Positions 1-64,000 of a stretch of DNA of 64,000 nucleotides are shown in pieces (within the stretch, counting starts at the first letter, position 1; each line of letters begins with the position of its first letter). The notes beneath the pieces were generated by a model. The model was not told the origin of the DNA. It did no database searches and saw nothing but the letters and a program-made list of their open reading frames with translations. The DNA is from Streptomyces platensis (GTDB taxonomy: Bacteria > Actinomycetota > Actinomycetes > Streptomycetales > Streptomycetaceae). The position numbers and the translations under genes are program-made. The stretch lies in NCBI RefSeq assembly GCF_008704855.1, contig NZ_CP023691.1, forward strand, positions 1,798,001 through 1,862,000, written 5' to 3'.

Positions 1-966
1 CGCCCCGTCGGTGTGCAGAAACAGCCCCTCCCCGGGCCGCAGCTGCCCACAGCACACCGCCGGCAGCTCGGCCGGCAGCGGGAACAGGCCCAGCGGCGGC
101 ATCGGATCGGCCGGGGCGACCGGCGCGACCGCCTTGCGGGCGATGCGATAGGGCCACGGATGCCCGCAGTTGAGGGCCGTGACGGACCCGTCCGGGGCCA
201 CCTCCACGAGCAGCAGCGTCACGAACTCCTCGGCGAGCGGACCGCTCGGCTCCCCGTCGGCCACCCGCCGTCCGGGGCGCGCCCGCTCCCACAGATGCCG
301 CTGGTGCGAGCGCTCCAACCGGCGCAGCACATCCCCCAGTTCGGGCTCGTCGTGCGCCACTTCACGGAAGCTGCCGAGCATCGCCGCGACCGTGCCCATG
401 GCGTCCAGCCCGTGCCCGCGTACGTCCCCGATCACCGCCCGGACCCCGTGCCGGGTCCCCACGACCTCGTACAGATCCCCGCCGACCACGGCCCCCTCGC
501 TCGCGGAGAGATGGTCGGCCGCCAGCAGCACCCCGTCGATCCGCCGCGGTAACGGCCGCAGCAGCACCCGCTGGGCGGTGGCGGCGACCTCCCGGGTCCG
601 CTCCAGCTCCCGTACGAGCCGCAGCCGCCGCCCTGCGGTCAGATAGCTGGCACCGATCACCGCGAGCACCGCACCACAGGTCATCAGCCGGCTGCCCCAC
701 CCGGCCCCGGGCTCCACCTCGCCGAACGGCAGCAGCGCGAGCAGCGCGCACAGCCCCCCGAGCAGCACGCACTGGCGGCGGCCGGTGCCCGCGCAGGCGA
801 TGGCCGGTGCGGCGGCGAGGAGTTGCAGCAGCCGGCCGCTGGTCGGGTGGCTCAGCTCCCACGCCACCACGCCGAGGACCCAGAGGCCGGGCAGGACGAA
901 GACGAAGGCGCGCCGGGCGCTTGCCGCCCCGGCGCGTGCGCCACGCCTTGCCCGGTGTCGGATCAT
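1..966 (-). CDS. PP2C/SpoIIE-type serine phosphatase with N-terminal membrane segments (C-terminus cut by window edge)
   Basis: The 322 visible codons are open to the window edge, so the C-terminus is missing. Two or three hydrophobic stretches lie in residues 20-100, followed by a linker containing RLVRELERTREVAATAQ, typical of actinobacterial membrane-anchored SpoIIE phosphatases. The phosphatase domain shows VVGGDLYEV and GDVRGHGLDAM, which carry metal-binding Asp residues of the PP2C fold, and later LNCGHPWPYR. Such proteins usually dephosphorylate anti-anti-sigma factors. No sensor domain is visible apart from the membrane part. The ATG at 966 is preferred because AGGGGG lies 9 nt upstream. 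An in-frame ATG at 1002 is an alternative. The substrate cannot be inferred. Confidence 0.85.
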   Translation of the reverse strand, partial: MIRHRARRGARAGAASARRAFVFVLPGLWVLGVVAWELSHPTSGRLLQLLAAAPAIACAGTGRRQCVLLGGLCALLALLPFGEVEPGAGWGSRLMTCGAVLAVIGASYLTAGRRLRLVRELERTREVAATAQRVLLRPLPRRIDGVLLAADHLSASEGAVVGGDLYEVVGTRHGVRAVIGDVRGHGLDAMGTVAAMLGSFREVAHDEPELGDVLRRLERSHQRHLWERARPGRRVADGEPSGPLAEEFVTLLLVEVAPDGSVTALNCGHPWPYRIARKAVAPVAPADPMPPLGLFPLPAELPAVCCGQLRPGEGLFLHTDGA

Positions 967-1146
967 GCCGAGGGTCCCCCTAGGGCGGGTCGTTCGGATC
1001 ATGGCGGGCTCGCGGGGTCCGGCACGCACGCTCGCCGGTGGTCCCCCAGGTTCTGAGCGGGTCGGTCCGGCCCGCTGCCGCGGTCGCACGGGCCCGGCCG
1101 ACCCGGTCGATTCTCGCGACGTTCCGTGTCCATCCGACGACGATAC

Positions 1147-1178
1147 GTACATCATCACCCGATGGAGTGATGGTGTAC
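1147..1178. promoter_or_regulatory. Inverted repeat, candidate operator upstream of the phosphatase gene
   Basis: GTACATCATCAC at 1147-1158 faces GTGATGGTGTAC at 1167-1178. The arms are 12 nt with one mismatch and the spacer is 8 nt. The site is unusually AT-rich for the region and lies about 180 bp upstream of the phosphatase start. It fits a dimeric regulator site, but no regulator is assigned. Confidence 0.35.
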
Positions 1179-1265
1179 GGATCCGGTCGTCTCCCGCACA
1201 GCACCGGCCGTCGCACGGCGGCCGTCACGCCCCACCGCCCCCGCGGAACCCGTCTGCCGCACACC

Positions 1266-1313
1266 GAAAAAGGGTGAGGGCGCGGACGGTACCTGCCGTC
1301 CACGCCCTCACCC
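1266..1313 (-). terminator. Intrinsic terminator of pheST
   Basis: An 18-nt left arm beginning GGGTGAGGGCG (1272-1289) pairs with 1296-1313 with one mismatch across a short loop. On the minus strand the hairpin is followed by CTTTTTC (1266-1272), a good T-tract, 35 bp beyond the pheT stop codon. Confidence 0.75.
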
Positions 1314-1348
1314 CGATGCGCACGCCGTCGCGGCGCCGCGGGCCGCGC

Positions 1349-3874
1349 TCAGCCGCGCAGCACCGCTCCCGTCCGCTCCACGGCCGCCGCGACCGCCGCG
1401 TCACGGGCCGCCGAGGCCTCCTCGGCGGTCAGCGTCCGGTCGGCGGCGCGGAAGCGCAGCGCGTACGCCAGCGACTTCTTGCCCGCGCCGATCTGCTCGC
1501 CGGTGAAGACGTCGAACAGCCGCAGCGACTCCAGCAGTTCACCCGCACCGTCGCGCAGCGCGCCCTCGACCTCCGCCGTCGGGACACCGGCGTCGACCAC
1601 GAGGGCGACGTCCTGGGTCGCGACCGGGAAGGCCGAGATCTTCGGGGCGCGCAGCGGGCCGGTGCCGGCCTGCTCCAGGCGGTCCAGGTCGATCTCCATC
1701 GCGCAGGTGCGCTCCGGCAGGGCCAGCGTCTTGATGACGCGGGGGTGCAGCTCACCGGCGTTGCCGACGAGGATCTCCTCGCCGTCGGCGACGGCGAGCA
1801 GCGCCGCACAGCGGCCCGGGTGGAACGGGGCGTGCTGGTCCTGGCGGACGATCAGCTCCACACCCGCCTCCCGTGCGACCGTACGGCCCGCCTCGATGGC
1901 GTCCGCCCAGATCGCGGGGCGTGCCGAGCCCCACCAGCCGTCCTGCTCACGGCCCCCGGCGAGCACCACGGCGGCGCGCCGCGGCTGCTGCGGGAGGGAG
2001 GCGTCCAGCGAGGCGATCTCGTCGTCGGTCGGCCGGCGGTCGACGACCAGCCGACTGGCCGGCTTCTCGTCGCCGGTCGCCCGGAAGACCGGTCCGGTCT
2101 CGAAGAGCGCCAGATCGTGGGTGCCCCGGCCGTAGTTGCGGCGCAGCGCGTTCAGCAGGCCCGGGATCAGCGTCGTACGGAGGTCGGGCTCCTCGTCCGA
2201 GAGCGGGTTGACGAGGGTGACCGCCGCACGGCGCGGGTCGTCCGCCTCGATGCCGAGCTGGTCGAGCACGTGCGAGCCGGTGAACGGGTAGTTCAGCGCC
2301 TCGACATAGCCCGCGCCGGCCAGTGCCCGGCCGACCCGGCGGTACAGCCGCTGACGCTCGGTCAGCCCCCGGCCGGCGGGCGGCTTCGGGAGGGTGGAGG
2401 GCAGGTTCTCGTAGCCCTCCAGCCGGATGACCTCTTCGGCCAGGTCGTTGGGCTCGCTGAGGTCCGGCCGCCAGGACGGCACGGTCACGACCAGCTCGTC
2501 CTGCCCGTAGACGTCGCAGCCGACCTGCTGGAGGCGGCGGACGACGGTCTCCCGGCCGTAGTCGACACCGGCGACCTTGTCCGGGTGGCGGGCGGAGAGG
2601 CTGATGGTGCGCGGCCCGCGAGGCGTGACGACCTCGGTGACGCCCTCGCCGGCGGTACCGCCCGCGAGCAGCACCAGCAGATCGACGGTGCGCTGCGCCG
2701 CGGCGGACGCGGCCTCCGGGTCCACCCCGCGCTCGAAGCGCTTGGCGGCCTCCGAGGACAGCTTGTGCCGGCGGGCCGTACGGGCGATGGACAGCGCGTC
2801 GAAGTGCGCGGCCTCGATCACGACATCGGTGGTGCCGCGCACCTCGCCGGTCCCGGCGTCCGCGGCCGGGGCCGCGATCTCGGTGTGGGCGCCGCCCATG
2901 ACGCCCGCGAGGCCGATCGGGCCGCGGTTGTCGGTGATGACCAGGTCCGCGGCGTCCAGCACCCGCTTGGTGCCGTCCAGGGTGGTCAGCTTCTCGCCGG
3001 GGGCCGCCCGGCGGACGCCGATCGGGCCGTCCACGCTGGTGCGGTCGTAGGCGTGCAGCGGCTGGCCGAGCTCCAGCATCACGTAGTTGGTGATGTCGAC
3101 GGCCAGCGAGACCGGACGCATCCCGGCCTTCTGGAGGCGGCGCTGCATCCACAGCGGCGTACGCGCCTCGGGCTCCAGGCCGCTGACCGTACGGGCGGTG
3201 AAGCGGTCGCAGCCCATCGGGTCGGAGACCTGGACGGGGTAACCGCCGGTGTTCGGCGGCGGCACGTCCAGCAGCGCCGGGTCGCGCAGCGGCAGGCCGT
3301 ACGCGGTGGCGGTCTCGCGGGCGACGCCGCGCATCGACAGGCAGTAGCCGCGGTCCGGGGTGACGGCGATGTCCAGCACCTCGTCGACGAGCTCCAGCAG
3401 CTCGATGGCGTCGGTGCCGACCTCGTACTCCGGCGGCAGCACGATGATGCCGTGCGTACCGTCGTCGCCCATGCCCAGCTCGTCGCCGGAGCAGATCATG
3501 CCGTGCGAGGTCTTGCCGTACGTCTTGCGCGCGGCGATCTTGAAGTCGCCGGGCAGCACGGCGCCGGGGAGGACGACCACGACCTTGTCGCCGACGGAGA
3601 AGTTCCGCGCGCCGCAGACGATTTCCTGCGGCTCGCCGGTGCCGTTGGCCTGGCCGACGTCCACCGTGCAGAAGCGGATCGGCTTCTTGAAGCCCTCCAG
3701 CTCCTCGATGGTCAGCACCTGGCCGACGACGAGCGGGCCCTTGAGCCCGTCGCCGAGGCGCTCGACGGTCTCGACCTCCAGGCCGACCGCGATGAGCTTT
3801 TCCTGTACGTCACGACCGGTTGCCGTGGCCGGCAGGTCGACGTACTCCCGCAGCCAAGAAAGCGGGACCCGCAT
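1349..3874 (-). CDS. pheT: Phenylalanyl-tRNA synthetase beta subunit
   Basis: At 841 aa this is the usual size of bacterial PheT. The order is: N-terminal helix, EMAP/OB tRNA-binding domain (about residues 40-155, with [19 protein letters not shown]), the B3/4 editing domain, the B5 domain (around 420-490), the catalytic-like core, and the C-terminal ferredoxin-fold anticodon-binding domain ([19 protein letters not shown]). With PheS it forms the alpha2beta2 enzyme that charges tRNA-Phe and edits Tyr-tRNA-Phe in the cytoplasm. The ATG overlaps the pheS TGA by one base (TGATG), so translation is coupled. A terminator follows the stop. Confidence 0.98.
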
Positions 3875-4998
3875 CAGATCTCCATCCCGAACGGCCGGGT
3901 GAACCGGACGTCGCCTTCGAACATGTCACGCATGTCTTCCACGTTGTGCCGGAACATCAGCATCCGGTCGATGCCGAACCCGAAGGCGAAGCCGCTGTAC
4001 TTCTCGGGGTCGACGCCGCAGGCGATGAGCACCTTGGGGTTGACCATGCCGCAGCCGCCGAGCTCGATCCAGCCCTCGCTGGAGCACGTACGGCAGGGCC
4101 GGTCGGGGTTCCCCACGGACTCGCCACGGCAGACGTAGCAGACCATGTCCATCTCGGCGGACGGCTCGGTGAACGGGAAGTAGTTCGGCCGCAGCCGGGT
4201 CTTCATGTCCGGACCGAAGAGCGCCCGGACCATGTGGTCGAGCGTGCCCTTGAGGTCCGCCATGGTCAGACCCTCGTCGACGGCGAGCAGCTCGATCTGG
4301 TGGAAGACCGGGGAGTGCGTGGCGTCCAGCTCGTCGGTGCGGTAGACCCGCCCCGGGCAGACGACGTACACGGGCGGCTCGCGGTCGACGAGCGTACGGG
4401 CCTGCACCGGCGAGGTGTGGGTGCGCAGCACGACGCCGCTCTCATCGCCCTCGGTCCCGTTGCCCTGGACGAAGAAGGTGTCCTGCATCTGGCGCGCCGG
4501 GTGGTCGGGCACGAAGTTCAGGGCGTCGAAGTTGAACCACTCCGCCTCGACCTCGGGGCCCTCGGCGACCTCGTAGCCCATGGCCACGAAGACGTCCGCG
4601 ACCCGCTCCATGAAGGTGGTCAGCGGGTGCCGGGCGCCGGCCGGGGTGCGGTCGTAGGGCAGCGTGACATCCACTGCCTCCTCGACCAGCACGCGGGCGT
4701 CGCGCTCCGCCTCCAGCTCCTCCTGGCGGGCCTTGAGCGCCTGGTTCACCCGGCCGCGGGCCTGGCCGACGCGCTTGCCGGCCTCCGCCTTGGCCTGCGG
4801 GGGCAGGGCGCCGATCTCGCGGTTGGCGAGAGCGAGCGGCGAGGTGGCACCGGTGTGCGCGATCTTCGCCTGGGCGAGCGCATCGAGGTCGCCCGCGGCG
4901 GCGATGGCGGCCAGCGCCTCGTCCAGCCGGGCGGCGATCTCTTCCGGTTTCAGGGCTTCGACCTCGACAGGGTCGTACGACTTATTGGGTGCGGACAT
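3874..4998 (-). CDS. pheS: Phenylalanyl-tRNA synthetase alpha subunit
   Basis: A 374-aa class II synthetase catalytic subunit that activates phenylalanine with ATP. The N-terminal coiled coil (about 1-90) precedes the catalytic core with [12 protein letters not shown] (motif 2 region), a Cys-rich insert CRGESVGNP and CRTCSSEGW, and motif 3 [17 protein letters not shown] chose the ATG at 4998, where the protein begins [16 protein letters not shown], typical of actinobacterial PheS. An in-frame ATG at 5061 would add 21 poorly conserved residues. GGGAAGAG just upstream is the likely ribosome binding site. A TTGACC hexamer at 5126-5121 could be a -35 element, but no convincing -10 follows. Confidence 0.98.
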
Positions 4999-5190
4999 CT
5001 CTTCCCGTGCTTCCGGTGGACTGGCTTGGCTTGGCTCGCTTCGCCTCGGCTCCTCGATCACAAAGGTCGGATGCCGAGCCCGCGCTGTGCCCGCGATGCC
5101 TGTGCGCCAAAGGTGCCAAAGGTCAAGTCTAAGGGGGACGGGCCACGCGGCCGGTCCGCGCCCCCGCGCGGGGCGCCCGCCGCTTCCGCT

Positions 5191-6351
5191 TCAGGCCAGA
5201 AAGGCCGGGGTCGCGACGGGCAGGCTGAATCGGAACTGCGCGCCGCCGGCCGGGGCACGGCCGACCGTGATCGTCCCGCCGTGCGCCTCGACGATGCCCT
5301 TGACGATGTAGAGGCCCAGGCCGGTGCCGCCGCGCTTGCTGCCCCGCCAGAAGCGGGTGAACACGCGGCTCATCGATTCCTCCGGGATGCCGGGGCCCTC
5401 GTCGCTCACGGTGACGCTCGTCCCCTCCGTGCTGGTCTCGTCCGATACCGGTCCGACCTCGATGGTGACCGTTCCCTCGCCGTGGCGCACCGCATTTTCC
5501 AGCAGGTTGCCCAGCACCTGGTCCACTTTGTCCGGGTCCGCCCACAGATCGGGCAGCGGTTCCAGCATCCGGATGAGGAAGCGGTCCGGGCGCTGGCCGG
5601 CGGTGGTCTGCGCCTGGACGTGCCGGCGGACCGCGGCGCTCATGTCGACGCGCTGGCGGCGCACCTCCAGCCGCCCGGAGTCGATCCGGGAGATGTCCAG
5701 CAGCTCGGCGATCAGCCGGGTGACGCGGTTGGCGTCGGCGTCCACCGTCTCCAGCATCAGCCGCTTCTGGTCGTCGGTGAAGCGTTCCCACTTCTGGAGG
5801 AGGGTGGCGGTGAAGCCCTTGACGGAGGTCAGCGGCGAGCGCAGTTCATGGGCGACGGTGGCGATCAGCTCGGCGTGGCTGAGCTCCGTACGCCGCCGGG
5901 CCTCGGTCCCGCGCAAGGCGATCACCAGCCGCTGGACGGGCCCGGTCGGGCGGCTGCGGACATAGCGGGCGGAGACCAGCACCTCACGGCCCCCGAGCAG
6001 CAGATTGCGCTCGGGCTGGCCGCGGCGGATGGCGAGCCCGCCGTAGGGGTCGGTGAGCCGCCACCAGCGGCGGCCCTCGATGTCCTGGAGCGGCAGGGCC
6101 TGTTCGAGGGGGCGGCCGACGGCGTCCTCGGGGGCGATGTCGGTGATCCTGGCCGCGGCGGCGTTGAAGCAGATCACCCGGCCGGTCTCGTCCGCGACGA
6201 CCAGGCCGTCGGGCAGATCGTCGGGGTCCAGTCCGAGACCGGTCCCCAGGGTCGCCGGCTCTCCGGCCGGAGCGGGCGGCTGACCGCCCACGAGCCCCTC
6301 GGACCGGCGGCCGTCAGCGGTGACTGTGATGCCGGAAGTCCTCACACTCAT
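5191..6351 (-). CDS. PAS-domain sensor histidine kinase
   Basis: The 386-aa protein has a PAS domain (about 40-125: LPDGLVVADETGRVICFN), a HisKA domain with the phospho-acceptor His168 in VAHELRSPLTSVKGF, and a HATPase_c domain with an N box (NLLENAVRHGEG), G1 (DEGPGIPEE) and G2 (GTGLGLYIVKGIVEAHGG). No membrane segment is visible, so it is probably cytoplasmic. No response regulator gene is adjacent, so it is an orphan kinase within this window. The ATG at 6351 (MSVRTSG) is preferred; an upstream ATG at 6402 is in frame. The gene lies between pheS and a TrmH-family gene, all on one strand. The signal is unknown. Confidence 0.92.
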   Translation of the reverse strand: MSVRTSGITVTADGRRSEGLVGGQPPAPAGEPATLGTGLGLDPDDLPDGLVVADETGRVICFNAAAARITDIAPEDAVGRPLEQALPLQDIEGRRWWRLTDPYGGLAIRRGQPERNLLLGGREVLVSARYVRSRPTGPVQRLVIALRGTEARRRTELSHAELIATVAHELRSPLTSVKGFTATLLQKWERFTDDQKRLMLETVDADANRVTRLIAELLDISRIDSGRLEVRRQRVDMSAAVRRHVQAQTTAGQRPDRFLIRMLEPLPDLWADPDKVDQVLGNLLENAVRHGEGTVTIEVGPVSDETSTEGTSVTVSDEGPGIPEESMSRVFTRFWRGSKRGGTGLGLYIVKGIVEAHGGTITVGRAPAGGAQFRFSLPVATPAFLA

Positions 6352-6434
6352 CCCCGTTACCCCCTTCCGGGCCCCCGAGCACGCAAGACTACTAGCTCGC
6401 ACCGGAAGTGCCCCGAAGATCGGGGGGACACCCC

Positions 6435-7289
6435 TCAGGCGGGTGACACCGCGCGGCAGCCGCCGGGGCTGCGCTGGGCGCGGGCGGAGGCGTAGAGGCA
6501 GACCGCGGCGGCCGTCGCGAGGTTGAGGCTCTCGGCCTTGCCGTGGATCGGGACGCGTACGACGGCGTCCGCCAGCGCCCGGGTCTCCTCCGGCAGTCCC
6601 CAGGCCTCGTTGCCGAAGACCCAGGCGGTGGGCCCGCCCATGGAGCCGGTGTCCAGTTCGGCGTCGAGGTCGCGGTCGCCCGCGCCGTCGGCGGCGAGGA
6701 TCCGTACCCCGGCCGACCGCAGTCCGCTCACCACCCGCTCGACCGGGACACCCACGGCAACCGGCAGGTGGAAGAGCGAACCGACCGAGGCCCGTACGGA
6801 CTTGGGGTTGTACAGGTCCACGGAGGCGTCGGTCAGCACGACCGCGTCGGCGCCCGCGGCGTCCGCGCAGCGCAGCACCGTGCCGGCGTTGCCGGGGTCA
6901 CGGACGTTGGCGAGCACCGCGACCAGCTGCGGGCGGGCGGCGAGGATCTCCTCGAAGGGCGAGTCGAGGAACTCGCAGACGCCGAGCAGCCCCTGCGGGG
7001 TGACGGTCTGGGAGATGTCGGCGACGGTCTTGTCGTCGGCGTGGTGGACCCGCACCCCGGCCGCGTGGGCCGCCTCGATGATCTCGGTGTGCCGCTCGGC
7101 GGCCTCGACGGTGGCGAACAGCTCGATGAGCGTGGGCGTACCGCCGGTGCGGTGCGCGATGGCCTCCCGTACGGCCTGCGGGCCCTCGGCGATGAACCGG
7201 CGCTCCTTGCCGCGGAAGGCGCGGCGGGCCAGCCGCCGGGCGGCGGTGACACGCGGGGAACGCGGGGAGATCAGCTCGGGGGTGCCCAT
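6435..7289 (-). CDS. TrmH/SpoU-family RNA 2'-O-ribose methyltransferase
   Basis: The 284-aa SPOUT methyltransferase has an N-terminal substrate-binding domain (RRAFRGKERRFIAEGPQAVREA, about 20-80) and the catalytic knot. Motif 1 is ANVRDPGNAGTVLRCADA, motif 2 VFGNEAWGLPEE, and motif 3 IHGKAESLNLATAAAVCLY. Relatives methylate 23S rRNA; the thiostrepton-resistance enzyme is a distant member. The exact nucleotide target cannot be read from sequence. It lies downstream of rplT on the same strand, separated by a terminator, which fits a ribosome-maturation role. Confidence 0.92.
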   Translation of the reverse strand: MGTPELISPRSPRVTAARRLARRAFRGKERRFIAEGPQAVREAIAHRTGGTPTLIELFATVEAAERHTEIIEAAHAAGVRVHHADDKTVADISQTVTPQGLLGVCEFLDSPFEEILAARPQLVAVLANVRDPGNAGTVLRCADAAGADAVVLTDASVDLYNPKSVRASVGSLFHLPVAVGVPVERVVSGLRSAGVRILAADGAGDRDLDAELDTGSMGGPTAWVFGNEAWGLPEETRALADAVVRVPIHGKAESLNLATAAAVCLYASARAQRSPGGCRAVSPA

Positions 7290-7360
7290 GGGCGGCGGCT
7301 CGCTTCTGTTGTTCGGTGCGTGGGGGCCCCGGTCCGTGCGCGGGGACCGGGCCGGTCCGG

Positions 7361-7397
7361 AAAAGCGGCGGACCCGCAGGCCGGGGCCTGCGGGTCC
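7361..7397 (-). terminator. Intrinsic terminator after rplT
   Basis: GGACCCGCAGGC (7370-7381) pairs perfectly with GCCTGCGGGTCC (7386-7397) around a four-base loop. On the minus strand it is followed by CGCCGCTTTT (aaaa at 7361-7364). It lies 25 bp after the rplT stop and closes the infC-rpmI-rplT operon. Confidence 0.75.
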
Positions 7398-7421
7398 GTC
7401 ATCACGTCGTCAGGCTGAAGG

Positions 7422-7805
7422 TCAGGCAGCCTTCGGGGCGTTGACGTCGCTCGGAAGCGCCTTCTGCGAGGCCTCGACGAGCGCGGCGAACGCGCTGGCG
7501 TCGTTGACCGCGAGGTCGGCCAGGATCTTGCGGTCCACCTCGATGTTGGCGGCCTTCAGACCCTGGATGAAGCGGTTGTAGGTCATGCCGTTGGCGCGGG
7601 CAGCGGCGTTGATGCGCTGGATCCACAGCTGACGGAAGTCGCCCTTGCGCTTCTTGCGGTCGTTGTAGTTGTAGACGAGGGAGTGGGTGACCTGCTCCTT
7701 CGCCTTGCGGTACAGGCGGGAGCGCTGGCCACGGTAGCCGCTGGCCTGCTCGAGGATCGCCCGGCGCTTCTTGTGGGCGTTGACTGCCCGCTTGACGCGT
7801 GCCAC
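7422..7805 (-). CDS. rplT: Large ribosomal subunit protein bL20
   Basis: The 127-aa protein begins [19 protein letters not shown] and contains [16 protein letters not shown] and [22 protein letters not shown], diagnostic for L20. The basic N-terminal helix binds 23S rRNA early in 50S assembly and the C-terminal globular part is normal in length. It is the last gene of infC-rpmI-rplT, 102 bp after rpmI, with a T-tract hairpin downstream. In other bacteria L20 represses this operon; whether it does here is not shown by the sequence. Confidence 0.99.
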
Positions 7806-7907
7806 TAGTTAACTCCTTGTAGCGGGGCCGTGGTTGTCGTCACAACGGCCCGAATCGATTGGGTCCCGGTCCGAGTCGCGCGCCCCCGGTCAATGGGGCG
7901 CGTCGGC

Positions 7908-8102
7908 TCACTTGCCGAGAAGCTTCTTGATCTTCGCGGCGTCGCCCGGGGCCATCTCGGCGTTGCCGGAAAGGCGACGCGTCACGCGGGACGACTTGTG
8001 CTCGAGCAGGTGGCGCTTGCCGGCGCGCTCACGCAGCACCTTGCCGGAACCGGTGACCTTGAAGCGCTTGCTGGCACCGCTGTGCGTCTTGTTCTTCGGC
8101 AT
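7908..8102 (-). CDS. rpmI: Large ribosomal subunit protein bL35
   Basis: The 64-aa protein starts [20 protein letters not shown] and contains [13 protein letters not shown], the typical L35 pattern, and it is highly basic. The ATG at 8102 was chosen because the family begins MPKxKTxxGxxKR; an in-frame ATG at 8141 would add 13 unrelated residues. It is the middle gene of the infC operon. Confidence 0.98.
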
Positions 8103-8225
8103 GCGCCGTTCTCTCCTCGTCATTGGCGCTCCCGCAGGCACGAACCGGCGAGCGGGAGCGTCATGTATATCGATTGATGTCCGGGGCGGGGCACCCCGGC
8201 GCGAACCGGGGCCGACGCCTCGGGG

Positions 8226-8852
8226 TCACGCCCCGGTGGGCTCCTCGGCGGGCGCCTCGGCGGGCTCCTCGGAAGCTCCACCCTGGCGCTCTGCCTTGCG
8301 GGCGGCCTGCGCCTCACGGGCCTCGGCCATCGCCTCGGTCTTCTTCTTGTGCGGACCGAGGACCATGATCATGTTTCGGCCGTCCTGCTTCGGATTCGAC
8401 TCGATGAAGCCGAGGTCCTCCACGTCGGACGCGAGTCGCTGCAACAGCCGGAAGCCCAGCTCGGGGCGGGACTGCTCGCGACCACGGAACATGATCGTGA
8501 TCTTGACCTTGTCACCCTGCTTGAGGAACCGGACGACGTGACCCTTCTTGGTGTCATAGTCGTGCGGGTCGATCTTCGGCCGGAGCTTCATCTCCTTGAT
8601 GACCGTGTGCGCCTGGTTCTTGCGCGCCTCACGGGCCTTCATGGCCGACTCGTACTTGAACTTGCCGTAGTCCATGAGCTTGCAGACCGGCGGACGGGCG
8701 TTCGCCGCCACCTCGACCAGGTCGAGGTCGTACTCCTGCGCAAGCTCCAGGGCCTTAGCAAGCGGCACAATGCCGACCTGCTCGCCACTGGGACCGACGA
8801 GTCGCACCTCGGGGACGCGAATCCGGTCGTTGATGCGGGGCTCGGCGCTGAT
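8226..8852 (-). CDS. infC: Translation initiation factor IF-3 (ATC start codon)
   Basis: The 208-aa IF-3 has the N-domain ([19 protein letters not shown] through [13 protein letters not shown]) and the C-domain ([30 protein letters not shown]), then an acidic Ala/Glu-rich tail of about 25 residues common in actinobacteria. No ATG, GTG or TTG lies at the proper place. An ATC at 8852-8850 directly precedes AGC GCC GAG and follows a strong AGGAGG (8862-8857) by 4 nt. Rare AUU/AUC starts are known for infC and let IF-3 repress its own translation, because IF-3 discriminates against non-AUG starts. The nearest upstream in-frame TTG lies beyond the ribosome binding site. Confidence 0.95.
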
Positions 8853-9254
8853 GGATCCTCCTCGGTAGCACCACGCGACGGCCTGGCGGACTGCCGCGTA
8901 ACGTCTTTTCGGTGTGACCAACCGCGCCGGTACATGAAAAACGCCCCGGACGGGACACAGGCGGGGCTCCACGTGGATCTGGAGCACCGCCGCGAAGTCT
9001 CCGCGGGGCGCAGCCGGACCGTTGACCCGCCAACCGTGAGGTCGGCCGGGTGGGAGATCGGAGCCTCCACTTGTGGGCCGGTCACATGCGTGTCCGGCCG
9101 GTCGGAACACCAGAATACACGAGTCAAGGGGTGGCACCCACTTCTGTGCCGGCGCGGACCTGCCCCTGGACCGGGAGGGCGCTCCCGGACGCGGGGTCCG
9201 GGGGCGCTGCCCATAGGCTGGAGGCGTCCCCTCAGCAGGAAGAAGCCCGAAGAC
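8853..9254. other. Divergent intergenic region and infC leader
   Basis: This 402-base gap separates infC (minus) from the DUF1844 gene (plus). It contains the infC ribosome binding site, a complete intrinsic terminator in the leader (8937-8967) and presumably both promoters. A TTGACT hexamer lies near 9122-9127 on the minus strand, but I found no convincing -10 partner. No credible leader peptide was found between the terminator and infC. Confidence 0.6.
8937..8967 (-). terminator. Intrinsic terminator inside the infC leader (candidate attenuator)
   Basis: GCCCCG (8962-8967 read on the minus strand) pairs with CGGGGC (8943-8948) and further inner bases. TTTTT (aaaaa at 8937-8941) follows immediately in the direction of infC transcription. 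The hairpin lies about 85 nt upstream of the infC start, where B. subtilis carries its L20-controlled attenuator. An alternative antiterminator fold was not worked out. Confidence 0.6.
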
Positions 9255-9635
9255 ATGAGTGACCAGACCCCGCAGCAGCCCGACGCAGCGCACGCGGCGA
9301 ATCCCGACTTCGACGCCATGACCCGTGACATCGCGGAGGTGCCGGCGGTCGAGGTGATCACCACGGTCGCGGTGCATCTGATGAGTTCGGCGGCGGTCAA
9401 CCTCGGGCTCGCCGAGGAGGGCGCGGCGCACAAGGACCTCGACGAGGCGCGCAAGCTCATCCAGGCACTGGCCGGGCTGGTCACCGCCAGCGCCACCGAG
9501 ATCGGCTCGTACCACGCGGCGCCGCTGCGCGACGGTCTGAAGTCGCTCCAGCTGGCGTTCCGCGAGGCGTCGGTCGTGCCGGACGAGCCGGGCCAGGGCC
9601 CCGGGGAGAAGTACACCGGCCCCGTTTACGGCTGA
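9255..9635 (+). CDS. DUF1844 family protein
   Basis: The 126-aa protein has a conserved middle ([18 protein letters not shown] type helix; here [20 protein letters not shown]) followed by [18 protein letters not shown], matching the actinobacterial DUF1844 family that is regularly found divergent from infC. The ATG at 9255 follows the purine-rich AGGAAGAAGC. The protein looks soluble and mostly helical. The function is unknown; association with translation genes is by position only. A strong bidirectional terminator follows. Confidence 0.85.
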
Positions 9636-9663
9636 GCCGGGCGGCGCAGCGCCGCACACACTG

Positions 9664-9712
9664 CGCACACGACGGGCCCCGGCCGGGATGCGGCCGGGGC
9701 CCGTCGTGTGTG
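9664..9712. terminator. Bidirectional hairpin terminator
   Basis: CACACGACGGGCCCCGGCC (9666-9684) pairs perfectly with 9692-9710 around a 7-nt loop. It sits between the convergent DUF1844 and aquaporin genes and has no T-tract, as is common for Streptomyces. Confidence 0.75.
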
Positions 9713-9730
9713 CGGTGTGGTCTCTGTGCC

Positions 9731-10501
9731 TCAGAGCCCGTCGTCGGGGCCCTCGGCGGGCTCGTAGGGCATCGGCTCGTCGGCGACGAGGACCGGCTCG
9801 TGCGGCGGATGGGTGATCTGGTGGACCACCGCCGCGATGGCGGCGCCGATCAGGGGCGCGACGATGAACAGCCACAGCTGGGTGATGGCCGCGCCGCCCG
9901 CGAACAGCGCCGGGCCGATGGAGCGCGCCGGGTTCACGCCGGTGCCGTCGAGCGGGACCCCGATGAGGTGGACGGCGGCCAGGGCCAGACCGATGGCCAT
10001 GCCGTTGAAGCCGATCACGGCCACCTTGTGGGTCACCGACAGCCAGACGTAGACCAGCAGGAAGGTCATCAGTATCTCGGCGACGAAGGCGCCGCCGAGG
10101 TTGAGGTGCACCGCCGAGCGGTCGCCCCAGCCGTTCGTGCCGAAGGACGCATGGGTCTGGAGGCCCGGGATCTGCTTGGCGACCAGGAAGAGCAGGGCCG
10201 CGCCGGCGATGGCGCCGACCACCTGGGCGATCCAGTACTCGGTGGCCGTCCGCAGGGTGATCCGGCGGGCCAGCAGCATGCCCAGGGTCACCGCGGGGTT
10301 GAAATGGCAGCCCGAGATCGGGCCGAGGGCGTAGGCCAGCGCGACCATGGTGAAGCCGAAGGCCAGGGCGATGCCGAAGGTGCCGATGTACTCGCCCGCC
10401 AGCACTGCCGAGCCGACGGCGAAGAACACCAGGAGCAGGGTGCCGAGGAACTCGGATACGACCGTGCGGGTCAGTACCGACGAGATCTCCGTTTTCTCCA
10501 T
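9731..10501 (-). CDS. MIP-family channel (aquaporin/glycerol facilitator)
   Basis: The 256-aa membrane protein has six predicted transmembrane helices and the two NPA half-helices of the family: [10 protein letters not shown] near residue 67 and [12 protein letters not shown] in the second half. The sequence around the second NPA ([13 protein letters not shown]) resembles water channels more than glycerol facilitators, which carry NPARD and have an extra insert. The C-terminal cytoplasmic tail is acidic. The ATG at 10501 has GAGGAGAG upstream; an earlier in-frame start at 10597 would add an implausible basic extension. It is probably monocistronic. It conducts water or small neutral solutes across the cytoplasmic membrane. 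Confidence 0.92.
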
Positions 10502-10617
10502 GGGGGCTCTCCTCGCGTGGATCTTGAGCTCTCCTCGCATTGTGCGGCCCTGGAGACGAACCCGCCCGTTGACGGCCGGGGGCCCGGCCGTCGGCACCGG
10601 GCCCCGGCCGTGGGGTG

Positions 10618-11349
10618 TCAGCGCCGGTAGAACGGCTCCCCGGCCGTCGCGCCGCCGGGCGGCAGAAGGGCCAGGTCCAGGCCCCGGACGAGCCGGGCGC
10701 GCAGTGCCTCGTCGGTGGCCAGGGCCTGCGCCAGCCGCTGGGCGACCTCCGCGGCCGGGGCGTCGGGCGCCAGGCCGAGGGCGAGGGTGGCGTCGGTCTC
10801 GGCGGACGGCGCCAGGTGGGCGACGAGCACACCGGGCTCGGCGTCGAGGAGGGTGCGCAGGGCGTCGGTGACGGCCGGGTCCGCGAGCGGGTCGGCGCTG
10901 GTGCGGCCCTCGGCGAGGGCGCGCAGGGCGGGGCCGGTGAGCTGGTAGGTGACCGGTCCTGCCAGGTCGACGACCACGGTGTCGGCCTGCTCGTGGGAGG
11001 CGGCGAGCAGCGCCTGCGGCAGTGGGACCGCGACCGGGCGGGCGTCGGGGCGCCAGCGCTGGAGGGTCTCCATGGAGGTGAAGGCGGGGAGGGCGCGGCG
11101 GCCGTCCGGGGCCTGGAGGGTGGGGACGGCCATATCGCTGGTCTTCTCCCGGCGCAGGCCGTCGGGTCCGGTCTCGACCTCGCCGAGGACGGCCACCACG
11201 GGCACCAGGACGCGTGCGCCGGCCAGCGCCGACAGCAGCTCGGGCTCGGCGCTCCGGTCCCGGTCGTAGGCCGCCAGGGCCGCGGTCAGGGCCGGGTCCG
11301 CTGAGCCGTCGTCGTCGCCGAAACCGGGGTCGGGAATGTTCTTCTGCAC
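10618..11349 (-). CDS. SseB-family protein
   Basis: The 243-aa soluble protein starts with GTG at 11349. It has an SseB N-terminal fold (about 20-130: [61 protein letters not shown]) and an SseB C-terminal part ([28 protein letters not shown]). SseB-type proteins are widespread in Streptomyces without a settled function; the name comes from enhanced serine sensitivity in E. coli. The neighbours give no clear link. It ends near the aquaporin promoter region. Confidence 0.8.
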
Positions 11350-11417
11350 GCGCCCGAGCGTATCGGGTGGGGTGCCGGCGTCAGCGGGTGCGGGGGCGGC
11401 GGTGGGCGGCGTACGGG

Positions 11418-12587
11418 TCAGTGGTCGCGGGAGCGGCTGCGCCAGAGGACGGCGGCGGCCGCGAGGAGGGCCACGCCCACGGCGCCGGCGGTCCAGGGGA
11501 GCCAGGAGGTGCCGGTGTCCGCGGCGTCGTCCGCGGTGGGGCCGGGGCCGAAGTAGCGGTCGGCGTAGGCGGCGGGGGACGGCTTCTGCGCGGTGGGCCG
11601 GAGATCCGCCGCCGCCTGGAGTGCGGCGGCGGGGTCGATCAGGCCCGCGCCGTAGTCGTCGTCGCGGCCGCCCTCGGGGCTGTCCTGCGCGGTGGAGGTG
11701 AGCAGCCGGCGGATCTGGGCGGGGCTCAGGTCGGGGTGCGCGGAGCGGATCAGGGCGATGGCGCCGGAGACGAAGGCGGCGGCGGGGCTGGTGCCCCAGC
11801 CGGAGAGATAGTCGTCCTCGGGGTCGGCCATGATGATGTCGTAGCCGGGGGCGCTGACCGTGGCGTACCAGTGGCGGGTGGAGAACCGGGCGCGGCTCCC
11901 CAGGTGGGTGACGGCGGTGGCCGTGATGACGCCCGGATAGGCGGCCGGGTAGGAGACGCGGTTGCCCTTCTCGCCGCCGTTGCCCGCGGAGGCGACGACG
12001 GGGATGCCCTTGCCGAGGGCGTACTGGATGGCGGCGTCCTCGCGGGGCTCGGGGTGTGCGGATTCACTGTCGTCGCCCAGCGACATATTGATCACGTCGG
12101 CGCCGTGGTCGGCGGCCCAGCGGATGCCGTCGGCGAGCGCGCCCGCCTTCTCCGTGCGGGCCCGCCCGCGCTGCGGGTCGTCGTCCTCCAGGATCACCCG
12201 GACCGGCAGGATCCGGGCGGCCGGGGCGAGGCCCAGCACACCGTCCTCGCGGCCCGCACCATGACCGTGACCAGCGATGATGCTGGCCATTCCGGTGCCG
12301 TGCCGGGCCCAGGCGGCGTCCCCGGGGCCGGCCCCGAAGCCCACCAGGTCCCGTTCGGGCTCCACCTGTCCTTCCAGGTCGGAGTGGTTGGCGTCCACAC
12401 CGGTGTCCAGGACCGCGACGGTGACGCCCTCGCCCTTGGTGGTGCGCCAGGCCTGCTGGGCGTGGACGGCCTGGAGGGCCCACTCCTGGGCGCGCAGGGC
12501 ATCGGCCCGGGCGGGGACGGCGGGCAGTACGGCGAGCGCCACGGAGGCCAGCGCGAGGGCGGTGCCGCGCAGCACGGTGTGCGTCAT
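11418..12587 (-). CDS. Mycosin-like membrane-anchored subtilase (type VII secretion-associated)
   Basis: The 389-aa protein has a Sec signal peptide (1-28, ending PARADA), an S8 domain with the triad Asp61 (VAVLDTGVD), His96 (ARHGTGMASIIAGH) and Ser267 (GWGTSPAAAFVSGA), and a C-terminal membrane helix (WLPWTAGAVGVALLAAAAVLW) with a basic tail. This matches MycP proteases, which sit outside the membrane and stabilise or regulate ESX secretion. Its ATG overlaps the stop of the upstream gene by ATGA. No EccB, EccC, EccD or EsxAB-like genes are visible nearby, so it is an orphan in this window. Other membrane subtilases would look similar. Confidence 0.88.
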   Translation of the reverse strand: MTHTVLRGTALALASVALAVLPAVPARADALRAQEWALQAVHAQQAWRTTKGEGVTVAVLDTGVDANHSDLEGQVEPERDLVGFGAGPGDAAWARHGTGMASIIAGHGHGAGREDGVLGLAPAARILPVRVILEDDDPQRGRARTEKAGALADGIRWAADHGADVINMSLGDDSESAHPEPREDAAIQYALGKGIPVVASAGNGGEKGNRVSYPAAYPGVITATAVTHLGSRARFSTRHWYATVSAPGYDIIMADPEDDYLSGWGTSPAAAFVSGAIALIRSAHPDLSPAQIRRLLTSTAQDSPEGGRDDDYGAGLIDPAAALQAAADLRPTAQKPSPAAYADRYFGPGPTADDAADTGTSWLPWTAGAVGVALLAAAAVLWRSRSRDH

Positions 12588-13915
12588 GACGAGGCCTCCG
12601 TCGTCTGCGTGGGGCTGCCGGCCGCCTTGCGGAAGTCCGTTCCGATGCGGTCCGCCAGGCCCTTCGCGTCGTGGCCCAGGCCGGATTCGGCCGGGGCGGT
12701 GGTGACGCCGGGCCGGACCGCGGCCTCGGCGGGCTGCGGGTCGGTGACGGTGCGGCCGTCGGCGAAGCCGGAGACGGCGTAGACCACGACCGGGATGTCG
12801 GTGAGGATCCGGACGGTCCAACTGGCCCGCTGGGCGGGCCCGAAGCCCTCGGCCGGGGTGCCCTTCGCGGCGTACGGGAGCGGCAGCAGGTCGGTGCGGG
12901 TGCCCAGACTCCTGGTGCTGAAGCGGGTGTTGAGGGCCATCATCCCGGGCTGGTCGGCCTTGGTGATCTGCGCTCCGACCGTGATGACGCTGCTGCGGGT
13001 GGCATCGGCGTAGGTGGCGCGCAGCAGCCGGGTGCAGCCGGTCCGGGCGAGCGCGGCGGCGAGCTTCGGGTCGTAGGCGTGGCCGCAGCCGCCGTCCGGG
13101 GCGACGGCGATCCGGGTCCAGGTCCGGTCGGCGCCGCCGGGTCCGACGCCCAGGCCGTTGACGGTGCGCGGGAAGAGCCGGTCGACGGGGGTGTTGTGCC
13201 AGACGTCGCGGCCCTTGGCGAAGACGGCCTCGGCGGTGGGCGGGGCGGCGTCGGCCTCGTCGGTGAGCCAACTCCCGGCCGCGGCGCCGCCGATGAGGCC
13301 GATACCGAGGACGAGGCAGGCTGCGGCGCCGAGCAGCCGGGGGCCGGGGCGGCGGACGGACCCGGGCCGTCGCGGAGCGCCGGGGGTGGGCACAACTCCC
13401 GTGTTCGGGGCAGCGGTTGGCGGCCAGGGCAGGTGCGGCGGGCGCTCGGCCGCGGGCCGGGGCGGCTCGCTGCCGGGGGCCGCCGAGGGGCCGGCGGCCG
13501 GGTGGCGGGGGGCCGGCGGGGCGCCCGGTCCTCGGTCTGCGGCGGGTTCCCGGGTGTCGCTCCACAGCCTCTGACTGTTGGCCAGGTGGAAGGCGGCGGT
13601 GTCGCGGAAGGCGTGGGGGCGGCCGGCGGGCGGCGGCGGGGTGGGGGCGGACGTTGCGGCGGGGGCCGGGGTGCCGGGGGCACGGTCCGGGCGGGGTGGC
13701 GGCTGCGCACCGGCGGGCGGCGGGACGGTGGGGCGGGGCGGGACAGGGTGCGCCCCGGGTGCCGGTGCCGACGGCTCGGCCGGCACCCGGCGCAGCACGG
13801 TCGTCCGCGGGTCCCCCTCGGGCTCCGGCATCCCGGCCGGGGCGGGCTGCCGGGGCGGCTGCGGGGGTATCGGTGGAATGTGCCGGGCATCGGCGAATTC
13901 GGCGTCGGTGCTCAC
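12584..13915 (-). CDS. Proline-rich single-pass membrane protein, partner of the mycosin
   Basis: The 443-aa protein of unknown family starts at GTG 13915 (AAGGGGGAG upstream). Residues 1-220 are a low-complexity Pro/Ala-rich cytoplasmic region. One membrane helix follows (LLGAAACLVLGIGLIGGAAAG), then an extracytoplasmic domain of about 200 aa with two Cys residues (GGCGHAYD, RTGCTRLLRATY). The topology (cytoplasmic N-terminus, outside C-domain) and the 4-bp translational overlap with the mycosin suggest that the two proteins work together at the membrane. I recognise no catalytic motif. It could be a secretion accessory protein, but that rests on position alone. Confidence 0.75.
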   Translation of the reverse strand: MSTDAEFADARHIPPIPPQPPRQPAPAGMPEPEGDPRTTVLRRVPAEPSAPAPGAHPVPPRPTVPPPAGAQPPPRPDRAPGTPAPAATSAPTPPPPAGRPHAFRDTAAFHLANSQRLWSDTREPAADRGPGAPPAPRHPAAGPSAAPGSEPPRPAAERPPHLPWPPTAAPNTGVVPTPGAPRRPGSVRRPGPRLLGAAACLVLGIGLIGGAAAGSWLTDEADAAPPTAEAVFAKGRDVWHNTPVDRLFPRTVNGLGVGPGGADRTWTRIAVAPDGGCGHAYDPKLAAALARTGCTRLLRATYADATRSSVITVGAQITKADQPGMMALNTRFSTRSLGTRTDLLPLPYAAKGTPAEGFGPAQRASWTVRILTDIPVVVYAVSGFADGRTVTDPQPAEAAVRPGVTTAPAESGLGHDAKGLADRIGTDFRKAAGSPTQTTEASS

Positions 13916-14118
13916 CCGCGCTCCCCCTTGCACCGCTGACCTCCGGGCCCGATCCGCAATCGGGGCACGGTGGTTCGTATCCGGACAACACGCCGCTGAC
14001 CTGCTGGTTGCGGTGTCGAGCCACTGTAAGGGCTGGCGCCGTCGGTGCTCCAACCCCTGTCCGCTCTGTCGCAATCTCTCCCCTACCCAGTGGTAGCGGG
14101 GTCTGGCAGGCTGCGGCC

Positions 14119-15339
14119 ATGTCCCCGTACACATCCGGCGCGGATGCCGACAAAGCCGCCTACGACCGGGCCACCGCCGCCCTCGACGCGCCGCTGGCCG
14201 TCGTCGACCTGCGGGCCTTCGACGCCAACGCCGCCGATCTGGTGCGCCGCTCGAAGGGCAAGCCGATCCGGGTGGCGAGCAAGTCCGTGCGCTGCCGGGC
14301 GCTGCTGGAACGGGTACTGGCGCGGGACGGCTTCGCGGGGATCATGAGCTTCACGCTCGCCGAGTCGCTGTGGCTGGCGCGCTCGGGCTTCCGGGACGTC
14401 CTGCTGGCCTATCCGTCGGCGGACCGGGTGGGCTTCGCCGAGCTGACCGCCGATCCCGGGCTCGCGGCCGCGGTGACGGTGATGGTCGACGACCCGGTGC
14501 AGCTGGATCTGATCGACGCCGCCCGGCCGTCCGGCGGGCCGGGCGAGGAGGTGCGGGTGTGCCTGGAACTGGACACGTCCTTCCAGCTGCTGGGCGGGAA
14601 GGTGCGCGTCGGCGCCCGCCGCTCTCCCCTGCGGACGCCCGCGCAACTGGCCGCGCTGGCCCGGTCGGTGGTGCGCCGTCCCGGGTTCCGGCTGGTGGGG
14701 CTGATGGCGTACGAGGGGCATGTGGCGGGGGTCGGTGACGAGGTCGCCGGCAAGCCGGTGTTCTCGCGGACGATCCGGGTGATGCAGGCGGCGGCGCGCA
14801 AGGAGCTGGCGCAGCGGCGCTGGGCGGCCGTCCGGGCGGTGCGGGAGGTGGCGCCCCGGCTGGAGTTCGTCAACGGCGGCGGGACCGGCAGTGTGCAGCA
14901 CACCGCGGCGGAGGCGGCGGTCACCGAGATCGCGGCCGGGTCGGGGCTGTATGTGCCGCGGCTGTTCGACAACTTCCGTTCGTTCAGCGGGCGTCCGGCG
15001 GCGCTGTTCGCCCAGCCGGTGGTGCGCCGGCCGGGCCCCGGGGTGGTGACGGTGCTGGGCGGCGGCTATCCGGCGTCGGGCGTGGCGGGCCCGGACCGGC
15101 TGCCGGTGCCGCATCTGCCCGCCGGGCTGCGCTACGACCCGCAGGAAGGCCCCGGCGAGGTGCAGACCCCGCTGCTGGGGCCGGCCGCGGACCGGCTGCG
15201 GATCGGCGACAAGGTGTGGTTCCGGCATGCGAAGGCCGGTGAGCTGTGTGAGCGGTTCGCCGAGCTGCATCTGATCGACGGGGACCGGGTGGTGGACACG
15301 GTCCCGACGTACCGGGGAGAGGGGCACGCCTTCCTGTGA
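14119..15339 (+). CDS. PLP-dependent amino-acid deaminase/aldolase (alanine-racemase fold)
   Basis: The 406-aa fold-type III PLP enzyme has Lys55 in PIRVASKSVRCR as the likely Schiff-base lysine. The barrel contains GIMSFTLAESLWLA, LDTSFQLLGGKVRVG and FVNGGGTGSVQH (phosphate-binding Gly-rich stretch), and the C-terminal domain includes GDKVWFRHAKAGELCERF with His and Cys residues that bind metal in D-serine dehydratase and D-threonine aldolase relatives. It probably deaminates or cleaves D-hydroxyamino acids; the substrate is not known. The ATG at 14119 is selected because the upstream frame is not coding-like. It is divergent from the membrane-protein gene. Confidence 0.85.
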   Translation: MSPYTSGADADKAAYDRATAALDAPLAVVDLRAFDANAADLVRRSKGKPIRVASKSVRCRALLERVLARDGFAGIMSFTLAESLWLARSGFRDVLLAYPSADRVGFAELTADPGLAAAVTVMVDDPVQLDLIDAARPSGGPGEEVRVCLELDTSFQLLGGKVRVGARRSPLRTPAQLAALARSVVRRPGFRLVGLMAYEGHVAGVGDEVAGKPVFSRTIRVMQAAARKELAQRRWAAVRAVREVAPRLEFVNGGGTGSVQHTAAEAAVTEIAAGSGLYVPRLFDNFRSFSGRPAALFAQPVVRRPGPGVVTVLGGGYPASGVAGPDRLPVPHLPAGLRYDPQEGPGEVQTPLLGPAADRLRIGDKVWFRHAKAGELCERFAELHLIDGDRVVDTVPTYRGEGHAFL

Positions 15340-15366
15340 AGGCGCGCCCCCGTCCCGTTGCTGCCG

Positions 15367-16638
15367 TCAGCCGTGGACGCGGTCCTGCTGGTCGGGCACG
15401 ATGCTGCCGTCCGCACGGCGGACCGGTCCGAGGGAGCCGTCCGGCCGGGTGTAGCCCGTGGTCGCGCACGGGTACGGGTCGGCCTGGCGCTTCTTCGGCT
15501 CGATGAACATCGGGTTGACCAGCCAGCGGTGGTCGGCGTTGTCGTACGCCCGGCACATCAGCTCGGTCTTGTTGCGGTTGATGGCGAGGTGTCCGGCGGT
15601 GGCGTCATCGACGAAGGTCACGTCCGTCTCGGCGTCGCCCGCGGCGAAGGCGGGGCGGTGCGCCCGGTCCTGCTGCTGCCAGGCCTTGGCGCCCTTGACG
15701 TGGAAGATCTCCTGGTTGATCCAGCAGCGCTTGCCGTCCATGTACGTCAGGACCTCGCCGTTGGTGTCCTTGACGTCGCCGCAGCCCTGGACGCCGGTGG
15801 TGAGCTTGCCGTCGCGGACGAGGTTGCGGATACCGATGGTGTGGTCGCGGTCGATGCCCACACCGGGCGCCCAGGCGCGGACCAGCGGCTCGGCCGACGC
15901 GGAGACGATGTAGACGTCGAAGCCGGCCTTCTTGAGGGTGCCGATGAGGTCGCGCTGCTGGTCGTAGTAGCGGACGTAGCCCGCCATCGTGTGGGTGCCG
16001 ACCTTCTGCTCCGTGCCGATCGGCGCGGCGAGGTTCTCGGCGCGGGCGGCGCGGGCGTACGCGGTCAGCCGCGCGGGGCTGTGACCGGCGAAGAGCTGGG
16101 TGATCCAGACGTACTCCGGGACGGTGCGGCGGGCGTTCCACTCACCCTCGAACGCCTTCTTGCCGGTGGAGGTCTTGGCGTCCTGGTAGATGTCGAGGAT
16201 CTCGTCGGTGCAGCCGGTGTCCGTCGACGTCGGCAGCGGCCGGCCGGCCGGTACGGAGGTGCCGCAGGCCTTGGTCAGCGCACGGGCGGCGTCATCCGTC
16301 ATCCACTTGTTGGTGGCCTTCCAGCTCGCCGGGCGCAGCACCTTGTCGTTGCGCAGCATCCAGGCCAGCGTGGCGTCGGAGATGTCGTTCTTGACGACGG
16401 TGTTGTCCCAGTCGAAGGTCGCGACCGGCTTCGCGCCTCCGGAGCCGGAGCAGCTGCCCTGCTCATCGATCATCTTCTGGAGCTTGGCACGGTTGTCGCC
16501 GTACCAGCCCTTGGTCACGTGGAGGGTGGGGCAGTGACGGGGGGCCGGGCCCGCCGTGGCCGTTTGCGCGACGGCGACGCCGCCACCCAACACTGCGAGG
16601 GCAGCACCCGCTGCCGTCCAACGACGCTTGGTGAGCAT
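15367..16638 (-). CDS. Secreted HAD-superfamily phosphatase
   Basis: The 423-aa protein has an export signal (MLTKRRWTAAGAALAVLGGG, cleavage near ATAGPA). HAD motif I is FDWDNTVVKND (Asp nucleophile plus DxDxT pattern), motif II VYIVSASAEP, and motif IV region AAGDAETDVTFVDDA. The size and the DWDNT-type motif resemble secreted phosphorylcholine phosphatases. Paired Cys residues suggest disulfides. The start at 16638 is preceded by AGGAG; an in-frame start at 16686 lacks a site. It probably releases phosphate or choline from extracellular phosphomonoesters. Assignment to a precise substrate is inference. Confidence 0.82.
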   Translation of the reverse strand: MLTKRRWTAAGAALAVLGGGVAVAQTATAGPAPRHCPTLHVTKGWYGDNRAKLQKMIDEQGSCSGSGGAKPVATFDWDNTVVKNDISDATLAWMLRNDKVLRPASWKATNKWMTDDAARALTKACGTSVPAGRPLPTSTDTGCTDEILDIYQDAKTSTGKKAFEGEWNARRTVPEYVWITQLFAGHSPARLTAYARAARAENLAAPIGTEQKVGTHTMAGYVRYYDQQRDLIGTLKKAGFDVYIVSASAEPLVRAWAPGVGIDRDHTIGIRNLVRDGKLTTGVQGCGDVKDTNGEVLTYMDGKRCWINQEIFHVKGAKAWQQQDRAHRPAFAAGDAETDVTFVDDATAGHLAINRNKTELMCRAYDNADHRWLVNPMFIEPKKRQADPYPCATTGYTRPDGSLGPVRRADGSIVPDQQDRVHG

Positions 16639-16683
16639 GGAACGCACTCCTGTCGAACGAAGAACCGAAGGCGGACGGTAGCG

Positions 16684-16721
16684 CATGGCGGCCGGGCGTC
16701 GTACGACGTCCGGCCGCCATG
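16684..16721. terminator. Long palindrome, terminator of the amine operon
   Basis: CATGGCGGCCGG (16684-16695) pairs with CCGGCCGCCATG (16710-16721), and the interior CGTCGTACGACG is itself palindromic. The nearly perfect 38-bp hairpin lies 30 bp beyond the SDR stop and before the phosphatase start. Confidence 0.65.
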
Positions 16722-16750
16722 GCGCTTACGCGCAGGTGAACAGCGCGCGG

Positions 16751-17536
16751 TTAGACCGGAGTCACGTACGCGCCCGCGATACCGCCGTCGACCAGGAACT
16801 CGGCGGCGTTGACGAACGAGGAGTCGTCGCTGGCGAGGAAGGCGACCGCGGAGGCGATCTCCTCCGGCTCGGCGAACCGGCCGACCGGGACGTGCACCAG
16901 ACGGCGCGCGGCGCGCTCGGGGTCCTTGGCGAACAGCTCCTTGAGCAGCGGGGTGTTGACCGGCCCCGGGCACAGGGCGTTGACCCGGATGCCCTCGCGG
17001 GCGAACTGCACGCCCAGTTCGCGGGACATGGACAGCACGCCGCCCTTGGAGGCGGTGTAGCTGATCTGGGAGGTGGCGGCGCCCATGACGGCCACGAAGG
17101 ACGCGGTGTTGATGATGGAGCCGCGGCCCTGGCGCTGCATGTAGGGCAGTGCGTGCTTGCAGCAGAGGTAGACCGAGGTGAGGTTGACCTCCTGGACGCG
17201 CTTCCAGGCGTCCAGGCCGGTGGTGAGGATCGAGTCGTCGTCGGGCGGGGAGATCCCGGCGTTGTTGAAGGCGATGTCGACCGAGCCGTAGGTGTCGAAG
17301 GCGGTCTTGTACAGCGCCTCGACCTGGTCGGAGTCGGTCACATCGACCTGGACGTAGAGGCCGCCGACCTCGGCGGCCGCGGCCTTGCCCGCCGTCTCGT
17401 CGATGTCGGCACAGACGACGTTGGCACCTTCGGAGGCCAGTCGGCGGGCGGTGGCCAGGCCGATGCCGCTGCCGGCACCGGTGATCACGGCGGTACGGCC
17501 GACGAGGCGGCGGCACACTGCGGTCTGCTCGGTCAC
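16751..17536 (-). CDS. SDR-family NAD(P)-dependent oxidoreductase of the amine cluster
   Basis: The 261-aa classical SDR has the Rossmann motif TGAGSGIG (about 20-27), NNAG (FNNAGIS), and the catalytic Ser (INTASF) with Tyr-x3-Lys in SYTASKGG. Asp after the beta-2 strand (VVCADIDE) favours NAD over NADP. It is the third gene of glnA4-like/ALDH/SDR and starts at a GTG that overlaps the ALDH TGA (GTGA). In a gamma-glutamylethanolamide pathway it would oxidise the alcohol of the glutamylated amine to an aldehyde for the next enzyme. That role is inferred from gene order. Confidence 0.9.
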   Translation of the reverse strand: MTEQTAVCRRLVGRTAVITGAGSGIGLATARRLASEGANVVCADIDETAGKAAAAEVGGLYVQVDVTDSDQVEALYKTAFDTYGSVDIAFNNAGISPPDDDSILTTGLDAWKRVQEVNLTSVYLCCKHALPYMQRQGRGSIINTASFVAVMGAATSQISYTASKGGVLSMSRELGVQFAREGIRVNALCPGPVNTPLLKELFAKDPERAARRLVHVPVGRFAEPEEIASAVAFLASDDSSFVNAAEFLVDGGIAGAYVTPV

Positions 17537-18903
17537 TTGGTCTCCTCGGTGCTGATGAAGATGTTCTTGGTCTCGGTGAAGGCGGTCAGTGCATCGGGGC
17601 CCAGCTCACGGCCGAGACCGGACTGCTTGAACCCGCCGAAGGGGGTCCAATAGCGCACGGCGCTGTGGGAGTTGACGGAGAGGTTGCCGGCCGCGACGCC
17701 GCGCGAGACCCGCAGGGCGCGGCCGACGTCACGGGTCCAGAGCGAGCCGGCCAGCCCGTAGTCACCGGCGTTGGCGAGCCGGACGGCGTGGGCCTCGTCG
17801 TCGAAGGGGAGGACGACCGCGACCGGGCCGAAGATCTCCTCGACGGCCGTACGGTCCTCGGGGCGGCCCTCCAGGACGGTGGCCGGGTACCAGAAGCCCT
17901 TGCCGGCGGGTGCCTCGCCGCGGATGGCGGCCGGGGCGTCCTCGGGGACGAAGGACCGCACCCGCTCGCGCTGGGCGGCGGAGATCAGCGGGCCCATCTG
18001 GGTGGCGGGGTCGGCCGGGTCGCCGACGGTGAACGCCTTGACCGCGGGCTCCAGCAGCTCCATGAAGCGGTCGTAGACGGAGCGCTGGACGAGGATGCGG
18101 CTGCGGGCGCAGCAGTCCTGGCCGGTGTTGTCGAGGAAGGAGCCAGGGGCGGCGGCCGCGGCGGCCTCGATGTCGGCGTCTGCGAAGACGATGTTGGGGC
18201 TCTTGCCGCCGAGTTCGAGGGTGAGCCGCTTGGTCTGGGTGGCGCAGCGGGCGGCGATCTGCCGGCCGGTGGCGGTGGAGCCGGTGAAGACGACCTTGGC
18301 GACGCCGGGGTGGTCGACCAGCGCGGTGCCGGTGACCGGCCCCTCGCCGGGCAGGACCTGGAAGAGGCCCTCGGGCAGGCCTGCCTCCAGGGCGAGTTCG
18401 GCGAGCTCGATCGCGGTGAGCGGGGTGGTCTCGGCGGGCTTGAGGAGGACCGCGTTGCCGGCCGCGAGCGCGGGGGCGGTGCCCCAGGCGGCGATCGGCA
18501 TCGGGAAGTTCCAGGGGGCGATGACGGCGACGACGCCGAGCGGCTCCTGGACGGTGATGTTGAGTCCGCCGGCGACCGGGATCTGGGTGCCGGTCAGCCG
18601 CTCCACTCCCCCTGCGGCGTAGTGCAGCAGATCGCGGACGTTGCCCGCTTCCCACCGGGCGTTGCCCAGCGGGTGGCCCGCCTCCTTGAGTTCGAGGGCG
18701 GCAAGCGGCTCGATGTGCGCGTCGACGACCTCGGCGAAGCGGCGCAGGATGCGGGCCCGGTCGCCGGGTGCCACCGCGGCCCAGGATTCCTGGGCGGCCG
18801 CGGCCCGGCGGACCGCCGCGTCGACCTCTTCGGGAGAGGTGGTGGGGACGGTGGCCACCACCTCCTCGGTCGCCGGGTTGAGAATCTTCAGCTCGTGCAA
18901 CAC
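17533..18903 (-). CDS. Aldehyde dehydrogenase of the amine cluster (PuuC-like)
   Basis: The 456-aa ALDH has APWNFPM (cofactor loop), FTGSTATGRQI, the general-base Glu230 in LTLELGGKSPNIVF and the catalytic Cys264 in NTGQDCCARSRI. The neighbouring Cys265 is not the canonical position. EEIFGPVAVVLPF and the C-terminal FGGFKQSGLGRELG are also present. The GTG at 18903 (VLHELKILNPATEE) has AAGGAA upstream and starts only 10 bp after the ligase stop. It oxidises an aldehyde intermediate with NAD. By comparison with the E. coli Puu pathway it would act on a gamma-glutamyl aminoaldehyde. Confidence 0.95.
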   Translation of the reverse strand: MLHELKILNPATEEVVATVPTTSPEEVDAAVRRAAAAQESWAAVAPGDRARILRRFAEVVDAHIEPLAALELKEAGHPLGNARWEAGNVRDLLHYAAGGVERLTGTQIPVAGGLNITVQEPLGVVAVIAPWNFPMPIAAWGTAPALAAGNAVLLKPAETTPLTAIELAELALEAGLPEGLFQVLPGEGPVTGTALVDHPGVAKVVFTGSTATGRQIAARCATQTKRLTLELGGKSPNIVFADADIEAAAAAAPGSFLDNTGQDCCARSRILVQRSVYDRFMELLEPAVKAFTVGDPADPATQMGPLISAAQRERVRSFVPEDAPAAIRGEAPAGKGFWYPATVLEGRPEDRTAVEEIFGPVAVVLPFDDEAHAVRLANAGDYGLAGSLWTRDVGRALRVSRGVAAGNLSVNSHSAVRYWTPFGGFKQSGLGRELGPDALTAFTETKNIFISTEETK

Positions 18904-18913
18904 GTGCGGTTCC

Positions 18914-20281
18914 TTACATGCGCTCGAAGGAGCGGAAGCGCTCCCAGTCCGTGACGGCGGCGTCGTAGGCGTCCTGCTCGACGCGGGCCATGTGGCGGTA
19001 GTGGTCGACGACCTCGTCGCCGAACGCCGCCCGGGCGATCGGGCTCCGCTCCCACAGCTCGGCGGCCTCGCGCAGCGTCGTGGGGACATGGGCGGCGTCG
19101 CCGGTGTAGGCGTTGCCGGTGGTCGCCTCGGGGAGCTCCAGCTCGTGCTCTATGCCGTACAGACCCGCCGCGACCATGCCGGCGACCGCCAGGTAGGGGT
19201 TCACATCGCCGCCGGGCAGCCGGTTCTCCAGGCGGTGGGCGCGGCCGTGGCCGACCACCCGCAGGGCGCAGGTGCGGTTGTCGGGGCCCCAGGCGACGGC
19301 GGTGGGCGCGAAGGAGCCGGGGCGGAAGCGCTTGTAGGAGTTGATGTTGGGCGCGTAGAGGAGCGTGAAGTCACGCATCGCGGCGACCTGGCCCGCCAGG
19401 AAGTGCTGCATGGTCTTCGACATGCCGTACGGGCCGTCGTCGTCGGCCAGCACCGGCCGCCCGTCCTCGTCCTGGAGCGAGAGGTGGATATGACAGGAGT
19501 TGCCCTCGCGCTCGTCGTACTTCGCCATGAAGGTGAGCGACATGCCCTCCTGGGCGGCGATCTCCTTGGCGCCGGTCTTGTAGATCGCGTGCTGGTCGCA
19601 GGTGGTGAGCGCCTCGTCGTAGACGAACACGATCTCGTGCTGGCCGAGGTTGCACTCGCCCTTGGCGGACTCGACGGTCATGCCGGCCGCGCCCATCTCG
19701 TTGCGGATGCGGCGCAGCACGGGTTCGACGCGGCCGGTGCCGAGGACGGAGTAGTCGCCGTTCCACTGGTTCGCGGGGTTCATCTCGCGGTAGCCGCGGG
19801 ACCAGGCGTCCTCGTAGGAGTCCTTGAAGAGCATGAACTCCAGCTCGGTGCCGGCGTACGCGCTCCAGCCGCGCTCGGCGAGCCGGTCGAGCTGGCGGCG
19901 CAGGATCTGCCGGGGCGAGGCGACGACCGGCGAGCCGTCGTGCCAGGCGAGGTCGGCGGTGATCAGGGCGGTGCCGGCGTTCCAGGGGGTGCGGCGCAGG
20001 GTGCCGGGGTCGCCGTGCATGGCGAAGTCGCCGTAGCCACGCTCCCAGGAGGACATGGCGTAGCCCTCGACGGTGTTGAGGTCGACATCGACGGCGAGGA
20101 GGTAGTTGCAGCCCTCCGTACCGTGGTCGAGGACGGTGTCCAGGAAATATCGGGCGGCGAACCGCTTGCCCTGGAGCCTGCCTTGCATATCGGTGAAGGC
20201 GAGGACGACAGTGTCGATCTCCCCGGCGTCGACGAGGACTCTGAGCTCCTCGACGGAGAGTGGGGGCGTGCGGTCTGCCAC
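18914..20281 (-). CDS. glnA4: Glutamine-synthetase-like gamma-glutamylamide ligase (GlnA4/PuuA type)
   Basis: The 455-aa type-I-like glutamine synthetase fold has an N-terminal beta-grasp (about 10-105) and a catalytic domain with AGTELEFMLF, AKGECNLGQHEIVF (metal ligands), GNSCHIHLSLQ and RLENRLPGGDVNPYLAVA. It lacks the adenylylation segment of GlnA. It probably joins glutamate to an amine with ATP, as PuuA does with putrescine and S. coelicolor GlnA4 does with ethanolamine. The GTG at 20281 follows AGGAGG by 6 nt; an upstream GTG at 20299 lies before that site. It is the first gene of a three-gene operon and divergent from a FadR-type regulator. Confidence 0.9.
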   Translation of the reverse strand: MADRTPPLSVEELRVLVDAGEIDTVVLAFTDMQGRLQGKRFAARYFLDTVLDHGTEGCNYLLAVDVDLNTVEGYAMSSWERGYGDFAMHGDPGTLRRTPWNAGTALITADLAWHDGSPVVASPRQILRRQLDRLAERGWSAYAGTELEFMLFKDSYEDAWSRGYREMNPANQWNGDYSVLGTGRVEPVLRRIRNEMGAAGMTVESAKGECNLGQHEIVFVYDEALTTCDQHAIYKTGAKEIAAQEGMSLTFMAKYDEREGNSCHIHLSLQDEDGRPVLADDDGPYGMSKTMQHFLAGQVAAMRDFTLLYAPNINSYKRFRPGSFAPTAVAWGPDNRTCALRVVGHGRAHRLENRLPGGDVNPYLAVAGMVAAGLYGIEHELELPEATTGNAYTGDAAHVPTTLREAAELWERSPIARAAFGDEVVDHYRHMARVEQDAYDAAVTDWERFRSFERM

Positions 20282-20315
20282 GGTATTGCCTCCTGTCACT
20301 GCATCCGGAGGTCAT

Positions 20316-20336
20316 AAGGTAGGCACACGAACCATT
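20316..20336. promoter_or_regulatory. Candidate operator A of the FadR-type regulator
   Basis: AAGGTA-N8-AACCATT lies between the divergent ligase and regulator genes, starting 35 bp upstream of the ligase GTG. The same pattern with identical spacing occurs at 21164-21184. The centre also matches at GC in positions 8-9. Confidence 0.6.
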
Positions 20337-20354
20337 GATTGGGAAGGGGTATCG

Positions 20355-21086
20355 ATGGAGAGTGCGGCTGATCGGCTGGCACCGGTGCTGCGGCCGGTGC
20401 GCGCGGGCAACGGTTTCGAGGAAGCCCTGGAGCAGATACTCCAGATCGTCCGGCTCGGCCTGGTGCCCCAGGGCGAACGGCTGCCCGCGGAACGGGAGTT
20501 GGCCGAACGGCTCCAGATCAGCCGGGTCACCCTGCGCGAGGTACTGAAGGTACTCCAGGACGAGGGCCTGGTGGAGAGCCGGCGCGGGCGCTACGGCGGC
20601 ACGTTCGTCCGGGTGCGCACGGAGAACCACGGCGAGGCCGAGCTGCGGCGCCGGATCGAGAAGGTCGACGTCGAGGACACCCTGCGCTTCCGGGAGGTGC
20701 TGGAGGTGGGCGCGGCCGGACTGTGCGCCGCCCACGGACTGTCCGACGCACAGAGCGACCGGCTGCGCACGGCGCTCGCGGCCACCCAGGACGCCCCGCT
20801 CGCCGATTACCGCAGGCGGGACACCCTGCTGCATCTGACGCTCGCGGAGCTGTCCGGCTCACCGTCGCTGGCGGCGCAGTACGCGGCGGTCCGGGCCCGG
20901 GTGAACGATCTCCTGGACTGCATTCCGCTGCTCGTCCGGAATCTGGAGCACTCCCAGACCCAGCACACCGCACTGGTCGAGGCGGTGCTGGAGGGCGATG
21001 CGGACGGGGCGCGCGAGGTGATGCGGGAGCACTGCTGCGGCACCGCGGCGCTGCTGCGGGGCTTCCTGACCGCCCCGCCACCCTGA
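20355..21086 (+). CDS. GntR/FadR-family regulator of the amine cluster
   Basis: The 243-aa protein has an N-terminal winged helix (about 20-95: LPAERELAERLQISRVTLREVLKVLQDEGLV and RRGRYGGTFV) and a C-terminal FCD ligand-binding domain (about 110-235: LRFREVLEVGAAGLCAAHG, RRRDTLLHLTLAELSGSP, HTALVEAVLEGDADGAREVMREH) with His/Asp metal-binding positions of the FadR/VanR class. The ATG at 20355 has GGAAGGGG upstream. It sits between the divergent operon it probably controls and a permease gene. Candidate operators flank it on both sides. The inducer may be the amine or a gamma-glutamylated derivative. Confidence 0.92.
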   Translation: MESAADRLAPVLRPVRAGNGFEEALEQILQIVRLGLVPQGERLPAERELAERLQISRVTLREVLKVLQDEGLVESRRGRYGGTFVRVRTENHGEAELRRRIEKVDVEDTLRFREVLEVGAAGLCAAHGLSDAQSDRLRTALAATQDAPLADYRRRDTLLHLTLAELSGSPSLAAQYAAVRARVNDLLDCIPLLVRNLEHSQTQHTALVEAVLEGDADGAREVMREHCCGTAALLRGFLTAPPP

Positions 21087-21163
21087 GCACCCGCACGGGG
21101 ACGGTGCGCGCGCGTTCACCATTCTTTTACGTACAGGTCTTGCGCTGCGCCGACCCGCCAGCA

Positions 21164-21184
21164 AAGGTATGCGGCTAAACCTTT
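21164..21184. promoter_or_regulatory. Candidate operator B upstream of the permease
   Basis: AAGGTA-N8-AACCTTT is the core of a longer perfect inverted repeat: GCAAAGGT (21161-21168) faces ACCTTTGC (21179-21186). It ends 33 bp before the permease ATG. It matches operator A in sequence and spacing. Confidence 0.65.
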
Positions 21185-21218
21185 GCTCGTTATCCCCTCG
21201 GCGAGGCAGGAGCGGCTC

Positions 21219-22688
21219 ATGGCCGACAACACGGAAACGCAGACCGCACCGCCCGCTGGGTCCGCGGGCGGCGCATCCCCCGACGAGACCTATCTGGAGC
21301 GGCGGACACTGCGCCGCGGCAGCGCGGGACCGCTGCTGCTGACCGGCCTGGGCGTCGCCTATGTCGTCTCCGGCGACTTCTCGGGATGGAACAACGGTCT
21401 GGCGCAGGGCGGCTTCGGCGGCCTGGCGATCGCCGCCGTCCTGATGGGCCTGATGTACACCTGTCTGGTCTTCGCGCTGGCGGAGCTGGCCTCGATCCTG
21501 CCGACCGCGGGCGGCGGCTACGGCTTCGCCCGGCGCGCCCTGGGCACCTGGGGCGGCTTTCTGACCGGCACCGCGATCCTGATCGAATATGTGCTGGCGC
21601 CCGCCGCGATCTCCATCTTCATCGGTGACTACGTCGAATCACTCGGCCTGTTCGGGCTGCACTCCAGCTGGCCGGTCTATCTCGCCTGCTTTGCGATCTT
21701 CATCGGGATCCATCTGTGGGGCGTGGGCGAGGCACTGCGCTTCAGCCTGATCGTCACCGCCATCGCGGTCGCCGCGGTCGTCGTCTTCGCGATCGCCGCA
21801 CTGACCGACTTCCATGTCGACTCGCTCAACGACATCCCCGTCAAGGCCGGCGCCTTCGGGGCCAACTCCTGGCTGCCGTTCGGCATCCTGGGGATCTGGG
21901 CGGCCTTCCCGTTCGGTATGTGGTTCTTCCTGGGCGTCGAGGGCGTCCCGCTGGCGGCCGAGGAGACCAAGGACCCGGCCCGCTCCCTGCCCAAGGCGAT
22001 GGCCGCCGCCATGGGCATCCTGCTGGTGCTCGCACTGATCACCTTTGTCGCCGCGACCGGCGCACGCGGCTCGGCGGCGATCCAGTCGGTGGGCGATCCG
22101 CTGGTCCAGGCGCTCCAGCCGCACGGCGAGCCCACCACCGTCAGCCGGATCGTCAACTACGCGGGGCTCGCGGGCCTGGTGGCCTCCTTCTTCTCCCTGA
22201 TCTTCGCCGGTTCCCGCCAGCTCTTCGCGCTCTCCCGGGCCGGCTATCTGCCCCGCTTCCTCTCCCTGACCAGCCGCCGCAAGGCCCCCTACCTGGGCCT
22301 GCTGGTGCCCGGCGCACTGGGCTTCGCGCTCGCCGCGGCCACCGGCGACGGCGCCCGGATGCTCAATGTCGCGGTCTTCGGCGCCACCATCTCCTATGCG
22401 CTGATGGCGCTCTCGCACATCGTGCTGCGCCGCCGTGAGCCCGGACTGCCCCGCCCCTACCGCACCCCCGGCGGCATGCTGACCTCGTCCATCGCGTTCG
22501 TCCTGGCCTGCTCCGCGCTGGTGGCGACGTTCCTGGTGGACAAGGAAGCCGCCTTCATCGCCCTCGGTGTCTACGTCGTGGCGCTCGCCTACTTCGCCTT
22601 CTACTCCCGGCACCGGCTGGTGGCCGCGGCACCCGAGGAGGAGTTCGCGGCGCTGGCCGCGGCGGAGGCGGAGCTCGAACGCACCTGA
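21219..22688 (+). CDS. APC-superfamily amine/amino-acid permease (ethanolamine permease-like)
   Basis: The 489-aa membrane protein has about 12 helices. The first helix region carries GLGVAYVVSGDFSGWNNGLA, a pattern I associate with ethanolamine permeases (EutP/EatP-like), followed by LASILPTAGGGYGFARRALG. Cytoplasmic ends are hydrophilic. The ATG at 21219 has GGCAGGAG upstream and lies just after operator B; an in-frame ATG at 21183 would fall inside the operator. It is transcribed with the PuuD-like gene downstream (105 bp gap containing a hairpin). It probably imports the amine used by the divergent operon. Confidence 0.9.
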   Translation: MADNTETQTAPPAGSAGGASPDETYLERRTLRRGSAGPLLLTGLGVAYVVSGDFSGWNNGLAQGGFGGLAIAAVLMGLMYTCLVFALAELASILPTAGGGYGFARRALGTWGGFLTGTAILIEYVLAPAAISIFIGDYVESLGLFGLHSSWPVYLACFAIFIGIHLWGVGEALRFSLIVTAIAVAAVVVFAIAALTDFHVDSLNDIPVKAGAFGANSWLPFGILGIWAAFPFGMWFFLGVEGVPLAAEETKDPARSLPKAMAAAMGILLVLALITFVAATGARGSAAIQSVGDPLVQALQPHGEPTTVSRIVNYAGLAGLVASFFSLIFAGSRQLFALSRAGYLPRFLSLTSRRKAPYLGLLVPGALGFALAAATGDGARMLNVAVFGATISYALMALSHIVLRRREPGLPRPYRTPGGMLTSSIAFVLACSALVATFLVDKEAAFIALGVYVVALAYFAFYSRHRLVAAAPEEEFAALAAAEAELERT

Positions 22689-22715
22689 CCGGCACCCTCG
22701 GGACACGCCCACACG

Positions 22716-22739
22716 GCCGGCCGGGACCTCCCGGCCGGC
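22716..22739. terminator. Hairpin between permease and hydrolase genes
   Basis: GCCGGCCGGGA and TCCCGGCCGGC form an 11-bp perfect stem with a minimal loop. It may reduce read-through or stabilise the permease message. It has no T-tract. Confidence 0.35.
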
Positions 22740-22793
22740 TCCGGCCGTCCCCGCACCGCACCCACCCCACGTACGCACGGAGGACCCCACCCC

Positions 22794-23492
22794 ATGTCCC
22801 AGCCCCTCATCGGCATCAGCACGTACCAGGAAGAGGCCCGGTGGGGGGTGTGGTCGCTGCCCGCCGCGCTGGTGCCCGCCGGGTACCCGAAGCTGGTGCA
22901 GCGCTCGGGCGGGCTGGCCGCGCTGCTGCCGCCGGGCGATCCGGCCACCGCCGCCGCGGCCGTCGCCCGCCTGGACGGTCTGGTGATCGCCGGCGGCGCG
23001 GATGTCCAGCCGGCGCGCTACGGCGCCGAGCCGCACCCCAGGACCGGCCCGCCCGCCCTGGACCGGGACGCCTGGGAACTGGCCCTGATCGAGGCCGCGT
23101 TGGCGGGCGGCGTCCCGCTGCTGGGCATCTGCCGCGGACTCCAGCTGCTGAACGTGGCGCTGGGCGGCTCCCTGATCCAGCACCTCGACGGGCACGCCGG
23201 AGCACCCGGGGTCTTCGAGCAGCACGAGATCAAGCCGGTCCCCGGGACGCTGCTGGGCCGTACGCTCCCCGAGCCGGTCGCCGTGCCGACGTACCACCAC
23301 CAGGCCGTGGACCGGATCGGCCGCGGGCTGCTGGCCTCGGCGTACGCGGAGGACGGCACCATCGAGGCGCTGGAACTCCCGGGCGCCTACGGCTTCGCGC
23401 TGGCGGTGCAGTGGCACCCGGAGGCCGGGGAGGACACCCGGGTGATGGACGCGCTGGTCGCGGCGGCACGCGGGGCGTCCCCGGCGGAGTGA
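22794..23492 (+). CDS. puuD: Gamma-glutamyl hydrolase, class I glutamine amidotransferase-like (PuuD type)
   Basis: The 232-aa peptidase C26 family protein has nucleophile Cys113 in LLGICRGLQLLN, and His208 with Glu210 in VQWHPEAGED complete the triad. IAGGADVQPARYG and YHHQAVDR are typical of PuuD, which hydrolyses gamma-glutamyl-GABA in E. coli. Here it would release glutamate from the oxidised gamma-glutamyl product, the last step of the cluster. It follows the permease on the same strand and ends 23 bp from a convergent LysR gene. Substrate identity is inferred. Confidence 0.92.
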   Translation: MSQPLIGISTYQEEARWGVWSLPAALVPAGYPKLVQRSGGLAALLPPGDPATAAAAVARLDGLVIAGGADVQPARYGAEPHPRTGPPALDRDAWELALIEAALAGGVPLLGICRGLQLLNVALGGSLIQHLDGHAGAPGVFEQHEIKPVPGTLLGRTLPEPVAVPTYHHQAVDRIGRGLLASAYAEDGTIEALELPGAYGFALAVQWHPEAGEDTRVMDALVAAARGASPAE

Positions 23493-23515
23493 GACCGCTC
23501 GAACCGGCCCCGGCC

Positions 23516-24448
23516 TCAGGGCGCGCCGCGCGTCAGCCCGAGCAGGTCGCGGGCCGGTCCCGCCGGCCGCTGACCGGTGGGCCACACGGCGCGCAACTCC
23601 CGGCCGAGACGCAGGCCGCGCACCGGAATCTCCACCAGCCGGCGCGCGGTCAGCTCCTCACCGACGGCGAGTTCGCTGAGCACGGACGGCGCCGCCTCGC
23701 TCACCACCGCCGCCTTCACGGCCGTGGTGGAGGCGAGTTCCAGGAGCGGTTCGGCCAGGCCGCCGTGCCGGGCGAGCGCCGCGTCCAGCACCTGGCGGGT
23801 CCCGGATCCCCGCTCACGCAGGATCAGCGGGGTGGCGGCCAGTTCGGCGGCGGTCAGCTCCGTACGGCGCCGGGTCCAGGGGTGGGAAGGGGCGGCGACC
23901 ACGATCAGCCGGTCCTGTCCGATGACCGTCCCGTCCAGCCCCGCCGGCACCTCCAGCCCCTCGACGAAACCGAGGTCCGCCGCGCCTCCCAGCAACCGCT
24001 CGGCGACCGCACTGGAGTTGCCCGCGAGCAGGGAGACGGCAGTGCCGGGCCGCTGGGCGCGCAGCGCGATCAGCCAGCCCGGCAGCAGATACTCGGCGAT
24101 CGTCATGCTGGCGGCGACCCGCAACCGGGAATCGCGCCGCCCGCGCAGCGCCTGCGCGCCCGCGTCGAACGCCTCGGCCGCCTCCACCACCCGCCGCGCC
24201 CAGTCCGTCACCAGCGCTCCGGCATCGGTCAGCCGGGAGCCGCGCGGCGAGCGCTCCACCAGCGCCACCCCCAACTGCCGCTCCATCGACCGGATACGGC
24301 TGCTGGCGGCGGGCTGGCTGATACCCCGCGCGCGGGCGGCCCGCCCCAGACTGCCGAGCCGGGCGACGGCGAGCAGCAGCTCCAACGCGCCGAGATCCGG
24401 GACCCGGTGCGCCAGCGATACGGCGACCGACTCGTCCTCAGCACCCAT
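23516..24448 (-). CDS. LysR-family transcriptional regulator
   Basis: The 310-aa protein has an N-terminal winged HTH (about 18-77: LELLLAVARLGSLGRAARARGISQPAASSRIRSMERQLG) and a LysR substrate-binding domain (LRVAASMTIAEYLLPGWL, GAADLGFVEG, RERGSGTRQVLD). The effector domain resembles the CysB/CbbR-like group, but the ligand is not readable. It is divergent from a TDT transporter, with a T-N11-A site between them, so it very likely controls that gene and itself. Confidence 0.93.
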   Translation of the reverse strand: MGAEDESVAVSLAHRVPDLGALELLLAVARLGSLGRAARARGISQPAASSRIRSMERQLGVALVERSPRGSRLTDAGALVTDWARRVVEAAEAFDAGAQALRGRRDSRLRVAASMTIAEYLLPGWLIALRAQRPGTAVSLLAGNSSAVAERLLGGAADLGFVEGLEVPAGLDGTVIGQDRLIVVAAPSHPWTRRRTELTAAELAATPLILRERGSGTRQVLDAALARHGGLAEPLLELASTTAVKAAVVSEAAPSVLSELAVGEELTARRLVEIPVRGLRLGRELRAVWPTGQRPAGPARDLLGLTRGAP

Positions 24449-24461
24449 AAATCCCCCTGCA

Positions 24462-24478
24462 CATAACCCCAGCTTATG
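24462..24478. promoter_or_regulatory. LysR-type operator (T-N11-A)
   Basis: CATAA-N7-TTATG is a perfect inverted repeat containing T24464-N11-A24476, the standard LysR box. It lies 14 bp from the lysR start and 57 bp from the transporter start. Confidence 0.6.
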
Positions 24479-24534
24479 CCCTCATAGACACGGAGTCCCT
24501 GGTGGCGGCCGTCCGGGGCGGCGACGCTGCTCTC

Positions 24535-25680
24535 ATGGCAACCCTCGCGCAAGCACCTTCCCGCACCGACACCTCAGCCCCTGACACCCCCCGCACCCCG
24601 GCCCCGGCGTCGGTCCGTCATCTCGGGCCGAACTGGTACGCCACCGTCATGGGCACCGCGATCGTCGCCAACGCCGGTGCGGTGCTGCCGTTCACCGGGC
24701 CCGGTGCGCGCACCGCCTACCAGGCGGTCTGGGCGCTGTCCGTGCTGATGCTGCTGACGCTGCTGGCCGCCAGAACCGTGCACTGGGTCCGCCACGGCGA
24801 CCAGGCGCGCCGCCAGCTGCTGGACCCGGCCGTCGCCCCGTTCTACGGCTGTCTCGCCATGGCCCTGCTCGCGGTCGGCGGCGGCACGCTCGCGGTGGGC
24901 CGGGACGTCATCGGCACACCGGCCGCGGTGGCCGCCGACGCCGTGCTGTGGACCGTGGGCACCCTGACCGGACTCGTGGGCGCCGCGGCGATCCCGTATC
25001 TGATGGTCACCCGGCACCGGATCGAGCCCGGCAGCGCCTCCCCCGTCTGGCTGCTGCCGCTGGTCGCCCCGATGGTCTCGGCGGCGGTCGGCCCGGCGCT
25101 GGTGGCGCAGCTGCCGGCCGGCCAGTGGCAGCGGGCCCTGCTGCTCGGCTGCTACGCCCTGTTCGGCATGTCCCTGCTGGCCACCCTGCTCGTGCTGCCG
25201 CTGGTGCTGTCCCGGCTGATCCACCACGGCCCGCTCCCCCTGGCGCTCACCCCCACGCTGTTCCTCGTCCTCGGCCCGCTCGGCCAGTCGACCACCGCCG
25301 TGAACAACCTCGCCGACGCCGCACCCGGCGTCGTGGCCCCGGCCACCGCACACGCCATGGGTGCCTTCGCGGTGCTCTACGGCGTCCCGGTGATGGGCTT
25401 CGCGCTGCTCTGGCTGCCGCTCGCCACCGCGATGGTGGTCCGCGCCGTCCGCCGCGGCATGGGCTTCTCGATGACCTGGTGGGGCTTCACCTTCCCCCTG
25501 GGGACCTGCGTCACGGGCGCGGCGGGCCTGGCCCGGCACACCGGTCTGCACGCCTTCGGCTGGCTCGCCGCGGCGCTGTTCGCTGCCCTCGTGGCGGCGG
25601 TCGCGGTGGCCGGCACCCGCACCGCCGTCGGCCTGGCCCGCGGCCGCCTGCTGGCCCCGCCCCGGCCGGTCACGCCGTAG
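24535..25680 (+). CDS. TDT-family transporter (tellurite-resistance/dicarboxylate, SLAC1 fold)
   Basis: The 381-aa membrane protein has about ten helices in five repeated pairs as in TehA/SLAC1. It begins the family with RHLGPNWYATVMGTAIVANA and contains FPLGTCVTG near the C-terminus; WWGFTFPLGT is typical of the actinobacterial branch. Family members export sulfite, malate or other anions, and some confer tellurite resistance. The ATG at 24535 is chosen; a GTG at 24502 is possible. The divergent LysR gene suggests induction by its anion substrate. Its stop lies 18 bp from a convergent gene. Confidence 0.88.
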   Translation: MATLAQAPSRTDTSAPDTPRTPAPASVRHLGPNWYATVMGTAIVANAGAVLPFTGPGARTAYQAVWALSVLMLLTLLAARTVHWVRHGDQARRQLLDPAVAPFYGCLAMALLAVGGGTLAVGRDVIGTPAAVAADAVLWTVGTLTGLVGAAAIPYLMVTRHRIEPGSASPVWLLPLVAPMVSAAVGPALVAQLPAGQWQRALLLGCYALFGMSLLATLLVLPLVLSRLIHHGPLPLALTPTLFLVLGPLGQSTTAVNNLADAAPGVVAPATAHAMGAFAVLYGVPVMGFALLWLPLATAMVVRAVRRGMGFSMTWWGFTFPLGTCVTGAAGLARHTGLHAFGWLAAALFAALVAAVAVAGTRTAVGLARGRLLAPPRPVTP

Positions 25681-25698
25681 GGGGTGTCCCCCGCGCCC

Positions 25699-26475
25699 TC
25701 ACCGGGCCCCGGCCAGCGCCTGTGCCAGCTCGGCCGGGGCCGCCGCCAGCGACGGCCCGTACCAGGTCAGACTGCGGCCGCTGACCAGCGCGGCGGGCAG
25801 GCCGGGGAACGCCTCCGGGCCGTCCTCGGCGCTGAAGCGATAGGGCTCGTCGGGCAGCACCACGAGATCGGCGGCCCCGGTGTCGATCTCGTCGAGCGGA
25901 ATACGGGGGTAGCGCTCGGCGTGGTCCGCGTACAGATTGCGCACGCCCAGACGGGCCAGGACATCGCCGGCGAAGGTGTCCCGGCCCAGCACCATCCACG
26001 GCCGGCGCCAGATGGGCACCACCGCTGTCCTTCCCCAAGCTCTCAACTCCGTTCGAGCAGCGGAGACCCCCATCGCCGCCGGGGCCGGCAGGTCGCGCCA
26101 GGCGGCCTCGGCGGCGTCCAGCCACTCGGGCCGGGGCAGTCCGCAGCCGGTCACCAGCACCCGCGCCAGTTCGCGCCACGCCTGGTCCAGTGTCCGTACC
26201 TCGGTGACCAGGACGGTCAGCCCGGCGGCCCGCAGCGCATCCAGATCCTGCGGACGGTTCTCCTCCTCGTTCGCGATCACCAGCTCCGGCGCCAGTGCCG
26301 CGATCCGGCCGATGTCGGGATTCTTGGTGCCGCCGATGCGGGGGACGTCGAGCCCGGCGGGGTGGCTGCACCAGTCGGTGACCCCGACCAGCAGCTCGGG
26401 CGCGCTCGCCGCCACCGCCTCGGTGAGGGAGGGCACCAGGGACACCACGCGCCGGGGGGAACGGTGACCGGTCAT
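25699..26475 (-). CDS. BtuF-like helical-backbone metal-receptor protein, apparently cytoplasmic
   Basis: The 258-aa protein belongs to the ABC vitamin B12/iron-chelate binding fold: RVVSLVPSLTEAVAA, DWCSHPAGLDVPRIGGTKNPDI, APELVIANEEENRPQDL and LYADHAERYPRIPLDEI. It has no signal peptide or lipobox, and no permease gene is adjacent. Such solitary cytoplasmic members are common in actinobacteria, with unclear function. The ATG at 26475 (MTGHRSPRRVVSLVP) is preferred over a GTG at 26502. Residues around GVSAARTELRAWGRT are encoded by a dispersed repeat (26031-26073), which looks like an in-frame insertion in a loop before the IWRRPWMVLGRDTF motif. Confidence 0.82.
   Translation of the reverse strand: MTGHRSPRRVVSLVPSLTEAVAASAPELLVGVTDWCSHPAGLDVPRIGGTKNPDIGRIAALAPELVIANEEENRPQDLDALRAAGLTVLVTEVRTLDQAWRELARVLVTGCGLPRPEWLDAAEAAWRDLPAPAAMGVSAARTELRAWGRTAVVPIWRRPWMVLGRDTFAGDVLARLGVRNLYADHAERYPRIPLDEIDTGAADLVVLPDEPYRFSAEDGPEAFPGLPAALVSGRSLTWYGPSLAAAPAELAQALAGAR
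26031..26073. repeat. Dispersed Streptomyces-type repeat, copy 1 (inside a gene)
   Basis: It begins TTCCCCAAGCTCTCAACTCC and ends GGAGACCCCCATC. It is about 80% identical to 48512-48554 over its full 43 bases. From memory, closely similar sequences are scattered through Streptomyces genomes. Here it is read in frame within the BtuF-like gene. Confidence 0.65.
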
Positions 26476-26539
26476 CCGCTCACGGTACGCGCCCGTCACC
26501 ACGCGGGCAGCAGGCCGCTGTCACCCCGCGGCCCGGCCC

Positions 26540-26974
26540 TCAGGAGCGTCCGCCGACCGTGCGCCGCAGCCAGAACGCCGCACCCGCGGCGAGCGCCAGC
26601 AGCGCCAGACCGCCCGCGGCCTGGGCGGCGTTCAGCCCCTCGACCCGGGCGTCGCGCACCGTGACGGTCTCGGTGAAGCTCGCCCCGCCCGACGCACAGT
26701 GGATGGTCACCGGGTAGCGGCCCGGCGCGGCCCCCTCGGCGACCCGGGCCTGGGCGGCCATCCCGCCCTCCCCCGGCCGCAGCACCACCGGGCCGAACAG
26801 CCTCGACGACACCCGCGCGGCACCGTCCTGAGCACACACCCTGCCGTCGCTGATACGCACCCGCTGTCCGGCCACCATCGGATCCGGCTCGACCTGAGCG
26901 GCGGCGACGGGCGCGGCGAGCCCCAGGACGGTGAGGCCGAGCAGGACGACGGCGGCGGAAGGTGCGGGCTTCAC
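26540..26974 (-). CDS. Small secreted, membrane-anchored protein of unknown function
   Basis: The 144-aa protein has a signal peptide (VKPAPSAAVVLLGLTVLGLA, cleavage near VAAAQVEP), an extracytoplasmic domain with two Cys (GRVCAQDG, VTIHCASGG) that may form a disulfide, and a C-terminal helix (AAGGLALLALAAGAAFWL) with an RR tail. The GTG at 26974 is chosen because GGAG lies 6-7 nt upstream; the ATG at 26980 would abut that site. No family is recognised. It is between the BtuF-like gene and the betaine transporter, on the same strand as both. Confidence 0.7.
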   Translation of the reverse strand: MKPAPSAAVVLLGLTVLGLAAPVAAAQVEPDPMVAGQRVRISDGRVCAQDGAARVSSRLFGPVVLRPGEGGMAAQARVAEGAAPGRYPVTIHCASGGASFTETVTVRDARVEGLNAAQAAGGLALLALAAGAAFWLRRTVGGRS

Positions 26975-27124
26975 GGTCATCTCCTTCGCCGGCCGCGACC
27001 ACGGCGGCCCCTCAGGAAAAACGGGCACACAGCAGAGCGAATCACCTGTCCCACCCCGCCGCGCAGCAAACGCCGCCGGTCGGGTGATCCACCGTTCCCG
27101 CGCCGCGCGGCCTCCGCACAGCAA

Positions 27125-27163
27125 CGAGCCCCGCCGCCCGGCAACTGCCGGGGACGGGGCTCG
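27125..27163. terminator. Hairpin terminator after the betaine transporter operon
   Basis: CGAGCCCCG (27125-27133) pairs with CGGGGCTCG (27155-27163), with an inner CCCGGCA/GCCGGGG stem. It lies 40 bp beyond the permease/SBP stop. Confidence 0.65.
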
Positions 27164-27202
27164 CTGGAGGACAGGGCGGCGCGGACTACGCGCCCGGTCC
27201 GC

Positions 27203-29803
27203 CTACTTCACCGGCGCCATCTTGTCGACGATGCCCGGATGGTCGGCGATCCACTTCTCGACGCCCTTGTTCTCGTTGCCCTTACCGGCGTCCTGGATGT
27301 CCTGCTCCAGGCTGCCGAGCTCGTCGGCGCTCATCTTCCAGTTCTTCAGCCAGCCGTGGAACTCCGGGAACTTCTCCGGGAAGCTCTTGTTGCCGAGCGT
27401 CTTGATCTGGTTGTTGGCGCCCCAGGTGCCCTTGGGGTCCTTGAGCTTGGTGAGCTTGTACTTGCTGTAGGCCCAGTGCGGCGACCACAGCACCACCGCG
27501 ACCGGCTCCTTCTTGTGGTACGCCCGGTCCAGCTCCGTCAGCATGGCGCTGGTGCCGGCCGAGGTGACCTCGAAGTCCTGAAGGCCGTACGCGGGAGCGA
27601 CGGTGTCCTTGAGGCGCTTCATCTCGCCGGTGCCCGGCTCAATGCCGATGATCTTGCCCTGGAACTCGTCCTGGTGCTCGCGCAGATCGTCCAGGGTCTT
27701 CACACCCTTGACGTACGAAGGCACCGCGATCTCCAGCGAGGTCTTGTCGTACCAGGGCCCGACGTCGACCAGATCCTTCTTGTACTTGTCCCAGTACTGC
27801 TTCTGCGCGACCGGCAGCCAGCCGTCCGTCTCCACATCGATCTGGCCGGTGGACAGTCCCGTCCACATCGGCCCGACATCGAGGTTCCGGATGTTCGGCC
27901 GGTAGCCGCGCTTCTCCAGGACGTTCTTCCACAGGTACGTGGTGGCGATGCCCTCGTCCCACGCGGGGTAGCCGATGTTCGGCGCCTTGCCGGCGTCCTT
28001 GCCCTTGGCGTAGGCGGCGTCGGCGGACGGCGCGAGCTTGTCGACCAGGCCGGGGTGCTTCTTCAGCCAGGTACGCACACCGTCCTGCTCATGGCCCTGG
28101 CCGGCGTCCTTGATGTCGCTCTCCAGGCTGGTGAGCTGCTTCTCGTCCAGGTGGAACTTCTTCATCCACGAGGCGACCTCGGGCTCGTCCTTGGCGAAGC
28201 CCTTACGGCCCAGCAGGTGCAGACCGTCCCCGGAACCGAAGGAGCCCTTGGGGTCCTTGAGCTTGGTGAGCTTGTACTTGTCGTACGCCCAGTGCGGGGA
28301 CCACAGGGTGACCGCGATCGGCTTCTTGGCGTGCAGCGAGCGGTCCAGCTCGGTGAGCATGGACGCGGTGCTGGACTCCTGGACCTTGTACTCGCCGCCC
28401 AGGCCGTAGTCCTTGAGGACCTTCTCCTTGAGGATCTTCATCTCGCCGGCGCCCGGCTCGATGCCGGTGATCTTGCCGCCGAACTGGCCGCCCCTGCCCT
28501 TGAGGTCGTCGAGGGTCTTGACGCCCTTCAGGTAGGACGGGACCGCGATCTCCAGGGAGGTCTTGTCGTACCAGGTGCCGAGGTCCTCCAGCTTGTCCTG
28601 GTACTTCTTCCAGTACGAGGCGTGGGTGGTCGGCAGCCAGGCGTTGGTCTGCACGTCGATGTCACCACGGGCCTGGCCGGCGAACAGCGGGCCGGCCTCC
28701 AGGGCCTCGACCTTGGGCTTGTAGCCGCGCTCCTCCAGGATTTCCTTCCAGAGGTACGTGGTGGCCTTGCCCTCGTCCCAGTTGACGTAGCCGAGGCTGA
28801 TCGGACGGCCGTTGCCGCCGCCGCCCTGGCCGCCGCCCTTGCCCGTCATGCCCATCCCGCCTGCGAGCAGCGCCAGCACGACGATGCCGACCATGGCCAC
28901 GGAGGTGGCGGGCCGCCAGTGCAGGAACTTCAGGCCGCCGAGCGCCGCCTGCGCCTTGGCCAGCGCCCGCCGGCCGAGCGGGGAGACCCGCTGGTTGAGA
29001 GCGCCGGTCATCCGGTCCAGGTACATGGCCAGAATGACGACCGCGATACCGCCCTCGGCGCCCAGCGCCACATCGACCGAGCTGATCGCGTTGTAGACGG
29101 ACCCGCCGAGACCGCCGCCGCCGACCATGCCGGCGATGACGACCATGGACAGCGCCAGCATGATGACCTGGTTGATACCGGCCATGATCGTCGGCAGCGC
29201 CAGCGGCAGCTGGACGCGGAAGAGCGTGCGCCGCGGGTGGGTGCCGAACGCCTCGGCCGCCTCGACCAGTTCCGCGTCGACCTGCCGGATGCCGAGTTCG
29301 GTCATCCGGACCGCGGGCGGCATGGCGAAGACGATGGTGGCGACGATGCCGGGGACGACACCGAGGCCGAAGAAGAGGATGCCGGGGATGAGGTAGACCA
29401 TCGCCGGCATCGTCTGCATCAGGTCCAGGACCGGACGCAGCACACCGCCGACGACCCGGCTGCGGGCCGCCCAGATACCGAGCGGCACCGCGACCACCAC
29501 GGTGATCAGGCAGGCCACCAGCACCAGGGACAGCGACTCGATGGTCGGGTTCCACTGTTCGACCGAGTCGATCAGGGCGAAGCCGCCGAAGGTGAGCAGG
29601 GCGGCCGGCAGACCGCGCAGCCACCAGGCGAGCACCGCGAGGATGCCGGCCAGCAGCAGCGGTTCGGGCCCGGACAGCACCGTGTGAATCGCGTCGTAGA
29701 GGCCGTTCAGCACCTTCGTGATGAGGGTGAAGAACCAGTCGAGGTTGTCGCGCAGCCAGTTGACGGCGCCCTCGGCCCAGCTGCCTATCGGGATCCTAGG
29801 CAC
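27203..29803 (-). CDS. Glycine betaine/proline ABC permease fused to two tandem substrate-binding domains
   Basis: An 866-aa fusion. Residues 1-320 form an OpuAB/ProW-type permease with about seven helices and the EAA loop (DAELVEAAEAFGTHPRRTLFRVQLPLA). A Gly-rich linker (GKGGGQGGGGNG) leads to a first OpuAC domain (about 335-600: ISLGYVNWDEGKATTYLWKE, SLEIAVPSYLKGVKTLDDL, VTLWSPHWAYDKYKLTKLKD). A second OpuAC domain follows (about 612-866: PNIGYPAWDEGIATTYLWKN, SLEIAVPSYVKGVKTLDDL, VVLWSPHWAYSKYKLTKLKD). The Trp residues of the aromatic betaine cage are present in both. It imports compatible solutes with the upstream ATPase, whose frame it overlaps by 8 bp. Confidence 0.92.
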   Translation of the reverse strand: MPRIPIGSWAEGAVNWLRDNLDWFFTLITKVLNGLYDAIHTVLSGPEPLLLAGILAVLAWWLRGLPAALLTFGGFALIDSVEQWNPTIESLSLVLVACLITVVVAVPLGIWAARSRVVGGVLRPVLDLMQTMPAMVYLIPGILFFGLGVVPGIVATIVFAMPPAVRMTELGIRQVDAELVEAAEAFGTHPRRTLFRVQLPLALPTIMAGINQVIMLALSMVVIAGMVGGGGLGGSVYNAISSVDVALGAEGGIAVVILAMYLDRMTGALNQRVSPLGRRALAKAQAALGGLKFLHWRPATSVAMVGIVVLALLAGGMGMTGKGGGQGGGGNGRPISLGYVNWDEGKATTYLWKEILEERGYKPKVEALEAGPLFAGQARGDIDVQTNAWLPTTHASYWKKYQDKLEDLGTWYDKTSLEIAVPSYLKGVKTLDDLKGRGGQFGGKITGIEPGAGEMKILKEKVLKDYGLGGEYKVQESSTASMLTELDRSLHAKKPIAVTLWSPHWAYDKYKLTKLKDPKGSFGSGDGLHLLGRKGFAKDEPEVASWMKKFHLDEKQLTSLESDIKDAGQGHEQDGVRTWLKKHPGLVDKLAPSADAAYAKGKDAGKAPNIGYPAWDEGIATTYLWKNVLEKRGYRPNIRNLDVGPMWTGLSTGQIDVETDGWLPVAQKQYWDKYKKDLVDVGPWYDKTSLEIAVPSYVKGVKTLDDLREHQDEFQGKIIGIEPGTGEMKRLKDTVAPAYGLQDFEVTSAGTSAMLTELDRAYHKKEPVAVVLWSPHWAYSKYKLTKLKDPKGTWGANNQIKTLGNKSFPEKFPEFHGWLKNWKMSADELGSLEQDIQDAGKGNENKGVEKWIADHPGIVDKMAPVK

Positions 29804-30986
29804 CGGCGATCACCTTGTCCTCGGGCTCGTGGCCGGCCGGCGCGTCCGCCGCGGTCGTCTTGCCGGGCGGCACGGCCGTGCCGTCGCCGCCCTGGGCCGG
29901 AACACCGGCCGTGTCCTGCCGGGCGGGTTCGCCGAGGACGGCGAGCAGCCGCTCGGCCGCCACCGCACCGACCAGGTCCCCGTGCTCATCGGTCACGGCG
30001 ACCGGAACGGTGCTGGTCGAGCAGGGGGTGAACAGCTCGAAGAGCGGGGTGTCCACCCCGACGGTGGCGGGCGCCGCGGCCCGGAACTCCGCCGCGGTGG
30101 TGAGCTTGTGGCCCTCGGGGGTGGTCGCACCGAGCACGGTCCCGACCTCGGCCATGATCGCGCCCGCGGTCAGCACCCGCGTCCGGTCCACGTCCTGGGT
30201 GAAGGAGGCGACGTAGTCGTTGGCCGGCGTGACGAGGATGTCCTCGGCGCTGCCGGTCTGCACGATCCGCCCGTCCCGCATCACGGCGATCCGGTCACCG
30301 AGGCGCATCGCCTCGTTGAGGTCGTGGGTGATGAAGACGATGGTCTTCTTCAGGGTCTTCTGGAGTTCGAGCAGCTGGTCCTGCATATCGCGGCGGATCA
30401 GCGGGTCGAGTGCGCTGAAGGACTCGTCCATCAGCAGCAGATCGGCATCGGTGGCCAGCGCCCTGGCCAGGCCCACCCGCTGCTGCATCCCGCCGGACAG
30501 CTCGTCGGGCCAGGACTTCTCCCAGCCCTTGAGCCCGGTGAGTTCCAGTGCCTCGGTGGCGCGCCGGGTGCGCTCGGCGCGGGGGACGCCCTGCACCTCC
30601 AGGCCGTAGGCGGCGTTCTCCAGCACACTGCGGTGCGGGAAGAGCGCGAAGTGCTGGAAGACCATGGAGATCTTCTCGGAGCGGACCTTGCGCAGTTCCT
30701 TGTCGCTGAGCGAGGTGAGGTCCTGGCCGTCGATCCGGACGGTCCCGGCGGTCGGCTCCAGCAGCCCGTTGAGCATCCGCAACAGGGTGGACTTACCGGA
30801 CCCGGACAGACCCATGACGACGAAGATCTGGCCCTCGTCGACCTCGATCGACGCGTCGATCACCGCCGCGGTGGTGCCTTCGGCCCGCAGCTCGTCCCGG
30901 CTCTCGCCGGCTTCGAGCTTGCGGACCGCGTCCTCGGGTCTTCTGCCGAACACCTTGTACAGGTGCTCGGCTTGCAGCCTGGACAC
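29796..30986 (-). CDS. proV: Glycine betaine/proline ABC transporter ATP-binding protein (ProV/OpuAA)
   Basis: A 396-aa ATPase with Walker A GLSGSGKST, Q-loop MVFQHFALFPHRSV, signature LSGGMQQRVGLARAL, Walker B LLLMDESFSALDP and the switch His in VFITHDLNEAM. A C-terminal pair of CBS motifs (about 270-360; VAVTDEHGDLVGAV) resembles the ionic-strength-sensing tail of OpuA. The last 35 residues are low complexity. The start is GTG at 30986 with GAGAGG upstream. It powers the permease/SBP fusion encoded immediately downstream. Osmotic control is expected from the family but not proven by the sequence. Confidence 0.95.
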   Translation of the reverse strand: MSRLQAEHLYKVFGRRPEDAVRKLEAGESRDELRAEGTTAAVIDASIEVDEGQIFVVMGLSGSGKSTLLRMLNGLLEPTAGTVRIDGQDLTSLSDKELRKVRSEKISMVFQHFALFPHRSVLENAAYGLEVQGVPRAERTRRATEALELTGLKGWEKSWPDELSGGMQQRVGLARALATDADLLLMDESFSALDPLIRRDMQDQLLELQKTLKKTIVFITHDLNEAMRLGDRIAVMRDGRIVQTGSAEDILVTPANDYVASFTQDVDRTRVLTAGAIMAEVGTVLGATTPEGHKLTTAAEFRAAAPATVGVDTPLFELFTPCSTSTVPVAVTDEHGDLVGAVAAERLLAVLGEPARQDTAGVPAQGGDGTAVPPGKTTAADAPAGHEPEDKVIAGA

Positions 30987-31011
30987 ATATGCCTCTCTTG
31001 TTGTGTGAAGA

Positions 31012-31040
31012 ACGACCTGCCACCCCCGTAGCCAGGTCGT
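31012..31040. promoter_or_regulatory. Inverted repeat upstream of proV
   Basis: ACGACCTG (31012-31019) faces CAGGTCGT (31033-31040) across 13 nt, just upstream of the proV ribosome binding site. It could be an operator or a leader stem. Confidence 0.3.
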
Positions 31041-31198
31041 GGAGCGGCACGGGGTCGGCCCGCGTTTACCGGTCGAATAGTTGAATCCCGACCTGGTTCA
31101 CTCCGGGTGCGCGCCTGCCCCTCTTTATCTGACTCAAACACAACGGTGATCCAGCTCACGCCTGTGTGACGTATGGGGCATACGGCAAGATGCGGGAT

Positions 31199-32128
31199 GT
31201 GACTCGACGCCTGATGCTCCTCGACACCGCCTCGCTCTACTTCCGCGCCTATTTCGGGGTACCGGAATCAGTCAAAGCCCCGGACGGCACCCCGGTGAAC
31301 GCGGTGCGCGGTCTGCTGGACTTCATCGCCCGGCTCGTCCAGGACCACCACCCCGATGACCTGGTCGCCTGTATGGACTTCGACTGGCGCCCCCAGTGGC
31401 GGGTCGATCTGATCCCCTCCTACAAGGCACACCGGGTCGCCGAGGAGGCCCCGGCCGGGTCCGCGGAGCCCGACGAGGAGGAGATCCCCGACACCCTCTC
31501 GCCGCAGGTCCCGGTCATCGAGGAGGTCCTGGACGCCCTGGGCATCGCCCGCATCGGCGCGGCCGGCTACGAGGCCGACGACGTGATCGGCACCCTGACC
31601 GCGCAGGCCACGGGCCCGGTGGACATCGTCACCGGCGACCGCGACCTCTTCCAGCTCGTCGACGACCGTCGCGGTATCCGCATCCTCTATCCGCTCAAGG
31701 GCGTCGGCACCCTCCAGGTCACCGACGAGGCCCTGCTGCGGGAGAAGTACGGGGTGGACGGCCCCGGCTACGCCGATCTGGCGCTGCTGCGCGGCGACCC
31801 CAGCGACGGCCTGCCCGGCGTTCCGGGCATCGGCGAGAAGACCGCCGCCAAGCTGCTGGCCACCTACGGCGATCTGGCGGGAATCATGGCCGCCGCCGAC
31901 GACCCCGCCTCGAAGGTGACCCCCGCACAGCGCAAGCGGCTGCTGGAGTCGCGCCCGTACCTGGCGGTCGCCCCGAAGGTCGTGAAGGTGGCCACCGACG
32001 TACCGGTGCCCGCCGTCGACCACGCCCTGCCCGTCGAACCGGCCGACCCGGAGCGCCTGGAAGCACTGGCCGACCGGTGGGGCCTCGGCGGCGCCCTCCA
32101 GCGGCTGCTCCTCACACTTCGCCGATGA
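31199..32128 (+). CDS. 5'-3' exonuclease (PIN/H3TH, polymerase I 5'-nuclease-like)
   Basis: The 309-aa protein starts at GTG 31199 (VTRRLMLLDTASLYFRAYFG); an ATG at 31190 is an alternative. The PIN-like nuclease domain has DTAS, CMDFDWRPQWRVDLIPSYKAHR, AAGYEADDVIGTLT and IVTGDRDLFQLVDD, with the acidic metal-binding residues in place. A helix-three-turn-helix follows (GDPSDGLPGVPGIGEKTAAKLL). It is a stand-alone flap/5' exonuclease, as found in addition to PolA in actinobacteria. It lies upstream of the siderophore-interacting gene; an iron box in the 49-bp gap makes cotranscription unlikely. Confidence 0.92.
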   Translation: MTRRLMLLDTASLYFRAYFGVPESVKAPDGTPVNAVRGLLDFIARLVQDHHPDDLVACMDFDWRPQWRVDLIPSYKAHRVAEEAPAGSAEPDEEEIPDTLSPQVPVIEEVLDALGIARIGAAGYEADDVIGTLTAQATGPVDIVTGDRDLFQLVDDRRGIRILYPLKGVGTLQVTDEALLREKYGVDGPGYADLALLRGDPSDGLPGVPGIGEKTAAKLLATYGDLAGIMAAADDPASKVTPAQRKRLLESRPYLAVAPKVVKVATDVPVPAVDHALPVEPADPERLEALADRWGLGGALQRLLLTLRR

Positions 32129-32132
32129 ACTG

Positions 32133-32151
32133 TTAGGTTAGGTATACCTAA
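32133..32151. promoter_or_regulatory. Iron box (DmdR/IdeR-type operator)
   Basis: TTAGGTTAGGTATACCTAA is a 19-bp near-perfect match to the DmdR1/IdeR consensus, including the TAGG repeat and CCTAA half. It lies 27 bp upstream of the siderophore-interacting protein start and would repress it when iron is sufficient. Confidence 0.85.
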
Positions 32152-32177
32152 TAACCTTGGCGTCAGGGGAGATTGCC

Positions 32178-33035
32178 GTGGCAGTAGAGCGTCCGTCCCG
32201 CAAGAAGCCCGCCGTGCACCGCGCCCGGGTGCGGCGCACCGAGCAGCTCACGCCGCACATGGTCCGGGTGGTGCTGGGCGGTGAAGGGCTGGTGGAGTTC
32301 GCCGCGGGCGAGTACTCCGACCATTACGTCAAGCTGGTCTTCCCGCGCCCCGGCGTCGTCTACCCCGAGCCGTTCGACATCGCGCAGATCCGGGCCGACT
32401 TCCCGCGTGACCAGTGGCCCAGCACCCGTACGTACACCGTCCGCAGCTGGGACGCCGAGACCCGCGAGCTGACCGTGGACTTCGTGGTGCACGGCGACGA
32501 GGGCCTGGCCGGTCCCTGGGCGGCCGCGGCACAGCCCGGTGACGAGATCTTCCTGCTCGGCCCCGGCGGCGCCTATGCCCCGGAGGCCGGCGCCGACTGG
32601 CATCTGCTGGCGGGCGACGAGAGCGCGCTGCCGGCCATCGCGGCCTCGCTCGCCCGGATGCCCGCGGGGGTGCCGGTGCACGCCTTCATCGAGGTGGCGG
32701 GACCGGAGGAGCGCCAGGAGCTGCACATACCGGCCGGCGCCGAGGTCACCTGGCTGTACCGTGGCGGCGCCCCGGTCGGCCGCGAACTGGTCGCCGCCGT
32801 CCGGGCGTTGACCTTCCCGTCCGGCCGGGTCCAGGCGTTCGTGCACGGCGAGGCCGGCTTCGTGAAGGAACTGCGGCGGCTGCTCCGCGTCGAGCGCGAG
32901 ATCCCCCGCGAGGACCTGTCCATCTCCGGCTACTGGCGCACCGGCCACGACGAGGACGGCTGGCAGGCCGCCAAGCGCGACTGGAACCAGCAGGTCGAGG
33001 CCGAACAGGAGCCCACCGCGGCGGCGGCTTCCTGA
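32178..33035 (+). CDS. Siderophore-interacting protein (FAD-dependent ferric-siderophore reductase)
   Basis: The 285-aa protein has an FAD-binding beta-barrel (about 15-135: VRVVLGGEGL, PSTRTYTVRSWD, VDFVVHGDEGLAGPWAA) and a C-terminal NAD(P)H domain (HLLAGDESALPAIAASL, VHGEAGFVKELRRLL, ISGYWRTGHDEDGW). It belongs to the ViuB/YqjH/SIP family that reduces Fe(III)-siderophores in the cytoplasm to free the iron. GTG at 32178 is chosen with GGGGA 8 nt upstream. The upstream iron box indicates iron-dependent repression. There are no siderophore biosynthesis or uptake genes alongside. Confidence 0.95.
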   Translation: MAVERPSRKKPAVHRARVRRTEQLTPHMVRVVLGGEGLVEFAAGEYSDHYVKLVFPRPGVVYPEPFDIAQIRADFPRDQWPSTRTYTVRSWDAETRELTVDFVVHGDEGLAGPWAAAAQPGDEIFLLGPGGAYAPEAGADWHLLAGDESALPAIAASLARMPAGVPVHAFIEVAGPEERQELHIPAGAEVTWLYRGGAPVGRELVAAVRALTFPSGRVQAFVHGEAGFVKELRRLLRVEREIPREDLSISGYWRTGHDEDGWQAAKRDWNQQVEAEQEPTAAAAS

Positions 33036-33050
33036 CGCGGCGGAGCCATA

Positions 33051-33089
33051 CGGGCCCTTCCCGGCGAGAGTGCCGCGGGGAAGGGCCCG
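33051..33089. terminator. Bidirectional hairpin terminator
   Basis: CGGGCCCTTCCC (33051-33062) pairs perfectly with GGGAAGGGCCCG (33078-33089). It lies between the convergent siderophore-interacting and MerR genes. Confidence 0.75.
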
Positions 33090-33126
33090 CTGTCGTACGG
33101 GAGCCGGGAGGGGAGCGCCCTGCGCC

Positions 33127-33807
33127 CTACAGGGCCTTGGGAGTTGGCTGCGGCCGCCGCCGGCGGCCGCGCGCCCCCTCCGCAAGACTCTCGAACCTGC
33201 GGGCCGACGCCTCCACATGCGCGAGCCGGCGCAGCGCCGAGAGGACCGCGTCCCCCAGGACGGTCCCCACCACGACGCTCTCCACCAGCCCGTCGACCTC
33301 GGCATTGCGCCCCGCCCACGCCAGATCGGCGGCGGCGACCCGCTCACAGGCCTCGGCGTAGGCGTCCAGGACCTCCTCGAAATCGCCGTGCCCGATGCCC
33401 CGGAAGGTGGCCAGCGCGACGGCCAGTTTCTCGATTGACGGGTTCTGCGGCTCGACCCGCCAGCCGCGGCGGCGGATCAGCTCCGCGACCGTCTGCCGCG
33501 CCTCTTCCATCCCCTCCGGTGCGGCGGCCGTCCGCGGGGTGATCGCCTCCTGCGCCGCGCCGAGCACGTGGTGCACCGACTCCTCCGGTGAGTCGACGGC
33601 GGCCAGCACGTCCCGCACGGCCGAGACCGAAAGCCCCCCGACGTCGATCATCCCCCGGATCAGGCGCAGCCTGCGGACATGGCCGGCGTCGTAACTGGCC
33701 TGGTTCGGGCTGGTCAGCCGGCCCGCGGGCAACAGCCCCTCGCGGACGTAGTACTTGATCGTCGGGATCGCGACTCCCGTCTCGCGACTCAACTCCCCGA
33801 TGCGCAT
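33127..33807 (-). CDS. MerR-family transcriptional regulator
   Basis: The 226-aa protein has an N-terminal MerR HTH (MRIGELSRETGVAIPTIKYYVREGLLPAGR), a wing containing SPNQASYDAGHVRRLRLIRGM, and a C-terminal helical effector domain of about 130 aa that resembles a TetR-like or unknown ligand domain. No Cys pattern for metal sensing is seen, so a small organic ligand is more likely. The ATG at 33807 fits the family start. It is divergent from a membrane-protein operon and probably regulates it through the short palindromes in the 147-bp gap. Confidence 0.9.
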   Translation of the reverse strand: MRIGELSRETGVAIPTIKYYVREGLLPAGRLTSPNQASYDAGHVRRLRLIRGMIDVGGLSVSAVRDVLAAVDSPEESVHHVLGAAQEAITPRTAAAPEGMEEARQTVAELIRRRGWRVEPQNPSIEKLAVALATFRGIGHGDFEEVLDAYAEACERVAAADLAWAGRNAEVDGLVESVVVGTVLGDAVLSALRRLAHVEASARRFESLAEGARGRRRRPQPTPKAL

Positions 33808-33898
33808 CTGCCGCCCTTCTCCTCGCCGGGGCCATCTCCCCGGCGTGCCGAATGGCCGGGCGCCCGCACCCGGCCTTGCCATTCCGCCCTCCATCATA

Positions 33899-33913
33899 GA
33901 TAGTCCAGCTATC
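33899..33913. promoter_or_regulatory. Short palindrome, candidate MerR-regulator site
   Basis: GATAG-TCCAG-CTATC, followed by another GATAG at 33915-33919, lies in the divergent gap 42 bp upstream of the membrane-protein ATG. It is AT-rich against a GC-rich background. Confidence 0.4.
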
Positions 33914-33954
33914 AGATAGCGGAAAGCGCCACTATCCATTCACGGGGGACCCGC

Positions 33955-34953
33955 ATGTCCAGATATCGCTCACTGCTCGCCTTCTCCTGGGCGATGGCCG
34001 CACTCGCCGTCGTCGCGGCGGCCGGCCTGATCGTCGACGACCGGGTCCTGGTCGGCGCGCCCATCTGGCTCAAGCCCCTCAAGTTCGCGGTCTCCTTCGC
34101 GGCATACGGGCTGACGCTGGCCTGGATGCTGTCCCGCCACACGCCCCCGAGCCGGACCGGGCGGTGGGCCGCACACACCGTCGTGGTGACCGGAACCATC
34201 GAGATGGCGATCATCACCGGGCAGACCATCCGCGGCCGGCGCAGCCACTTCAACATCGAAACCCCGCTGGACCGGGGCCTGTTCCTCACCATGGGCGTCA
34301 CCATCGCCGTCCTGTGGGTGGCCACCCTCGTCATCGCGGTCCTGCTGTTCCGCGCCCGCCTGGGTGACCGTGCCGCGACCTGGGCGATCCGGCTCGGACT
34401 GCTGCTCGCCCTGACCGGGCTGCTGCTCGGCGGCCTGATGGCGATGCCCACACCGGAGCAGCAGGCCCAGGGCGCGCTGCGCACCCTCGTCGGCGCGCAC
34501 AGCGTCGGCATCCCCGACGGCGGCCCGGCCATGCCGCTGACCGGCTGGAACACCACCGGCGGCGATCTGCGCATCCCGCACTTCGTCGGCATGCACGCCC
34601 TCCAGGCACTGCCGCTCTTCCTCTACGCGATCGAGGCACTGTCCGGCCGCTGCGCCCGGCTGCGGGACGAGCGGATACGCCTCCGCCTGGTGCTGGTCGC
34701 GGCCGGCTTCACCACCGCGCTGCTGGCCCTGGTGACCTGGCAGGCCCTGCGCGGCCAGGCCCTGATCCACCCGGACGGCGCGACACTCGGCGCCCTCGCG
34801 GCCCTCACGGCGGCCACCGCGGCCGGCACCTTCGCCGCCCTACGACGCCCCGGCGGCGGGACCGGCCCCGGAACCCCGTCCTCGTCCGCCACCACTGCGG
34901 AGATCGCCGAGACCGCCCACCCCCACCACCCCGAGCAGGAGTTGCCGGCATGA
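33955..34953 (+). CDS. Multipass membrane protein of unknown function
   Basis: The 332-aa protein has about seven or eight hydrophobic helices. Features include APIWLKPLKFAVSFAAYG (residues about 30-48), EMAIITGQTIRGRRSHFN, and IPHFVGMHALQALPLFLYA. His residues lie within the last of these segments. The C-terminal 45 residues are hydrophilic. No family name is certain, though similar proteins occur in many actinobacteria. Its stop overlaps the start of the next gene by 4 bp (ATGA), so the two proteins are likely made together under control of the divergent MerR regulator. Confidence 0.8.
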   Translation: MSRYRSLLAFSWAMAALAVVAAAGLIVDDRVLVGAPIWLKPLKFAVSFAAYGLTLAWMLSRHTPPSRTGRWAAHTVVVTGTIEMAIITGQTIRGRRSHFNIETPLDRGLFLTMGVTIAVLWVATLVIAVLLFRARLGDRAATWAIRLGLLLALTGLLLGGLMAMPTPEQQAQGALRTLVGAHSVGIPDGGPAMPLTGWNTTGGDLRIPHFVGMHALQALPLFLYAIEALSGRCARLRDERIRLRLVLVAAGFTTALLALVTWQALRGQALIHPDGATLGALAALTAATAAGTFAALRRPGGGTGPGTPSSSATTAEIAETAHPHHPEQELPA

Positions 34954-35435
34954 CCACCCCCACCCTCTTCAACCTGGCCTTCACCCTCGCGGCGCCGTTC
35001 TGGGCGCTGCTGATCCTGGCCCCGGGATGGCGCTGGACCGACCGGATCGCCGCCTCCCCACTGCCGATGGTGCCGGTCCTCGCGGTCTATGTCGCCCTGG
35101 CCGTCCCGGTGTTCCCCCAGCTGTGGGCCGCCGTCAGCCACCCCGATCTGGCGGGGTTCCAGGAGCTGCTGCGGCTCGGCGGCGGAGCGGGCGCGATCTG
35201 GGCACAGGTGATCGCCTGGGACCTCTTCCTGGGGCAGTGGATGTACCGCGAGGCCCGGGAGCTGAGCATCCATCCGCTGGTGATGGGACCCCTGCTCCTG
35301 TTCACCGTGCTGCTCTCCCCCCTCGGCGTCCTCCTCTTCCTCGCCCTCCGCGCGGGCGCCCGCCGCCGCCTCCGCCGGCCGGGTGCCACACCGCCGCGGC
35401 ACCCGGCCCCGACCGCTGCGGGTCAATACACCTAG
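34950..35435 (+). CDS. ABA4-like (DUF4281) membrane protein
   Basis: The 161-aa protein has four helices. The pattern TLFNLAFTLAAPFWALLILAP at the N-terminus and WAQVIAWDLFLGQWMYREA in the middle (WxxxxxxDLFxGxWxxxxA) match the ABA4-like family, named after a plant protein required for neoxanthin synthesis. The bacterial function is not established. It is translationally coupled to the upstream membrane protein. Its TAG stop shares a CTAG palindrome with the stop of the convergent VOC gene. Confidence 0.82.
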   Translation: MTTPTLFNLAFTLAAPFWALLILAPGWRWTDRIAASPLPMVPVLAVYVALAVPVFPQLWAAVSHPDLAGFQELLRLGGGAGAIWAQVIAWDLFLGQWMYREARELSIHPLVMGPLLLFTVLLSPLGVLLFLALRAGARRRLRRPGATPPRHPAPTAAGQYT

Positions 35436-35797
35436 GGCGTATGACAGACCGCTTCGACGTTGTTGCCGTCGAGGTCACGGACGAAGGCCCCGTAGTACGA
35501 CTCGTGGTACTGAGGCCACAGCCGTGGGGCGTGCAGGGACTCGGCGCCGGCCTCGACGGCGGCGGCATGGAAGGCATCGACGGCCGCCCGGTCGGGCGCG
35601 GCGAAGGCGAGGTGCACCTCACGGGCGGGCCCGTCGTCGGTCGCGGGGACCAGCCAGAGCGTGTGCCCGGTGGTGCCGAAGCTGATGAACTCGCCGAATT
35701 CCTTGGTCCGTTGGGCCCCGAGCGGGGCGAGGACACGGTCGTAGAAAGCCGCGCTGGCAGGAACGTCCGCCACCTGAATCGCCATGTGATCAATCAT
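35432..35797 (-). CDS. VOC-family (glyoxalase/dioxygenase fold) protein
   Basis: A 121-aa single-domain vicinal-oxygen-chelate protein: MIDHMAIQVADVPASAAFYD at the start (metal-ligand His4), VHLAFAAPDRAAVDAFHAA in the middle (His), and FVRDLDGNNVEAVCH at the end (Glu). The betaalphabetabetabeta repeats are visible. Such proteins include glyoxalase I, fosfomycin-resistance enzymes and many uncharacterised members; the substrate is unknown. It converges with the ABA4-like gene with a 4-bp shared end. Confidence 0.9.
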   Translation of the reverse strand: MIDHMAIQVADVPASAAFYDRVLAPLGAQRTKEFGEFISFGTTGHTLWLVPATDDGPAREVHLAFAAPDRAAVDAFHAAAVEAGAESLHAPRLWPQYHESYYGAFVRDLDGNNVEAVCHTP

Positions 35798-35870
35798 GCC
35801 GCCAGCGTTTCACCGGAGCGGGAAATCGGCGCGTGCTTTTCCGCGGCAGCCGGCCGGAACACACCGCACC

Positions 35871-36008
35871 TCAATCGTGGTGGAAGACCTCCCGCATCGG
35901 CGTCCACCACTCCCCCCGGTACGGCGCCCTCGGTCTGCTCCTGACACGGGCCGGCGAGCTGCCACCACCGCCGGACCACGGGGTCGGCGGCCATCTTGAC
36001 GGCACCCT
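35871..36008 (-). pseudogene. Remnant of an L-rhamnose mutarotase-like gene, frameshifted
   Basis: One frame reads VKMAADPVVRRWWQLAGPCQ and another reads GEWWTPMREVFHHD followed by TGA. Together they match the conserved C-terminus of L-rhamnose mutarotase-family proteins (DPVxxxWW...EVFHxD). The switch is explained by one extra base in the six-C run at 35912-35917. The N-terminal two thirds cannot be recognised in any frame upstream, so the gene is truncated as well. The family assignment is from memory of the motif. Confidence 0.6.
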
Positions 36009-36127
36009 GCCCCCACCACCCCGGTCGGCCCACCCCTCCTCCCCACCGATGTGAACTCCTCGCGCCACAGGAGGAGTTCGTTGACGGCCGCCCCTCGAAC
36101 GGCCTCCTGCTACCGCCCGGGCAAAGT

Positions 36128-36170
36128 GCGGCGGCGCCGCGCCCCTTCCGGAGGGGCACGGCGCCGCCGC
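36128..36170 (-). terminator. Strong hairpin, probable original terminator of the helicase gene
   Basis: GCGGCGGCGCCG (36128-36139) pairs with CGGCGCCGCCGC (36159-36170), with an inner GCCCCTT/AGGGGC stem. It is now separated from the helicase stop by the foldback element. Confidence 0.65.
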
Positions 36171-36178
36171 AGCTGCTA

Positions 36179-36353
36179 GGGCGTGTCCGCAAAGTCCCGT
36201 CGTCCGCCCGGAGGGCGGGGCTCGCGGCGTCTGGTGCGTGCGCTCGCAAGGCGGAGGGTCGTCCTCGTAGTGGGCCTACGTGGACGATCCCGACAACGCA
36301 GCGAGCGTGCGTGCCAGGCGTCGCGAGCCAGGCGGGACTTTGCGGACACGCCC
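36179..36353. repeat. MITE-like foldback element with TA target duplication
   Basis: The 175-bp element has 21-bp perfect terminal inverted repeats (GGGCGTGTCCGCAAAGTCCCG). Most of the interior is also self-complementary, for example GTAGTGGGCCTACGTGGACGA at the centre. It is flanked by CTA and TAG, consistent with a TA duplication at a CTAG target, as used by IS5-group transposases. It has no coding capacity. A shortened relative is at 59575-59641 and a divergent one at 43976-44063. Confidence 0.75.
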
Positions 36354-36378
36354 TAGAGCCGCGCTCGGCCCGTCGTGC

Positions 36379-39195
36379 TCAGCCCACCGACGAGTACGCC
36401 ACCACGCCGCGCAGCACCCCGTCCATGGCCTTGCGGGCCGTGCGGGCGACCGTGCCGCCGGGCGGGGCCGCGGCCGCGATCTGGCCGAGGACGTCGATCA
36501 GCTGCTTGCACCAGCGGACGAAGTCACCGGCGGGCATCTCGGCCTCGCGGAGCACCTCGTCGAGGCCGAAGCCGGAGGCCCAGCGGTAGGCGGCCCAGGC
36601 GAAGCCGAGGTCCGGCTCCCGCTGGCCGACGCCCTCCGCCTGGTTGATCTTGTGATCCTCCTCCAGCGCGTCCAGCCGGCCCCAGATGCGGACCATCTCG
36701 GCCAGTGCGTCCTTGGCCTTGCCGGCCGGCAGCTTGGGCGCCACCGCGTCATCCGCCTGCCGCGCCTCGTACACCAGCGCCGAGGCGCAGGCCGCCAGCT
36801 CGGCGGGGCCCAGCCCCTCCCAGACGCCCTCGCGCAGACACTCGCTCGCCAGCAGATCCAGCTCACCGTAGAGCCGGGCCAGCCGGCGGCCCTCGTCGGT
36901 GACGGTGTCGCCTTCGAGGTAGTCCAACTCGGTCAGCAGGGCACAGATCCGGTCGAAGGTACGGGCGATGGTGTTCGTCCGGCCTTCGATCCGGCGCTCC
37001 AACTGGCGGGTGTCGCGCAGCAGTCGCTGATAGCGCTCCGCCCAGCGGGCGTGGTCCTCCCGCTCGGCGCAGCCATGGCAGGGGTGCGCCCGGATCTCCG
37101 TACGCAGCCGGGCGATCTCACGGTCGTCGGCCGCCTCCGAACGGGGCTTGCGATGCCGCGACGGCACCATATGGCCGGCCTTCGTCCGCAACGCGGAGGC
37201 CAGATCGCGGCGCGACTGCGGGCTGCGGGCGTTGAACGACTTGGGGATCCGCATCCGGTCCAGCGCCTTGACCGGCACCGGGAAGTCGATCGAGGCCAGC
37301 CGCTTGACCTGCCGCTCGGCGGTCAGCACCAGCGGCCGCGGGCCGTCCTGCGCGTCGAAGCCGCGGTGGCCGTTCGTCCGCCCCGAGGGCATCCCGGGGT
37401 CGAGGACCAGTGCCAGGCCCGCGTACTTGCCGGTCGGCACATGGATGACATCGCCGGGCTTCAGCTTCTCCAGCGCCGCCGCGGCCGCCACCCGCCGCTG
37501 CGCCGCGCCCTGCTTGGCGAGCTCCGTCTCCCGGTCCTTCAACTGCCGCCGCAGCCGGGAGTACTCCTCGAAGTCGCCGAGGTGGCAGGTCATCGAGCCG
37601 CGGTAACCCTCCAGCCCCTCCTCGTTCTTCTGCACCTGCCGCGAGATCCCGACCACCGACTTGTCGGCCTGGAACTGCGCGAAGGACATCTCCAGCAGCT
37701 CCCGCGAACGGTGCCTGCCGAACTGCGAGACGAGGTTGACCGCCATGTTGTACGACGGCTTGAACGAGGACCGCAGCGGATAGGTACGCGTCCCGGCGAG
37801 CCCGGCCAGCGCGCCCGGATCCATCCCCCGCTGCCACAGCACCACCGCGTGGCCCTCGATGTCGATACCGCGGCGCCCGGCGCGGCCGGTCAGCTGGGTG
37901 TACTCGCCGGGGGTGATGTCGGCGTGCTGCTCACCGTTCCACTTCACCAGCTTTTCCAACACCACGGAGCGCGCAGGCATGTTGATGCCCAGCGCCAGCG
38001 TCTCGGTGGCGAAGACGGCCTTGACCAGACCCTTCAGGAACAGCTCCTCGACGACCTCCTTGAAGGTCGGCAGCATGCCGGCGTGGTGCGCGGCGATGCC
38101 CCGCTCCAGGCCCTCCAGCCACTCGAAGTAGCCGAGCACATGAAGATCGTCATCCGGAATCCCGGCCGTCCGCGCCTCCACTATGCGGCGGACCTGCTCG
38201 CGGCCCTCCTGGTCGTTGAGCCGCAGGCCCGAGGCCAGGCACTGCTGAACGGACGCCTCGCAGCCGGCCCGGCTGAAGATGAAGGTGATCGCGGGCAGCA
38301 GGCCCTCGCTGTCGAGACGGTCGATGACCTCGGGCCGGCTCGGCGTCCAGATACGCGCGCGCTGGCGCCGCTCACGCTCCCGGTCCGCCTCGCGCATATT
38401 GCGGCCCCGGCGCTTGTCCCGCCCGAACGTCGGCCGGCTGTTCTCCATCCGCGCCAGCCGCTCCAGATCGGGATTGACCTCACGGCGGCCGCCGCGCTGC
38501 CCGTCCCGCTCCTCGAACAGGTCATATATCCGGCGCCCCGCGAGGACGTGCTGCCACAGCGGCACCGGCCGGTGCTCGGAGACGATCACGGCGGTGTCGC
38601 CACGCACCGTGTCCAGCCAGTCGCCGAACTCCTCGGCGTTGGAGACCGTCGCCGACAGTGACACCAGCGTCACCGACTCGGGAAGATGGATGATCACCTC
38701 TTCCCAGACGGCGCCACGGAAGCGGTCGGAGAGGTAGTGCACCTCGTCCATGACCACATAGCCGAGGCCGACCAGCGACTGCGATCCGGAATAGAGCATG
38801 TTCCGCAGCACCTCGGTGGTCATCACGACCACCGGAGCCTCGGAGTTGACGCTGTTGTCGCCGGTCAGCAGTCCGACCTTCTCGGCACCGTAACGCCGGA
38901 CCAGATCCTGGTACTTCTGGTTGGACAGCGCCTTGATGGGCGTGGTGTAGAAGCATTTTCGGCCCTGCTCCAGGGCCAGGTGGACGGCGAATTCGCCGAC
39001 GATCGTCTTACCGGATCCAGTAGGAGCCGCGACCAGTACGCCCTGGCCGGCCTCCAGGGCCCGACACGCCTCGATCTGGAACGGATCCAGCCCGAAGTCG
39101 TACATTTCACGGAAAGGGGCGAGTGCGGTGGCCTGCTCGGCCGCCCGGAGCTTGGCGGCGGCATAGCGCTCAGCAGGGGACATGTCCTCGGTCAT
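36379..39195 (-). CDS. helY: DEAD/DEAH-box RNA helicase, HelY/Mtr4-like
   Basis: The 938-aa superfamily 2 helicase has motif I AAPTGSGKTIVGEF, motif Ia TTPIKALSNQKY, motif II MDEVHYLSDRFRG (DEVH), motif III SLSATVSN, motif V ETLALGINMPARSVV and motif VI QLTGRAGRRGID. A C-terminal DSHCT-type domain of about 150 aa is present. A central segment holds CHGCAEREDHARWAERY. It is related to the exosome helicase Mtr4/Ski2 and to mycobacterial HelY, and probably remodels RNA. The ATG at 39195 (MTEDMSPAERYAAAKL) is preferred; ATG 39183 is in frame. The upstream open frame is not coding-like. Confidence 0.93.
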   Translation of the reverse strand: MTEDMSPAERYAAAKLRAAEQATALAPFREMYDFGLDPFQIEACRALEAGQGVLVAAPTGSGKTIVGEFAVHLALEQGRKCFYTTPIKALSNQKYQDLVRRYGAEKVGLLTGDNSVNSEAPVVVMTTEVLRNMLYSGSQSLVGLGYVVMDEVHYLSDRFRGAVWEEVIIHLPESVTLVSLSATVSNAEEFGDWLDTVRGDTAVIVSEHRPVPLWQHVLAGRRIYDLFEERDGQRGGRREVNPDLERLARMENSRPTFGRDKRRGRNMREADRERERRQRARIWTPSRPEVIDRLDSEGLLPAITFIFSRAGCEASVQQCLASGLRLNDQEGREQVRRIVEARTAGIPDDDLHVLGYFEWLEGLERGIAAHHAGMLPTFKEVVEELFLKGLVKAVFATETLALGINMPARSVVLEKLVKWNGEQHADITPGEYTQLTGRAGRRGIDIEGHAVVLWQRGMDPGALAGLAGTRTYPLRSSFKPSYNMAVNLVSQFGRHRSRELLEMSFAQFQADKSVVGISRQVQKNEEGLEGYRGSMTCHLGDFEEYSRLRRQLKDRETELAKQGAAQRRVAAAAALEKLKPGDVIHVPTGKYAGLALVLDPGMPSGRTNGHRGFDAQDGPRPLVLTAERQVKRLASIDFPVPVKALDRMRIPKSFNARSPQSRRDLASALRTKAGHMVPSRHRKPRSEAADDREIARLRTEIRAHPCHGCAEREDHARWAERYQRLLRDTRQLERRIEGRTNTIARTFDRICALLTELDYLEGDTVTDEGRRLARLYGELDLLASECLREGVWEGLGPAELAACASALVYEARQADDAVAPKLPAGKAKDALAEMVRIWGRLDALEEDHKINQAEGVGQREPDLGFAWAAYRWASGFGLDEVLREAEMPAGDFVRWCKQLIDVLGQIAAAAPPGGTVARTARKAMDGVLRGVVAYSSVG

Positions 39196-39295
39196 CGTGC
39201 TTACGAGCCTACCGGCCACCTCTGACAACGACCCGATCTTTATGGCGGCCTTTGCCGGTGGCTGGTCGCCGGTTCGCCTACGGCGGGTGGGTGGC

Positions 39296-39710
39296 GGGTC
39301 GGAGGGGACGCCCGGTACCCCGTCCTCGGCGCGGGCGGCCCTGGTCCCGGAGGTAAGGCACCCCGGCGTTCGCTCCGGTCCTGCGGGCGGGGCACCGGAC
39401 ATCCCCTCCGACCACCGTCCGTACGCGGCCAACCCGCCGTACGGATCACCGTTACGGCAAGGCAGCGGCACCTCTTGGCAGGCAACTGGTCCCCGCAGCT
39501 TGGGCGCGGCCCGAGATGGGGTCTGTGACGGACGGTGCCACCGGGCCGCAGTCGGCAACGGGGGACGGTCGGAGGGCATGTACCGGGGCCCGCCCGCAGG
39601 ACCGGAGCAAACACCGGGGCAATCAAACGAACGCACCCGCGTCGCCCGCGCCGTGGGGGCACCTCCCGGCCGGAGGCTGGGGGAGGGCCCCGGTGCGTCC
39701 CCTCCGACCC
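39296..39710. repeat. Four alternating inverted copies of a GGTCGGAGGGGA motif
   Basis: Copies are at 39296-39320 (plus), 39392-39417 (minus), 39567-39590 (plus) and 39687-39710 (minus). The core is GGTCGGAGGG(G)AyG followed by CCGG. The second and third copies lie within longer arms of about 48 bp that include CTGCGGGCGGG and CTCCGGTCC, so they can fold into a large cruciform. Confidence 0.7.
39656..39685. repeat. GGGGGCACCTCCC-type dispersed repeat
   Basis: GGGGGCACCTCCCGGCCGGA followed by GGCTGGGGGA. From memory this is a common Streptomyces intergenic repeat. A similar copy lies at 50552-50583. Confidence 0.55.
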
Positions 39711-39794
39711 CCGCGGCAACCACGCAACCCGCAACGACGCCAGCCCAAACGCACCCGCACCGAAAGCACATGACGGATCGGCCGCGCCACCGAA

Positions 39795-39839
39795 GGGGCG
39801 CGAGGAACTGCGCGCCCAGCCACAACCCACCCGCAGCCG
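39795..39839. repeat. GGGGCGCGAGGAACTGCGCG-type dispersed repeat
   Basis: It starts GGGGCGCGAGGAACTGCGCG and ends with CCAGCCACAACCCACCCGCA. From memory this resembles one of the most abundant short repeats of Streptomyces genomes. It sits about 35 bp beyond the tatC stop. Confidence 0.55.
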
Positions 39840-39874
39840 AACTACAAGCGCCGACTACCCCAAGTCACAACCCG

Positions 39875-40834
39875 TCACGTGAAGTCGTCGTACCCATCAC
39901 GACGCCCCGCATCCCTCTCGCCCGCCTCACCACTCGCCTGCTCCGGCAGCATCCGCCCGGAGGCAACCGGCTCGATCTCCCCGACCTCGCCGGGCGTCAG
40001 ATCGAGCTCCGAGGCCTCGTCATCGCTCAGCCCCGCATCCGGGTTGCCGATCTTGCGGCGACGGTCGTTGAAGAGGCAGATGCCGGTGGCACCGAAGTAC
40101 AGCACCACGATCGGAGCGGCCAGCAGCCCCATGGTCAGCGGGTCACCGGTCGGCGTGGCGAGGGCCGCGAACACCGTGATGCCGAGCACCATGAACCGCC
40201 ACCAGCTCATGATCCGGCGGCCGGTGAGCACCCCGCCGAAGTTGAGCAGCACCAGGAGGAGCGGCAGCTCGAAGGCGAGGCCGAAGACCAGCACCATGCG
40301 CGTGACGATGTCGAAGAACTCGTCGGCGGGGAAGAGGTTGCCCCAGTTCTCGGGGGTCAGTCCGACCAGCGCACCCGCCGTGGTCGGCAGGACCGCGTAG
40401 GCGAGGTACGCGCCGCCCAGGAAGAGCGGGACACCGGCACCGACGAAGCCGAGTGCGTACTTCTTCTCGTGACGGTGCAGCCCCGGTGCGAGGAAGGCCC
40501 AGAGCTGGTAGAGCCACACCGGGGTGGCGAAGGCGACGCCGGTGGTGAGGGACACCTTCAGCATGATCGTGAACGGTGAGAGCAGACCGTTGGCGACGAT
40601 CTGGGCACAGGGGTGGTCGCGCGGAACGGACTGGCCCTTGGGACAGCCGACCGATGCGATGACCGGGCCCGTGACGAAGTCGGCGATCGCGTTGTACTGC
40701 CACATCGCGACGACAGTGATGACCATGATGGCCAGCACCGATTTCAGCAGCCGGTTACGCAGCTCACGCAGATGCGCCGCGAGCGGCATCCGCCCCTCGG
40801 GGTCCTTCTCCTGCTTGCGGGCAGACTTGAGCAA
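39875..40834 (-). CDS. tatC: Twin-arginine translocase subunit TatC
   Basis: The 319-aa protein has six transmembrane helices. Family signatures are MPLAAHLRELRNRLLKS at the N-terminus, FLAPGLHRHEKKYALGF, FGLAFELPLLLVLLNF and ATPTGDPLTMGLLAAPIVVLY. The C-terminal 65 residues are an acidic cytoplasmic tail typical of Streptomyces. TatC binds twin-arginine signal peptides and recruits TatA to export folded proteins. The start is TTG at 40834 with GAGGAAG upstream. The gene follows tatA by 63 bp; tatB is not in this window. Confidence 0.97.
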   Translation of the reverse strand: MLKSARKQEKDPEGRMPLAAHLRELRNRLLKSVLAIMVITVVAMWQYNAIADFVTGPVIASVGCPKGQSVPRDHPCAQIVANGLLSPFTIMLKVSLTTGVAFATPVWLYQLWAFLAPGLHRHEKKYALGFVGAGVPLFLGGAYLAYAVLPTTAGALVGLTPENWGNLFPADEFFDIVTRMVLVFGLAFELPLLLVLLNFGGVLTGRRIMSWWRFMVLGITVFAALATPTGDPLTMGLLAAPIVVLYFGATGICLFNDRRRKIGNPDAGLSDDEASELDLTPGEVGEIEPVASGRMLPEQASGEAGERDAGRRDGYDDFT

Positions 40835-40897
40835 CCCACTTCCTCGTCTCGTACATCAGCCGCCGCCGACCGGGCCGGGGCGACTGGATCGGATCGG

Positions 40898-41197
40898 TCA
40901 GCTCTGGTTGGTGCGGTTCGGCTCGGCCACGGGGCGCGAGCTGCTCACATCACCGGGAGCCGCCTGAATCGTACGAGGGGCCTGCTGAGCAGCATCGGCG
41001 GATGCCTCGGAGGAGGTGCCGGAGGTGGCGCCGCCGTCCGCGTCGCCCTCCTTCTTCATCGCCTTGGCCTCGCTCTTGAGGATGCGAGCGGACTTCCCGA
41101 GCGAACGCGCCATGTCCGGAAGCTTCTTCGCACCGAACAGCAGCACAATGACGACGAGGATCAGAATGATCTCGGGGGCCCTCAAGTTGCTCAACAT
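40898..41197 (-). CDS. tatA: Twin-arginine translocase subunit TatA
   Basis: The 99-aa protein has one N-terminal membrane helix ([20 protein letters not shown]) with the FGxxKLP hinge, an amphipathic helix ([19 protein letters not shown]) and a hydrophilic tail. It oligomerises into the Tat pore. It heads the tatA-tatC pair. Confidence 0.97.
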
Positions 41198-41423
41198 CTG
41201 CGACTACCTTCTCGCCGGGGCGGCGTCTGCTGTGGTGCCTGCCGAATGGGGTCGGACTGGCGTCCTGGTGCTGGCTCGCTCGATCGTAACGTTCGGTGGT
41301 GAACGCCGGGCAATGCCCGTGCGTCTTCCGAATTGCCTCGACCTCCGCGGGCTGTGAACCGCAGAGGGAAGCCTACCCTTCTGCTCTCCGGCGGAGCAGG
41401 GCACGCATCCGGACGGCGACATC

Positions 41424-41627
41424 TCAGTCCCGGCCTGCCTCGTGCATCCGGGACGCCAGCGGCACCGCCGCCCGCTCCAGGTCCTCGCTGGCCCGCTGGA
41501 TCCGCTCCGAGGTGGCCCCGACCTGGCGGGCCAGCCGTCGCACTTCGACGAAGACGCGGACGGCGAGGACGCCGAGCACGGCGAGCCCGGCGAAGCCGAG
41601 GGCGATTGCGATCATGGGCCAGAGCAT
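41424..41627 (-). CDS. Small membrane protein of unknown function
   Basis: The 67-aa protein has one N-terminal helix (MIAIALGFAGLAVLGVLAV) followed by an amphipathic helix (VEVRRLARQVGATSERIQRA) resembling a DUF948-like coiled coil. It stands upstream of tatA on the same strand, between the zinc-ribbon gene and tatA. It is probably real because the codon bias and the position are typical. No function is assigned. Confidence 0.65.
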   Translation of the reverse strand: MLWPMIAIALGFAGLAVLGVLAVRVFVEVRRLARQVGATSERIQRASEDLERAAVPLASRMHEAGRD

Positions 41628-41643
41628 GGGACGAGCCTAACGG

Positions 41644-41892
41644 TCAGCCCGTGTGCAGCCGCAGCGTGCGGACGCCGCCGCCGGTGAGCAGCTCGATGAT
41701 CCGCTCGCCGGCCGGTTTGCGCACCGCGCGGCGGCAGTCGGGGCAGGTGAAGGAGTAGAAGGTGGTGCGGCTGCTGGCGCCGATCGCCAGCCGGAACGCG
41801 TCCGAGGCCAGTTCGAAGCGGCCCCGGCAGTCCGGGCAGGCTGCCTTGTAGAGCACCGGCGCGGGCCGGCCCGGCAAGGTGGTGGTCACCAT
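41644..41892 (-). CDS. Small zinc-ribbon protein
   Basis: The 82-aa protein has two CPDC motifs about 35 residues apart (AACPDCRGRFEL and FTCPDCRRAVRK), forming a probable four-Cys zinc ribbon. The C-terminus is IIELLTGGGVRTLRLHTG. The ATG at 41892 is chosen because GGAGG lies 6 nt upstream; an ATG at 41898 is adjacent to that site. It is downstream of pafC on the same strand and the function is unknown. Confidence 0.75.
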   Translation of the reverse strand: MVTTTLPGRPAPVLYKAACPDCRGRFELASDAFRLAIGASSRTTFYSFTCPDCRRAVRKPAGERIIELLTGGGVRTLRLHTG

Positions 41893-41965
41893 CGTCATCC
41901 TCCGCTGCCTCGTCCTTCGCCCCGCGCCGCACGGCGTGCCCGGCCCGCCGTCCGGTCCGCCGCGC

Positions 41966-42916
41966 TCACTCGCCGTACGCCGCGAGGGCCTGCTCGGCGG
42001 CCTGCCGCGCGCTGTCGGCCAGGACCTGCGGCGCCACGATCCGGCCGTCCCGGCCCAGCCGCAGGGCCAGCCGCCGCAGCGAGGCCGGGTCGGGGGTGCG
42101 CAGGGTGATGCGCAGCCCGCCGTCGGGCAGCTCCTCGGCGCTGTCGTGCGGGTAGTACTCGGCGACCCAGCGGCCGCCGGGCCCGACCTCGATGGAGACC
42201 TCGGGGTCCTCGGCCGCGGGCTGCACCAGGCCCTCCGACAGATCACGCAGCTCGACCGGGGGCGGGTCGGCGGGGGCGTCCAGCAGCTTGATCTCGGCGA
42301 CCCGGTCGAGCCGGAAGGTGCGCCGGGCTTCCGAGAGCCGGCACCAGGCCTCCATATAGGTGTGGCCGACGGCGAAGAGCCGGATCGGGTCCACCTCGCG
42401 CTCGGTCAGCTCGTCGCGGGCCGGGGAGTAGTAGCGCAGCCACAGCCGGCGCCGCTCGGCGATGGCACGGTCCACGTCGGCGAACACGCCGCCCTCGGAT
42501 TCGAAGGTCACCGAGAGCCGGGAGCTGGCGCCGGCCGCCTCACCGGCCGCCGCCTCCAGCTTGGCGGTGGCGCGCAGCAGCGCCTGCCGGTCGCCCTCGC
42601 GCAGTCCGGGCAGGGTGGCCACCGCGCGGGCCGCGACCAGCAGCGCGGTCGCCTCGTCGGCGGCCAGCCGCAGCGGCTCGGCGACATCGTCGGGGTTGTG
42701 CCACCAGATGCGGTCGCCGTCGGTGTCGATGTCCAGGAGGTCGCCGCCGCGGAAGCTCGTCCCGCACATCGGCAGCACGTCGAGGTCGGCGATCAGCTCG
42801 TCCTCGGTGATGCCGAAGGCGCGGGCGACGTCCCCGACGCGGGCGCCGGGACGCTCACGCAGGTAGGTCACCAGGGACAGCATCCGGCGGGTCTGGTCGA
42901 TGGCGTTCGTCGCCAT
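41966..42916 (-). CDS. pafC: WYL-domain regulator PafC
   Basis: The 316-aa protein has an N-terminal winged HTH (about 1-70: MLSLVTYLRERPGARVGDVARAFGITEDELIADLDVL), a WYL domain (LWLRYYSPARDELTEREVDP, AWCRLSEARRTFRLDRV) and a C-terminal WCX extension. With PafB it forms the activator of DNA-damage genes described in mycobacteria, where both are encoded beside pafA. The ATG at 42916 is 16 bp after the pafB stop, so the genes form an operon. The ligand that activates the WYL domain is thought to be single-stranded nucleic acid. Confidence 0.95.
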   Translation of the reverse strand: MATNAIDQTRRMLSLVTYLRERPGARVGDVARAFGITEDELIADLDVLPMCGTSFRGGDLLDIDTDGDRIWWHNPDDVAEPLRLAADEATALLVAARAVATLPGLREGDRQALLRATAKLEAAAGEAAGASSRLSVTFESEGGVFADVDRAIAERRRLWLRYYSPARDELTEREVDPIRLFAVGHTYMEAWCRLSEARRTFRLDRVAEIKLLDAPADPPPVELRDLSEGLVQPAAEDPEVSIEVGPGGRWVAEYYPHDSAEELPDGGLRITLRTPDPASLRRLALRLGRDGRIVAPQVLADSARQAAEQALAAYGE

Positions 42917-42932
42917 GGGTCTCGTATCCCTC

Positions 42933-43901
42933 TCAGCCCTTGGCCACGGCACGCAGCCGGTCGATGACATCGGCGCGCAGCTCCGCGGGTTCCAGGACGA
43001 CCACGTCGGGGCCGAACTCCACGAGCCAGGCGTCGAGTCCGTGCCCGTTGGGGATCTCCAGCTCGTCCCAGCCGTCGCCCAGCTCGCGGACGGTGAGCGC
43101 GCGGGCGCGCAGCGGGTACCCGTGCTCAGCGCGCAGCTTGATCGTGGCGGTGCCGGTGGCGGTCTCGCCGGCCCAGCTCTCGACGGTATTGCGGACGGTG
43201 ACATGATCGGGCACCGGCGCGGTGAACGCCCCCTGCCGGGAACGGACCTTGCCGGTGATCCGGGAGAGCCGGAAGACCCGCTCGGCCTGGCGCTCACGGT
43301 CCCAGCCGGCGACGTACCAGTGGCCCCGCCAGCATTCGAGGATCCAGGGTTCGACCTGCCGCTGCTCGGGGTGGGCGGCATTCGACTTGCGGTAGTCGAA
43401 GACGACCGGGCGACGGTCGCGGCAGGCCAGCATCAGTGGCTCGAAGGCGGCCTCATGGGCGGGGATCCGGGGCTCCAGCGCGCTGTGCGGCTGTCCGGCG
43501 TCGTAGTCGGCACCGTCCCCGGCCAGCGGCATTCCGGCCGCGCGCAGCTTCTGGAGCGCGCCGCTGGCGGCGCCCGCCAGCCGGGCCTGCTGCCAGATCT
43601 TGGCGGCGAGCCCCAGGGCAGCGGCCTCCTCGGCGTCCAGCGTGATCGGGGGCAGACGGTTGCTGTCGCGGCGGGCGAGATAGCCGATGTCGCCCTCGAT
43701 GCCCTCGACGGTCTCGATGACCAGGCCCAGCTCGCGCAGATCGTCCTTGTCCCGCTCGAACATGCGGTTGAACGAGTCGTCGCTGCTCGCCTCGATATAG
43801 GCCTCGATGGAGGACCGCAGTTCACGTTTGGTCAGCGGGCGTCGCGTCCCCAGCAGGCACAGCGCCAGATTCATCAGCCGCTCGGCCTTGGCAATGGCCA
43901 T
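42933..43901 (-). CDS. pafB: WYL-domain regulator PafB
   Basis: The 322-aa paralogue of PafC has an HTH (about 1-70: KAERLMNLALCLLGTRRPLTKRELR, FNRMFERDKDDLRELGL), a WYL domain (VVFDYRKSNAAHPEQRQVEP, WYVAGWDRERQAERVFRLSRI) and WCX. It binds DNA with PafC as a heterodimer. The ATG at 43901 has GAAAGGGC upstream. A foldback repeat and a terminator lie between this gene and the FKBP gene. Confidence 0.95.
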   Translation of the reverse strand: MAIAKAERLMNLALCLLGTRRPLTKRELRSSIEAYIEASSDDSFNRMFERDKDDLRELGLVIETVEGIEGDIGYLARRDSNRLPPITLDAEEAAALGLAAKIWQQARLAGAASGALQKLRAAGMPLAGDGADYDAGQPHSALEPRIPAHEAAFEPLMLACRDRRPVVFDYRKSNAAHPEQRQVEPWILECWRGHWYVAGWDRERQAERVFRLSRITGKVRSRQGAFTAPVPDHVTVRNTVESWAGETATGTATIKLRAEHGYPLRARALTVRELGDGWDELEIPNGHGLDAWLVEFGPDVVVLEPAELRADVIDRLRAVAKG

Positions 43902-43975
43902 CGACGCCCTTTCTCGTTTGAACTTCCGATCGTTGACCGTACCGCTCGCGGTGGTCAGGGCAAAAGCCGGACGGG

Positions 43976-44063
43976 AAAGCCCCCGCTCCCTTCGTCCGCC
44001 CGACGGGCGGGGCCGGCGGCGTCCGGGTGCCAGAGGCCGCCGGCCGGAAGGAAGTGGGGGCTT
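43976..44063. repeat. Foldback repeat related to the 36179 element
   Basis: AAAGCCCCCGCTCCCTTC at the left faces GAAGGAAGTGGGGGCTT at the right, and GGCCGGCGGC/GCCGCCGGCC forms an inner stem. The internal TCGTCCGCCCG-N2-GGGCGGGGC matches the left half of the 36179-36353 element. It lies 75 bp upstream of pafB, between pafB and the FKBP terminator. Confidence 0.5.
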
Positions 44064-44069
44064 ACTCGT

Positions 44070-44104
44070 CCGGGGGCCCGTGCCATCACGGCACGGGCCC
44101 CCGG
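44070..44104 (-). terminator. Hairpin terminator after the FKBP gene
   Basis: CCGGGGGCCCGTGCC (44070-44084) pairs perfectly with 44090-44104 around ATCAC. It lies 42 bp beyond the isomerase stop, without a T-tract. Confidence 0.7.
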
Positions 44105-44145
44105 TCACGTCAGCAGCGGTCGCGCAGGGCGACCGGCACCTGGTC

Positions 44146-44520
44146 TCAGACGGACACCAGGTCGCAGACGAAGATCAGCGTCTCGCCGGGGGCGATCAGG
44201 CCGCCGCCGGCGCCACGGTCGCCGTACGCGAGGTGGGCGGGGATGGTCAGCCGGCGGCGGCCGCCGACCTTCATGCCCTGCACGCCCTGGTCCCAGCCGG
44301 CGATGACCTGGCCGGCGCCCAGCTGGAACTGGAGCGGCTTGCCGCGGTTCCAGCTGGCGTCGAACTCCTCGCCGGTGCTGAAGGACACGCCGACGTAGTG
44401 GACGGAGACGGTGTCCCCGGCCTTGGCGACCGGCCCGTCGCCCTCCCTCAGGTCCACGATCTCGAGCTCGGTGGGAGCCGGGCCCTCAGGAAAGTCGATC
44501 TCGGGCTTGTCGATGCTCAC
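44146..44520 (-). CDS. FKBP-type peptidyl-prolyl isomerase
   Basis: A 124-aa single FKBP domain: SVHYVGVSFSTGEEFDASW, GAGQVIAGWDQGVQGMKVGGRRRLTIP (split) and AYGDRGAGGGLIAPGETLIF. Active-site aromatic and Asp residues (Tyr, Phe, Asp, Trp, Tyr, Phe) are present. It is cytoplasmic, with no signal peptide, and isomerises X-Pro bonds. It lies 57 bp after the FKBP lipoprotein gene on the same strand, in the pafA-to-tatA region conserved in Streptomyces. Confidence 0.95.
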   Translation of the reverse strand: MSIDKPEIDFPEGPAPTELEIVDLREGDGPVAKAGDTVSVHYVGVSFSTGEEFDASWNRGKPLQFQLGAGQVIAGWDQGVQGMKVGGRRRLTIPAHLAYGDRGAGGGLIAPGETLIFVCDLVSV

Positions 44521-44577
44521 GGATGTGCTCCTACTTACGAATCTTTACGATTACGGCGCCAGTCTCGCAGATCAACA

Positions 44578-45486
44578 TCAGTTCACGCTGAGGACGTCCA
44601 CCGAGAACACCACGTCGGAACCGATGGACTTCTGCTGGTCAGGCGTCAGCTTGCTCTTCGGCACCACGACCAGCACCCGGCTGCCGGCCTTCTTGCCCTT
44701 GAGGCCTTCCTTCCAGCCCGGCAGCTGCGCGACCGGCACATCCTGCGCCCCGGGCTGCCCCGGCGCCCAGGTGTTGGCGACGACCTTGCCGTCCTTCCAG
44801 GTCACCGCCGTGTAGTGGGCCCGCACGGTGCTCTTCGCACCGACCGTCGCGCCCTTGCCCTTGATGATCGTCGCGCTCTCGACGTCCTTCGGCGCGTCCT
44901 GGCCCTTGGGGAGGGTGATCTTCGGCGCCTTGCCGTCGATGTTGGTGCCGACCTTGGGGAGATCGCCGTTGTCCTGCGCGACCGGCTTGCCGTCGATCTT
45001 GCTCGGCATGATCTTCTTGAGGTCGACGACGAAGACCAGCGTGGAGTTGGCCGGAATGCTCTGCTGGGCCTGCGCGCCGTAGCCCTTGTCCGGCGGGATG
45101 ACCAACTCGACGCGGCTGCCGAGCTTCTGGCCCACCAGGCCCTCGTCCCAGCCCTTGATGACCTTGCCGCTGCCGATCTCGAAGGTGGCCGGCGCGCCGC
45201 GGTCCCAGCTGTTGTCGAAGGCCTTGCCCTCCCAGGTCTGACCGAGGTAGTTGGCGTTGAGGGCCTCGCCCTTCTTCACCGCCGGCCCGTCGCCCTCTTT
45301 GAGGACCTTGACCTGAAGCTTCTTGGGCGGAGTGCCCTGGCCCTTGTCGACCTTGGGCTTGGCATCCGCCTGCCCACTCACCTTCGGCGCTGAGCCGCCC
45401 TCGGATGAGTCGTCATTGCCGCAGGCCGCTGCGGAAACGAGGAGCAGGGGCACGGCGATCAGGGCTGCGATTCGGCGTCGGCGCAC
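44578..45486 (-). CDS. Lipoprotein with tandem FKBP-type isomerase domains
   Basis: The 302-aa protein starts at GTG 45486. The signal peptide ends in the lipobox VSAAACGN, so it is probably anchored outside the membrane. A Ser/Gly/Lys-rich linker precedes FKBP domain 1 (about 75-160: LNANYLGQTWEGKAFDNSW, VIKGWDEGLVGQKLGSRVEL, DKGYGAQAQQSIPANSTLVF) and a second, more diverged domain (about 205-302: VRAHYTAVTWKDGKVVANTW, WKEGLKGKKAGSRVLVVVP). Domain 2 lacks several active-site residues and may be a chaperone module. It probably assists folding of secreted proteins. Confidence 0.9.
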   Translation of the reverse strand: MRRRRIAALIAVPLLLVSAAACGNDDSSEGGSAPKVSGQADAKPKVDKGQGTPPKKLQVKVLKEGDGPAVKKGEALNANYLGQTWEGKAFDNSWDRGAPATFEIGSGKVIKGWDEGLVGQKLGSRVELVIPPDKGYGAQAQQSIPANSTLVFVVDLKKIMPSKIDGKPVAQDNGDLPKVGTNIDGKAPKITLPKGQDAPKDVESATIIKGKGATVGAKSTVRAHYTAVTWKDGKVVANTWAPGQPGAQDVPVAQLPGWKEGLKGKKAGSRVLVVVPKSKLTPDQQKSIGSDVVFSVDVLSVN

Positions 45487-45548
45487 GTATATCCCTCAAA
45501 ACGGGCTGCGATCAATGAATGGACGGAGCCACTCTAGCCACGCCACGC

Positions 45549-45588
45549 GAAAGTGGCGGGGCCGTGTCACGCGGACCCCGCCACTTTC
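45549..45588. terminator. Hairpin terminator between pafA and the FKBP lipoprotein gene
   Basis: GAAAGTGGCGGGG (45549-45561) pairs with CCCCGCCACTTTC (45576-45588), giving a 13-bp perfect stem. It lies 129 bp beyond the pafA stop and 63 bp upstream of the lipoprotein start. Confidence 0.65.
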
Positions 45589-45716
45589 CCATCCAGTCGG
45601 CACTCTCACCGGCACCACATGCTCGGGACGCCGTCACTCGACCGGGTCGGATCCCCACGGTGCGTTACGCGGGGAATCCGTCCCCGATACAGCGGCGGCA
45701 TACCTCCCGCAGCGGG

Positions 45717-47078
45717 TCACATTCCTGCGATCAGCTTCTCCACCCGGTCGTCCACGGAACGGAACGGGTCCTTGCACAGCACCGTGCGCTGCGCCTGGTC
45801 ATTGAGCTTGAGGTGCACCCAGTCGACCGTGAAATCGCGGCGCTGCTCCTGCGCCCGGCGAATGAAGTCGCCGCGCAGCCTGGCACGGGTGGTCTGCGGC
45901 GGCACCGATTTGCCCTCGAAGATCTTCAAGTCATTGCAGATCCGCGCCGCTTGCCCCTTCCGCTCCAGGAGGTAATAGAGCCCCCGGCGGCGGTGGATGT
46001 CGTGATACGCGAGGTCTATCTGCGCCACTCGCGGGTGCGACATGGTGATGTTGTTCTTTGTCCGGTACCGCTCGATGAGCTGATGTTTCATCACCCAGTC
46101 GATCTCGGTCGAGACCCGGTCGAGCTCCTCGTCCCGGATCGCTTCGAGGGTGCGGCCCCACAGCTCCAGGACCCGCTCGACGAGGCCGGTACGGATTCCG
46201 CGGCGGTCGCAGAAATCCACGGCCTTTTCGTAGTACTCCTGCTGCACCTCGAGCGCTGATGCCTCGCGCCCGCTGGCCAGCCGCACCTTGCGCTGACCGG
46301 TGATGTCATGGCTGACCTCACGGATGGCCCGGATCGGGTTCTCCAGCGTCAGATCGCGCATGACCGTGCCCGCCTCGATCATGCGCAGCACGAGGTCGGT
46401 GGCGCCGACCTTCAGCATCATGGTCGTCTCGGACATGTTGGAGTCACCGACGATGACATGGAGCCGCCGATAGCGCTCGGCGTCCGCATGCGGTTCATCG
46501 CGGGTATTGATGATCGGCCGGGAGCGGGTGGTCGCCGAGGAGACGCCCTCCCAGATGTGCTCCGCACGCTGGCTGACGCAGTAGACGGCGCCACGCGGGG
46601 TCTGGAGCACCTTGCCCGCGCCGCACAGCAGCTGACGGGTGACGAGGAACGGAATGAGGATGTCCGCGAGCCGGGAGAACTCGCCATGGCGGGCGACGAG
46701 ATAATTCTCGTGGCAGCCGTAGGAGTTTCCCGCCGAATCGGTGTTGTTCTTGAAGAGATAGACGTCGCCCGCGATTCCCTCCTCATGCAGGCGGCGTTCG
46801 GCGTCGACGAGCAGGCCTTCGAGAATGCGCTCACCGGCCTTGTCGTGGGTGACCAGCTCGGTCACGTTGTCGCACTCGGGAGTTGCGTATTCCGGGTGCG
46901 AACCCACGTCCAAGTACAGGCGGGCGCCGTTCCGCAGGAAGACATTGCTGCTGCGGCCCCATGACACGACACGGCGGAAGAGGTACCGCGCCACTTCGTC
47001 AGGCGACAGTCGGCGCTGTCCCCTGAACGTGCACGTGACGCCGTACTCGTTCTCCAGCCCGAAAATGCGGCGGTCCAT
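45717..47078 (-). CDS. pafA: Pup-protein ligase PafA
   Basis: A 453-aa carboxylate-amine ligase of the glutamine-synthetase fold. It begins [18 protein letters not shown] and contains [39 protein letters not shown] and [18 protein letters not shown]. It uses ATP to activate the C-terminal Glu of Pup and attaches it to lysines of target proteins. The Dop-specific loop is absent, which distinguishes it from the paralogue at 52276-53787. The ATG is 9 bp after the MFS gene stop, so read-through from that gene is likely. Confidence 0.98.
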
Positions 47079-47087
47079 GACTGAACA

Positions 47088-48347
47088 TTACGCCTGACGG
47101 CCTGCTCTGAAACCGGGTTCGGCCGCACCGTTTCGATCATTTTCCGCCGGGGCGGCCACGAGCGTCCGCCGTACGGGATCCCCAAGAAATCGCTTCGTCG
47201 ACAAAAGGACGAGCATCGCGGCGACCCCGCCGGCCCCCGCCACCGCGAAGCCCGCGACCGCGCCACCGCTCTCCACCGCCGGGCCCACGACCGCGGCCCC
47301 CACCGAGGCTCCGACGCCGAACGTCGTCACCAGCCAGGAAAACGCCTCCGTCACCGTGCCCTTGGGCGCATGCCGGTCCACCACAACGAACGCGCAGGCC
47401 AGCGCCGGCGCCAGGAACACACCGGCGACACCGGTCAGCACCGTCATCCCGACCACGTCCGGCACCAGCACCAGCGGCACATAGCCCACCGCCAGCAGAC
47501 AGACCAGCAGCCGCAGCCGGCTCTCCGGCCGCCCCGGCCACTCCCGGGCGCCGTAGGCGAGGCCGCCGGCCAGCGCGCCGACACCGAGCGCGGACAGCAG
47601 CACGCTGGAGACCATTCCGCCACCGTGCTCATCGGCGTACGCCACCGCCGCGACCGCGATCGACCCCATGGCCAGCCCCACGAAGAGGAACGCTCCGATC
47701 AGCACCAGCAGCCCGGCCGAGCGCAGCGCCCCCAGCCAGTGCGCCTCCCGGGGCTCGCTGCGCCACTCCCGGGACGGCCTGGACACGACGACGGAGAGCG
47801 CGCCGAGCACTCCGAGCAGGTTGATCACCCACAGCGCCGCCCCCTCGGACCAGGCCGCCACGCACAGCGTCACCAGCAAGGGCCCCACCGCGTACATGAC
47901 TTCCTGGGCCACCGCGTCCAGCGCGTAGGCGGCGTGCACCCGATCCGCGCGCTTGAGGACCCCGGGCCACAGTGCCCGCAGACCGCCCTCCAGGGGCGGG
48001 GTGAAGAAACCGGCGATCACCATGGCGACGTAGGCCGGCCACAGCACATCCAGGCCGACGGCCGCCAGCAGCGCCATGCCGAGCGCCGAGAGCACCGAGG
48101 CGGGCAGCATCACCCGCGGCTGTCCGTACAGGTCCACGGCCCGGCCGAGCAGCGGCTGCCCGATGGCGTTGCAGACGCCGTAGACCGCGGAGAGCGCCCC
48201 GGCCAGGGCGTAGCTGCCGCCCTCGGCGCGTACGAACAGGACCACGGCCAGCGCCGCGGTGGCGTTCGGCAACCTGCCGACCAACGTCCCCGCCAGGAGC
48301 CGGGCCGCATGCCGGGTCCTGAGCAGCTCCGCGTATCCCGCGGCCAT
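47088..48347 (-). CDS. MFS-family transporter
   Basis: The 419-aa protein has 12 predicted helices. The N-terminal half contains LVGRLPNATAALAVVLFV and AVYGVCNAIGQPLLGRAVDLYGQPRVM, a loop-2 motif of drug-exporter-type MFS members. The substrate is unknown. It is divergent from a LacI gene and directly precedes pafA. A perfect palindrome lies in the gap to the LacI gene. The position inside the pup-proteasome locus is seen in other Streptomyces, as far as I recall, and no functional link is known. Confidence 0.9.
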   Translation of the reverse strand: MAAGYAELLRTRHAARLLAGTLVGRLPNATAALAVVLFVRAEGGSYALAGALSAVYGVCNAIGQPLLGRAVDLYGQPRVMLPASVLSALGMALLAAVGLDVLWPAYVAMVIAGFFTPPLEGGLRALWPGVLKRADRVHAAYALDAVAQEVMYAVGPLLVTLCVAAWSEGAALWVINLLGVLGALSVVVSRPSREWRSEPREAHWLGALRSAGLLVLIGAFLFVGLAMGSIAVAAVAYADEHGGGMVSSVLLSALGVGALAGGLAYGAREWPGRPESRLRLLVCLLAVGYVPLVLVPDVVGMTVLTGVAGVFLAPALACAFVVVDRHAPKGTVTEAFSWLVTTFGVGASVGAAVVGPAVESGGAVAGFAVAGAGGVAAMLVLLSTKRFLGDPVRRTLVAAPAENDRNGAAEPGFRAGRQA

Positions 48348-48383
48348 CCCCGCCCCTTTCCGGTCCGGCCGAACCGGACGTGT

Positions 48384-48410
48384 TACGTATAACCTTCGCC
48401 GTTATACGTA
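48384..48410. promoter_or_regulatory. Operator between MFS and LacI genes
   Basis: TACGTATAAC (48384-48393) faces GTTATACGTA (48401-48410), giving 10-bp perfect arms with a 7-bp spacer. It is strongly AT-rich in a GC-rich context and centred 50 bp upstream of the MFS start. It is the best candidate binding site of the adjacent LacI regulator. Confidence 0.75.
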
Positions 48411-48468
48411 CCATGACGCCAACCCGCGGTCCAACCGCCATGGCCGAACGTGAGGAGCGATATACCCG

Positions 48469-49629
48469 GTGAGCAGTAACGAGGCCACACCGTCCACCGG
48501 TGCGAACACCGTTCCCCAAGCTCTCGAATCCGCTCGGACAGGGGAGGCCCCCATCACCGGTGCGGCCGGCGCCGCGCGCCCCGGGGGCCCGGCCGCCGCC
48601 CGCGTCACCAGCCGCGACGTGGCCCGCGCCGCCGGTGTCTCGCAGGCCGCCGTTTCGCTCGTCCTGGGCGACAAATGGCGCGGCCGGGTCTCCCCCGGCA
48701 AGGCGGAAGCCGTCCGCGCCGCCGCCCGCGAGCTGGGCTACCGGCCCAATCTCGCCGCCCGCAGCCTGCGGATGGGCCGCACCCGTACGGTGCTGCTGGT
48801 CGTCCCCGCCCTGACCACCGAGTTCTTCGCCCGCGTCTACACCGGCGCCGCCCGGGTCGCCGCCGACCACGGCTTCGGCGTGGTCCTCTACCCCTCCCCC
48901 GAAGGCATCGGCCCCGCCCGCGACCCGTTCGACTCCGCCGCGGCCACCCTGGACGGAGTGATCGCCTCGTCCATGGCCGCCGAGGCGCTCGCCGCGCTCC
49001 GGGACGCGGATCTGCCGCTGGTCATGCTGGACAGCGACCCCGACGACGACCGGGCCGGTGCCACCGTCAACCTCGATATCGCCGACGGCGTACGGCAGTT
49101 GACCGGCCATCTGACCGCCCTCGGCCACCGCCGCATCACCCACCTCGCGGCCGATGTCCGGTCCTGGACCTTCGAGGTACGCGCCCGCGCCGTCGCCGAC
49201 AGCCTCCGGAACGTCCCCGGCGCTCTGCTGCGCCGTCAGCCGGCCGCCCTCCGCGTGGACGCCGGGCTGCACGCCGCGCACGCCGCCCTCACCGAGCCCG
49301 GCCCCCGCCCCACGGCGCTGCTCTGCGACGACGACATCATCGCCGCGGGCGCCTGCAAGGCCGTCCGCCGCCTGGGCCTGCGCGTCCCCGAAGACGTCTC
49401 CGTCACCGGCTTCGACGACCTGGCCCTGGCCGTCGCCGTCGAACCGGAGCTGACGACCGTACGGCTGCCCGCCGAGGAGTTCGGCGAGGCCGGGATGCGG
49501 GCCCTGATGACGGTGCTCGACGGACGCCCGGCGGACGCCCCCACCCTGCCCGTGGAACTGGTCACCCGCGGCTCCACCGCCCCGCCCCAGGACACCCCCG
49601 GACATGCCGCGCGCCCCGGCGGGCGGTGA
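48469..49629 (+). CDS. LacI-family transcriptional regulator with N-terminal extension
   Basis: The 386-aa protein has its HTH at about 46-95 (VTSRDVARAAGVSQAAVSLVLG, then RVSPGKAEAVRAAARELGYRPN) and a periplasmic-binding-like effector domain (VVPALTTEFFARVYTGAARVA, VTGFDDLALAVAVEPELTTVR). The HTH is preceded by about 45 residues not found in LacI relatives, part of which (PQALESARTGEAPI) is encoded by a dispersed repeat. The GTG at 48469 is the only nearby start in frame; GAGGAG lies 12 nt upstream, a long spacing. It probably represses the divergent MFS gene. Confidence 0.9.
   Translation: MSSNEATPSTGANTVPQALESARTGEAPITGAAGAARPGGPAAARVTSRDVARAAGVSQAAVSLVLGDKWRGRVSPGKAEAVRAAARELGYRPNLAARSLRMGRTRTVLLVVPALTTEFFARVYTGAARVAADHGFGVVLYPSPEGIGPARDPFDSAAATLDGVIASSMAAEALAALRDADLPLVMLDSDPDDDRAGATVNLDIADGVRQLTGHLTALGHRRITHLAADVRSWTFEVRARAVADSLRNVPGALLRRQPAALRVDAGLHAAHAALTEPGPRPTALLCDDDIIAAGACKAVRRLGLRVPEDVSVTGFDDLALAVAVEPELTTVRLPAEEFGEAGMRALMTVLDGRPADAPTLPVELVTRGSTAPPQDTPGHAARPGGR
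48512..48554. repeat. Dispersed Streptomyces-type repeat, copy 2 (inside the LacI gene)
   Basis: It begins TTCCCCAAGCTCTCGAATCC and ends GGAGGCCCCCATC. It aligns along its length with 26031-26073. It is translated as part of the N-terminal extension of the LacI regulator. Confidence 0.65.
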
Positions 49630-49677
49630 CCCACCGGGGCGCGTGAACCGGGCCTCGGGCCCGAAATCGGTACCTCG

Positions 49678-50514
49678 TCAGAGCAGCGGGCCGGACTCCC
49701 CGTCGGAGTCGTCCTTGCCCTTGGCGCCCTTGCCGCCGGATCCTTCGTCGGACGCCCCGGCCTCGCCGGCACCGGCGTCCGCGTCAGCCGCCGGCTCCTT
49801 GGCGCCCTCGGCGGTCTGCTCGTCCAGGAGCCGCGACAGCTGCCGCCCCAGGATCCGCTTGAACTTGCGCTGCTGCGGCCGCGTGCGGTCCAGGGTGGCG
49901 ACCTCGAGCTGTTCGGCGGTCAGGGTGCGCTCACCGCCGTTGGTGTCCCGCGACAGCGACTCCACGGCCAGCTTCAGCGCCTCGGCCAGCGTCATGCCGT
50001 CGCGGTGCCGCTGGTCGAGATAGCTGCTGATCTGGTCGGCGTTGCCACCGACGGCCACCGACCCGTGCTCGTCCACGATCGAGCCGTCGTGCGGCAGCCG
50101 GTAGATCTGGTCGTCCTCCGGCGCGGCGCCGACCTCGGCCACGATCAGCTCGACCTCGTAGGGCTTCTCCGCGGCGCTGGAGAAGATCGTGCCGAGCGTC
50201 TGGGCGTAGACATTCGCCAGGCCGCGCGCGGTCACGTCCTCCCGGTCGTAGGTGTAGCCCCGCAGATCGGCATAGCGCACACCGCCGATCCGCAGATTCT
50301 CGAACTCGTTGTATTTGCCGACGGCCGCGAAGGCGATCCGGTCATAGATCTCGCTGACCTTGTGCAGAGCCCGGGAGGGATTCTCGGCGACGAAGACCAC
50401 GCCGTCGGTGTATTGCAGCACCACGACACTGCGGCCGCGCGCGATGCCCTTGCGGGCGTATTCGGCGCGGTCGGCCATGGCCTGCTGGGGTGAGACATAG
50501 AACGGCGTCGACAC
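49678..50514 (-). CDS. prcA: 20S proteasome alpha subunit
   Basis: A 278-aa protein that starts at GTG 50514. The N-terminal gate segment is [23 protein letters not shown] (first half), followed by [13 protein letters not shown] and the proteasome fold. There is no catalytic Thr. The C-terminal 50 residues are acidic and Gly/Ala-rich, as in actinobacterial PrcA. Seven alpha subunits form each outer ring and receive the C-terminal tail of the ARC ATPase. The gene lies 90 bp after prcB, with a repeat element in the gap. Confidence 0.97.
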
Positions 50515-50551
50515 CGGCTATCCGTCCCTTCCTGTCAAGAGCTCTCTCAGT

Positions 50552-50583
50552 GGCTGGGGGCACACCCAGCGGGAGCTGGGGAG
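50552..50583. repeat. Dispersed repeat between prcB and prcA
   Basis: GGCTGGGGGCACACCCAGC followed by GGGAGCTGGGGAG. CCCAGC-GGGA-GCTGGG can form a small hairpin in the prcBA transcript. It is related to 39656-39685. Confidence 0.55.
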
Positions 50584-50604
50584 CATTGCGGAACATCCGT
50601 TCCG

Positions 50605-51450
50605 TCAGAGCAGCGCGGCGCGCGGACCGTCGGGCTGCTCCAGGCGGCGCTCATGAATGGCACGGGCGACCTCCGCGACCTCGGATTCGGTCAGCTTCTT
50701 GAAGCCGTCCTCGGTGATCACCGTGACGATCGGGTAGATCCGCCGAGCCATGTCCGGTCCGCCGGTCGCCGAATCGTCGTCCGCGGCGTCGTAGAGCGCC
50801 TGGACGACGGCCGTGACCGCCTGATCCTCCGTGAAGTCCTCCTGGAAGAGCTTCTTCAGGGCGCTGCGCGCGAAGAGCGAGCCGGAACCCGTCGCCGCGA
50901 AACCCTGCTCTTCCGAGCGTCCGCCGGTGACGTCGTACGAGAAGATACGGCCCTTCTCGCGGTCCAGGTCATAGCCGGCGAACAACGGCACCACGGCCAG
51001 GCCCTGCATGGCCATCCCGAGATTGCTGCGAATCATCGTCGACAGACGATTCGCCTTGCCCTCCAGGGAGAGTTGGGCACCCTCGACCTTCTCGAAGTGC
51101 TCCAGCTCCAGCTGGAAGAGCTTGACCATTTCCACCGCGAGGCCTGCCGTGCCCGCGATGCCGACCGCCGAATACTCGTCGGCCGGGAAAACCTTCTCGA
51201 TGTCACGCTGCGCGATGACATTGCCCATGGTCGCCCGCCGGTCACCGGCGAGCACCACGCCCCCGGGGAACGCCGCGGCGACGATCGTCGTGCCGTGCGG
51301 CGCCTCGATGGCACCCTGCACCGGCGGCAACGGGCGATTGCCCGGCAGCAGATCGGGCGAGTGCGCGCCGAGGAAATCCATGAACGACGAGGATCCAGGC
51401 GTCAGGAAGGCAGCTGGTAGACGCCCGGTGCTTCGAGTATTGGCTTCCAC
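50605..51450 (-). CDS. prcB: 20S proteasome beta subunit
   Basis: A 281-aa protein that starts at GTG 51450 with AAGGAAA upstream. A 53-residue propeptide ends EAPHG, and autocleavage would expose Thr54 ([21 protein letters not shown], split), the N-terminal nucleophile. Lys and Asp positions of the active site follow. It forms the inner rings of the 20S particle that degrades pupylated proteins. The first 49 bp overlap the 3' end of the endonuclease-like gene in another frame. Confidence 0.98.
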
Positions 51451-51761
51451 ACGTTTCCTTCCGGATATGCGATGGCCCTGCGCATGGCGACGGGGTCATC
51501 CCTCAACTTGCCGAGTGCCGAGTTGCAGTTGATGCACCGTACGCCTCGGACCTTACCCGTATCGGGGGTGTGATCCACATGCCCGGGGCCCGGCTCGGGA
51601 CGGATCGGACGGAGACCGGCCGCTCCTTGATCATCGCGCCCGCCCGGCGGCGCCCCGCACCCGCCGGGGCCGGCGGACCGGCTTTCGGTGTACGGCACTC
51701 CCAGCGCCGCGCCGGGCGCGTGCCGTGGTGCCTTCCCGGGTGTACGAGGTGCCGCGGCCAT
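51402..51761 (-). CDS. Endonuclease VII-like (HNH) protein, probably degenerate
   Basis: The C-terminal half carries [20 protein letters not shown] then [11 protein letters not shown], matching recombination endonuclease VII-type HNH proteins found between pup and prcB in Streptomyces. The expected first zinc pair (CxxC before HVDH) reads RPIR, with both codons CGT, one transition away from TGT. The second His of the HVDHxH motif is Pro. The N-terminal 55 residues are Pro/Gly-rich and unlike the family. The start at 51761 is the best ATG, but is uncertain. It is likely non-functional or has a new role. It overlaps the prcB start by 49 bp. Confidence 0.55.
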
Positions 51762-51867
51762 GACGGCCGTCGCCTCTCCCCGGATGTCGCCCGAAGGCTG
51801 CGCGCGGTCATTCCCTGCACCGCGCGCAACGCTTCGGCCCCCCTGCATCGAACCTGTCCGGTTCGCT

Positions 51868-52086
51868 CTACTCCCCGCCCTTTTGCACGAAGCTCCGAAC
51901 GAAATCCTCTGCGTTCTCCTCGAGGACATCGTCGATCTCGTCCAGCACCGAGTCCACGTCGTCCGACAACTTTTCCTGGCGTTCCTTGAGGTCTTCGGAA
52001 GCCTCCGCTTCCTGCGTCTGCTCCTCGACCTCTTCGGTGGAACGCGTGGCCTTGGCCTGTCCGCCGCCGCTGTCCTTGGTCGCCAT
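51868..52086 (-). CDS. pup: Prokaryotic ubiquitin-like protein Pup
   Basis: A 72-aa protein that starts MATKDSGGGQAKATRSTEEV and ends in FVQKGGE. It is disordered and highly acidic, with the ARC-binding helix DDVDSVLDEIDDVLEENAED. The C-terminal residue is encoded as Glu (GAG before TAG), so it can be ligated by PafA without the deamidation that GGQ-type Pup needs. The ATG at 52086 is chosen because upstream residues are not Pup-like. The order is dop-pup-endonuclease-like-prcB-prcA. Confidence 0.97.
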   Translation of the reverse strand: MATKDSGGGQAKATRSTEEVEEQTQEAEASEDLKERQEKLSDDVDSVLDEIDDVLEENAEDFVRSFVQKGGE

Positions 52087-52275
52087 GTCCCTCACCCCGC
52101 TCGGTTCGCCCCGCTCGATGTGACCTTCAAGATCCGACCCTACAAGCAGGGTCCGACATCGGCCCTGCACTTGCTGCAACGCCCGGGAGTCACCTCGATG
52201 ATTCCCGCCCCGCGACGATTTCAGCCGTGGATCGGCCGTGGATCGCCACAAAATCTGTCGTGCACCTGCCGCGAC

Positions 52276-53787
52276 TCAGCGACCGGAGAGCGTCCTGACC
52301 AGCTCCTCTGCGGTACGGCAGCGGTCAAGGAGCTCCTTGACGTGCTTACGAGTCCCCCGCAGCGGCTCCAGTGTGGGAACCCGTTGCAGGGAGTCACGAC
52401 CCGGCAGATCGAAAATGACCGAATCCCAGGAGGCCGCGGCGACATCATCCGCGTACTGCTCCAGGCAGCGGCCGCGGAAGTAGGCCCTGGTGTCCTCTGG
52501 GGGCTTCTGCTCCGCCCGGGTGACGTCCGGCTCGTCCAGCAGCCGCTTCATCTTGCCGCGGGCCGCCAGACGGTTGTACAGGCCCTTGTCGGGGCGCACG
52601 TCGGCGTACTGGAGGTCGATGAGGTGCAGCCGCGCCGCGTCCCAGTCCAGGCCGTCCCGGCGTCGGTAGCCCTCCATGAGCTCACGCTTGGCGACCCAGT
52701 CCAGCTCGCCGGACAGGCTCATCGGATCGTTCTCCAGCCGGCCGAGCACGTCCTCCCACCTGGTCAGGACGTCCTTGGTCTGGTCGTCCGCATCCGCGCC
52801 GTAACGGTCCTCGACGTATTTGCGGGCCAGCTCGAAGTACTCCATCTGGAGCTGGACGGCGGTGAGCGTGCGGCCGCTGCGGAGCGTGATCAGATGTTGC
52901 AGGGTGGGGTCGTGGGAGACCTGGTGGAGGGTGCGGACGGGCTGGTCGACGGCCAGATCGACGGCGATGAACCCGTCCTCGATCATGGAGAGCACCAGCG
53001 CGGTGGTGCCCAGCTTCAGGTAGGTCGAGATCTCGGAGAGGTTGGCGTCGCCGATGATCACGTGGAGCCGGCGGTACTTCTCCGCGTCCGCGTGCGGTTC
53101 GTCGCGGGTGTTGATGATCGGCCGCTTGAGCGTCGTCTCCAGGCCGACCTCCACCTCGAAGTAGTCGGCGCGCTGGCTGAGCTGGAAGCCGTGCTCGTGG
53201 CCGTCCTGGCCGATACCGACCCGGCCGGCGCCGGTGACCACCTGGCGGGAGACGAAGAACGGCGTCAGGTGCCGCACGATGTCCGAGAACGGGGTCTCCC
53301 GCTTCATCAGATAGTTCTCGTGCGTGCCGTAGGAGGCGCCCTTGTTGTCGGTGTTGTTCTTGTAGAGGTGAATGGGCTGGGCGCCGGGGACCTGGGCGGC
53401 CCGCTCGGCGGCCTCGGCCATGACCCGCTCGCCGGCCTTGTCCCAGAGGACGGCGTCGCGCGGATTGGTGACCTCGGGGGCGCTGTATTCGGGGTGGGCA
53501 TGGTCGACGTAGAGCCGGGCGCCATTGGTGAGGATCACATTGGCCAGGCCGATGTCCTCGTCCGTGAGCTGGCTGGCGTCGGCGTTGTCCCGTGCGAGGT
53601 CGAAGCCGCGGGCGTCCCGCAGCGGGTTCTCCTCCTCGAAATCCCAGCGGGCACGGCGTGCCCGGTGCATCGCGGCCGCGTAGGCGTTGACGACCTGGGA
53701 CGAGGTGAGCATGGCATTGGCGTTCGGGTGGCCGGGGACGGAGATCCCGTACTCCGTCTCGATTCCCATTACTCGCCGTACAGTCAT
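52276..53787 (-). CDS. dop: Pup deamidase/depupylase Dop
   Basis: A 503-aa PafA paralogue of the glutamine-synthetase fold. It starts [20 protein letters not shown] and contains [20 protein letters not shown] and [21 protein letters not shown]. The extra loop around residues 35-80 ([20 protein letters not shown]) is the Dop-specific insertion. It removes Pup from substrates and deamidates GGQ-type Pup. Here Pup already ends in Glu, so depupylation is probably its main job. It is 189 bp upstream of pup. Confidence 0.97.
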
Positions 53788-54008
53788 GCGGCCCTCCTAG
53801 CCCGGCGGCGCCCCCGGATGGGGTCGGCGCTCAAGTACCGCTGTGCTTCCGGTCCGTGTGCGTGCCCCACGCCCGCACAGCGTGACGCAGCGGTACCGAA
53901 GAGCCTAGAACGCCTTAGCGGCGCTGGGGAGATCATTACAGTCATTGCTCCAGTCCGGTTTTCCCTGGTTCACCGCGCCCTTATGAGGAGCGGTTCTGGC
54001 GCCCCCGG

Positions 54009-54054
54009 AAAAGCGTCCGGCTGCGGACGCCCCGTGCAGGACATCCGCAGCCGG
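54009..54054 (-). terminator. Intrinsic terminator after arc
   Basis: CCGGCTGCGGA (54017-54027) pairs with TCCGCAGCCGG (54044-54054), followed on the minus strand by CGCTTTT (54009-54015). It lies 10 bp after the arc stop. Confidence 0.75.
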
Positions 54055-54063
54055 AGAGCGGTG

Positions 54064-55830
54064 TTACAGGTATTGGCCGGTATTCGCCACCGTATCGATG
54101 GAGCGACCGGTGTCTGCGCCCTGCTTTCCGGTGACCAGCGTACGGATGTATACGATCCGCTCGCCCTTCTTTCCGGAGATCCGGGCCCAGTCGTCCGGGT
54201 TGGTGGTGTTGGGCAGGTCCTCGTTCTCCTTGAACTCATCCACGCAGGCCTGGAGGAGGTGGGAAACCCGAAGCCCCTTCTGATTGTGTTCGAGGAAGGC
54301 CTTGATGGCCATCTTCTTCGCACGTCCTACGATGTTTTCGATCATCGCACCGGAGTTGAAGTCCTTGAAGTAAAGGACTTCCTTGTCACCATTGGCGTAG
54401 GTGACCTCCAGGAAGCGATTTTCCTCGGATTCCGCATACATCTGCTCGACGACCGACTGGATCATTCCGCTCACTGCGGCCTTCCGCGAGTCGCCGTGTT
54501 CGGCGAGATCGTCGGAGTGCAGCGGCAGCCGTTCCGTGAGGTACTTCGAGAAGATGTCCTTGGCGGCCTCCGCGTCCGGGCGCTCGATCTTGATCTTCAC
54601 ATCGAGACGGCCGGGGCGCAGGATCGCCGGGTCGATCATGTCCTCGCGGTTCGAGGCGCCGATCACGATCACGTTTTCGAGGCCCTCGACACCGTCGATC
54701 TCGGAGAGCAGCTGCGGGACGATGGTGTTCTCCACGTCCGAGCTGACGCCGGAGCCCCGGGTGCGGAAGAGGGAGTCCATCTCGTCGAAGAAGACGATGA
54801 CGGGGGTCCCCTCGCTCGCCTTCTCCCTGGCGCGCTGGAAGACCAGCCGGATGTGCCGTTCCGTCTCGCCGACGTACTTGTTGAGCAGCTCGGGGCCCTT
54901 GATGTTGAGGAAGAAGCTCTTCCCCGCGGGCTGCCCGGTCACCTCGGCGACCTTCTTGGCAAGGGAGTTGGCGACCGCCTTGGCGATGAGCGTCTTGCCG
55001 CAGCCGGGCGGGCCGTAGAGCAAGACACCCTTGGGCGGGCGGAGTTCGTGCTCCTTGAAGAGGTCGGGGTAGAGGTACGGAAGCTCGACCGCGTCCCGGA
55101 TCAGTTCGATCTGGCCGCCCAGACCGCCGATCTTGGTGTAGTCGATGTCCGGGACCTCTTCGAGGACGAGTTCCTCGACCTCGCTCTTCGGGATGACCTC
55201 GTAGACGTAGCCGGAGCGGGGCTCGAGGAGCAGGGCGTCGCCGGGGCGGATGGTGATGTCCAGCAGCGGCTCGGCGAGCCTCACCACCCGTTCCTCGTCG
55301 GTGTGCCCGATCACCAGGGCGCGCTCGCCGTCCTCAAGGATCTCCTTGAGGGTGACGATGTCGCCGGCGCTCTCGAACTCCATGGCCTCGACCACATTGA
55401 GCGCTTCATTGAGCATGACCTCTTGGCCGCGCCTGAGGTCCTCGGTCTCCACACTGGGGCTGACATTCACCCGGAGCTTTCTGCCGCCGGTGAAAATGTC
55501 GACCGTGCCGTCATCGTTCGTCTGAAGGAAGACCCCGAAGCCGGCCGGCGGCTGCGCGAGCCGGTCGACTTCCTCCTTCAGGGCCACGATCTGGTCGCGG
55601 GCCTCGCGGAGAGTATTGGCGAGACGCTCGTTCTGCGCCGAGACGCCGGCCAGGTTGGTCTGCAGCTCGACGATCCGCTCTTCGAGAATCCTCGTGTGAC
55701 GCGGAGAGTCGGCGAGCTTGCGTCGCAGGACGGCGATCTCCTGCTCAAGATAGGCAACCTGGCCGGCGGGATCTTCAGACCCTCGCCCCGGCCGGATGCC
55801 GCGGTTGATGTCGTCGTCGTGGGCTGCCAC
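54064..55830 (-). CDS. arc: Proteasome-activating AAA+ ATPase ARC/Mpa
   Basis: The 588-aa ATPase has an N-terminal coiled coil (about 15-80: [35 protein letters not shown]), which binds Pup, and two OB domains (about 85-235). The AAA module has Walker [15 protein letters not shown], Walker [13 protein letters not shown] and an arginine-finger region ([14 protein letters not shown]). It ends in GQYL, with the penultimate Tyr needed to dock into PrcA and open the gate. The GTG at 55830 with GGAGGAGG upstream is preferred over an ATG at 55848. A terminator follows. Confidence 0.98.
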
Positions 55831-56079
55831 GGTCCTCACCTCCTCCAAGGAGCTGGACGCTTCCTGACCCTACCTGGGCCGGTGCAGGTTGAAACCCCTA
55901 GATCGAAAAGACTGTCGGGGCGTGTCCGATCTTCACCCTTGCGCACGTCCTCACGCCAAGGGAATACCCACCCAACAACATCGGAAAGCGAGCGGTTGTA
56001 TCGTCGACTTGGTCAACACCCGTCAGGGCTGGCGCCACTTAGACAAAAACGGTTCACGTACGCAGGAACGGCAGGCGAG

Positions 56080-56373
56080 ATGACCGCGCAGGACGAAGCC
56101 CCAGAGCTGGAAGTATGGATCGACCAGGATCTGTGCACCGGGGACGGCATCTGTGCGCAGTACGCGCCGGAGGTCTTCGAGCTCGACATCGACGGTCTGG
56201 CCTACGTCAAGAGCACCGATGACGAGCTGCTCCAGGACAAGGGGGCCACAACGCCCGTCCCGCTGAAGCTGCTGGCTGACGTGCGGGATTCCGCGAAGGA
56301 GTGCCCCGGGGACTGCATCCACGTCCGCCGCGTCGAGGACCTGGTCGAGGTCTACGGCCCGGACGCGGAGTAG
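56080..56373 (+). CDS. 3Fe-4S-type ferredoxin
   Basis: The 97-aa acidic protein has C19TGDGIC25 followed by C75PGDC79, the C-x5-C-xn-C-P pattern of small ferredoxins. The third Fe ligand position of a 4Fe-4S cluster is replaced, so a 3Fe-4S cluster is likely. Partners are commonly cytochrome P450s or other oxidoreductases; none is in the window. The ATG at 56080 has GGCAGGCGAG upstream. It is divergent from arc, and the ferredoxin-arc order is conserved in actinobacteria as far as I recall. Confidence 0.9.
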   Translation: MTAQDEAPELEVWIDQDLCTGDGICAQYAPEVFELDIDGLAYVKSTDDELLQDKGATTPVPLKLLADVRDSAKECPGDCIHVRRVEDLVEVYGPDAE

Positions 56374-56418
56374 CCCCGCCGGAGCGGAACGCTCCCGGCG
56401 CGCACACCGTGTGACCGG

Positions 56419-57000
56419 TCAGACGCGCCGGGTGCTCACAGCGGCGGGGAGTTCGCTCTGGACGAACTTCCCGCCCTTCCATTGCCACTTGACGCTCTTG
56501 CGCACGTCCGGGCAGCAGCGCGGGACGTCGCGCGTGGAGTAGCCCAGGACCGCCGCAGAGATCGCGCCATCCTTGATAGTGAGGGTTTGGACGCTGCGCT
56601 GCTGTGCGGGCGCGAGGAGTGTCGCCACGATCCGCGGGGCGGCCCGGCGCCCGCCCGGCTGCGCGAGGACGTAGACGCCGCTGGGCGGGGAGCCCATCCC
56701 GCTGTGGCAGCGGACCACCGCGACGGTCTCGGTCGTCCCGTCGCCGTCGAGGTCTCCGGAGGCCTTTTTCACCACGTCGAGGCGATTGGGGCCGCAGTCG
56801 ACCGGAAAGGTCACCCGGCTCGGGTCGGGGGCCGCTGCGGGGTGCCCGCCGGTGGCGGCGGGGGTGGTCGTGGCGGTGGCGTCGGGGGGCTGGACGAAGG
56901 ACGCGGCCGCGACGACCGCCGAGATGGCGGTGGCGGTGGCGAGCCAGTGCATGGGGCGCGGCTGGGTGTGCAAGAGGTCCTGGCCTGCCATGGGCTGCAC
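56419..57000 (-). CDS. Secreted protein of unknown function
   Basis: The 193-aa protein has an N-terminal hydrophobic signal or anchor (HWLATATAISAVVAAASFV) and an Ala/Thr/Pro-rich spacer. The domain that follows has VDCGPNRLDVVKKASGDLDGDGTTETVAVVRC (split), a DxDxDG calcium-binding-like loop, and Cys residues (CCPDVRKS). The GTG at 57000 is chosen with AGGAG 9 nt upstream; the ATG at 56991 is possible. It is convergent with the ferredoxin gene. No family is recognised, although the DLDGDG loop recalls FG-GAP/VCBS repeats. Confidence 0.75.
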   Translation of the reverse strand: MQPMAGQDLLHTQPRPMHWLATATAISAVVAAASFVQPPDATATTTPAATGGHPAAAPDPSRVTFPVDCGPNRLDVVKKASGDLDGDGTTETVAVVRCHSGMGSPPSGVYVLAQPGGRRAAPRIVATLLAPAQQRSVQTLTIKDGAISAAVLGYSTRDVPRCCPDVRKSVKWQWKGGKFVQSELPAAVSTRRV

Positions 57001-57121
57001 GCGGGGTAACTCCTGTGAAGTGCTGAAGCGGTGGGAGTGCCCAGCATCGTTCCACAGGAGGGGGCGGCAAGGAACCAACAGGACCGGAGTTTTCCGTGTG
57101 GATCCGGGGTGGAAACGAAGC

Positions 57122-57165
57122 GGCGCCGCCGGCGGATTCCCGTGCGGGAACTCGTCGGCGGCGCC
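57122..57165 (-). terminator. Hairpin terminator after trmI
   Basis: GGCGCCGCCG (57122-57131) pairs with CGGCGGCGCC (57156-57165), with an inner TTCCCG/CGGGAA stem. It lies about 30 bp beyond the methyltransferase stop. Confidence 0.65.
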
Positions 57166-57193
57166 TGGTGGTTCGGTGGCCGGTTCTGGACGG

Positions 57194-58120
57194 TCAGCCG
57201 CGGTCGGTGGAGCCGCCACCGGATGCCGCCGCCGCGTCCTTGCCGGGGCCCGTGTAGTCCTCGCCGTACGCGCCCTTGGCGGGGCGGCGGCGGCGCAGCG
57301 GGGGCTCGACGCCGTCGGCGAGGCGGCGGGCGGTCAGCAGGAAGCCGGTGTGGCCGATCATGCGGTGGTCCGGACGGACGGCGAGGCCCTCGACGTGCCA
57401 GGTGCGGACCATGGTTTCCCAGGCCGACGGCTCGTTGAAGGTGCCGTGCTCGCGGATCGCCTCGACCGTGCGGGCCATCTGCGTCGTCGTCGCGACGTAG
57501 GCGCAGAGGATGCCGCCGGGGACCAGGGCCTTGGAGACGGCCTCCAGGCACTCCCAGGGGGCGAGCATGTCGAGGATGACGCGGTCGACCTCGGTGTCGG
57601 AGAGGTTGTCCTGGAGGTCACCGACGGTGAGCGTCCATGCGGGGTGCGGACCGCCGAAGTAGCGCTCCACATTCTGCGTGGCGATCTCGGCGAAGTCGGC
57701 GCGGCGCTCGTAGGAGTGCAGCATGCCGTCGTCGCCGATGGCGCGCAGCAGGAAGCTGCTGAGCGAGCCGGAGCCCACACCTGCCTCGACGACGCGGGCG
57801 CCGGGGAAGATGTCGGCCATCGCCAGGATCTGCCCCGCGTCCTTGGGGTAGACCACGGCGGCACCGCGGGGCATGGACAGGACGTAGTCGGGGAGCAGCG
57901 GGCGCAGCGCGAGGTAGGCGACGTTCCCTGTGGTACGGACAACGCTGCCCTCGGGAGCACCGATCAGCTCGTCGTGGGGGAAGGCTCCCTTATGGGTGTG
58001 GAAGCTTTTTCCCTCTTCGAGCGTGAAGGTGTAGTGGCGTCCCTTGGGGTCGGTGAGCTGGACCTGGTCCCCGACCTTGAAGGGCCCGCGACGGCGGGCG
58101 GCACCGGTCGGTTCGGACAT
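57194..58120 (-). CDS. trmI: tRNA (adenine-58-N1)-methyltransferase TrmI
   Basis: A 308-aa class I methyltransferase. The N-terminal beta domain (about 15-90) contains VGDQVQLTDPKGRHYTFTLE and GKSFHTHKG. The SAM-binding motif is VVEAGVGSGSLSSFLLRA, followed by VILDMLAPWE and LCAYVATTTQM. It methylates A58 of tRNA in the cytoplasm. It sits upstream of nothing on the same strand other than a terminator, and is 65 bp after the M50 protease gene. In actinobacteria this gene is typically near arc, as here. Confidence 0.95.
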   Translation of the reverse strand: MSEPTGAARRRGPFKVGDQVQLTDPKGRHYTFTLEEGKSFHTHKGAFPHDELIGAPEGSVVRTTGNVAYLALRPLLPDYVLSMPRGAAVVYPKDAGQILAMADIFPGARVVEAGVGSGSLSSFLLRAIGDDGMLHSYERRADFAEIATQNVERYFGGPHPAWTLTVGDLQDNLSDTEVDRVILDMLAPWECLEAVSKALVPGGILCAYVATTTQMARTVEAIREHGTFNEPSAWETMVRTWHVEGLAVRPDHRMIGHTGFLLTARRLADGVEPPLRRRRPAKGAYGEDYTGPGKDAAAASGGGSTDRG

Positions 58121-58185
58121 GTGACCAGCCTACCGGCCCGTCGGGGCCGCGCCGACCAGTGGGCGGGCGGTGCGCGGCCGGTGCC

Positions 58186-59451
58186 CTAGGGGGCCGCCTT
58201 TCGGGCCATGGCCGAGACGAAGGCCCGCTCGACGTCGCCGGTGGACAGCACGCCGTAGATCTCGCCGGTCTCCTCGACGACGAGGTATTCGGTGGCGGGG
58301 GTGGCCCGCAGGTACTCCAGGAGGTCCTCGCCGGCGAGTTCGGCGGAGACCCGCATGCCGTCCTTGAGGTCCTGGGAAAGGGTGCCCACGGGGACCCAGG
58401 GGCGGCGGTGGTCGGGGACACCGACGATGGCGGCCTCGCGGACGAGGGCGGTGGGGGTGCCCTGGCGGTCGACGACGACCAGGGCGCGGGCGCCGGCGTC
58501 GTTGGCGCGGCGCAGGGCCTCGGAGAGCGGGGTATCGGTCTCGACGGGGACGGCGCGCCGGGTCAGGGTGCGGGCGGTGAGGTCGGGGAGGCGTTCGCGC
58601 AGCCGGGCCATGCGCAGGCTGTTGCCGGCGCCGGTCCAGATGATCGCGGCGAGGATCGCGGCGAGCAGCGCGTCGGTGAGCGAGTCGGCGCCGCCGATCT
58701 CGGGGCGGGCGGCTCCGAGGACGCCGGTGTGGGTGAGCAGCGGCAGTCCGATGAGGACCGTGACGGCGAGCGCGCGGCCGACCCAGGCCGCGGCGATGGT
58801 GCCGCTCATGGGCCGGCCGGTGATCTTCCAGACCAGGGCGCGCAGCATCCGGCCGCCGTCCAGCGGGAGGCCGGGCAGCAGGTTGAAGACCGCGACGATG
58901 AGGTTGGAGATCATCAGGCCCGCGAGCAGGACCCCCGGGACGGTGTCGGGTTCGACCAGCTGCATGCCCGCGTAGAAGACGCCGGCGAGGACGAGGGAGA
59001 GCAGCGGGCCGACGAAGGCGAGGACGAACTCCCTGCCGGGGGTCTCGGTCTCCTTCTCGATCTCCGAGACGCCGCCGAAGAACTGGAGCTGGATACGGCG
59101 TACGGGGAGCTTGAAGCGGAGCGCGGCGACGGTGTGGGCCAGCTCGTGGACGAGCACCGAGGCGTAGAAGGCGACGGCGAAGAAGAGCGAGACCAGATAG
59201 CGCGCGGCGCCGAGCTCGGGCAGCACGCGCTCCAGCTGGCCGCCGAAGACCCAGGTGATCAGGGCGGCGACAAGGAACCAGCTGGGCGCCACGTAGACGG
59301 GCACGCCGAAGGGACGGCCCATCAGAATGCCGCCGCCGGTCTTCTTCTTGCCCGGAGTGGGTCCCTTCGGTCCGTTGTTGCGCTCGGGCGGCTCGGGCGG
59401 CTGGGGCCGCACGGACTCCTCGGGGTCCTGCGACTTCCCGCTCTCGTCCAC
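58186..59451 (-). CDS. Site-2-protease-like M50 metalloprotease with CBS domains
   Basis: The 421-aa protein has about six membrane helices. The zinc site is His102-Glu103-x2-His106 (VLVHELAHTVAALR), and the third ligand is Asp in LLPGLPLDGGRMLRAL. Two CBS domains occupy about 290-415 (VPVETDTPLSEALRRANDAG, LRATPATEYLVVEETGEIYG). CBS-containing M50 proteases respond to adenine nucleotides in some bacteria and cleave membrane-embedded substrates, often anti-sigma factors. The start is GTG 59451 with GAGGGGA upstream. The target is unknown. Confidence 0.92.
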   Translation of the reverse strand: MDESGKSQDPEESVRPQPPEPPERNNGPKGPTPGKKKTGGGILMGRPFGVPVYVAPSWFLVAALITWVFGGQLERVLPELGAARYLVSLFFAVAFYASVLVHELAHTVAALRFKLPVRRIQLQFFGGVSEIEKETETPGREFVLAFVGPLLSLVLAGVFYAGMQLVEPDTVPGVLLAGLMISNLIVAVFNLLPGLPLDGGRMLRALVWKITGRPMSGTIAAAWVGRALAVTVLIGLPLLTHTGVLGAARPEIGGADSLTDALLAAILAAIIWTGAGNSLRMARLRERLPDLTARTLTRRAVPVETDTPLSEALRRANDAGARALVVVDRQGTPTALVREAAIVGVPDHRRPWVPVGTLSQDLKDGMRVSAELAGEDLLEYLRATPATEYLVVEETGEIYGVLSTGDVERAFVSAMARKAAP

Positions 59452-59574
59452 GGCGTCCCCTCATTGACTACGGCTTTCGCCCCTGCTCGGCCTGATATCT
59501 CGATCATGCAGGGCGAAGGGGTCCGCCGTCGATGGTATGCGGAGCGGCCCGGCCCGGTCCGCCGCGGGGCCCCA

Positions 59575-59641
59575 GGGGGTGGCCGCAAAGTCCCGTCGTC
59601 CGCCCGGGCCGCGAGCCAGGCGGGGCTTTGCGGACACCCCC
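59575..59641. repeat. Shortened copy of the 36179 foldback element
   Basis: Bases 59583-59607 are identical to 36187-36211, and 59611-59637 match 36323-36349 with one mismatch. The middle 111 bp of the long copy are missing. Ends are GGGGGTGGCCGCAAAG and CTTTGCGGACACCCCC. Confidence 0.75.
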
Positions 59642-59694
59642 AGCGCCGGTGACCCGTCCGCGCCTGTCAGTGGCGGGCCGTAGGGTTTTGTGGC

Positions 59695-60651
59695 ATGGGA
59701 TGGAGCACGGAGCAGGCCGGGGCGGATACGCGGAGTGGGCGGAGCGGCGGTGAGCCGGGCGCGGCGGCGGCCGGGGCGGGGCCCGGCGACGGGGAGCGGG
59801 CGCGGCCGCCGGTGGCGCTGTCGCCGTCGCGGGCGAGCGATTTCATGCAGTGCCCGCTGCTGTACCGCTTCCGGGTGATCGACCGACTGCCGGAGAAGCC
59901 GAGCGCGGCGGCGACCCGGGGCACGGTCGTCCATGCGGTGCTGGAGCGGCTCTTCGACGCTCCGGCGGCGGAGCGTACGGCGGCCGGGGCGCGGGCGATG
60001 GTGCCGGGCGAGTGGGAGAAGCTGCTCGCCAAGCGGCCGGAGCTGGCCGAGCTGTTCGCGGAGGATGCGGAGGGCGAGCGGCTGGCGGGGTGGCTGGCGG
60101 AGGCCGAGGCGCTGGTGGAGCGGTGGTTCTCGCTGGAGGATCCGACGCGTCTGGAGCCGGCGGACCGTGAGCTGTATGTGGAGACGGTGCTGGAGTCGGG
60201 GCTTCAGCTGCGGGGCTTCATCGACCGGGTGGATGTCGCGCCGACCGGCGAGGTGCGGATCGTCGACTACAAGACCGGTAAGGCGCCGCGGCCGCAGTTC
60301 GCCGAGGGCGCGCTGTTCCAGATGAAGTTCTACGCGCTGGTGGTGTGGCGGCTGCGCGGTGTGGTCCCGCGGCGGCTTCAGCTGGTCTACCTGGGCAGTG
60401 GCGATGTGGTGACGTACGACCCGGTCGAGGCCGATCTGCGGGGCGTGGAGCGGAAGTTGCTGGCGCTGTGGGAGGCGATCCAGCTGGCGACGGTGAGCGG
60501 CGACTGGCGGCCGCGGCCGACGAAGCTGTGCGGCTGGTGCGACCACCAGGCGCACTGTCCGGAATTCGGCGGCACTCCCCCGGTGTATCCGCTCCAGGTG
60601 CGCCCGGCGGAGGGCGGTGTGCCGCCGCAAGGCAGAATGGGGGACATCTAA
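59695..60651 (+). CDS. RecB-family exonuclease (PD-(D/E)XK, Cas4/AddB-like Fe-S nuclease)
   Basis: The 318-aa nuclease has SPSRASDFMQCPLLYRFRVI (Cys53) at the start of the domain, VVHAVLERLFD, catalytic GFIDRVDVAPTGEVRIVDYK (Asp, Glu region) then TGKAPR, and a C-terminal LCGWCDHQAHCPEF. The one N-terminal and three C-terminal Cys residues match the 4Fe-4S arrangement of AddB and Cas4. It probably has 5'-3' or structure-specific DNase activity in repair. There are no CRISPR genes nearby. The N-terminal 38 residues are disordered. It is 13 bp upstream of a response-regulator gene. Confidence 0.93.
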   Translation: MGWSTEQAGADTRSGRSGGEPGAAAAGAGPGDGERARPPVALSPSRASDFMQCPLLYRFRVIDRLPEKPSAAATRGTVVHAVLERLFDAPAAERTAAGARAMVPGEWEKLLAKRPELAELFAEDAEGERLAGWLAEAEALVERWFSLEDPTRLEPADRELYVETVLESGLQLRGFIDRVDVAPTGEVRIVDYKTGKAPRPQFAEGALFQMKFYALVVWRLRGVVPRRLQLVYLGSGDVVTYDPVEADLRGVERKLLALWEAIQLATVSGDWRPRPTKLCGWCDHQAHCPEFGGTPPVYPLQVRPAEGGVPPQGRMGDI

Positions 60652-60664
60652 CGAAGGAGAGCTC

Positions 60665-61336
60665 GTGGCCATCCGCGTCCTGCTGGTCGACGACCAGCCC
60701 CTGCTGCGTACGGGATTCCGGATGATTCTGGAGGCGGAGCAGGATCTGGCGGTCGTCGGGGAGGCCGGGGACGGCCTCCAGGCGCTGGAGCAGGTGCGGG
60801 CGCTTCAGCCCGATGTGGTGCTGATGGACATCCGGATGCCCCGGATGGACGGGGTCGAGGCGACCCGGCAGATCACCGGCCCGGCCAAGGACGGCCCGGC
60901 GAAGGTGCTGGTGCTGACGACCTTCGATCTGGACGAGTATGTCGTCGAGGCGCTGCGGGCGGGGGCGAGCGGCTTTCTGCTCAAGGACGCCCCGGCCAAT
61001 GAGCTGGTGCAGGCGATCCGGGTGGTGGCGGCGGGCGAGGCGATGCTCGCGCCGAGCATCACCCGCCGGCTGCTGGACAAGTACGCGGGCCATCTGCCGT
61101 CGGGCGAGGAGCCGGTGCCGGACACCCTGCACACCCTCACCGAGCGCGAGGTGGAGGTGCTGAAGCTGGTGGCCCGCGGGTTGTCGAATGCGGAGATCGC
61201 CGCGGATCTGTTCGTCAGCGAGACCACCGTCAAGACGCATGTGGGGCATGTGCTGACGAAGCTGGGGCTGCGCGACCGGGTGCAGGCGGCGGTGTACGCG
61301 TACGAGAGCGGTCTGGTGCGCCCCGGCGCACAGTAG
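60665..61336 (+). CDS. NarL/FixJ-family response regulator
   Basis: A 223-aa protein that starts at GTG 60665 with AAGGAG upstream. The receiver domain (about 1-120) has acidic residues DD near the N-terminus, phospho-acceptor Asp55 (VLMDIRMPR), Thr in LVLTTFD and Lys in GFLLKDAPA. The C-terminal LuxR HTH (about 150-215) reads LTEREVEVLKLVARGLSNAE and VSETTVKTHVGHVLTKLGLRD. No histidine kinase gene is adjacent. It is cotranscribed with the RecB-like nuclease. The target genes are unknown. Confidence 0.95.
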   Translation: MAIRVLLVDDQPLLRTGFRMILEAEQDLAVVGEAGDGLQALEQVRALQPDVVLMDIRMPRMDGVEATRQITGPAKDGPAKVLVLTTFDLDEYVVEALRAGASGFLLKDAPANELVQAIRVVAAGEAMLAPSITRRLLDKYAGHLPSGEEPVPDTLHTLTEREVEVLKLVARGLSNAEIAADLFVSETTVKTHVGHVLTKLGLRDRVQAAVYAYESGLVRPGAQ

Positions 61337-61370
61337 GGCGGCGGGCCTGACGGCCCGGCGGACGGACGAC

Positions 61371-61411
61371 GGCGGGGCCGGCCCGGGGAGATTTCCCGGG
61401 CCGGCCCCGCC
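61371..61411. terminator. Bidirectional hairpin terminator
   Basis: GGCGGGGCCGGCCCGGG (61371-61387) pairs perfectly with 61395-61411 around GAGATTT. It lies between the convergent response-regulator and solute-binding genes. Confidence 0.75.
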
Positions 61412-61430
61412 GTGGTGTGCAGGCGTCCGG

Positions 61431-63029
61431 TCAGGCCTCGGCCGGCTTGCTGATCTCCCAGAAACGGAAGACGGTCGACGGGTCCAGGGTCCATTGCAGA
61501 CCGGAGACCCCTTCCCGGGCCACCGCGTACTGCTTGCCCTGCCAGAGCGGGAGCATCGGCACGTCCTGCGCGACGATGTCCTGGAGCTCCCGGAACTCGG
61601 ACTTGGTGGCGCCGCGGTTCGGCTGGTCGGCCGTCTTGGGCAGCAGCCGTCCGGTGATGGCGGGCGAGTCGTAGTGGTTGGCCACCACGCTGTCCTTGCC
61701 GAAGAACGGCTGGGTGAAGTTGTCCGGGTCCGGGTAGTCCGGGATCCAGCCCTTGACATAGGCGCCGAACCGGCCGGAGCCCACGCCCTGCTCGTACTCC
61801 TTGGTGGGCAGGGAGCGCACCTTGGCCTTGAACAGTCCGCTGGCGTTGAGCTGTTGGGCGATCTCCTCGAAGGCCGGGACGGTGCCGGGGCCGAAGCGGT
61901 CGGGGGTGGCCCACAGCGTGAGCGGCACCTTGCCGTTGTAGCCGGCGGAGCGGAGCGCTTCCTTCGCCTTGTCCGGCTTCGGACGGTCGCCGTAGGTGTT
62001 GAAGAAGGAGGTGCTGTGGCCCGTGATGCCGGCCGGGACGATCGAGTACAGCGGCACGGCGGTGCGCTGGTAGACGTCCCGTACGAGGGTCGAGCGGTCC
62101 AGGAGGTAGGCGATCGCCTTGCGGACGCCGAGCTTGCCGGTGACCGGGTCCTTGAGGTTGAAGACCAGGTGCATGACCTCGGCGCTGGCGCCCTCGACGA
62201 CCTGGGTGCCGTGCTGCTGCTTCAGCGAGGCGTTGTTCAGCTGCGCGATGTCCTTCATGGCCAGACCGCGGTAGGCGACGTCGACATCGCCGCCCTCGAC
62301 GGCCTTCTTGAGCGTGCCGGCGGAGTTGAAGAACTTCACGGTCATCCCGGAGTTCTTGACCTTGGCCGGGCCCTCGTAGGAGCCGTTGACGGCGAAGACG
62401 GCCTTCTGGGGGCTGTAGGACTTGAGGGTGTAGACGCCGGAGCCGACGGCCTTGCCGTCGGTGCGCAGCCGGTCGGCGGGGTACTCGGCGTGGTCGACGA
62501 TGGAGCCGGCGCCCGAGGCTATCTTCATGGGGAAGGTCGCGTCGGGCGACTTCAGCCGGAAGACCACGGTCTTGGCGTCCGGGGCCTCGACCTTGTCGAG
62601 CGCGGAGAACATCACGGCGGGGCCGTTCTTGTCCTTGATGCGCCGGGTGCGGTCGAAGGAGTACTTGACGTCCTTGGACGTCAGGTGGTGGCCGTTGCTG
62701 AAGGTGAGACCGTCCTTCAGGGTGCAGCGGTAGACCTTGCTCTCCCTGTCGGTGAAACCGCAGCGCTCGGCGGCTTCCGGCTCGGGGGTGGTGCCTCCCT
62801 TGGGGAAGCTCAGCAGGGACTGGAAGACGTTGTTGAACAACAGCCACGAGCCGGGCTCGTAACCGGCCGCGGGGTCGGTCGACACGACCTTGTCCGTCAT
62901 TCCCATGACCACGGGCTCGCCGTTGCCGGCCGCTCCCGAGTCGTCCGTGCCGCACCCGGCGACCGCGAGCAGAGCTGTCGCCAGCCCCGCTCCGATCGGG
63001 GCGGCCAGCCACTGGTCACGCTTCCTCAC
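61431..63029 (-). CDS. ABC transporter solute-binding lipoprotein, family 5 (peptide/opine/nickel)
   Basis: The 532-aa protein has a lipobox (LLAVAGCGT) and an SBP_bac_5 domain: TLKDGLTFSNGHHLTSKDVKYSFDR (split), VFNLKDPVTGKLGVRKAIAY, SIVPAGITGHSTSFFN, and WIPDYPDPDNFTQPFF. It would bind oligopeptides or similar ligands outside the membrane for an ABC importer. The GTG at 63029 (VRKRDQWLAAPIGAG) has GAGG upstream. It directly follows a paralogue that continues off the window. No permease or ATPase is visible here. Confidence 0.93.
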   Translation of the reverse strand: MRKRDQWLAAPIGAGLATALLAVAGCGTDDSGAAGNGEPVVMGMTDKVVSTDPAAGYEPGSWLLFNNVFQSLLSFPKGGTTPEPEAAERCGFTDRESKVYRCTLKDGLTFSNGHHLTSKDVKYSFDRTRRIKDKNGPAVMFSALDKVEAPDAKTVVFRLKSPDATFPMKIASGAGSIVDHAEYPADRLRTDGKAVGSGVYTLKSYSPQKAVFAVNGSYEGPAKVKNSGMTVKFFNSAGTLKKAVEGGDVDVAYRGLAMKDIAQLNNASLKQQHGTQVVEGASAEVMHLVFNLKDPVTGKLGVRKAIAYLLDRSTLVRDVYQRTAVPLYSIVPAGITGHSTSFFNTYGDRPKPDKAKEALRSAGYNGKVPLTLWATPDRFGPGTVPAFEEIAQQLNASGLFKAKVRSLPTKEYEQGVGSGRFGAYVKGWIPDYPDPDNFTQPFFGKDSVVANHYDSPAITGRLLPKTADQPNRGATKSEFRELQDIVAQDVPMLPLWQGKQYAVAREGVSGLQWTLDPSTVFRFWEISKPAEA

Positions 63030-63117
63030 TAAACGGTCCTCACGTTCTGGGTCGTGCCTGTTGGGCCGCGGCGAGAGGCCACGGCGGTGGTGTGCTGCAT
63101 GGGTGGAATCCGCCGGC

Positions 63118-64000
63118 TCAGTCGGCGACGCCGCGGCTGAGCTCCCAGATCTGGAGCCCCGATGCGGAGTTGAGGGCCCACTCCAGGCCGGTGATGTCAT
63201 CGCGGGCGGCGACGTACTGCTTGCCCTGCCAGAGCGGGAGCAGCGGTACGTCGTCGGCGATGATGTCCTGCGCCTGCTTGAAGTCGGCCCCCGCGGCGTT
63301 GCGGTCGGACTGCTGGCGGCTGGACGGGATCAGCTGCGACTCGATCTTTCCGTTGCGGTAAGGGGAGCCGAGGAAGTTCTGCTTGCCGATGAAGGGCGCG
63401 ATGTAGTTGTCGGCATCCGGGATGTCCGGGAACCAGCCCATGTTGAAGACGGAGTACTTGCCGTCGAGGGAATCGGTGCGGAACTGCTGCCAGCTGTCGA
63501 CACCCTTGATGCTGATGTCGAACAGCTTGGTGCGGTTGAGCTGGCTCTGTAGCGCACGGACCTCCTTGACGGTGCTGGATCCGTAGTGGTTCGTGGTGTA
63601 CGTGAGGGTGAACTTCACCGGAGAGGTGATGTGCGCGTCCCGCAGCGTCTTGCGGGCGGCCCCGACATCGGGGTTCCCGTACTTGTTGAAGAACGAGTTG
63701 ATGTGCCCGGTGAGGCCGGTGGGCACCATCGAGAACAGCGGGTCGCCGGTGTACGAGTAGACGTTCCGCACCAGATCCGAGCGGTTGATGATCTGCGCCA
63801 TCGCCTGCCGTACGGCCTTGTTGGAGACGGCCGGGTCCTTGGTGTTGAAGGCCAGGTAGCGGATCTCCTGACCGGGCATCTCCTGGAGCCTGATGCCCTT
63901 GTCGCGGGCCTTCTCCAGGCCCTTGACCTGGTCGGGCGCCAGACCGCGGTTCATCACGTCGATGCTGCCCTTGCGCAGCGCCTTCTCCGTGGACACGGAG
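63118..64000 (-). CDS. ABC transporter solute-binding protein, family 5 (N-terminus cut by window edge)
   Basis: The C-terminal 293 residues of a second SBP_bac_5 protein: RYLAFNTKDPAVSNKAVRQA, SMVPTGLTGHINSFFNKYGN, VFNMGWFPDIPDADNYIAPF, and LPLLPLWQGKQYVAARDDIT. It is clearly paralogous to the downstream gene (PLWQGKQY shared, GxxSMVP/YSIVP) but not close in sequence. The two likely belong to one operon for a peptide-type importer whose remaining genes lie beyond the window. The start and any lipobox are not visible. Confidence 0.9.
   Translation of the reverse strand, partial: SVSTEKALRKGSIDVMNRGLAPDQVKGLEKARDKGIRLQEMPGQEIRYLAFNTKDPAVSNKAVRQAMAQIINRSDLVRNVYSYTGDPLFSMVPTGLTGHINSFFNKYGNPDVGAARKTLRDAHITSPVKFTLTYTTNHYGSSTVKEVRALQSQLNRTKLFDISIKGVDSWQQFRTDSLDGKYSVFNMGWFPDIPDADNYIAPFIGKQNFLGSPYRNGKIESQLIPSSRQQSDRNAAGADFKQAQDIIADDVPLLPLWQGKQYVAARDDITGLEWALNSASGLQIWELSRGVAD

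Follow-up and report, generated by a model that had tools for sequence, protein, structure and literature searches.

The locus and its regulator

The window, as we call the whole stretch of 64,000 nucleotides of Streptomyces platensis DNA that was analysed, contains a gene cluster of the ethanolamine (gamma-glutamylethanolamide) pathway (Table 1). By its gene context, the regulator can be taken as orthologous to EpuRI (SCO1614): it is encoded divergently from glnA4 and accompanied by genes for an aldehyde dehydrogenase (ALDH), a short-chain dehydrogenase (SDR) and a hydrolase. The counterpart cluster in S. coelicolor is SCO1610-SCO1615, where GlnA4 is a gamma-glutamylethanolamide synthetase (PMC6529630) and EpuRI is a FadR-type repressor of glnA4 (PMC6529630, PMC8998196).

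Table 1. Genes and sequence features of the ethanolamine locus, in window positions
Feature	Position	Strand	Remarks
SDR	16751..17536	-	third gene of the glnA4 transcription unit
ALDH	17533..18903	-	second gene of the glnA4 transcription unit
glnA4 orthologue, glutamine-synthetase-like	18914..20281	-	gamma-glutamylethanolamide synthetase by orthology with SCO1613
Left operator (UP), putative	20315..20336	.	TAAGGTAGGCACACGAACCATT; between the divergent glnA4 and epuRI
Inferred -10 of the glnA4 promoter	20316..20321	-	TACCTT; coincides with the left half-site; invariant in 81 loci
Inferred -35 of the glnA4 promoter	20340..20345	-	TTCCCA; 18-bp spacer; inside an invariant block
epuRI orthologue, FadR-subfamily GntR repressor	20355..21086	+	243 aa; GntR wHTH and FCD
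Perfect inverted repeat	21161..21186	.	GCAAAGGT-N10-ACCTTTGC; encloses the right operator
Right operator (DN), putative	21163..21184	.	AAAGGTATGCGGCTAAACCTTT; between epuRI and the permease gene
Ethanolamine permease	21219..22688	+	TIGR00908, 484 bits against a cut-off of 382
Gamma-glutamyl hydrolase-like class I glutamine amidotransferase (Peptidase C26)	22794..23492	+	co-directional with the permease gene

The first-pass annotation of this DNA had taken the regulator to be of the FadR type, and the profile matches agree with this. An N-terminal GntR wHTH (PF00392, 51.8 bits against a cut-off of 27, residues 23-85) is combined with a C-terminal FCD domain (PF07729, 66.7 bits against a cut-off of 24.3, residues 109-226). 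The predicted model (pLDDT 88) has an all-helical C-terminal domain, and its nearest folds are Atu1419/VanR, which is the best match, NanR and CGL2915. The predicted metal ligands of the FCD domain, D156, H160, H204 and H226, show no variation in 43 orthologues down to 42% identity, nor do R113, R153, N196 and H199, which lie within or close to the pocket. In the DNA-binding part the same is true of E22, E46, R47, S56, R57, T59 and R61 and of the wing RGRxGG. The wHTH thus keeps the FadR-subfamily arginines of ER, SR and TLR, and the latter two presumably lie at the operator interface, as in FadR-DNA structures. EpuRI is single-copy in nearly all Streptomyces genomes. The peptides DTMLHL and NDLLDC, encoded by the published RT primers for SCO1614, read DTLLHL and NDLLDC in S. 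platensis, a comparison limited to these peptides.

Two matching sites flank epuRI

The pattern AAGGTA-N8-AACCWTT had been noted on both sides of the regulator gene, with identical spacing. Reading of the sequence and a pattern scan find the two copies where they were placed, as AAGGTAGGCACACGAACCATT at 20316-20336 and AAGGTATGCGGCTAAACCTTT at 21164-21184, with the spacing as described, and the perfect repeat said to surround the second copy is there as well (Table 1). The matches to the pattern stand, but its extent does not, as the symmetric site is a 22-bp palindrome, AAWGGT-N10-ACCWTT, and therefore one base longer on the left. The right copy fits this palindrome perfectly and the left copy has one mismatch (T for A at the first base). 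A central GC shared by the two copies had also been regarded as a feature, which we do not find, since about six positions in the middle are variable among orthologues.

The sites are rare. AAGGT-N10-ACCWTT has two exact matches in the whole 8.5-Mb genome, both of them at epuRI, and AAGGTA-N10-CCWTT again returns the same pair and nothing else genome-wide. With at most two mismatches there are 4 matches in the window, compared with 0.04 in dinucleotide-preserving shuffles; two of them are the sites themselves, one is the palindromic site read in reverse and one is an iron box at 32139. The latter partial match stems from TTAGGTTAGGTATACCTAA at 32134-32152, a DtxR/DmdR-type iron box just 5' of a siderophore-interacting-protein-like ORF (32157-33035) and unrelated to EpuRI. 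When a larger regulon was sought in the S. platensis genome, the one-mismatch matches to AAGGTA-N10-CCWTT occurred at the level of a reversed-pattern control.

Conservation in Streptomyces

For the comparison within the genus we used 81 Streptomyces loci, namely 80 orthologous loci and the window. The first-pass annotation had proposed to look for the motif in the orthologous clusters of other Streptomyces, and it is found there: the left core is exact in 81/81 loci, and the right site occurs with at most one mismatch in 73/81 and with at most two in 79/81. The right site forms a conserved island of 22 informative positions between flanks that are almost without information. Taking the best match per 350 bp, 90% of the orthologous downstream regions have one with at most one mismatch, against 0.06% of shuffled ones. 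The left site has an invariant GGT..ACC core and the right site GGT..[AT]CC. Because TCC replaces ACC in many of the right sites, the half-sites are unequally constrained.

On the left side, further bases are conserved. The site itself has an additional invariant T at position one and A at position seven (81 loci), and the block TTGGGAAG at 20339-20346, which is 3-10 bases to the right of the site, is also invariant in the 81 loci and is kept even where the start codon and the ribosome-binding site sit elsewhere. This block probably belongs to the glnA4 promoter. It is plausible that TTCCCA-N18-TACCTT on the glnA4 strand acts as a -35/-10 pair, which would set the operator across the promoter. 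A consensus promoter scan of the region called no promoter.

These additional invariant bases, which resemble -10 and -35 elements, would fit a reading in which the left site is conserved merely as the core promoter of glnA4 and epuRI and the right site is the epuRI terminator; in S. platensis the right site is indeed a perfect inverted repeat after the stop codon. We consider this reading extremely improbable. The left and right regions have the operator bases in common but not the surrounding bases, and distant families keep the half-sites and their spacing at promoters that are rearranged. As to the terminator, no T-run was found at the right repeat, and the repeat is imperfect (AAGGTA...TCCATT) in most species, which speaks against a terminator, whose stem would not tolerate mismatches; we rejected it on these grounds.

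Distant families and the spacing of the half-sites

Outside Streptomyces, orthologues of 42-58% identity are mostly still linked to glnA4 and ALDH, with the gene order rearranged. Simply counting GGT-Nk-ACC in front of the regulator gene gave a weak signal in these distant genomes, because the site is there often found at the permease or glnA4 promoter. This problem was resolved by scanning with a matrix trained solely on Streptomyces sites, which we applied to 41 loci of other families. Its best match fell into the expected promoter regions in 30/41 loci; column-permuted matrices of the same composition reached 8.3 +/- 4.3 loci, and the best of 300 reached 29. Most of the misses are loci in which the glnA4 promoter lies outside the analysed stretch, or paralogues without the cluster. 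Typical sites of the distant families are AATGGTCTGGACTCAGACCTTT and AAAGGTAGGACACCAGACCTTT.

The spacing is conserved together with the half-sites. The distance between GT and AC is 10 bp in all Streptomyces sites. When gaps of 0-20 were scanned in the distant loci with the outer half-site AAWGGT alone, the peak was at GGT-N10-ACC (30 loci, 14.8 bits), followed by a gap of 11 (24 loci, 11.2 bits).

Replaced targets and scattered matches

In many Streptomyces loci the permease gene is missing and the hydrolase gene directly follows the regulator, with the right site retained just before the hydrolase gene. In five others (L002-L005 and L010) the ethanolamine permease is gone and a gene of similar length stands in its place, with the site still in front of it. 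The replacement gene in L002 and L004 encodes an unrelated permease of the APC type, which shares 86-87% identity with one of the genome G100, while in L003, L005 and L010 the replacement rests on the position and on similar gene spacing, the longest ORF being in another frame.

The APC permease of G100 lies far from the cluster (L158 5190-6734, TIGR00907-like) and is preceded by two sites, at L158 4982-5002 and 5108-5128. The motif, and not the gene, led to this unlinked copy. This speaks for the motif as well as for a role of the second permease in transport, and makes the permease a candidate for a second ethanolamine or amine carrier.

Other scattered exact matches in 199 Streptomyces genomes are no commoner than those of a reversed control pattern and are mostly single. 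Of the additional exact matches in the genus, the G100 pair alone resembles part of a regulon. One exact match (L160) lies just 5' of a chloride-channel-like ORF. Another, at L159 4477-4497 in the genome G025 and also present in G034, lies in the promoter of a GH18 chitinase gene; it is probably a DasR-type repeat and calls for caution when regulons are assigned from the pattern alone.

The site tracks the regulator

The regulator is encoded in 178 of the same 199 sampled Streptomyces genomes and absent from 21. An exact AAGGTA-N10-CCWTT is present in 178/178 genomes with the regulator and in 1/21 without it (Fisher p = 1e-26). As linkage of the whole cluster could explain this co-occurrence, we searched for GlnA4 in the regulator-less genomes. 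Five of them keep glnA4 (75-79% identity) together with ALDH and a divergent hydrolase gene, and the site was found in 0/5 of these. Consequently, it is the regulator that the site accompanies, rather than the ligase.

In the hydrolase-glnA4 intergenic region of three regulator-less clusters (L163-L165) we observe a different inverted repeat, ATCCAAATC...GATTTGGAT, also written ATCCAAATC...GATTTGGATC. It is present in at least three of the five clusters, the region being degenerate in L166 and L167, and suggests that a different regulator took over.

The presence and absence of the site also bear on the possibility that some unlinked factor other than EpuRI, such as the nitrogen regulator GlnR or a GntR protein like DasR, binds both sites and that EpuRI acts elsewhere. 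Clustered catabolic genes are often globally regulated. Furthermore, the DasR/chitinase repeat has the half-site TGGTCT in common with sites of distant orthologues, and the match in G025 and G034 is located in a chitinase promoter. Nevertheless, we regard an unlinked factor as highly unlikely, given that the site accompanies EpuRI in every genome that has it and is missing where glnA4 persists without the regulator. A global regulator would moreover be expected to have many sites, but there are only two here, and published work reports a lack of GlnR binding to the glnA4 promoter (PMC6529630, PMC8998196).

A proposed mode of regulation

The first-pass annotation had suggested that one regulator controls both transcription units. 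This has become the best-supported reading, as the motif tracks the regulator gene and recurs in the orthologous loci. Judging from sequence comparison, both sites are very probably operators of EpuRI, which is encoded between them and would control the genes for ethanolamine use; the right-hand permease-hydrolase unit, too, would be controlled by EpuRI.

In our proposal, an EpuRI dimer would most likely contact the GGT and the ACC of AAWGGT-N10-ACCWTT, which are separated by 10 bp. Bound to the left site, it would cover the glnA4 promoter, overlapping the putative -35 and -10 elements and the stretch between them, as well as the start of epuRI, and would therefore repress both glnA4-ALDH-SDR and its own gene. 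From the right site it would repress the permease-hydrolase unit. An inducer present when the cells grow on ethanolamine might bind in the presumably metal-containing pocket of the FCD domain and release EpuRI from the DNA. Metal-dependent FCD proteins are carboxylate binders. For this reason, a pathway intermediate that bears a carboxylate, such as gamma-glutamylethanolamide or gamma-glutamylglycine, seems a more likely inducer than ethanolamine itself.

The pairing of the sites could also mean that an EpuRI tetramer bridges them and loops out the regulator gene, as proposed for Atu1419 (VanR). The operators flank epuRI in nearly all Streptomyces loci, and Atu1419, the best fold match, is a tetramer that was seen looping DNA between palindromes 190 bp apart. 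However, the distances from site to site are 780-1009 bp and show no helical phasing (Rayleigh p about 0.1-0.3), so that we rejected looping by phased operators. Each Streptomyces site is also found at its own gene start, as expected of independent control, and bridging is in our view unlikely.

We found no mapped EpuRI binding site in the open-access papers searched, and within this literature the claim that the site had not been described before holds. According to a published EMSA study, His-EpuRI shifts fragments of eight promoters of S. coelicolor, among them the glnA4 and epuRI promoters and those of polyamine genes (PMC8998196). The S. platensis genome has no further exact site, which points, for the reported polyamine promoters, to another or weaker sequence or to unspecific interactions. 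The reported eight-target network may thus include weak or unspecific binding, and it can now be checked against the operator.

What we describe is, on the sequence evidence, a new putative operator of atypical geometry, to which an already known repressor would bind. It would supply the missing site for the repressor of a microcompartment-free ethanolamine pathway and make the regulon readable from sequence. In strains lacking the cluster permease, another permease gene can stand behind the same operator, which suggests a second type of ethanolamine carrier. Furthermore, with its widely spaced half-sites the operator lends itself well to the question of how distance on DNA is measured by GntR dimers.

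Comparison with known systems

The closest comparison is EpuRI of S. coelicolor, which has the same place and orientation beside glnA4 and is the same GntR/FCD protein as in S. platensis. The S. coelicolor cluster differs in that it is without the permease gene (PMC6529630), which carries the right site in S. platensis, and the polyamine targets claimed in S. coelicolor have no counterpart site in the S. platensis genome.

Operators of the FadR subfamily, such as those of FadR, LldR, PdhR, DgoR and UxuR, are likewise palindromes with a GT..AC core and A/T-rich outer flanks (PMC4494728). The putative EpuRI sites share this core but not the typical distance, as a survey gives 2 or 3 bp between GT and AC for the FadR subfamily and 4 bp for HutC (PMC4494728), compared with 10 bp at the EpuRI sites. 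The FCD regulator NanR of E. coli, which is among the nearest to EpuRI by sequence and fold, has a GGTAT half-site like the left half of the EpuRI site. It binds GGTATA direct repeats (PMC8012715) as three dimers, in contrast to the single inverted repeat at the EpuRI sites, and is thus also exceptional in the FadR subfamily, in another way than EpuRI.

In Atu1419 (VanR) of Agrobacterium fabrum, Zn is coordinated by one Asn and three His, ligands that D156, H160, H204 and H226 of EpuRI match in position type. Atu1419 is a tetramer, and its palindromic operator, ATGTATACAT, is compact with 10 bp, unlike the EpuRI site. The dre sites of DasR and NagR, which belong to the HutC subfamily, have the TGGTCT half-site that is also seen in the sites of distant EpuRI orthologues, but their halves are adjacent, as GT-N4-AC, unlike the N10 of EpuRI. 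The effector domain of DasR and NagR is UTRA, which has a fold other than FCD.

The EpuRI proteins might define a separate class of FCD/FadR operators, in which the usual GGT half-sites and arginines are used with the half-sites inverted 10 bp apart. This class would require the dimer, or a pair of dimers, to place the DNA-binding domains in an arrangement unlike that in the FadR, VanR and NanR complexes, and would mark ethanolamine-utilisation promoters, including those of unlinked permeases, across Actinomycetia. We see the case for such a class as evenly balanced.

Follow-up and report, generated by a model that had tools for sequence, protein, structure and literature searches.

Repeats Between helY and tatC

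The window, meaning the whole 64,000-nucleotide stretch of the Streptomyces platensis chromosome that was analyzed, carries tatC and a helY-type helicase gene on the minus strand, and the gap between them (39196–39874) contains several repeats. The whole stretch 39252–39836 proved to be one dispersed element of ~590 bp, the right end of which lies ~39 nt from the tatC stop codon. The features were as follows:

36379–39195, minus strand: helY-type helicase, downstream of the element (DEAD and DSHCT domains)
39252–39836, no strand assigned: whole dispersed element, window copy (query 57–641 aligns to other genomic copies)
39252–39292, minus strand: left tail of unit 1 (from copy alignment)
39293–39415, minus strand: hairpin unit 1, of subtype A; the minus strand is the structured one and reads away from the spacer (structure and covariation)
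39416–39564, no strand assigned: spacer, 149 nt in the window copy and longer elsewhere through ~45-nt repeats (copy comparison)
39565–39713, plus strand: hairpin unit 2, of subtype B; the plus strand is the structured one, reads outward, and bears the cassette (structure and covariation)
39654–39684, plus strand: 31-nt hairpin cassette in place of the 5 nt AGGAC of most units (long form in 17 of 80 units)
39714–39836, plus strand: right tail, ending in the GGGGCGCG...GCGCGCCC repeat and CCCGCAG (in 10 of 10 source-genome copies)
39875–40834, minus strand: tatC (PF00902, E = 7.2e-62)

Both units are copies of one ~120-nt imperfect palindrome, set in opposite orientations. Copies of the 12-mer GGTCGGAGGGGA were located at 39297 (+), 39402 (−), 39567 (+, with one mismatch), and 39698 (−). 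The four alternating copies described in an earlier, sequence-only reading of this DNA were thus borne out over 39297–39709, and their order arises because the two hairpin units are inverted around the spacer. A chance origin of the gap repeats was set aside, since 2000 dinucleotide shuffles of 39196–39874 never gave more than one copy per shuffle. Motif copies 2 and 3 had also been placed in arms of about 48 bp; the arms are present, but the length was given too short, as 39361–39422 and 39558–39619 form arms of 62 nt that are 82% complementary. Inverted arms reach up to 165 nt. A coding origin was rejected in view of 1-nt indels between element copies, and ORFs spanning the gap were taken as GC-rich artefacts.

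Two further Streptomyces-type repeats pointed out in the same gap were both found, one as the cassette at 39654–39684 and the other as GGGGCGCG...GCGCGCCC at ~39795–39822. The cassette (TGGGGGCACCTCCCGGCCG...CTGGGGGA) swaps for AGGAC at a single position in the 17 units that carry it, in several species and varied backgrounds with the stems intact, a distribution that suggests targeted insertion or conversion. The right-tail repeat GGGGCGCGGGGAACTGCGCGCCC (window 39795–39836) had a matching stretch in 58 of 150 genus genomes, own genome counted, and no name for it was found in the literature.

Copies in the Source Genome and Distribution

The source genome (8,501,012 bases in one contig) was searched with the gap as query. 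Among 40 matches scored of 166 candidates, we identified eight further full-length copies, with 73–87% identity over approximately query 57–641, on both strands and scattered along the chromosome, together with one partial copy (L010). The same 40 matches included no autonomous partner with the same ends. In L010, the left end is joined straight to unit 2, as a deletion running from direct repeat 1 to repeat 3 would leave it; the orthologue of L010 in genome G389 (L063) is a full doublet. The source genome therefore holds nine full copies and one deletion-derived copy, and all ten align along their length once corrected for orientation. Within single elements, subtypes A and B differ consistently. 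The spacer of another G389 copy (L071, 1684–1969) contains a tandem array in which a ~45-bp repeat occurs 6.4 times, and the number of related repeats varies among copies. Mosaic arrangements occur at two loci of Streptomyces sp. NRRL F-4489 (L238 and L244), where inverted copies of the unit's own tail stand ahead of it, with GGAGGGG at the junction.

The element core was used as the genus query because whole-element searches were swamped by the small common repeat. It was present in 8 of 392 Streptomyces genomes, own genome counted. A covariance model, run with strict filters, matched 9 of the 392, one of them weakly (G348, a further weak member of the hairpin family). In an order-wide draw of 293 genomes, the model matched ten, all of them Streptomyces (one of nine genera), with G537 and G554 matching weakly. 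The latter two carry a distant hairpin family, with six copies in G554 (L283–L288), near-identical to each other, and two in G537 (L289–L290). This distant family has a different outer stem, retains the apical motifs and a U.G, G-C, U.G step, and showed no doublets. A pattern scan of GTDB returned 45 stretches, 40 from Streptomyces (S. inhibens, S. kronopolitis, S. albospinus, S. rhizoryzae, and Streptomyces sp. NRRL F-4489, CT34, MspMP-M5, and CB02959) and five from other genera; those five gave no covariance-model match. Overall, the element family is limited to a small number of lineages within Streptomyces.

A phage or plasmid carrier was rejected, with no matches in phages or viral contigs and plasmids matching just 9–11% of the query. 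No Rfam family reached the gathering score in the window stretch or at five loci, where matches were weak and sub-threshold, and no published description of the element was found in the open-licence literature.

Gain of the tatC-helY Copy

The copy between tatC and helY was absent from all 29 relatives with a readable gap and also from seven other carriers of the element. In four relatives (G174, G190, G264, and G310), the gap is ~170–215 bases and holds a GC hairpin that, read by eye, resembles a terminator; in the source genome, the element stands in place of that stretch. At another own-genome site (L004), the element is absent from G293, which has 40 bases between the flanks compared with 660 here. 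At element-free sites, a short stretch had been replaced and no clear target-site duplication was seen; a whole-site search for L009 found no clean element-free site. In many other relatives the tatC-helY gap is ~1 kb, and in G036, G347, and G389 (L092, L148, and L149) its sequence, on reading, appears to encode one or two small proteins of secreted type.

Position Relative to Genes

A simple gene finder based on codon bias was used to call the flanking genes of 57 loci (25 doublets and 32 solos), a set that leaves out five named loci (L230, L234, L237, L239, and L252) and the whole-genome loci of G190, G264, and G174, strains represented by named loci. Every locus with both flanks called (n = 50) is located on the 3′ side of one or more genes, and none of the 50 lies in a gap between divergent genes, although shared sites are not independent. 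All 25 doublets face outward. With the structured strand taken as plus, both neighbors were on the minus strand at 14 solos, both on the plus strand at seven, and convergent at five, so that the structured strand often runs antisense to the adjacent gene, a misfit with a simple role as an mRNA 3′-UTR.

This placement, and the replacement of the terminator-like hairpin at tatC, would fit spare bidirectional transcription terminators that took the place of native ones. We searched for intrinsic terminators (a GC hairpin followed by a U-tract) and found none formed by the unit hairpins; the sole site, 39643–39630, is a different hairpin, with 0.5 expected by chance. The missing U-tract, together with a conserved apical domain and an outward orientation that termination alone does not need, makes this explanation improbable. 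No sigma-70-like promoter was found in the element.

Covariation and Strand Asymmetry of the Hairpin Units

Across 33 units, 98.9% of the 34 consensus pairs were paired, and 11 of the 34 showed changes on both sides. The covariation score was 0.245, compared with 0.101 after shuffling (reached in 0 of 500 shuffles) and at most 0.061 when the pairing was slid. A further 31 units, from strains not used for model building and aligned without structure, were 99.3% paired, with double changes at 13 of 34 pairs and a score of 0.315 (0.118 shuffled, at most 0.077 slid); in this set the measure of further pair types was not unusual (175 of 500 shuffles). Alignment A9 omits five distant rows and also L245:1278, in which five of the outer pairs are broken. 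Far from the single random match with no pairing kept in relatives that the sequence-only reading had weighed against itself, the motif belongs to a multi-copy element in which pairing is kept.

One-sided changes were strongly asymmetric when the strand was read outward from the spacer, with 142 G.U and 3 A.C cells in 48 units. In 40 units from five other strains, whose alignment was fitted to the model, the counts were 102 and 1, and in 80 units they were 184 and 1. Such cells are not independent, so events were also counted by parsimony on a FastTree tree, giving 13.5 changes from Watson-Crick to G.U, 1.0 to A.C, 20.9 double changes, and 21.2 to other mismatches. Orthologous positions gave 325 comparisons in which a pair had changed; the pair was still standard in 284, including 160 with both bases altered, and broken in 41.

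A preference for G.U over A.C on one strand indicates that a single-strand structure is kept rather than a cruciform. The structured RNA proposed in the sequence-only reading is supported by this strand-specific covariation, and RNA is most likely the form in which the structure acts, although single-stranded DNA can produce the same asymmetry. Large cruciforms, also proposed there, are not supported as the selected state. A cruciform uses both strands, and a G.T on one is an A.C on the other, so extrusion of both strands should not produce a ratio of 184 to 1. The suggestion of a recombination or insertion hotspot stood in part, in that the element was gained here, half of L010 was lost by deletion between direct repeats, and copies are homogenized within genomes. 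Although arms of up to 165 nt, the L010 deletion, and the homogenization favor it, a DNA cruciform or recombination hotspot is a highly improbable account of the element.

Concerted Evolution at Shared Sites

Clustering of flanking proteins from the 57 loci identified 13 shared sites, each present in at least two and at most seven strains; the site beside meaB is common to seven. For units that could be matched by side, similarity to the closest unit at another site of the genome exceeded similarity to the orthologue in 126 of 136 comparisons, bearing in mind that choosing the best of many favors paralogues. The unit tree grouped largely by genome and subtype, and the sides occupied by the subtypes, agreed across species at those shared sites that were compared by eye on the tree. 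Copies within a genome thus undergo concerted evolution, and this homogenization blurs how many of the pair changes are independent.

Concerted evolution would also spread double changes, and the arms could in principle be kept complementary mechanically, by quasi-palindrome correction and gene conversion with no selection. Arm correction would, however, erase conserved wobbles, yet those at pairs 15–108 and 17–106 persist, and it offers no cause for G.U over A.C on one strand. We therefore regard a purely mechanical origin of the pairing as very unlikely.

Comparison with Known Repeat Systems

The closest architecture is that of the REPINs or BIMEs, REP doublets mobilized by RAYTs, which share an inverted doublet of palindromic units with a spacer. 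REPINs are described as two palindromic units inverted around a spacer that are extragenic, occur as solos beside doublets, and show compensatory changes (PMC3116915). The unit here is ~120 nt compared with 20–40 bp for REP, copies number ~10 rather than >100, and the structure lies inside each unit. REP sequences bear a GTAG/CGTC tag, whereas no constant tag was seen by eye at the foot of the unit.

The small palindromic repeats of Streptomyces, namely the GGGGCGCG... repeat and the 31-nt cassette, both occur inside the element and are short; the former is genus-wide, whereas the ~120-nt unit is clade-restricted. ERIC and Correia/NEMIS sequences are described as intergenic palindromes of ~100–200 bp that, once transcribed, fold into long stem-loops and influence neighboring mRNAs, and the CIR repeats of Caulobacter and Brucella as a pair of long stem-loop arms with a linker between them (PMC2229807). 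The unit described here is likewise an intergenic palindrome of 100–200 bp with a predicted long stem-loop, although the composite is ~590 bp. Differences from ERIC and NEMIS include two units per composite, the actinobacterial host, strand-specific covariation, and concerted evolution; of the target-site duplication that goes with the terminal inverted repeats of such miniature elements, no clear case was seen at element-free sites. The layout of two arms and a linker resembles CIR, except that the arms here are inverted copies of one another; CIR repeats also have a link to GANTC methylation. By analogy, ERIC, NEMIS, and CIR would be nearest in RNA behavior.

The likeness to REPINs raises the possibility that the unit is a single-stranded DNA hairpin recognized by a single-strand transposase, its structure selected for mobility only. 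G.T pairs better than A.C in single-stranded DNA too. Inverted doublets, solo remnants, extragenic positions, and long residence are all shared with REPINs as described (PMC3116915). Y1_Tnp (PF01797) was nevertheless found in none of the 12 genomes searched, eight of them carriers, while a control was matched in 5 of 14. Long-resident copies retain intact stems, the long hairpin of motif copy 1 with copy 4 is not what covaries, and the subtypes differ consistently within an element. A REPIN-type hairpin is accordingly a rather unlikely reading, though one with some claim to attention.

A Candidate RNA Element Near Gene 3′ Ends

The best-supported description is of a vertically kept, homogenized, non-coding element. 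It is probably a clade-restricted dispersed element with outward-facing ~120-nt units that act as RNA near gene 3′ ends. The unit would act once transcription leaves the neighboring gene, and the transcript would fold into a long, GC-rich hairpin whose apical domain is conserved. Such a hairpin might serve as a 3′-end barrier, a stabilizer, or an RNase III-type substrate. Copies would be gained rarely, homologous gene conversion would keep them alike, and the window copy would have taken over the place of the terminator-like hairpin at tatC. Against this explanation, the hairpins have neither a sigma-70-like promoter nor a U-tract terminator of their own, the structured strand of solos is more often antisense, and pairs do break, with ~21 parsimony events to non-standard pairs. 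A more speculative and improbable extension is an RNA element that stays resident and rewrites its sister copies where they stand, their conversion being templated or guided by the hairpin RNA or by DNA copied from it. If true, this would account for species-specific, near-identical sequences at orthologous sites with the structure kept.

Streptomyces is a much-studied genus, and these results add to it a structured element that shows strand-specific covariation and is apparently undescribed. They also offer a clear example, in bacteria, of concerted evolution in short non-coding repeats that are dispersed over fixed chromosomal sites, and they bear on how small repeats persist without a recognizable partner transposase.
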